Part shown: in pieces, positions 1 through 20,273 of the stretch | Position numbering within the stretch: position 1 is the stretch's first letter | Layout of the letters: the number at the start of each line of letters is the position of its first letter | Origin: a virus | DNA length: 20,273 bases | IMG/VR virus record: IMGVR_UViG_3300035228_000053 | Coordinates: 1 to 20,273 of that record | Direction: 5' to 3' (one strand) | Position numbers and translations under genes: made by a program | Notes under the pieces: generated by a model | What the model was told of the DNA's origin: nothing | Databases searched by the model: none | Seen by the model: the letters and a program-made list of their open reading frames with translations, nothing else

Positions 1-2493
1 ATCATAGTGCTCGTTCTTTTCTTTCTTCTTACCACCGCCAAGTGCTTTAGCAGCAAGTACTCCGGCACCAACAACACCTGCACCAATAAGAGCAGACTTA
101 CCAGGATTATTTTTTATAAAACTGCCTGCTGCTCTCAATCCCTTTGTTGCTTGACCAGCTACTTTGATTGGTTGGTTTACAGCTTTCGCAGTATCATTCG
201 CCTTCTTTAGAAGGGGTGCCTCCAATTTACCTGGTTTCAGTTTACCAGATCTTACGTTTGGATTGGCAGATGACTCAGGAGGGGGAACAAACTTATTCCA
301 AGCATTTTGAACTGGGTTACCAGTATCTTTGAGGGGCACTTTAGCTGGTGCCTCTACTATAAGATCACTTCTCCAATCAGAGAAACCTTCTTTCTTAGTT
401 TTCATGATTGCTTTGTCTCCATACTGAGCACGGATTTTAGACTTTACCATGTCCACTGCAGACATACCATCATATTTTTTAGAAGGTTTCTTTCCGAATG
501 TATTAGGTGTGTTACTAATTGGTTTCTTTGGTGCCCTTCTAGCACCCATACCGCCACGCTCTAATTGGCGATCCTTCATTGCATCTGATGCTTCTTCCTT
601 AACTTCGTCTTTTTTCTTTGCCTTTTTAGCACGGAACTTATCAATTTGTCTACCAATCTTACCACCGACTTTAGAACCAGCAATACCACCAGCGATTTCA
701 CCAGCAACCATTGCAGGTCCATCAGGGATTGCAACACCAGCGACACCACCAACACCAGCACCTACCTTAGCACCAAGTTTTTCATACTTACCATCACCAA
801 CCATTTTCTTCTTGTTGCCTTCTTTTGACTTAGCAACAACATCTTTACCTTTTTGTGCTGCTGCTCTACCACCCGCTTGAACTGCTCTACCACCCTTCTT
901 ACCACCAACTTTAATGCCAGCTCTGGTTATTGCAGATCCAATTCCTTCTTTAATTGGATCTGCTTCGATTACATCAACAGTTTCAATCTCAAGTGGTTTG
1001 TAATCTTCCATATCCTGAATCAGGATACCACCAGTAACTTCTTCCTTAACACTTGGAGAAATCTCAATCGTATTTTTGCCACGCATGACATCAATAACTT
1101 TGTTGATTTTATCCTCACTCTTTTTTTCAATCTCTAAAAGGTATTGATAGAACTCTTCGTTCATACCCTTACTTCTCTTGGCGATTAACTCCCTTCTAAA
1201 CTTGGGATCCTTTCTTGCTCTTTGTGCGTCAGACATGTTACCTGAACCTGTAGTTGATGATTGGGGTTTTGGTTTGTCAACTCCACCAGCAGGTGGTAGT
1301 GCTTTTTGACCGGAAGGTAATGCCTTACGAGCAGGTTGAACCTTCTTATCAGACAATTTGGAAACTGCTTTCCTCACTACAGCCTTACCTACGGTCTTTG
1401 CTGCCTTTCTTACTTCAGGATTGTTTGCTGCTTTCTTTGCTAAATCCTTTGCTTTACCTGCTGCTCTCTTTACTGCGAGTCTCTTTGAACCCGATATCTT
1501 TTTGGGTTCCTCAACTTTTACCTTTACCTTTTCAACCTTCTGGTCAACAGGTTTTTTACCAGCTGCCTTTGCTAAAGGATCTTTAGCAGCAGATGACTTG
1601 GTAGGTTTCTTAGGTTCTTTTGCAGAAGATGCCTTCTTCAAAGGATCCTCAGCAGCAGACTTCTTGGTGGGTGTTGTAATCTCAGGTTTTTTCACCTCAG
1701 GTTTCTTTTCTACCTTTGCTGCAGATTTAGTTTTTGGTGAAGAATCTGTGGGTTTTGCTGCCTTGTCTGAAGAACTAGAAGCAGACTTAGAATCACCATT
1801 AGACTTAGCACGAAAGGGATTGAGTTTCCCCAACTTGCTCATCCTCCTACGATTCAATCTATCACCGACCTTCTTATCCCGTGCTTTATCAAGTGTATCA
1901 TTACGCTTATCAATCTTACGCTCTTTTGCGTCTTCCTTTCCTTGTGCTCGCTTTGCTTTGGCACCAGCAATTCCAGCACCAATACCTTTTACTGCTGCCT
2001 TACCAAGATTCAATCCTGCTCTTGCACCAGCAACAGTTGATTTAGCAGCAGCCTTTGCTACTTTAAGTTCTGCAGATAGTTCACCCTCGTCCTTAGTGAT
2101 CGAGACCTTAGACTTTCCTTTAGCAGCAACTTCCTTTGCACGAGACAGACTCTTCTTGACTCCTGCCTTTCGCTTATCAGCAATGCCTCTGATTTTTTCT
2201 AGTTTCTTTTTCTCTGATGCTTCTTTACGTTTTTTACGTGCAATTACACCAGCAGTCCCTGCCGCATTCTTTTTATCCTGAGCAGACTCTTTCTCTTTCG
2301 CATCTTTATCTGCAGATGCCTTTGCTCTCCTTGCTTTAGCATCAGCGTCATTCTTCTGCTTACGCTTCAAAGATCCAGCACGAATATCTAAATCTTTTGC
2401 TCTAAGATCAAGTTTGCGCTGCTTTGCCTGACTCACGGTCATCGTGTCGTCAAGCACCTTATTGGCGGCTTCTTTCTTTTCTTTTGGTGTCAT
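1..2493 (-). CDS. Large Lys/Ala/Gly-rich late protein, C-terminus beyond window (at least 831 aa)
   Basis: An uninterrupted frame of 831 codons runs from an ATG at 2493 off the left edge. The ATG overlaps the TGA of the preceding 56-aa gene (ATGA), so the two are probably co-translated from the late promoter at 2695. Residues 1-270 are very rich in Lys, Ala and Arg, resembling histone H1-like or phage internal proteins. A decapeptide is repeated at about 279-288 (SAAEDPLKKA) and 301-310 (SAAKDPLAKA). A glycine-zipper stretch lies at about 572-617. Near the visible end (about 792-815) a motif, FIKNNP followed by IGAGVVGAGVLAA, looks membrane-active and resembles the C-terminus of the 497-aa protein encoded at 4021-5514. 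Internal LLE|I and IVE|A sites fit the T4 prohead-protease rule but are short enough to arise by chance. I do not recognise the family; late expression and composition suggest a virion protein. Confidence 0.8.
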   Translation of the reverse strand, partial: MTPKEKKEAANKVLDDTMTVSQAKQRKLDLRAKDLDIRAGSLKRKQKNDADAKARRAKASADKDAKEKESAQDKKNAAGTAGVIARKKRKEASEKKKLEKIRGIADKRKAGVKKSLSRAKEVAAKGKSKVSITKDEGELSAELKVAKAAAKSTVAGARAGLNLGKAAVKGIGAGIAGAKAKRAQGKEDAKERKIDKRNDTLDKARDKKVGDRLNRRRMSKLGKLNPFRAKSNGDSKSASSSSDKAAKPTDSSPKTKSAAKVEKKPEVKKPEITTPTKKSAAEDPLKKASSAKEPKKPTKSSAAKDPLAKAAGKKPVDQKVEKVKVKVEEPKKISGSKRLAVKRAAGKAKDLAKKAANNPEVRKAAKTVGKAVVRKAVSKLSDKKVQPARKALPSGQKALPPAGGVDKPKPQSSTTGSGNMSDAQRARKDPKFRRELIAKRSKGMNEEFYQYLLEIEKKSEDKINKVIDVMRGKNTIEISPSVKEEVTGGILIQDMEDYKPLEIETVDVIEADPIKEGIGSAITRAGIKVGGKKGGRAVQAGGRAAAQKGKDVVAKSKEGNKKKMVGDGKYEKLGAKVGAGVGGVAGVAIPDGPAMVAGEIAGGIAGSKVGGKIGRQIDKFRAKKAKKKDEVKEEASDAMKDRQLERGGMGARRAPKKPISNTPNTFGKKPSKKYDGMSAVDMVKSKIRAQYGDKAIMKTKKEGFSDWRSDLIVEAPAKVPLKDTGNPVQNAWNKFVPPPESSANPNVRSGKLKPGKLEAPLLKKANDTAKAVNQPIKVAGQATKGLRAAGSFIKNNPGKSALIGAGVVGAGVLAAKALGGGKKKEKNEHYD

Positions 2494-2660
2494 TTCTTGC
2501 CCTTCTTAGCAATTGCTTTGCCGACTGCCTTACGACGATTCTTCAGATAACCATCTGACTTATCAACGTCACCGTCATTATCAACGTCAACATCTTCCTG
2601 ACCTACAGGATCAAGAGTCTTTTCTTCTAAGTCTTGAGCAAATTCTTTCCAGGACTTCAT
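2490..2660 (-). CDS. 56-aa mini-protein with EF-hand/dockerin-like Ca-binding loop
   Basis: The ATG at 2660 lies 28 nt downstream of an exact late element (TATAAATA). The protein starts MKSWKEFAQDLEEKT: a short basic-aromatic segment followed by L-E-E, similar in form to T4 capsid-targeting N-termini cut by the gp21 prohead protease after (L/I)xE. Residues 24-35 read DVDNDGDVDKSD, which places Asp at positions 1, 3, 5, 9 and 12 and Gly at 6, as in an EF-hand/dockerin loop. The tail is strongly basic (NRRKAVGK, then a Lys-rich end). The TGA overlaps the ATG of the following long gene. Function is unknown; calcium binding and virion location are inferred. Confidence 0.85.
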   Translation of the reverse strand: MKSWKEFAQDLEEKTLDPVGQEDVDVDNDGDVDKSDGYLKNRRKAVGKAIAKKGKK

Positions 2661-2687
2661 CTTCGCCAAAAAACAAGGAGTTGAAAT

Positions 2688-2695
2688 TATTTATA
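2688..2695 (-). promoter_or_regulatory. T4-type late promoter element TATAAATA
   Basis: The minus strand reads TATAAATA, the exact T4 late consensus recognised by gp55-type late sigma factors. It begins immediately after the TAG stop of the nucleotidyltransferase gene and sits 28 nt upstream of the ATG at 2660. No gp55 gene is visible in this window, so the recogniser is inferred from the family. Confidence 0.75.
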
Positions 2696-3958
2696 CTACT
2701 TTCTACCTACCTTTACAACATAGCGTTTGTTGAGTTTAGAACCTGGAGTCATACTCTGAACATACTTTAAGAATCCAGCAGTTCCTACAAGAGTGTTTGG
2801 ATGCTTCTTATCTCTCATCATTTTATTCATACTCACTTCGCTATACTCTTTAATATCCCTCAACCAAGACTTGAACATAATACCGTCTTCTGTCACACAG
2901 ATAATATAGTTAGTTCCACGACGATTAACACGTCCAACTAAACCAGTGTTCAGGTTCTCTACAATATCACCGAGTCTAAAAATCTTTCCCTTTACATATG
3001 ACTCACGCAATGACTCAGGGTCAAACTTAGGTGCGATCTGCCACAGTTCTTCTTTGATGTTCATTGACTTACGAACAGCATTGAACATTTCTTTCTTCTG
3101 GATGACCGTCATCTTATTGGGAACACCCTTAGAGAATGCATTGAAATCATCCTCTGCAGCATGTGCTCTCAGTTTAGATGCAGACATTCCTGATACGTCA
3201 TCGGCATCTGGGTCACGAGCACCAGCAGAGACAACTTTAATTTCATCAAAAGCATATAAGTCAGAACCATTATACTTCTGAGCAAGACCTTGGAATTCTG
3301 CAAGACGGTCTTGACCAACCATGATGGTTACACTCTTATATCCGGCTGCATACTTAGCAGTCAGAACATTAAAGATAGTCTTTGCATTATTATCGTCAAA
3401 GATATTCTCCTCATAATCCGGGAACATCGATTTCATAAATCCAATCTTGGTCTTAGGATCAAGTGGATTCTTTTTCTTATCTTGAGTTCTACTAGGATAT
3501 ATTGCTAAATCTGCATCCTCTCTCTTTGCCTGAGTTGCTGCTGCTTTCAACAGTTTCTCATGTCCAATTGTAGGAGGATTAAAACGACCGAATACAATCA
3601 CAGCACCAGTAGATTCTAGTTCTTCACCTTCCTCTTCTTCAGGTGCTGCTTGAGTTGCTTGTGCTGGTTGTTGCTGTTGCTGTGCAGGTTTCTGCTGTTG
3701 TGCTGGAGTTGCAGCAGCAGTCTTAGCAGTGCTTCTTACGGCATCTGCTCCTGCTTTCTTTTGCTTTTGCTTTTCTTCTTCTGCCTTTGCTTCACGTCCA
3801 GAAAAAACCTTTAATTTACCATCAACAGTCTTTGCTTTAAAATTACCCTGCTGATCATACCACCCACCGTGTCCGTCTCCTTTCAGACCCATTTTGCGGG
3901 CCTGAGAGGATACAGTCGTTTCTCCTGCTTCGGAAAGGAACTGACTGAACTTTTTCAT
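2696..3958 (-). CDS. Cytidylyltransferase-like (HxGH superfamily) late protein with capsid-targeting-like N-terminus
   Basis: This 420-aa protein appears to have three parts. (1) Residues 1-11, MKKFSQFLSEA, resemble the T4 internal-protein signal MKTYQEFIAEA, cut after (L/I)xE; a DGHGGWYD module follows at 29-36. (2) After a Lys/Gln-rich linker (about 55-115) comes a nucleotidyltransferase fold: GRFNPPTIGH at 124-133 is the (H/T)xGH nucleotide-binding motif and GMSASKLR at 257-264 matches the ISSTxxR-type motif. Both hallmarks are intact, so the domain is probably active; related enzymes join nucleotides to phosphorylated small molecules (NMN, phosphopantetheine, glycerol phosphate or choline phosphate). 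(3) About 325-370 looks like an SH3/KOW-type beta barrel (GDIVENLNTGLVGRV). A CTAAATA element lies 38 nt upstream. The substrate cannot be told from sequence. Virion packaging is inference. Confidence 0.85.
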   Translation of the reverse strand: MKKFSQFLSEAGETTVSSQARKMGLKGDGHGGWYDQQGNFKAKTVDGKLKVFSGREAKAEEEKQKQKKAGADAVRSTAKTAAATPAQQQKPAQQQQQPAQATQAAPEEEEGEELESTGAVIVFGRFNPPTIGHEKLLKAAATQAKREDADLAIYPSRTQDKKKNPLDPKTKIGFMKSMFPDYEENIFDDNNAKTIFNVLTAKYAAGYKSVTIMVGQDRLAEFQGLAQKYNGSDLYAFDEIKVVSAGARDPDADDVSGMSASKLRAHAAEDDFNAFSKGVPNKMTVIQKKEMFNAVRKSMNIKEELWQIAPKFDPESLRESYVKGKIFRLGDIVENLNTGLVGRVNRRGTNYIICVTEDGIMFKSWLRDIKEYSEVSMNKMMRDKKHPNTLVGTAGFLKYVQSMTPGSKLNKRYVVKVGRK

Positions 3959-3995
3959 AATTCTGTAAAGGTTTCCTTACGATACCGTTATACTG

Positions 3996-4002
3996 TATTT
4001 AG
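3996..4002 (-). promoter_or_regulatory. Late promoter element CTAAATA (variant)
   Basis: The minus strand reads CTAAATA 38 nt upstream of the ATG at 3958, in the 62-nt gap after the preceding late gene. It differs from the T4 late octamer at its 5' end. Its placement matches the two exact TATAAATA elements of this cassette. A small AT-rich inverted repeat (4005-4019) precedes it. Confidence 0.55.
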
Positions 4003-4020
4003 TAGTGATATTATATCACA

Positions 4021-5514
4021 CTAATTATTTTTATTCATCTGATTGACAGCCAATGCGCCTGCACCAGCAGTACCAGCACCGATAGCAGTTGCAGCAAGTG
4101 GATTCTTCTTAGCGAACTTGACACCAGATTTAACAGTATCGATTGTTCCTTGAGCAATCTTTGCTCCGGTTTCACCACCCATTGCACCCAGTCCTTTTAC
4201 TGCCTTAGCACCTTGACTAGCAAGACTACTAAGAGCACCTGCGATTTCACTCACTGCAAACTGTTGGATGTCATCTTTAAAGACTTCATGGATAGGATTA
4301 CCTTCTAGTTCATAAGAAGATGCAATAGCGCCACCGGTTGCAGCACCGACTGTTCCGGCAACTAAGGAACCACCAGCACCAGCGACTGCAGCAGAACCTT
4401 TTCTGCCTTTCTTAGCACCAATTGCTGCGCCAGTTCCGGCACCAACAGCACCACCAATTTTTGAACCGACACCACCGCCAACAGCACCACCAACAAGTTT
4501 ACCGGCAATATTACCTACAGCACCGCCTGCTGCTGCTCCACCTTTACCTTCTTCAATATCAACATTGATGATTGCTTCAATCTCTTCAGCAGTGAACTTA
4601 CCGGTTGCTTCCAGTTCCTCTTTCTTCATCTTCTTGCTAAATCTCATAGCTTGTTGACGTTGATACTGTTTTTCAATCTGCTTCTCGTCACGTCCATACT
4701 TCTTGGACTTACCCTGTTCGATTGATTCTTTGTCAGCAGCACGACCAATCTGTCTATCGATCTTAGATTGCTTTTCTTTATCAATAGGAATGAATCCTTC
4801 AACTTCGTACTCTTCGTTCTTAGCACCAGACTTATGGCGAGTTGTGCCTGCTGAATCAACATAGGTTTCTTTCTCTTTTCTAGCAGTTACATAACCTACG
4901 CCAGGAACTACACCAGTTTTACCTGCTGCTCTGGCAGCATTTCTGTCTGCTGCTCTTTGTGCTGCTCTCTTACGATTGCGATCATAAGACTTATCATCTT
5001 CAGCAACAGTCTCAGTTTCTTCGTTCTTTACATAATCCTTAGGTTTCTTGATATATGCAGGACCAGCATCAGGCATGACCTTCATCTTTTTATCAGAACC
5101 CTTTGCCTTCATTCTCTGCTCTGCTTCTTCTACTTCATAGACTGCATTATATGCAGCAGTAAGAGAGTCAACTTCTTCTTTTTGATTCTCTTTGTTCAGA
5201 GTCTTAACAATCTTCTTAGAACGATCATATGCTTTCTGACGTTGATCATCACTAACAGAAGGACTTACAACTTCACGTCCTAAGTTTCCTGCCTTACGGA
5301 ACATCTTGCTCTTAGGAAGTTCTTTCTTCTCTTCTTCAACTTCAACAGATTCAAAGTGAGGGTTCTTTTGACCCTTCACTTTTGCCATATCTTTACGCGC
5401 CTTCTCGTTATTCTCTTGGCGCTTCTTCATATCAGTCTCAAGATAAGAAGAGTCCTTCTTTTCGTGGACGTTAGTATATGCTTCAGCAAGTTTTTGCAAG
5501 TCGTGACGATTCAT
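4021..5514 (-). CDS. Glycine-zipper late protein, 497 aa, capsid-targeting-like N-terminus
   Basis: The ATG at 5514 lies 30 nt downstream of an exact TATAAATA late element. The N-terminus MNRHDLQKLAEAY contains L-A-E|A, compatible with gp21-type prohead processing. Residues 20-320 are highly charged (Lys/Glu/Arg) and probably coiled or disordered. The segment around LAEAYTNVHE (6-18) recurs as LTAAYNAVYE (115-127), an internal repeat. Residues 324-398 are a dense glycine zipper of GxxxG steps with Ala and Val, a composition seen in membrane-inserting or pore-forming segments. The C-terminus (467-490) has FAKKNP followed by IGAGTAGAGALAV, which resembles the long protein at 1-2493. No signal peptide is visible. 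I do not recognise the family. A virion protein acting on or in a membrane is inferred from late expression and composition. Confidence 0.85.
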   Translation of the reverse strand: MNRHDLQKLAEAYTNVHEKKDSSYLETDMKKRQENNEKARKDMAKVKGQKNPHFESVEVEEEKKELPKSKMFRKAGNLGREVVSPSVSDDQRQKAYDRSKKIVKTLNKENQKEEVDSLTAAYNAVYEVEEAEQRMKAKGSDKKMKVMPDAGPAYIKKPKDYVKNEETETVAEDDKSYDRNRKRAAQRAADRNAARAAGKTGVVPGVGYVTARKEKETYVDSAGTTRHKSGAKNEEYEVEGFIPIDKEKQSKIDRQIGRAADKESIEQGKSKKYGRDEKQIEKQYQRQQAMRFSKKMKKEELEATGKFTAEEIEAIINVDIEEGKGGAAAGGAVGNIAGKLVGGAVGGGVGSKIGGAVGAGTGAAIGAKKGRKGSAAVAGAGGSLVAGTVGAATGGAIASSYELEGNPIHEVFKDDIQQFAVSEIAGALSSLASQGAKAVKGLGAMGGETGAKIAQGTIDTVKSGVKFAKKNPLAATAIGAGTAGAGALAVNQMNKNN

Positions 5515-5543
5515 CTTGATGTCTAAAACTATTTCCGTAAAAG

Positions 5544-5551
5544 TATTTATA
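5544..5551 (-). promoter_or_regulatory. T4-type late promoter element TATAAATA
   Basis: An exact TATAAATA octamer on the minus strand, 30 nt upstream of the ATG at 5514. It overlaps the last codons of the preceding 93-aa gene, so the early/middle region ends directly against the late cassette with no terminator visible between them. Confidence 0.75.
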
Positions 5552-5828
5552 ACTTTCCAGAAACGATACCATCGCCAACAACACGAACACTACCTTCTGG
5601 CCATCCTTCCTGCTCACATTTGAGATGCCAACGAGTCATAAGGACAACATTGTCTCTGAATGAACCTGTTAACATTTTACGACCCTTTACCGTCATACTA
5701 GAATAAAGACCGAATCGTGTCGCCCAAACATAGAAACACTCGTCAATAAGTTCTGCACCTTCGGGCACAATTACTTCATTCTGATTCTCACGCATTTTTG
5801 CTTCTTCAAGCATTTCTTCATGAGTCAT
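5547..5828 (-). CDS. Hypothetical protein, 93 aa
   Basis: I start this at the ATG at 5828 (MTHEEMLEEAK). It overlaps the end of the preceding gene by 11 nt and has AGAGGAAA just upstream as a ribosome-binding site. A longer frame begins 16 codons earlier but lies wholly inside the upstream gene. The protein is acidic at the N-terminus, then has an aromatic-rich core (FYVWATRFGLY) and a Gly/Val-rich end; no membrane segment or known motif is seen. Its last codons contain the late promoter of the next gene. Function unknown. Confidence 0.75.
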   Translation of the reverse strand: MTHEEMLEEAKMRENQNEVIVPEGAELIDECFYVWATRFGLYSSMTVKGRKMLTGSFRDNVVLMTRWHLKCEQEGWPEGSVRVVGDGIVSGKL

Positions 5829-6033
5829 TGCTTTCCTCTTTCTTTTTGTTAAAACCAAAAGGTCCTTCTTTATCATCTAATGCAAACTTCATTGCAATAC
5901 CACCAACTGCTTCCATAACTTTGAGGATGTCCTCTGATTTTGCATCCTCTCCAAGTTCTTTAGCAACATACCAATACTTAGGCCAAAATGTTTCGCCTGC
6001 TTTTTGATAATCTTCAAGTGTTAGAATTTTCAT
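5818..6033 (-). CDS. Hypothetical protein, 71 aa
   Basis: A compact soluble protein starting MKILTLEDYQKAGETFW, with an aromatic cluster (FWPKYWYVAKEL), an Asp/Glu-rich helix and a basic GFNKKKEE tail. The ATG at 6033 lies inside the last 20 nt of the preceding gene. The upstream sequence is A-rich without a clear Shine-Dalgarno, so translational coupling is likely. It belongs to a run of five small genes between mazG and the late cassette. Function unknown. Confidence 0.75.
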   Translation of the reverse strand: MKILTLEDYQKAGETFWPKYWYVAKELGEDAKSEDILKVMEAVGGIAMKFALDDKEGPFGFNKKKEESNDS

Positions 6034-6232
6034 TTTTTTGTTGTTTTAGTAATTTAAAGTACGCTTTGTAATATCGAGTCTTCATTTCTTCTAGAACTTC
6101 CATGTCCTCATCATATGCCATATATTTGAGCAACTGATAAGAACCTTCTAAGTCACTGATGAGTCTAAGAATATTAACGGGATCTCGTTTAAGACCACCG
6201 TGAGTATATTCACTAGAGTTGTTTTTAAACAT
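6014..6232 (-). CDS. Hypothetical protein, 72 aa
   Basis: The preferred start is ATG at 6232 (MFKNNSSEYTHGGLKRD), overlapping the upstream gene's stop by 8 nt. A TTG-initiated extension of 12 residues is possible but would lie inside the upstream gene. The protein looks mostly helical, with a Tyr/Lys-rich C-terminal half (MKTRYYKAYFKLLKQQK). No known domain recognised. Confidence 0.7.
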   Translation of the reverse strand: MFKNNSSEYTHGGLKRDPVNILRLISDLEGSYQLLKYMAYDEDMEVLEEMKTRYYKAYFKLLKQQKNENSNT

Positions 6233-6401
6233 CCAGTGCTGATTGAATCTGTTCGTCCAAAGCAACAATTGCGTTACGAATATCTACTGTACGTTCTGAT
6301 GGAAATTCGTAACTATCTTGTTTTGTAGTGCGAAAAAGTGTCTCACGTACTGCTGCAGCAACACGAATATCCAATTCAATAGTAACGGTTTTGTCGGTCA
6401 T
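6225..6401 (-). CDS. Hypothetical protein, 58 aa
   Basis: The frame starts MTDKTVTIELDIRVAAAV. Its ATG at 6401 overlaps the TGA of the preceding gene (ATGA), and GGTGGA lies just upstream as a ribosome-binding site. It has a short beta-like N-terminus, then probably two helices. Its acidic-to-neutral composition and packing in the small-gene run make it a convincing gene. Function unknown. Confidence 0.75.
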   Translation of the reverse strand: MTDKTVTIELDIRVAAAVRETLFRTTKQDSYEFPSERTVDIRNAIVALDEQIQSALDV

Positions 6402-6547
6402 TTTCCACCTGTATCGTAGTTTAGTTTGTCGTCTTGATCTTTTAATTTACGCATACGAATTGTTTCATGTAAGCGTTTAATTGCTTCTTCAGTTTCTGGG
6501 GTTTTATCATAGGACCATTCGTCCTTTGACTTTTTCTTTTTACCCAT
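6398..6547 (-). CDS. Hypothetical basic protein, 49 aa
   Basis: Starts MGKKKKSKDEWSYDKTPET at an ATG (6547) that overlaps the mazG stop (TGATG), and ends in an ATGA overlap with the next gene. The N-terminus is Lys-rich and the middle is a charged helix (EEAIKRLHETIRMRKLK). No family recognised. Position suggests expression with mazG from the promoter at 7023-6995. Confidence 0.75.
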   Translation of the reverse strand: MGKKKKSKDEWSYDKTPETEEAIKRLHETIRMRKLKDQDDKLNYDTGGK

Positions 6548-6951
6548 CAGACATCCCCATCAACTCGATTTTCAGAATGATGAACATCAAACTCTCCACC
6601 AGGATATCGTGCTTTGAGTTTATCGACATTCATTTCAATGACTTCATCAAGAGATACATTGAGTCCCATACATGCTTGTGCAACATACCACATGATGTCT
6701 CCAAGTTCACGCTTCATGTGAAATAGATTTTCTTCATTAACAGGTTTACCTTGGAAGATAATCTTCTTTACAATCTCGGTAAACTCACCTGCCTCAGCAG
6801 ACATTCCTACAGCAGCAGTAAGCAATCGCTCGGTAGGAAACTCTTGACCTTCAAGTTCTTGGATACGATATACGAAAGCTTCGTTATCTTTACTTTGTTC
6901 CGAGGTAACGCCATTTACAAATTCAAGGTATCGTTGTGTGTCTACAGTCAT
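6547..6951 (-). CDS. mazG: MazG-like nucleotide pyrophosphohydrolase
   Basis: A 134-aa all-alpha NTP pyrophosphohydrolase of the MazG superfamily. The metal-binding motif is visible as SAEAGEFTE (ExxE) followed about 30 residues later by ELGDIMWYV (ExxD). Family members hydrolyse (d)NTPs to NMP and pyrophosphate; cyanophage MazG has been proposed to act on nucleotide pools during infection. I start at ATG 6951 (MTVDTQRY), just after the gp41 stop. A longer frame reaching back to 7056 lies inside gp41 and its extra residues do not look MazG-like. A perfect consensus sigma70-type promoter (7023-6995) lies in the end of gp41, so mazG can be transcribed independently. Single-domain length is typical of phage MazG. 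Confidence 0.92.
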   Translation of the reverse strand: MTVDTQRYLEFVNGVTSEQSKDNEAFVYRIQELEGQEFPTERLLTAAVGMSAEAGEFTEIVKKIIFQGKPVNEENLFHMKRELGDIMWYVAQACMGLNVSLDEVIEMNVDKLKARYPGGEFDVHHSENRVDGDV

Positions 6952-6952
6952 A

Positions 6953-8326
6953 TTAGAATTTAAGCGATGCAAATTTCTTAGATTTCTCCTCATTATTATA
7001 CTCCTCTTCCTGCCCACTGTCAAGTATGTCGTGCTGTGCAGACTGCTCACAATCAAACAATCTCATCTTGGAACGGTCAATCCCCACAACAAACCTCTTG
7101 TTCATGTTGATATCGTTGTAACGATTCTTCAATTGCTTCACCATAATTTGTCCCAACTCCTCAAGCTCATCTGTAGAAATAAGGGCAAACATAAGATCAG
7201 CAGTAGCAGGGAGACCAAAGGACTCACTAGTATCAGTAAGCTCAACGTCAGAGCTACCATAACCAGAACGAGTGGTCTGCGTGGCAGAAACGATAGGGAC
7301 GTTTGCTTCACAAGCCAGTCCTCTAAGCTCTTCTGCAATAGACTTAATAGTTGTATATGAATTGACATTACTGCCAGCGCGATATCGCGAGGAAGCACAT
7401 ATATTAAGGTAATCAATGAAAATAATATCAGGTCTAAATGATTTCTTAAGTGCAAGTTCATTAAGAAGTGCTTTAAAATGTCCACTGTGAGCACTCGCTG
7501 TAGGGTATTCTTTAATTATAAGTGAACCCTGTGTTTTTTGACAAATGTTAGAGACTTTTGTCTCGAACATCTGACGTGGAAGATCTGCAATCTCTTGAAT
7601 GTTTACATTTAGAAGGTTGGCGTCTATTCTTTCTGCAATCTTTTCTTCAGCCATCTCCATCGTAATATACAGAACATTCTTATTCTGTAATAAACAAGAA
7701 GAGGCAAGATGACACATAAAGAGAGACTTACCCACGCCAGTACCTGCAAGAGCAATGTTGAGAGACTTATTACAAAGACCGCCCTTTGTGATCTTGTTGA
7801 AGAAGTCCAAGTCGAATGGAATCTTTTCCTCAGTCTGATGGTAGAAGTTGTATCGTTCTTCATAGTCATTTAGATAATCGTGTCCAATATGATTATCAAA
7901 TGAAACTGCAAGAGCGTCAGAAAGGATTGATGGAATAGCATCTCTACCTTTCTTCTGTTCTTCACCTCCGTCTGCAATACTAATTGACTCTACTAGTGCA
8001 AGATAGATTGCACGATCACGACACCACTTCTCAGCAGTATCGATCAACCATTGCTTGTCGTTTGGGGCATGCTCAAGTTTAGAAAGAGATTCAACAGTCT
8101 GCTTATATACTTCATCATTTAGGTCAGTTCTATTCTCGACCTCAATTAATAGAGCAGAAGTTGTTGGAAGAGTATTATATTTTACAATGAACTTTGATAT
8201 CTCAGTGAAGATAATCCTCTCGTGATAGTTCTCAAAGTACTCTTCCCTTACAAATGGAAGGACCTTACGAGAGAAGTCCTCATTGAAGACCAGGTTTTGT
8301 ATGATTGTAGACTCAATTCGTTCCAT
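6953..8326 (-). CDS. 41: Replicative DNA helicase (T4 gp41 / DnaB-like)
   Basis: A 457-aa RecA-fold hexameric helicase that unwinds the fork 5'-3' and works with primase in the T4-type replisome. An N-terminal helical domain (about 1-150) is followed by the ATPase core: Walker A AGTGVGKS at 194-201, Walker B IIFIDYLNI at 301-309, and an SATQTTR motif near 345-351 like the sensor region of DnaB proteins. The ATG at 8326 overlaps the oxygenase stop (TAATG). Length is close to T4 gp41 (475 aa). The Glu-rich end (GQEEEYNNEE) also encodes the mazG promoter. The uvsX-to-gp41 order follows T4, with an oxygenase gene between them here. Confidence 0.95.
   Translation of the reverse strand: MERIESTIIQNLVFNEDFSRKVLPFVREEYFENYHERIIFTEISKFIVKYNTLPTTSALLIEVENRTDLNDEVYKQTVESLSKLEHAPNDKQWLIDTAEKWCRDRAIYLALVESISIADGGEEQKKGRDAIPSILSDALAVSFDNHIGHDYLNDYEERYNFYHQTEEKIPFDLDFFNKITKGGLCNKSLNIALAGTGVGKSLFMCHLASSCLLQNKNVLYITMEMAEEKIAERIDANLLNVNIQEIADLPRQMFETKVSNICQKTQGSLIIKEYPTASAHSGHFKALLNELALKKSFRPDIIFIDYLNICASSRYRAGSNVNSYTTIKSIAEELRGLACEANVPIVSATQTTRSGYGSSDVELTDTSESFGLPATADLMFALISTDELEELGQIMVKQLKNRYNDINMNKRFVVGIDRSKMRLFDCEQSAQHDILDSGQEEEYNNEEKSKKFASLKF
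6995..7023 (-). promoter_or_regulatory. Perfect consensus sigma70-type promoter (mazG)
   Basis: TTGACA at 7023-7018, a 17-nt spacer, then TATAAT at 7000-6995, all twelve core bases matching consensus with optimal spacing. Predicted transcription start is about 6988, roughly 37 nt upstream of the mazG ATG. It lies inside the 3' end of gp41. Host RNA polymerase should read it early in infection. Confidence 0.8.
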
Positions 8327-8874
8327 TACTTATAATGTAGATACGTACTTAGAATGTACTTTGGACATTCATTCACTGGTTCACCCCTATGTGGGAATAA
8401 CCACAAGGGAGGGAAGATAACCAGTTTACCTTTTTTGGGTTCAATTGTCAATCCTTCAAATACAGTGTTCCCCTCATTTGGAACATCATTTAGATACCAC
8501 ATAAAAGACAAAAATCTCCGGGAAGATGCATAGTCTTTCACATCAACATGAGTATCAAACATATCTTTCCCGTCAGGTTCATACCTTTTGATACGGAATT
8601 GTTCAAATGCATGTGACTCTGGAAAGACTCTTTTGTCTACAAACTCATAGTAATCGTTTCGATATTCAAATGTCTTTGCTATCAGAAGTTTATGTACACT
8701 ACTGATTTCTTTAGAGTGTTCTGTTAAATTTAATTGAGTGAAGGATGGTTTGCTGTCTGCGTCAACACGTTCGTGCTTATCTGAATTCTGATCAAAGAAA
8801 CCTATGAGAAAGTCACAGGTCTCTTCATCTAGTGCATCATCATAGACACGAACAAAATCATTAAGTAGAACCAT
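8326..8874 (-). CDS. 2OG-Fe(II) oxygenase (prolyl-4-hydroxylase-like)
   Basis: A 182-aa double-stranded beta-helix dioxygenase. The iron triad is complete: HxD at H109/D111 (THVDV) and distal H162 (FPHRGEPV), with K172 (CPKYILSTY) in the position that binds the 2-oxoglutarate carboxylate in prolyl hydroxylases. The family hydroxylates proteins, nucleic acids or small molecules using 2OG and O2; the substrate here is unknown. The ATG at 8874 overlaps the uvsX end by 14 nt; a longer frame reaching back to 8904 is unlikely because the extra residues lie in uvsX. Its stop shares a base with the gp41 ATG. Sitting between recombinase and helicase, it is co-expressed with replication genes, so a nucleic-acid or replisome-protein substrate is possible but unproven. 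Confidence 0.88.
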   Translation of the reverse strand: MVLLNDFVRVYDDALDEETCDFLIGFFDQNSDKHERVDADSKPSFTQLNLTEHSKEISSVHKLLIAKTFEYRNDYYEFVDKRVFPESHAFEQFRIKRYEPDGKDMFDTHVDVKDYASSRRFLSFMWYLNDVPNEGNTVFEGLTIEPKKGKLVIFPPLWLFPHRGEPVNECPKYILSTYLHYK

Positions 8875-9868
8875 AACTGAATTCTTTCTTCGCAATCTCA
8901 TCAAGTTTTTGCATCACTTCTGGTGTGAAGTATGTCTCTGGGTCTTTTAGAATTGCCTTAGCATAGACTTTCTTACCATCTATTTCATAACGACCTGCTA
9001 CATTTTTCCAAAGTCCGCCAATCTCACCGAGTTCAAGAAGACCATAATATCGATCAAGACCACGCTCATCGTAATACAAACGCACCGTAACATCTTTGTT
9101 CTCCTTACTTAGACGCGACTTGTGAGTCTTTGCCTTGATAAGATTTCCAACGACTTCTGTTCCATCCTTCTCTTTCTTTTTGCTGAGATAGATGATTGTA
9201 CTTGCTGCATACTTGAGACCAGAGCCTCCTCCCATTTCCTTTGTAGGGACATAAGAACCAATGACATCGTAAGTGTGGTTTGTTACTAAAAGTGGAATGT
9301 TTGCTTGACCAAGTTTAAGAGTAAGCATACGGAATGCCCCTTTAACAAGTTGAGATTTGGTCATGTCCCTGACTTGCTTATCGTCTAGAGCATCACGAAT
9401 CTCTTTCTCTGTGGAAAGCATACCTAAAGAGTCTAGCACAAACATACAGGGTCTGCGTTCTTCTTCAGGTTTCTTTAAGTATATGTCTACTGCTTGGAGT
9501 GCTTTCTGTCTGAACTGTTCAATCGTAACAACATTGACAACAACCAGTCTGGTTAAGTCGATCCCACGACTTGTAAGAAGAGACTTGTTAACTGCTGCCT
9601 CAGTGTCAAAGTACAGACAGTAACCATCAGGATTACTATCCAAGAAATTCTTAACCACAGCGAGACTAAAGAAAGTCTTCCCAGTAGAAGACTCACCAGC
9701 AATGGCAGTAATCTTATTCCCAGAAACACCACCAAATATGCTACCTGAGACCAGTGAATTAAAAACGTAAGAACCCGTGTCCACAAAGGTTTCTGTGTCG
9801 TCGATGTCTGATGCGAGTTGGGTGTAGTCATCTCCAATCTCTTTTACAATTTCTTTTAAAAAATCCAT
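8861..9868 (-). CDS. uvsX: UvsX RecA-like recombinase
   Basis: A 335-aa strand-exchange ATPase for recombination-dependent replication and repair. Walker A GESSTGKT is at 58-65, the catalytic Glu is in FDTEAAV (E90), and Walker B MFVLDSL is at 142-148. The region around LVTNHTYDVIGSY and the GGGSGLKYAAS segment fit the L2/DNA-binding part of UvsX. It is shorter than T4 UvsX (391 aa), mainly at the termini. The ATG at 9868 overlaps the previous stop (TAATG). In T4 it works with UvsY, gp32 and Dda; none of those is in this window. A promoter candidate lies upstream at 10107-10079. Confidence 0.94.
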   Translation of the reverse strand: MDFLKEIVKEIGDDYTQLASDIDDTETFVDTGSYVFNSLVSGSIFGGVSGNKITAIAGESSTGKTFFSLAVVKNFLDSNPDGYCLYFDTEAAVNKSLLTSRGIDLTRLVVVNVVTIEQFRQKALQAVDIYLKKPEEERRPCMFVLDSLGMLSTEKEIRDALDDKQVRDMTKSQLVKGAFRMLTLKLGQANIPLLVTNHTYDVIGSYVPTKEMGGGSGLKYAASTIIYLSKKKEKDGTEVVGNLIKAKTHKSRLSKENKDVTVRLYYDERGLDRYYGLLELGEIGGLWKNVAGRYEIDGKKVYAKAILKDPETYFTPEVMQKLDEIAKKEFSYGST

Positions 9869-10038
9869 TACAATGCAATTCCAAATTCTTCACGGGCAAT
9901 TTTCTTATAAGGTCCGCCTGGATTCTCATCACGGATTTCCTTAACTCTTTTTAGTTTTTGATAAAGTGCAGCATCTCCACCGAGACGCATAGCACTAATA
10001 ATAGTATTCAATTCTTTGTCGTTGATAGGAAGATCCAT
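9868..10038 (-). CDS. Hypothetical protein, 56 aa
   Basis: Short helical protein starting MDLPINDKELNTIISAMRL. The ATG at 10038 is preceded by GGAG four bases upstream and directly follows the TAG of the previous small gene. Its TAA shares bases with the uvsX ATG, so it is almost certainly translated with uvsX. The middle segment is basic (QKLKRVKEIRDE) and is followed by GGPYKK. No known domain recognised. Confidence 0.78.
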   Translation of the reverse strand: MDLPINDKELNTIISAMRLGGDAALYQKLKRVKEIRDENPGGPYKKIAREEFGIAL

Positions 10039-10039
10039 T

Positions 10040-10201
10040 CTACTCCATTACGTTTTTTGATTCTGTGCAGATAACCCAATTATAACTCTTTTTCAGTTCT
10101 TTTGCAAACCACTTAGCATTGGTCTCATCTTCAAAGTATCTGCTCTCTTGTCGAGGAGAAAGATCTCCTGGTTCGGACCAGCGAACAATGTATTTACTCA
10201 C
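10040..10201 (-). CDS. Hypothetical protein, 53 aa (GTG start)
   Basis: Starts at a GTG (10201) overlapping the gp43 TGA in a GTGA junction. The product begins MSKYIVRWSEPGDLSP, has a charged helix (NAKWFAKELKKSYNW) and ends VMEstop; the pattern beta-alpha-beta suggests a small ferredoxin-like fold, but I cannot assign it. The coding region contains a TTGCAA-17-TATAAT promoter candidate for the uvsX unit. Confidence 0.75.
   Translation of the reverse strand: MSKYIVRWSEPGDLSPRQESRYFEDETNAKWFAKELKKSYNWVICTESKNVME
10079..10107 (-). promoter_or_regulatory. Putative sigma70-type promoter (uvsX-gp41 unit)
   Basis: TTGCAA at 10107-10102, a 17-nt spacer, and a perfect TATAAT at 10084-10079, inside the 53-aa gene. 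The -35 matches consensus at four of six positions. Predicted start near 10072, about 34 nt upstream of the 56-aa gene that is coupled to uvsX. The same -35 hexamer and spacing occur in the promoter before the gp43 unit. Confidence 0.5.
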
Positions 10202-12693
10202 GAAAAGAAACTCTCTAAACTTATTTTCTTTTCAACAGACCACCCGATAGCATCCAGGATCACACGCAGTGGATCAAGGAATGCCTTATTGAACTGCATC
10301 TCATAATCGACGTATCGTTCTAAGTCCAGTTCCTTAGGGAAGTCTTGGATAAAGGATATTACATTCTCTCTAGTCGGGTTTGGACTCTTCAGATAGCAGA
10401 ACTTAATCTTGTCTCCGTTTTGTATGGGAGCATACTTCTTACCCAAACCACGCTCTTTTATGTAGAAGTTATACAGCAGAGCACCACGACAATGCATTGG
10501 TGTTCCCTTTGCATAGATTGTATTAATGCCTTTATACTTGGTCACACTAGAGACCGACCTAGGGAAAGATATTTCTTCAACTGGTAATGCTCTGAAACTC
10601 TTACGGGAGTTCTCAATGAATTCAATTACCTCATCCTCTGTTCCACTCATCACCAGTTTCAAACCATCCTTAATCATCTGACGACAGGGTGCAGGTGTGG
10701 ATGACTTGACTGCTTCGATACCCATGATCTTCAGTTTAGGTTCTGCATATCGCACACCTTCACTGTCCCACACATTGAGGATGTATCGTTTCTTAGCAGT
10801 CCAGATACCACGATCAGCAATGTTCTCTCGCTTCATCTGCATCTTCTGGTCATATGCATTTACATAGTCCGCCAACGTTTGGTAAGAACTTTCAATATAA
10901 GGTTCAAATTCCACCTCACAGACCTTATTAAGGAAATCGACAATGACCTCAGGAGTTTTCTCTCGGTCTTTGAATACCCAGTCAACAAAAGGACCCATAT
11001 TAAGATAAATGGAGTCAGTATCTGAAGCAATAACATAATCAGTGTTTTTCGTTTTCAGAATTTTGTTCAGTTTAGCATTCATCTTATTCTCAATCCAGCG
11101 GATAGATACCTGACCAGATAGAGTAATTGCTTCTGCGTTTGCTAGTTTAAAATACCTGAAGTATTGATTACCAATAGCACCATAAGCAGAGTTAAGAGAA
11201 ATCTTCTTCGCCATTTGAATGTTGTTACATCTAGAGATTTCCTTTTCAAGTGCCTTAGTAGGATTCTTCTCGTACTGCTGCTTTGCCGCAAGCATTTTCT
11301 TCTTGAAGATAACACGGTCACCATACATCTTCTCCATTAATTTGGGTAAGAATCCTTTGATGTCCTTACGATACATTGCGCCATTAGCACAAACCGCATA
11401 ATCCTTATATTCATCAAATGTCAGTTCTTGATTAAGTATCTTATTAACGGTAGTTGATGGGTGCCTGGTGTCCTGTAGCGTCTCGGGAGAGATGTTGTAT
11501 TGCATAATAAGGTGAGGATAGAGAGAGTTAAGGTCAAAAGACACAACCCAATCATACTTTCCTGGAAGCGGTTCCTTGACATATGCCCCCGCATATTGCG
11601 AATCCTTTTCTGATCTTTCCTTTGGAGGAATAACAATATTACGCCTCTTCAAATAGTTATAGATAATCGCATCCCAAGTGCGGACCTGAAAGAACACATC
11701 ATTATAATTCACCTTGGCGTCATATGCCATGGTCAATGCCAACTCAATCAGTTTCATCTTGTCTTCCAGACGGTCAACAAGTTCCACATCAATGATGTTG
11801 TATTCAATAAACTTCTGCCAGTTACCTGTATAGAAGTCTCGGAAGGTATCAAACTCCGAGTGGTCCAACTTACGTTGTCCTAGTTCCACAAATGCAATGT
11901 GGTCTAGTCGATACGACTCTTGATTAGTATAGGTAAACTTCTTGTACAAGTCAAGGTAATCAATAACACTGATACCTGCCAACTCACAGGTAATCTGTGG
12001 GCGACCGTGCATCTGGATTTCACGTTGACGGACATTGTTCCAAGGAGAAAGTTTCTTGACTGTCTTCTCGCCCATCAGACGCTCAATACGCCTCACGATA
12101 TATGGGATATCATATAGTTCACAGTTCCACCCTGTAATCACGTCAGGGGCAGTTGTCTGCCACCAGTCTAGGAAACGATTGATAAGGTCAAACTCATCGT
12201 GACAGAGCACGAAGGTGACATCCTTACGAGTGTTATTGAATGGTCGTGATGCAAAGCATGTGATGTGCTTGGTTGCAGCATTCTGCATTGTGATAGCAAG
12301 AAGTTCCTCTGCGACATTGTGTATGTCAGGGAAACCTTCTTCAGCAGCAACCTCAATATCGATTGTGTAGAGTCCAATCTTAGAGATATCAAACTTGATC
12401 TCATCCTCAGGATACTTATCAGAAATATACTGAGCAACATACCTATCATTACCATAGATGGCAAATCCATGAACATCCTTGTACTTCTCTACAAACTCCT
12501 TACATTCTGAAATCTTACCAGGTTTGATTGGTTCTACATTGTCGCCGTCAAGCGTCTTCCACTTTGAATCTTTCTTAGAAGGTACATAAAAAGTTGGTCC
12601 AAACTCTTCCCTGTAAGAGAATTGCCTGCCATTCTCATATCCACGTACCAGCATTTCATTGAATCGCTGATAGACATTAGTGTAAAATCTCAT
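10198..12693 (-). CDS. 43: DNA polymerase, family B (T4 gp43)
   Basis: An 831-aa replicative polymerase with 3'-5' exonuclease. Exo motifs: IDIEVAA near 111 (Exo I), GWNCELYDIPYI near 188 (Exo II), and YNIIDVELVDRL near 298 (Exo III). Polymerase motifs: SFDLNSLYPHL near 385 (A), KISLNSAYGAIGN near 497 (B), and ASDTDSIYLN near 556 (C, with both catalytic Asp). The C-terminus KKISLESFFS resembles the gp43 tail that docks on the gp45 sliding clamp. It is somewhat shorter than T4 gp43 (898 aa). The ATG at 12693 overlaps the previous stop (ATGA). It is intact, with no intein or frameshift. RegA, encoded nearby, represses gp43 translation in related RB phages, and may do so here. Confidence 0.97.
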   Translation of the reverse strand: MRFYTNVYQRFNEMLVRGYENGRQFSYREEFGPTFYVPSKKDSKWKTLDGDNVEPIKPGKISECKEFVEKYKDVHGFAIYGNDRYVAQYISDKYPEDEIKFDISKIGLYTIDIEVAAEEGFPDIHNVAEELLAITMQNAATKHITCFASRPFNNTRKDVTFVLCHDEFDLINRFLDWWQTTAPDVITGWNCELYDIPYIVRRIERLMGEKTVKKLSPWNNVRQREIQMHGRPQITCELAGISVIDYLDLYKKFTYTNQESYRLDHIAFVELGQRKLDHSEFDTFRDFYTGNWQKFIEYNIIDVELVDRLEDKMKLIELALTMAYDAKVNYNDVFFQVRTWDAIIYNYLKRRNIVIPPKERSEKDSQYAGAYVKEPLPGKYDWVVSFDLNSLYPHLIMQYNISPETLQDTRHPSTTVNKILNQELTFDEYKDYAVCANGAMYRKDIKGFLPKLMEKMYGDRVIFKKKMLAAKQQYEKNPTKALEKEISRCNNIQMAKKISLNSAYGAIGNQYFRYFKLANAEAITLSGQVSIRWIENKMNAKLNKILKTKNTDYVIASDTDSIYLNMGPFVDWVFKDREKTPEVIVDFLNKVCEVEFEPYIESSYQTLADYVNAYDQKMQMKRENIADRGIWTAKKRYILNVWDSEGVRYAEPKLKIMGIEAVKSSTPAPCRQMIKDGLKLVMSGTEDEVIEFIENSRKSFRALPVEEISFPRSVSSVTKYKGINTIYAKGTPMHCRGALLYNFYIKERGLGKKYAPIQNGDKIKFCYLKSPNPTRENVISFIQDFPKELDLERYVDYEMQFNKAFLDPLRVILDAIGWSVEKKISLESFFS

Positions 12694-13010
12694 TTAGTCA
12701 GTGACTCGTATTCATCAAGTAGTTTTTGGTTGGGTGCAACCATTGTCAATATTTTTTCAGAACTCATCATAATTACTTCGTCATCTGATACATCAGTTAA
12801 CCAAGGTGTGAGTTCTCCGTTCTCAATCAGACAGGGTTTAGTCAGTTTACAATCGGGTTGTCCGATATCTGCAAGGACTTCCTCAATCTTGCTCAGTAAA
12901 AGTAACCTGTTCGTTAAGCAAAGTACCTGAACTGTCGGGAGTTCCGGTTCCGGCATCATCGAGTCTGGCGGCAACATCATCTCGTCTGTTGCTAAGTTGG
13001 TCTCTTCCAC
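12690..13010 (-). CDS. Sm-like-looking hypothetical protein, GTG start, overlaps upstream gene out of frame
   Basis: Starts at GTG 13010, four bases after a strong AGGAGG at 13020-13015, although this places its first 42 codons inside the upstream gene in another frame. Residues 1-27 are an acidic, Met/Pro-rich tail. The rest (CLTNRLLLLSKIEEV, a PDCKLTKPC turn, PWL, then SSEKILTMVAP and LLDEY) follows the same order of elements as the genes at 12883-13305 and 16269-16553: a beta strand with IxE, a proline turn, a conserved Trp, a V/I-rich strand then P and a final Tyr helix. I suspect a small beta-barrel (Sm/LSM-like) family known mainly from cyanophages; RNA binding is not shown. Its TGA overlaps the gp43 ATG. 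A shorter protein from an internal ATG is an alternative. Confidence 0.75.
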   Translation of the reverse strand: MEETNLATDEMMLPPDSMMPEPELPTVQVLCLTNRLLLLSKIEEVLADIGQPDCKLTKPCLIENGELTPWLTDVSDDEVIMMSSEKILTMVAPNQKLLDEYESLTK

Positions 13011-13305
13011 TATTCCTCCTTTCGTAAGATTCTACAATTGAATCGAGTGGGTCAGCAATGCAAACCACCCAATCTTTATTTACAATGATATCTTTATCCT
13101 TGGATAATCCCATCCACTTATAAAAAATCAACTCATGCTTCGGAGGAGCATCTTCTGCTTCAATCAGAATCTCTTGAGTTTTAATTTTAATACAGTGGGG
13201 TTCACCAAAGAAGTAGGATACTAGATTATCATCAGAGTCACGAAACTCCTTGATATCTGCGATGACTTCCTCACCGGACTTTAGTAGTGCAATTTGTACG
13301 CTCAT
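12883..13305 (-). CDS. Sm-like-looking hypothetical protein, 140 aa
   Basis: Begins MSVQIALLKSGEEVIADIKE; ATG 13305 is preceded by AAGGAAAA. Residues 1-98 carry the pattern LxSGEEVxAxIxE, a GEPHCI turn, KWMGL, then NKDWVVCIADP and SIVESYERR, closely parallel to the gene at 16269-16553 (RISTGEEIVAEIVEE, IPW, FIVYIAAVDP, KYSEMF). This suggests paralogues with a small barrel fold. Residues 99-140 are a low-complexity Arg/Asp/Gly/Ser tail ending in EQVTFTEQD. The tail is encoded by the same DNA that, in another frame, gives the start of the next gene. Transcription probably begins at the TTGCAA-17-TATACT promoter just upstream. Function unknown; perhaps a regulator co-expressed with the polymerase. 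Confidence 0.82.
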   Translation of the reverse strand: MSVQIALLKSGEEVIADIKEFRDSDDNLVSYFFGEPHCIKIKTQEILIEAEDAPPKHELIFYKWMGLSKDKDIIVNKDWVVCIADPLDSIVESYERRNSGRDQLSNRRDDVAARLDDAGTGTPDSSGTLLNEQVTFTEQD

Positions 13306-13327
13306 AAATCAGTATTTTCCTTCTGGT

Positions 13328-13356
13328 AGTATAGCATAAAAAAAGAGGGGTTGCAA
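13328..13356 (-). promoter_or_regulatory. Putative extended -10 promoter overlapping a terminator (gp43 unit)
   Basis: TTGCAA at 13356-13351, a 17-nt spacer and TATACT at 13333-13328, with TGC directly before it giving an extended -10. The -35 lies within the terminator hairpin and the spacer includes its T-tract. Predicted start near 13321, 16 nt before the ATG at 13305. Confidence 0.5.
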
Positions 13357-13379
13357 CTGGATTTTGCCAGTTCCCCCTC
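13338..13379 (-). terminator. Intrinsic terminator after micropeptide operon
   Basis: On the minus strand, GAGGGG (13379-13374) pairs with CCCCTC (13350-13345), and an inner AACTGG/CCAGTT stem closes a six-base loop, with a small internal asymmetric loop. Seven T residues follow (13344-13338). This is a textbook rho-independent terminator ending transcription of the micropeptide genes. Confidence 0.85.
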
Positions 13380-13404
13380 CGTCTGCGACGACGATATACT
13401 TTAT

Positions 13405-13530
13405 TTAGATAGATTCTTGTGTCTGTGGATTTGCTAAACTAACGATAGACGATACGAGTACAAGTGGAACGAGAATAACTGCCCAAGCATAGACAAATGC
13501 AAGAGCAGATGATTTAATATCATTTATCAT
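13405..13530 (-). CDS. Membrane micropeptide 3, 41 aa
   Basis: Starts MINDIKSSALAFVYAW, followed by a hydrophobic segment (about residues 8-33, VILVPLVLVSSIV) and a polar tail ending NPQTQESI. This predicts one transmembrane helix. ATG 13530 overlaps the TGA of micropeptide 2 (ATGA), supporting real translation. It is the last gene before the terminator at 13338-13379. Size and shape resemble low-molecular-mass photosystem or cytochrome subunits, but I cannot match it to any of them (I considered PsbX, PsbZ and PetN). Confidence 0.65.
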   Translation of the reverse strand: MINDIKSSALAFVYAWAVILVPLVLVSSIVSLANPQTQESI

Positions 13531-13601
13531 TGTATTGGAGTCATTTTATAAGCACCGAATGTTGTTGCTGAGAGTACTGCGATAATTACTAGAATTTCCA
13601 T
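13527..13601 (-). CDS. Membrane micropeptide 2, 24 aa
   Basis: Reads MEILVIIAVLSATTFGAY and then KMTPIQ: a single hydrophobic helix with a short basic end. ATG 13601 lies three bases after the TAG of micropeptide 1 and has no Shine-Dalgarno of its own, so it would depend on coupling. At 24 codons it is below usual gene-calling limits. The support is its place in a tight row of three with overlapping stops and starts. Confidence 0.5.
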   Translation of the reverse strand: MEILVIIAVLSATTFGAYKMTPIQ

Positions 13602-13604
13602 GGT

Positions 13605-13688
13605 CTAAGAAACAATTGCAGTAATGGGAACTCCAACAAAAATAGTCATTAGAGCGCCAGCTGCTAAAGCAGTGGTGGTGAAGTTCAT
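13605..13688 (-). CDS. Membrane micropeptide 1, 27 aa
   Basis: Reads MNFTTTALAAGALMTIF and continues VGVPITAIVS: a polar N-terminus followed by a hydrophobic helix. The ATG at 13688 has a perfect AGGAGGT Shine-Dalgarno at 13699-13693, among the strongest in the window, which argues strongly that this tiny frame is translated. A TATAAT box at 13718-13713 and a palindrome lie upstream. Function unknown; a small membrane effector or a photosynthesis-type small subunit are both conceivable. Confidence 0.65.
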   Translation of the reverse strand: MNFTTTALAAGALMTIFVGVPITAIVS

Positions 13689-13712
13689 TGATACCTCCTA
13701 ATCGATTACATA

Positions 13713-13718
13713 ATTATA
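13713..13718 (-). promoter_or_regulatory. Possible -10 box TATAAT for micropeptide genes
   Basis: A perfect TATAAT 24 nt upstream of the micropeptide 1 ATG. No good -35 hexamer is present at 16-19 nt; that position is taken by a palindrome (13728-13746). If this is a promoter it may need an activator or be repressed there. Confidence 0.4.
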
Positions 13719-13727
13719 TAGAGTATA

Positions 13728-13756
13728 GTGTATCATAGTGATACACTTCTGTATCA
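13728..13756 (-). promoter_or_regulatory. Operator-like palindrome with three TGATACA half-sites
   Basis: GTGTATCA, CTA, TGATACAC on the minus strand (13746-13728) is a perfect 8-bp inverted repeat with a 3-base centre. A third half-site, TGATACA at 13756-13750, lies four bases before the inverted copy. So the heptamer occurs three times, two direct and one inverted. In RNA the middle copy could pair with either neighbour, giving mutually exclusive hairpins. Confidence 0.55.
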
Positions 13757-13795
13757 ACCGTAGCAAAAATTAGTCAGGATATTAAAACCAATTCT

Positions 13796-14242
13796 TTATT
13801 TGGAATAGAAGTTCCAGTCTCTACGTCTATGATGATCGGGTACTACTTTACTCAATTCAACAGTCAGTAACCCATTCTCAAAAGCAACTGATCTAACTTC
13901 CGTTTCATCACCGAGTGTCCAAGATCTGGTGAAAGATCTCTGAGCCATTCCTCTGTGGTGGTATGTTGGTTCTTCTTTTGGTTCTTCTTTTGTTCCTTCG
14001 ACAAATAGTTTTCCGTCTTGAGTGTAAACATTTAATTCTTTTTGTTTAAATCCAGCAAGTGCCAGTTCAAGTCGTGATTCCGTATTGCTGATTTGAACTA
14101 GGTTGTATGGAGGATAATTCCCCTGCGTTTCATGGACGTGGGATAATCTATCAAATATATCATCCATACCGATGCTATACTTATTTATACGGTCTACCAA
14201 AGAATTTAAATCAGCAGAATGAAACTTCTGAATGTTTACCAT
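13796..14242 (-). CDS. hsp20: Small heat shock protein (Hsp20/alpha-crystallin)
   Basis: A 148-aa holdase chaperone of the IbpA type, common in T4-like cyanophages. The alpha-crystallin domain spans about 43-130: YNLVQISNTESRLELALAGF, then GKLFVEGTKEE, RSFTRSW, and the family hallmark ENGLLTVELSK near the end. No C-terminal I-x-I motif is visible; the protein ends in a basic-aromatic RRRDWNFYSK, unlike many bacterial Hsp20s. ATG 14242 has a strong AAGGAGAA site. It stands alone between the RegA terminator and the micropeptide genes, so it needs its own promoter, which I cannot define with confidence. Role in assembly or host-protein stabilisation is inferred from the family. Confidence 0.92.
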   Translation of the reverse strand: MVNIQKFHSADLNSLVDRINKYSIGMDDIFDRLSHVHETQGNYPPYNLVQISNTESRLELALAGFKQKELNVYTQDGKLFVEGTKEEPKEEPTYHHRGMAQRSFTRSWTLGDETEVRSVAFENGLLTVELSKVVPDHHRRRDWNFYSK

Positions 14243-14317
14243 TGTACTTCTCCTTTTAAAGCGAGATTAGATTGTGTGGACCCCGAAGGCATCCAATACT
14301 ATTTAAGCATAAAACAT

Positions 14318-14341
14318 AAAAAAAGGGGACAGTGAATCCCC
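14318..14341 (-). terminator. Intrinsic terminator after regA
   Basis: GGGGA (14341-14337) pairs with TCCCC (14329-14325) around a seven-base loop, followed by seven T residues (14324-14318) on the minus strand. It lies just after the regA stop and closes the clamp-loader operon. A run of T on the plus strand side could make it bidirectional, although no plus-strand gene is seen. Confidence 0.8.
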
Positions 14342-14348
14342 TACTTTT

Positions 14349-14780
14349 TTATTCGGTTGTTTCTACTTTCTTCTTCTTACCGATATTATACTTGGTCTCA
14401 AGCACCCACTCGTGCTTCTCCTTATATGCTAGGACCTTGATTTGATTCAAGGGTGCAATGTCTGTGACCTTCTCTGGTGAAATAACGCTCACCAGACCCC
14501 AGTCACAAAGCAGTTGAATAATTCTGTTGCGTCTCTGGACATCATTCACCGTCAGGTTAGCATGCTTGCCGTCCAGGGCAAACAGTTCCTTAAAGTGGAC
14601 AATGTAATATCGTCCCTGCTTATGCAGAATATGGCAGGACTGATAAATTTTTTTCTCTTTACGGGATGCAACCCCGATACGTGTCAGAGTTTCACGAACC
14701 TTTAGAAAGTCATCTGGTTCATTCAACGTAACTTCAATCATTTGGTCCGCTGACCAGCGAACTTCAGGTTCTTGAATCAT
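14349..14780 (-). CDS. regA: RegA translational repressor
   Basis: A 143-aa mRNA-binding repressor of early phage genes. From residue 14 it follows T4 RegA closely: MIEVTLNEPDDFLKV, TLTRIGVA, YQSCHILHKQG, YYIVHFKELF, DWGL and KHEWVLETKYNIG all have direct counterparts. It has 13 extra residues at the N-terminus relative to T4 (122 aa). The longer start is supported by GGAGG seven bases before ATG 14780 and by the ATGA overlap with the gp62 stop. T4 RegA binds ribosome-binding regions of early mRNAs, including gp44 and gp45. The gene order gp45, gp44, gp62, regA is retained here with insertions. An intrinsic terminator follows. Confidence 0.95.
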   Translation of the reverse strand: MIQEPEVRWSADQMIEVTLNEPDDFLKVRETLTRIGVASRKEKKIYQSCHILHKQGRYYIVHFKELFALDGKHANLTVNDVQRRNRIIQLLCDWGLVSVISPEKVTDIAPLNQIKVLAYKEKHEWVLETKYNIGKKKKVETTE

Positions 14781-15151
14781 CTTTTTCCTCCAGTCTCAAA
14801 TTTAGATTTAATGAATAATAATTGTTCTTTGGTAAGAATGCTCAGAGCCTGTTTTGCTTTCTCGTTATTATATCCATAATAACGTTTGACATAATCTAAA
14901 TCTCTGATCTCGTCCTTTCGGAGCCACGGAGAGAATCTTTTCCGTTTCCTCACACTATTTAGCATGAACGAATACTGGAGGTTCGGATCTAAATGTGAAT
15001 TTAGATTCATTTCATTTGCATACAGAACTGTGTCCAGTTGACCGGACATACAGCGATTTACAATGTATGCTGGATATTTTGCGTCTGGATCTTCAAGGCG
15101 AAGATCTCTCTTGTTAATGTTGATGGAATTCAACCAATCTTTTAGTTCCAA
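14777..15151 (-). CDS. 62: Clamp loader small subunit (T4 gp62)
   Basis: With gp44 it forms the clamp loader that opens gp45 and loads it on primer ends. The assignment rests on position between gp44 and regA and on the segment NEMNLNSHLDPNLQYSFML followed by KRKRFSPW, which parallels the T4 gp62 core (YAMNLIGSGL, then NYLMAAVPRGKRYGKW). I start at TTG 15151, ten bases after AGGAG, giving 124 aa; the frame is open ten codons further to 15181, but those codons overlap the Shine-Dalgarno. It overlaps the end of the 54-aa membrane gene. It is shorter than T4 gp62 (187 aa), as expected for cyanophage forms. Confidence 0.85.
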   Translation of the reverse strand: MELKDWLNSININKRDLRLEDPDAKYPAYIVNRCMSGQLDTVLYANEMNLNSHLDPNLQYSFMLNSVRKRKRFSPWLRKDEIRDLDYVKRYYGYNNEKAKQALSILTKEQLLFIKSKFETGGKR

Positions 15152-15306
15152 TGTCGGATCACTCCTGCAATAATAAAACAATTAGTAACGAGATAAGAAA
15201 GAAATATAGCACTCCGTACCATAACCACGTAGTTATCATACCTGTGGGTTTTGTCATCAGAGAAACTCCCTAAACTATATTTCCAAATACGTCCCAGTCT
15301 TTTCAT
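15142..15306 (-). CDS. Small membrane protein, 54 aa
   Basis: Starts MKRLGRIWKYSLGSFSDD, with a basic N-terminus and one predicted transmembrane helix (about 33-50, AIFLSYLV then CFIIAGV) and the end IRHWN. ATG 15306 overlaps the TGA of the previous gene (ATGA). Its stop lies inside the gp62 start region, so translation of gp62 may depend on it. Similar small membrane proteins are, as I recall, common next to replication genes in cyanomyoviruses; function unknown. A competing 32-aa frame in the same DNA is less credible. Confidence 0.75.
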   Translation of the reverse strand: MKRLGRIWKYSLGSFSDDKTHRYDNYVVMVRSAIFLSYLVTNCFIIAGVIRHWN

Positions 15307-15452
15307 CCGTTCTTAGTCTTGTTCCTGATAATAATCTGGTCGTTCTCGTAATCTGCTACGAACTCAAGAACATCTTCATGGTCCCAAAGCAACTCTTCAT
15401 AGAGTGCATTGAGTTTTCCCATATCCTCATATAACTGATTGGGGTTTGTCAT
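15303..15452 (-). CDS. Hypothetical acidic protein, 49 aa
   Basis: Starts MTNPNQLYEDMGKLNALYEE, then LLWDHEDVLEFVADYEND and a short basic end. It is a strongly acidic, helical protein without a recognised domain. ATG 15452 lies 26 nt inside the methylase gene and has no clear Shine-Dalgarno. The ATGA link to the 54-aa membrane gene and the compositional bias support it as real. Confidence 0.72.
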   Translation of the reverse strand: MTNPNQLYEDMGKLNALYEELLWDHEDVLEFVADYENDQIIIRNKTKNG

Positions 15453-16269
15453 AATTAAACAGTAAAAGTTCCTTTCGTTCTTTTTGCTCGCGCATATACT
15501 CGCCTACAGATCTCATTGTGTATGTAAGGTCAAACTCACCTACTTCCCACCCTTGGAACCTTTCTTTGACCAGTTGAGACGAATTGTAAGATATGAGTTG
15601 AGGACCAATAGACCGATCACAATCGGCAGCAAAATCGTCGTGGTTGAATCCGTTATGCATACTCCCCTTCCTTCCATATAGATTATCTCGTATGTCGTAG
15701 GGGGGATCAAGGTAGGTGAAGCACTCTTTGTTATCAGTAAGGAGTTGTTCATAACTGAGATTAGTAATTTTCCAATCTTTGATTAATTGGGAATACCCTG
15801 TAAGTTTTTCGATGCCTCGCATTGAGAAGTTGGAGACACTTGCTTGTTTGCTGAAGGATGATGATTCAGTGAGACCACTAAAACTACACTTATTAACGAT
15901 ATAAAAAGCAACTGCGCGAGATAAATCCGATTCATTATAGTCATTTACAGTCTCCTTTGACTTCAAAAATAGATCTTTAGCAGATCCAGGTTCAGGGTGC
16001 TGTGACTTCAGTTCACCAATTCTCTCAGCAAGATCAGCACCAGAATCCTGTAGGACCCTCCAGAAGTTATATAGAGGTTTATATAAGTCATTTACCCAGA
16101 TATCCAAGTGAGGATACTTCTTAGTGACGTGAATGGCAACACTGCCCCCACCAAGAAATGGTTCATGATATTCTTTATACTCCCTCAGGTCAGGGAAATA
16201 CACATCCATCTTTTGGCAAGCACGAGACTTACCGCCTGGATATCTTAAAGGGGTTTTATAGGACTTCAT
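15427..16269 (-). CDS. dam: Dam-type N6-adenine DNA methyltransferase (D12 class)
   Basis: A 280-aa SAM-dependent adenine methylase. Motif X is PLRYPGGKSR (7-16), the SAM-binding motif I is EPFLGGGSV (36-44) and the catalytic motif IV is DPPY (188-191), in the order of the D12 (Dam) class. The ATG at 16269 shares a base with the preceding stop (TGATG). The gene is inserted, with several small genes, between gp44 and gp62, which are adjacent in T4. The recognised site (GATC or other) cannot be read from the sequence. No cognate restriction gene is seen, so it is probably an orphan methylase for self-marking, host-restriction escape or repair timing. Confidence 0.92.
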   Translation of the reverse strand: MKSYKTPLRYPGGKSRACQKMDVYFPDLREYKEYHEPFLGGGSVAIHVTKKYPHLDIWVNDLYKPLYNFWRVLQDSGADLAERIGELKSQHPEPGSAKDLFLKSKETVNDYNESDLSRAVAFYIVNKCSFSGLTESSSFSKQASVSNFSMRGIEKLTGYSQLIKDWKITNLSYEQLLTDNKECFTYLDPPYDIRDNLYGRKGSMHNGFNHDDFAADCDRSIGPQLISYNSSQLVKERFQGWEVGEFDLTYTMRSVGEYMREQKERKELLLFNYDKPQSVI

Positions 16270-16553
16270 CACAGAATGAGTTTCTTTTCAGGAGTGGTGA
16301 TACCACCGAACATTTCACTATACTTGTTTTTTACAGTAGGGTCAACTGCTGCGATATAAACAATGAACTGTCGTCCTATTGTAATCTCGGGTTCTTGCTT
16401 ATCAACCACAGTTGCCCAAGGGATAAATCCAACACTCTGTTGTTGAGGAACACAGACCAGTCCATTCCTTACAGTGATAGTCTCATCATTCTCTTCAACA
16501 ATCTCAGCAACGATCTCTTCGCCAGTGCTGATGCGTAACAGTTTTACATTCAT
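16269..16553 (-). CDS. Sm-like-looking hypothetical protein, 94 aa
   Basis: Starts MNVKLLRISTGEEIVAEIVEE at ATG 16553 after AGGAACTAAA and in ATGA overlap with the previous gene. The protein is nearly all beta by pattern: a strand with GEEIVAEI, VRNGLVCVP, FIPWATVV, then RQFIVYIAAVDP and a short KYSEMF helix. It resembles the two genes before gp43, so the window holds three likely paralogues. A small barrel fold is inferred. It lies just ahead of the methylase in the clamp-loader operon. Function unknown. Confidence 0.8.
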   Translation of the reverse strand: MNVKLLRISTGEEIVAEIVEENDETITVRNGLVCVPQQQSVGFIPWATVVDKQEPEITIGRQFIVYIAAVDPTVKNKYSEMFGGITTPEKKLIL

Positions 16554-16732
16554 TTTAGTTCCTGATAGTGTTTAATTAGTCTTTCAATTTGCTTCTTGTC
16601 TGTGCCGCAAGGGGCATTCCTTAAACAGATAAGAGTAGCAGCAGTATCTGAGATTGTGGGTTTGATAGTAAATCCCCACTTATCAACTTCACCTTCAGTG
16701 GGTGCTTCAACGTAATCGAATTCATGTGGCAT
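16550..16732 (-). CDS. Hypothetical protein, 60 aa
   Basis: Starts MPHEFDYVEAPTEGEVDKWG. It has an acidic N-terminus, a central ISDTAATLICLRNAPCG segment and a basic helical end (QIERLIKHYQELK). Linked by TAATG to the gene before and ATGA to the gene after, with a G-rich stretch upstream as ribosome-binding site. No family recognised. Confidence 0.75.
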   Translation of the reverse strand: MPHEFDYVEAPTEGEVDKWGFTIKPTISDTAATLICLRNAPCGTDKKQIERLIKHYQELK

Positions 16733-16920
16733 TAAAATCCCCCACCTTTACCTTTTTTCTTTGATTTAGGTAACATCTCTTTTAGTTCTTTTTCAGAGTA
16801 GTGATCGTAGAGTTGAAGCATACGATCTAGTGCATATTGAAACTGAGAACCAGCACTCATCTTACTGAGCATATGATGTGCTACATCATATCTGAGTTCC
16901 TCTAGTTCGTTCTTATTCAC
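16732..16920 (-). CDS. Hypothetical protein, 62 aa (GTG start)
   Basis: Starts at GTG 16920 in a GTGA overlap with the gp44 stop. The product is helical (NELEELRYDVAHHMLSKM, then ALDRMLQLYDHYSEKEL) with a Lys/Gly-rich end. No ribosome-binding site of its own is evident, so it is probably coupled to gp44. Function unknown; its place suggests co-regulation with the clamp loader. Confidence 0.75.
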   Translation of the reverse strand: MNKNELEELRYDVAHHMLSKMSAGSQFQYALDRMLQLYDHYSEKELKEMLPKSKKKGKGGGF

Positions 16921-17858
16921 TTGAACTCACATTCAACCATAATTTCAGTCATTGCCGCCAAGAGATTGATTTCTTGGTCTGCTACAAATGCCGATTGATA
17001 CTGATACTTAGCAACAATGAGCACAGCAGCAGCAATGCTAGGACCGTCCAGAACTTCGTAAAGAGCATCGTAAGCACGACGCAGAAGTACATTAGGATCA
17101 TTGTCCAGATTAGAAACGATCCACTTACGGACTTCAGTAAAGTTCTTCTCCTTGAGATTCTTGACCAGATCATTTACTGCGATATCCCCAAACGACGCAA
17201 GGATCCCCGAATCAATCTTACCAGCCACGGAGTATCGCTGACACTCGTTAAGGACTCGTCTCCAGTCTGGGAAGTGCTTTCCGATGAGTTCAGCGAGTAC
17301 TTTATTTTCGTACTCGATGCCTTCACCTGTGAGGATTTCTTGAAGTCTAGCGAAGAAACCGTTGGCAATCTTTGCTCGTTCTTTTCCTTTGATCCCAAAC
17401 TCAACGACTGTGCATCGGGAGTGGAGTGGTTCGAGAATTTTATTTTTGTAGTTACAGGTGAAGATGAATCTGCAGTTACCAGCAAACTCCTCAATAAACG
17501 CCCGTAAACAGAGTTGTACATCATTGGACGTGTTATCTGCTTCATCAATGATGATGACTTTGTGTTTTGCAGTTGCTTGAAGCGATACGGTCGAAGCAAA
17601 GTTCTTCGCATTGTTTCTGACAGTATCCAAGAATCGTCCTTCATCGGACCCATTGATGACATAAAAATCTACTCCTAGTTCATTGCACAGTGCTTTTGCT
17701 ACTGTAGTCTTACCGATTCCTGGAGGACCCGCTAGTAGCATGTTGGGAATCTCACCCTTATTTAGAAAATCTTGGAACATTTTCTTTGTATCTTCAGGAA
17801 GGATACATTCCTGAATGGTCTGTGGTCGATACTTCTCGACCCAGATAAAGTTACTCAT
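16917..17858 (-). CDS. 44: Clamp loader large subunit, AAA+ ATPase (T4 gp44)
   Basis: A 313-aa AAA+ ATPase that, with gp62, loads the gp45 clamp. It begins MSNFIWVEKYRPQTI, matching the T4 start LEQKYRPSTI. Walker A is GPPGIGKTT (about 44-52), Walker B is IIIDEAD (about 102-108) and the SRC arginine-finger motif is LHSRC (147-149). The C-terminal collar keeps FPDWRRVLNE, parallel to T4 FPDFRKTIGE. I use ATG 17858, three bases after the previous stop; an upstream TTG would add four residues. Length matches T4 gp44 (319 aa). T4 gp44 mRNA is a RegA target. Confidence 0.96.
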   Translation of the reverse strand: MSNFIWVEKYRPQTIQECILPEDTKKMFQDFLNKGEIPNMLLAGPPGIGKTTVAKALCNELGVDFYVINGSDEGRFLDTVRNNAKNFASTVSLQATAKHKVIIIDEADNTSNDVQLCLRAFIEEFAGNCRFIFTCNYKNKILEPLHSRCTVVEFGIKGKERAKIANGFFARLQEILTGEGIEYENKVLAELIGKHFPDWRRVLNECQRYSVAGKIDSGILASFGDIAVNDLVKNLKEKNFTEVRKWIVSNLDNDPNVLLRRAYDALYEVLDGPSIAAAVLIVAKYQYQSAFVADQEINLLAAMTEIMVECEFK

Positions 17859-17860
17859 AA

Positions 17861-18373
17861 TCAAATCCAATCAGGTTTACGGTGGGGGAGACGAAGGTAA
17901 TTATCGCACACCCAAGGTTTAGATGCAATATACATCTTGTAAGCAGTGAAAATATCAATGCTTGTATCGTACTTATACTCGTCAGGTCCTGCAAAGACAA
18001 AAGGAGTATGGTCATCCCATTTCACATAAGGAATGATTTCATCAGCAGCAAGGAGAGTTTTAAAGCAAGTATGACATTTACCATATCGAGTGAAATACTC
18101 TTCACATAATGCTATACCGTGAGCAAGCAACCATCTAGAGTTTTCTACAGTCTCGTTTGCCCACTTGGTGCATGGGTGATTACGGAACGCTCCCTTCTCT
18201 GTAGCATAGGGTGTGCCGTCTGCCTTAGGCAAAGTACCGTAACCATGACCCCACTTGTCTGATGCAACGATAGCGAGCATCTGACACGTCTCCAGAGGCA
18301 TCTTGACGATGTGCTTGTCAGGTAGAATCTCTGCAGACTTCCATGGAGATTCGTCAGTCACAAAAATGTTCAT
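17861..18373 (-). CDS. Conserved hypothetical phage protein, 170 aa
   Basis: Starts MNIFVTDESPWKSAEILPDK at ATG 18373 (ATGA overlap with the previous gene). A conserved-looking N-terminal pattern, DKHIVKMPLETCQMLA, is followed by RNHPCTKWA, W and Y rich helices, CHTCF and LRLPHRKPDWI. Proteins beginning MNIF...DKHVVKM...E occur widely in tailed phages, mostly unnamed. Several His, Cys and Asp residues could bind metal or form an active site. I do not assign a function. It is co-transcribed between gp45 and gp44, positions that are adjacent in T4. Confidence 0.82.
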   Translation of the reverse strand: MNIFVTDESPWKSAEILPDKHIVKMPLETCQMLAIVASDKWGHGYGTLPKADGTPYATEKGAFRNHPCTKWANETVENSRWLLAHGIALCEEYFTRYGKCHTCFKTLLAADEIIPYVKWDDHTPFVFAGPDEYKYDTSIDIFTAYKMYIASKPWVCDNYLRLPHRKPDWI

Positions 18374-18561
18374 AATAAATGTGTTAGGGAAATCACTAAT
18401 AGGAATGATATCATAGTAACAACATCCCAGGATTTTGTCCGTATAAAGTAAGGAATCGATATACTATCTCCAATCATTTGGAGACCGACACCTACAGTTG
18501 TGTTTACATGGAGAATAATAAAATAGGCAAGGATCACAAGACCACTGCCTATTATCCTCAT
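18370..18561 (-). CDS. Small membrane protein, 63 aa
   Basis: Starts MRIIGSGLVILAYFIILHVN at ATG 18561, just after the gp45 stop. Two to three hydrophobic segments are visible (about 3-19, 22-34 and 47-62), with GDSISIPYFIRTKSWD between them. A TTG-initiated extension into gp45 is possible but less likely. The stop overlaps the next ATG. It resembles a half-sized transporter repeat (SemiSWEET-like in outline), but this is only an impression; function unknown. Confidence 0.75.
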   Translation of the reverse strand: MRIIGSGLVILAYFIILHVNTTVGVGLQMIGDSISIPYFIRTKSWDVVTMISFLLVISLTHLL

Positions 18562-18568
18562 AGGGACA

Positions 18569-19237
18569 TCAGCCAAACGTTGAGTCGGGTTCAAGTGCAA
18601 TAAAGTATGTCAGGTTAAAGTTGTTGTTAACAAATCTTGCCAACAATTTCTGGGAGATAACAACCTCGTATGTTCCAGGGAGAATCTTGATGTTCTCAAC
18701 CTTGAAGTTGAAACTGAACTCTTGATCGGTCAAACCGACGTTGATTGAGTATTCGTTAGAAGTATCATTCTTCTTGTCACGAACAACCAGTTTGACTACA
18801 CCTGCTTCACCAACTGCTACCAGATCGGGGAGTTGATAGACCGCAGATGCCTTCAGGAGCGACTGTAGTTGGGTGCTATCAAGTTTAAAGCAAACGTCTT
18901 CTGTGGGCAGTTGAATAGACTTCTCAGGCGGAGAAACAATCACACTGGGGTCTGCAAAGAAGTACTTCGTCTTACGGTCCTTGCCCTCACGGATGGTCAG
19001 GTTTGACTGGTTAGGGAATTCAATAGAAGGGTTGTCGTGTAGAGTAACACCATTCAGGAATTGCACCAGGTCGTAAATTGCAAAGTCCTGAGGAATCTCT
19101 TCTTCAATCTCTGCCTCTGCCAGGATATTCTTCATCACAGACATGGTGCGGAGAGTATTGCCTTTCTTGAATGCAATAGACTGATTGATAGAAGCAAAGT
19201 TCTTAAGGAGGTTGACAGTTTTTTCAGACAGTTTCAT
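18569..19237 (-). CDS. 45: Sliding clamp (T4 gp45)
   Basis: A 222-aa DNA polymerase processivity clamp; in T4 a homotrimeric ring that also activates late transcription by touching gp33 and gp55. The start MKLSEKTVNLLKNFASIN matches T4 MKLSKDTTALLKNFATIN; later segments IYDLVQFL, ADPSVIV, QSLLKAS and FIALEPDST also have T4 counterparts. I use ATG 19237; an ATG two codons earlier (19243) overlaps the preceding stop and could equally be used. It is first of the clamp/clamp-loader genes and is downstream of a perfect sigma70-type promoter at 19713-19685. Confidence 0.95.
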   Translation of the reverse strand: MKLSEKTVNLLKNFASINQSIAFKKGNTLRTMSVMKNILAEAEIEEEIPQDFAIYDLVQFLNGVTLHDNPSIEFPNQSNLTIREGKDRKTKYFFADPSVIVSPPEKSIQLPTEDVCFKLDSTQLQSLLKASAVYQLPDLVAVGEAGVVKLVVRDKKNDTSNEYSINVGLTDQEFSFNFKVENIKILPGTYEVVISQKLLARFVNNNFNLTYFIALEPDSTFG

Positions 19238-19239
19238 AG

Positions 19240-19686
19240 TCATTGATTGTAAGTTTCACGTTTGGCGTTTTTGTCATTGAAGTGCATTAGAAGAACAGCA
19301 TAATGCAGAATCTTCATAATGTCACGTCGGGCAGTGCCCTTCTTATCGTAGCGAGAGGCATACTTGAGGATATTGGATCGGCAAAATGCCTCACCATCAC
19401 CACAAGCTTCAATAAGATCGAGAGTTTGAATCTTATCATCACCAGCAGAATAGTGCTGTTGATATGTTCCCGAAATGTACTCTGAGATTTCTTTGAGGAT
19501 TTCTACCTCACTATATTTGTATCGGTTGGATTCGTTATTCATATCAAGGTTGATTTGGTATTCTAGATCACTATGACCCCATGGCGGCATGGATGGATCT
19601 GATGCATCTCTATTACGATCGTAATCGTAATAATACTTTGAATGTTCTATCATTTCATCATAAAGTAGGGACCAAGCATTCGTCAT
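19240..19686 (-). CDS. DUF3310-like protein
   Basis: A 148-aa protein starting MTNAWSLLYDEMIEHSKYYY. The C-terminal third, DKIQTLDLIEACGDGEAF then NILKYASRYDKKGTARRDIMK and a hydrophobic helix, matches the DUF3310 pattern found in phage proteins sometimes labelled nucleotide kinase-like; biochemical role unknown. The N-terminal half is Tyr/Asp/Asn rich. The ATG (19686) overlaps the -10 box of a perfect promoter, so transcripts from that promoter would lack this start and could begin translation at ATG 19653 instead. The earlier in-frame TTG at 19713 is the -35 hexamer itself and is unlikely as a start. Confidence 0.75.
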   Translation of the reverse strand: MTNAWSLLYDEMIEHSKYYYDYDRNRDASDPSMPPWGHSDLEYQINLDMNNESNRYKYSEVEILKEISEYISGTYQQHYSAGDDKIQTLDLIEACGDGEAFCRSNILKYASRYDKKGTARRDIMKILHYAVLLMHFNDKNAKRETYNQ

Positions 19687-19713
19687 TATATCAAAATTCC
19701 ATAGAATTGTCAA
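19685..19713 (-). promoter_or_regulatory. Perfect consensus sigma70-type promoter (clamp operon)
   Basis: TTGACA at 19713-19708, 17-nt spacer, TATAAT at 19690-19685, all twelve core bases at optimal spacing. It spans the cobS stop, and the -10 overlaps the DUF3310 start codon. Predicted start near 19678, so the RNA begins inside the DUF3310 gene and reaches gp45 and the clamp-loader genes. Confidence 0.8.
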
Positions 19714-20273
19714 TGACGTTATTGTGAATAGAAACTATAGTCTCTTCAGGCACATTAGGATTGGGAACCATAAAGTCACCATCAACCTTGTCGTACAATT
19801 CTAGAAATGCTTGCTTAGTTTCATCATCAAAGCGATTGACGCAAACTTGGATTGCCTTTGCCTTATCGTTGAAGATGCTGTAAGCACGGACAATGTGGAC
19901 CAGACGACGGGTGCTGATGATTTCTTCAATACCACCATCATAGAAGGTTTTACGGATGATGTCACCCCAATCGACCAGATGCTTACAGAAGTCTACATCA
20001 TCGACACTCAGAGTCTGAGCAACGTTCTCAAGAATCTTCTGTTCGGTCTTGACGCTGGGATATTGTTGCTCAAGTGTTACTGGGAATCGCTCAAGGAATG
20101 CTTCGTTGAGCACGTTAGTTCCAATGAATCGTCCATCGTCTGAACCCTTACCTTTAGTGTTTGCGGTTGCGATGACATTGAAACCTGCAGTGGGGTGTAC
20201 AAACTTCCCAATTTTTTTGAGAAAGACTCCATTTCCTTCAAGGATACTCTGGAGACAGAGAATTTTGTTAGAA
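19691..20273 (-). CDS. cobS: CobS-like AAA+ ATPase, C-terminal part (cut by right edge)
   Basis: 193 residues are visible; the frame is open to the right edge, so the start and Walker motifs lie outside. The segment FNVIATANTKGKGSD is the sensor-1 region of MoxR/CobS-type AAA+ ATPases, followed by GTNVLNEAFLERFPV, a strongly conserved part of the family. Bacterial CobS is a subunit of aerobic cobaltochelatase (cobalamin synthesis); the cyanophage homologue is very common in T4-like cyanophages but its real role is unsettled, and a general remodelling ATPase is possible. The gene ends at TGA 19691, inside the spacer of the clamp-operon promoter. Confidence 0.9.
   Translation of the reverse strand, partial: SNKILCLQSILEGNGVFLKKIGKFVHPTAGFNVIATANTKGKGSDDGRFIGTNVLNEAFLERFPVTLEQQYPSVKTEQKILENVAQTLSVDDVDFCKHLVDWGDIIRKTFYDGGIEEIISTRRLVHIVRAYSIFNDKAKAIQVCVNRFDDETKQAFLELYDKVDGDFMVPNPNVPEETIVSIHNNVIDNSMEF

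Follow-up and report, generated by a model that had tools for sequence, protein, structure and literature searches.

A tagged nucleotidyltransferase of a marine T4-like phage as a likely enzyme cargo of the phage head

The window analysed here, a virus record of 20,273 bases, was read to encode gp41, uvsX, gp43, gp62, gp44, gp45 and others, a gene set of the T4-like marine myovirus type; its DNA polymerase shares 70-73% identity with polymerases from Synechococcus phages and from single-cell marine viruses. An open reading frame described in an earlier note, which did not give the strand, was found to exist as described and to lie on the minus strand (Table 1). Its product is laid out as leader, GHGGWYD module, linker, nucleotidyltransferase, SH3/KOW-like C-terminal region and tail. 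The protein matches PHROG 395 (phrog_395, 'cytidyltransferase' or 'cytitidyltransferase') at E=6e-96 and 535 phage records, mostly of cyanophages. In S-SM2, P-SSM2 and S-SSM7 the matches are labelled T4-GC190 in GenBank, and the gene order there is gp43-uvsX-gp41-mazG, then GC190, then gp61-nrdA; the window shows the gp43, uvsX, gp41, mazG side of this order, the gp61-nrdA side falls outside. Over its full length the protein is 39% identical to S-SM1 GC190 and 48% identical to S-SCSM1 ORF91, and the similarity spans the tag, the nucleotidyltransferase and the C-terminal domains, as for a member of the T4-GC190/PHROG 395 family. The family has been named citidylyltransferase, cytidylyltransferase and NMNAT in the literature.

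Table 1 Features of the tagged nucleotidyltransferase gene and its neighbours in the window; a slash in a sequence marks a known or predicted cleavage site of the T4 type.
Feature	Position	Strand	Remarks
Downstream neighbour g1	1..2493	-	Runs off the window; Lys/Ala-rich; phrog_1418
Tagged HIGH-superfamily nucleotidyltransferase gene, 420 aa	2696..3958	-	Stop codon 2696-2698; orthologue of cyanophage core gene T4-GC190
C-terminal region with SH3/KOW/Tudor-like barrel, residues 303-372	2843..3052	-
Nucleotidyltransferase domain, residues 118-302	3053..3607	-	Adenylyltransferase-like Rossmann fold
Second catalytic motif GMSASKLR, residues 257-264	3167..3190	-
HIGH-type motif GRFNPPTIGH, residues 124-133	3560..3589	-
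Variable linker, residues 57-117	3608..3790	-	Low-confidence, probably disordered, low-complexity, K/E/Q/A/P-rich
GHGGWYD module, residues 13-56	3791..3922	-	Predicted small beta unit; common to virion kinases and phrog_3561 proteins
T4-type capsid-targeting sequence MKKFSQFLSE, residues 1-10	3929..3958	-	Predicted gp21-type cut between E10 and A11
Late-promoter-like CTAAATA	3996..4002	-	About 44 nt before the start of the nucleotidyltransferase gene
Upstream neighbour g3, 497 aa	4021..5514	-	MNRHDLQKLAE/AY, LxE site at residue 11; phrog_1418
TATAAATA, exact T4 late-promoter consensus	5544..5551	-	About 36 nt upstream of g3

The earlier note had called the gene a late one and, despite its setting among replication genes, the CTAAATA at -44 suggests late transcription. 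The cyanophage late-promoter motif was taken as [AC]TAAATA within 60 nt upstream; it precedes 23 of the 47 virion-labelled but 16 of the 230 other genes in S-SCSM1 (p=6e-11) and 29 of 47 virion but 23 of 158 other genes in S-CREM2 (p=8e-10). It was found in front of 39 out of 53 new non-redundant homologues, and within 80 nt upstream of none of the 18 window genes checked besides this gene and g3. In S-SCSM1, seven virion-labelled proteins come from the mazG-gp61 island, and the genes of five have the late motif, as compared with 0 of 11 unlabelled neighbours. The neighbour g3 is likely a virion or head protein, and g1 is possibly a head or core protein; PHROG 1418 is common to both and to the S-SCSM1 virion protein ORF89.

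The first ten residues of T4 IPIII are enough for packaging, residues 4 and 7 serving mainly in targeting and residues 8 and 10 in processing (PMC9026906). According to the T4 record, IPII and IPIII start with MKTYQEFIAE/A. The leader of the window protein, MKKFSQFLSE/A, is in exact register with this sequence, including targeting residues 4 and 7 and cleavage residues 8 and 10, and has the approximately ten-residue length and the [LI]xE end of a capsid-targeting sequence. Leaders of the same kind are present in S-SM1 GC190 (MKKFSAFLNE/A), S-SCSM1 ORF91 (MKSFLQFLKE/A) and S-CREM2 gp154 (MKNFSSFLTE/A). The cut site of T4 gp23 we take to be FLTE/A, and S-SM1 gp23 retains an LTE site. F4, F7 and E10 are invariant in 30 of 30 non-redundant homologues (<90% identity), and the strict leader pattern is found in 71 of 72 homologues of less than 80% identity, the remaining one having V at position 8; the leader was never the bait in either homologue search, the second of which did use FGRFNPPT.

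How special such leaders are was analysed by scanning 41,045 start codons in S-SM1, S-SCSM1 and parts of S-CREM2 (150 kb) and T4 (48 kb). Nine matches with open reading frames of at least 60 aa were obtained, eight of them virion proteins: T4 IPII and IPIII, the S-SM1 and S-SCSM1 enzymes, S-SCSM1 ORF30 and four S-CREM2 proteins. The 8,303 open-frame starts of the three cyanophages gave 7 matches versus 0.1 in shuffled peptides, and 0 of 2000 position-scrambled patterns reached 7, figures that are partly post hoc since the pattern was loosened slightly after sequences had been seen (e.g. L at position 4); six of the seven are virion proteins detected by mass spectrometry (MS). The capsid-targeting-like N-terminus noticed earlier is, therefore, real. 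In S-CREM2 the tag is carried by 4 of 47 MS-detected proteins versus 0 of 158 others (p=0.0025); these four, all in the virion proteome, are gp154 (T4-GC190 family), gp6 (SAM lyase), gp14 (kinase) and gp13 (a small protein). In S-SCSM1, where the tag is rare and for that reason did not give the separation seen in S-CREM2, the T4-like tag alone does not distinguish virion (1/47) from non-virion genes (1/230); ORF30 bears the tag yet is absent from the MS detections, and many virion proteins of the mazG-gp61 island are without it. Comparison of 30-residue leaders with PHROGs did not link the window leader significantly to any family of T4 internal proteins (its best match, of unknown function, had E=0.15); the S-CREM2 kinase leader reached E=0.06 with a family labelled 'internal virion protein'. 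This search is weak because ten residues are too short for profiles. A literature search, mostly of open-access papers, found no report tying a capsid-targeting sequence to cyanophage proteins. As judged from sequence, a T4-type tag may be the mechanism by which T4-GC190 enzymes enter the virion, a possibility that is new here.

The GHGGWYD module, noticed earlier as a DGHGGWYD module, also held up, and unrelated virion proteins carry it too. A profile built on residues 13-56 found two copies in gp14, the virion kinase of S-CREM2 (E=9e-15), and, furthermore, the S-CREM2 virion protein gp12, two S-B68 proteins (one a kinase) and S-CRM01 g128. The S-CRM01 kinase g130 starts with MISFDQFLSE and has a related module stretch by motif; an S-CRM01 kinase is cited in the S-CREM2 paper as found in virions (PMC10665884). 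The nucleotidyltransferases of S-CRM01 and S-CREM2 have the tag but not the module. Since the module occurs on a virion kinase and other proteins and is absent from these two enzymes, it travels with virion cargo and not with catalysis. The dN/dS is 0.02-0.09 in the module, 0.14-0.55 in the linker and 0.06-0.10 in the nucleotidyltransferase core, and the low values show that core and module are both maintained by selection.

Several other tagged or related proteins were encountered. S-CREM2 gp6 (L176:3837-5081) is a SAM lyase (PF23780, E=2e-19) with the leader MKDFDSFLEE and is part of the virion proteome; a second protein of this family, just below the PF23780 cut-off, has the T4-type leader MKTFQEFMVE (L180:148-705). 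A natural reading of a tagged SAM lyase is a packaged anti-restriction enzyme. S-CREM2 gp12 (L176:7704-10313), annotated and published as a virion 'CRISPR-Cas9 nuclease', gave no Cas9 domain in the Pfam search; it matches phrog_3561 and carries LRFASFMAE/A along with its module. A 154-aa open reading frame (L182:138-599), on a contig that also encodes a tagged nucleotidyltransferase, starts with MKTFQEFIAE/A, nearly the T4 leader, which matched 'internal head protein' in PHROGs at E=0.006; the HHGTS...GVYTS that follows looks ADP-ribosyltransferase-like by eye, and there was no match in Pfam. Proteins of 137-158 aa with near-exact T4 leaders (MKTFSEFIAEA etc.), encoded ~2 kb upstream of the nucleotidyltransferase (L103:1075, L122:1015, L123:980, L137:929), are possibly cyanophage counterparts of T4 internal proteins. 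A conserved family of ~105 aa with the leader MK[STN]F.QF[MI]SES (phrog_1742 where scanned) comprises S-SCSM1 ORF30 (L087:44215-44532) and proteins of L179, L183 and L007:9203; ORF30 sits between virion genes yet was not detected there by MS. P-SSM2 GC206 (L070:23595-25251), a large protein encoded after nrdB, starts with MKSLSQFIIET and is a candidate for tagged cargo; neither Pfam nor PHROG gave a match. A neighbour gene of the DUF6267 type (S-SM1 GC71, L075:47295-48269; L086:1326-2549) has KWDGAP, which reads like motif I of ligases and nucleotidyltransferases. In PHROG 455, DUF6267 and the T4-GC190-type nucleotidyltransferase appear to be fused, and the C48C1 copy starts with MMLDFKNFITE.

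Virion association of the T4-GC190 family has been published since 2010, when Sullivan et al. reported 'a putative citidylyltransferase (T4-GC190)' among the MS-detected proteins of purified S-SM1 virions (PMC3037559). Homologues were also detected by MS in particles of S-SCSM1 (PMC9602691), S-SZBM1 (PMC9146016) and S-CREM2 (PMC10665884), with a low signal of 2-3 peptides in the latter two (PMC9146016, PMC10665884); such detection means co-purification with the particle, not an interior location. The S-SCSM1 and S-CREM2 authors considered lysate carry-over possible for such proteins and also proposed an effect on NAD (PMC9602691, PMC10665884). The S-PM2 homologue was among the proteins not detected in S-PM2 virions (PMC3037559) and, as annotated, is without leader, a contrast that is suggestive only, since the S-PM2 proteome also missed true structural proteins. 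The earlier note proposed that the enzyme might be carried within the capsid. Good support for this comes from detection of homologues in virions of at least four cyanophages, the capsid-targeting sequence in register, the late-type promoter motif and the virion-gene island. We consider it very likely that the window protein is packaged in the virion, and probable that this occurs via the T4-type leader; for this protein itself we infer packaging, interior location, cleavage and ejection.

The enzyme domain scored 29.2 bits against CTP_transf_like (PF01467; cut-off 21 bits, E=1.2e-6, residues 122-264) and, with a score above the gathering cut-off, HxGH/TxGH-type and SxSxxR motifs and a Rossmann-like fold, belongs to the HIGH superfamily. 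Both hallmark motifs, which had been noted as intact, are kept in 29 of 30 homologues (<90% identity), more than chance would give; nearly all of the 30 were found with patterns containing neither motif, and conservation is quoted from this first search because the second one used FGRFNPPT. The exception (L062:3349-4530), together with L061, is diverged: the HIGH motif reads GRFNPPSKNH and the second motif AGSSSLMR, the leader being intact. Since H133, S259, S261 and R264 are retained in L062, loss of catalysis was rejected there; an altered substrate or reduced activity may apply to both. The earlier expectation of an active enzyme agrees with this conservation, and we regard catalytic activity as highly probable.

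To compare folds, an AlphaFold model was used, which is confident over residues 120-300 (block pLDDT mostly 82-94, with 71-75 in two blocks at ~231-260). The best Foldseek matches were NaMN/NMN adenylyltransferases (Arabidopsis 9rpm, E=2e-5) and phosphopantetheine adenylyltransferase (PPAT). In structural alignment PPAT, NadD and archaeal NMNAT all reached Z 13-13.9 (~155 aligned residues, mostly at 3 to 3.5 A); PPAT 3pxu (Z 13.9, rmsd 3.2 over 154 residues) was tied with NMNAT, and the features are superfamily-wide. This structure prediction and comparison, proposed in the earlier note, thus put NMN/NaMN and phosphopantetheine adenylyltransferases on top; glycerol-3-phosphate cytidylyltransferase was not among the best. 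A pairwise search of the PDB with the protein sequence found nothing, and a profile search gave chance-level matches only, including NMNAT at E=0.39. All NCBIfam NMNAT models stayed below cut-off (TIGR01526, 15 versus 341 bits; TIGR00482, 14.4 versus 112 bits), and PPAT-like folds score equally, so that the substrate is a guess. Among the substrates offered earlier, NMN/NaMN (NAD)-type adenylyl transfer would fit the models best and phospholipid-precursor cytidylyl transfer least; our assignment of an NMN/NaMN-type substrate is tentative, at somewhat less than even chances. An NMNAT by itself would depend on NMN or NaMN being supplied, which counts against the NAD reading. The S-SM1 'NAD synthetase' (L076:9998-10459) was considered as a partner in the NAD pathway and rejected, being a SegE GIY-YIG protein that is likely misannotated.

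The C-terminal region had been read as SH3/KOW-like and, at the level of the predicted fold, this holds, with five strands at 332-371. Modelled in isolation it forms a five-strand barrel (pLDDT 81-89 over its residues 21-70) that matches KOW, Tudor and other SH3-like domains; we claim the barrel class only, since the Z score is modest, even weak (NusG KOW 1m1g, Z 6.5 with 49 residues aligned at rmsd 1.5). The domain is a stand-alone open reading frame in S-PM2 and S-RIM44. The 'ribonucleotide reductase' entries phrog_4808 and GC534 are likely misannotated and represent the C-terminal KOW-like domain of the T4-GC190 family.

A true cytidylyltransferase of the glycerol-3-phosphate/CDP-lipid or CDP-sugar type, sent into the host to change its envelope precursors, would agree with the public annotation as cyti(ti)dyltransferase, with the name CTP_transf_like of PF01467 and with the glycerol-3-phosphate cytidylyltransferase homologues pointed to in PMC9146016, but PF01467 spans the whole superfamily. 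NMN/NaMN adenylyltransferases recur among the NCBIfam profile matches (in 23 and 16 of 28 members), and no cytidylyltransferase equivalog is among the profile matches listed. The top solved structures are adenylyltransferases, mostly NMNAT, NadD and PPAT, and the best fold matches contain no structure of a glycerol-3-phosphate or choline cytidylyltransferase; absence is not proof in either case. We consider this alternative highly improbable. Since the fold is NMNAT/PPAT-like and the NCBIfam matches are to NMNAT models, the name 'cytidylyltransferase' rests on that of the superfamily and, as far as models can tell, is probably a misnomer.

That the protein is an ordinary auxiliary metabolic enzyme of the infected cell, its MS detection being contamination and its leader a chance resemblance, is hardly more probable: the setting among the replication and nucleotide genes mazG, gp41, gp61 and nrdA, the carry-over allowed for by the proteome authors and the missing detection in S-PM2 would suit it, but the independent detection in four phages, the 7 tags where 0.1 are expected, the presence of 4/4 tagged S-CREM2 proteins in the virion and the late-promoter motif argue against it, and the undetected S-PM2 homologue is the one without tag. 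Alternatively, the protein could be packaged by its tag and have its main job in assembly, as a prohead-core or DNA-condensing component whose enzyme acts on virion parts or only inside the producing cell. Virion proteins are its neighbours in the counterpart island of S-SCSM1, the C-terminal barrel resembles nucleic-acid- and ribosome-binding SH3/KOW folds, and the L061/L062 lineage retains the tag with an altered HIGH motif. The catalytic residues are, however, invariant even in L062, the constraint on the core is stronger than a scaffold would need, and the low MS signal is unlike that of a major core protein; we regard an assembly role as unlikely.

We favour as the likely reading that the product of the gene is carried in the phage head as enzyme cargo, targeted by the tag, delivered at infection and catalysing adenylyl transfer to an NMN-like metabolite. 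The gene would be transcribed late, and residues 1-10 would take the protein into the prohead scaffold core, where the prohead protease (gp21 homologue) would cut after Glu10 (LSE/A), leaving a mature N-terminus that leads into the GHGGWYD module. The mature enzyme would be kept during DNA packaging and enter the host with the genome, as do T4 Alt and the internal proteins. In the host, the HIGH-superfamily domain would act on a small phosphorylated metabolite like NMN or NaMN, the nucleotide transferred to it being most likely the AMP of ATP, and this could support the host NAD pool or counter NAD loss at the start of infection; catalysis, substrate and benefit are what we infer for this enzyme.

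Cyanophage virion proteomics repeatedly finds 'metabolic' enzymes, and the authors were undecided between cargo and contamination. A T4-type tag offers a mechanism and makes this question reducible to a single N-terminal peptide. If true, a conserved core gene of abundant ocean phages would encode an enzyme delivered at the first moment of infection, instead of being an auxiliary metabolic gene that is expressed in its course, and the tag would be a sequence rule for finding further delivered enzymes. Chances seem about even that enzyme delivery is a general system of marine T4-like phages, in which a capsid-targeting leader of the T4 type, often with GHGGWYD, is placed on unrelated enzymes (nucleotidyltransferase, SAM lyase, protein kinase and possibly ADP-ribosyltransferase) that are packed in the head and ejected with the DNA as a preformed set, whose targets would be the NAD, SAM and protein phosphorylation of the host ahead of any phage gene expression.

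The closest known system is the T4-GC190/PHROG 395 family of Kyanoviridae (S-SM1, S-SCSM1 ORF91 'NMNAT', S-CREM2 gp154), with which the protein shares family, architecture, gene order, tag and motifs; unlike these, it comes from an uncultured phage on a 20-kb contig and is <60% identical to every listed isolate version. NadD, NadM, eukaryotic NMNAT and CoaD have the same fold and both catalytic motif positions, but identity is about 10-18%, the window protein scores below all equivalog cut-offs, and its N- and C-terminal parts are phage-specific. The S-CREM2 kinase gp14 and SAM lyase gp6, both in virions by MS, and the S-CRM01 kinase g130 have a ten-residue leader of the same kind, and gp14 and, by motif, g130 also carry a GHGGWYD-type module, whereas their catalytic domains are unrelated to that of the window enzyme. 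T4 IPI-IPIII and Alt have a ten-residue leader, with which that of the window protein is in register as in IPII/IPIII (K2, F/Y4, F7, L/I8, E10, A11); the mature protein, a HIGH-superfamily nucleotidyltransferase with GHGGWYD module and KOW-like domain, is unrelated to them and the function of its leader is predicted, but delivery of protein cargo with the DNA is presumed to be alike.
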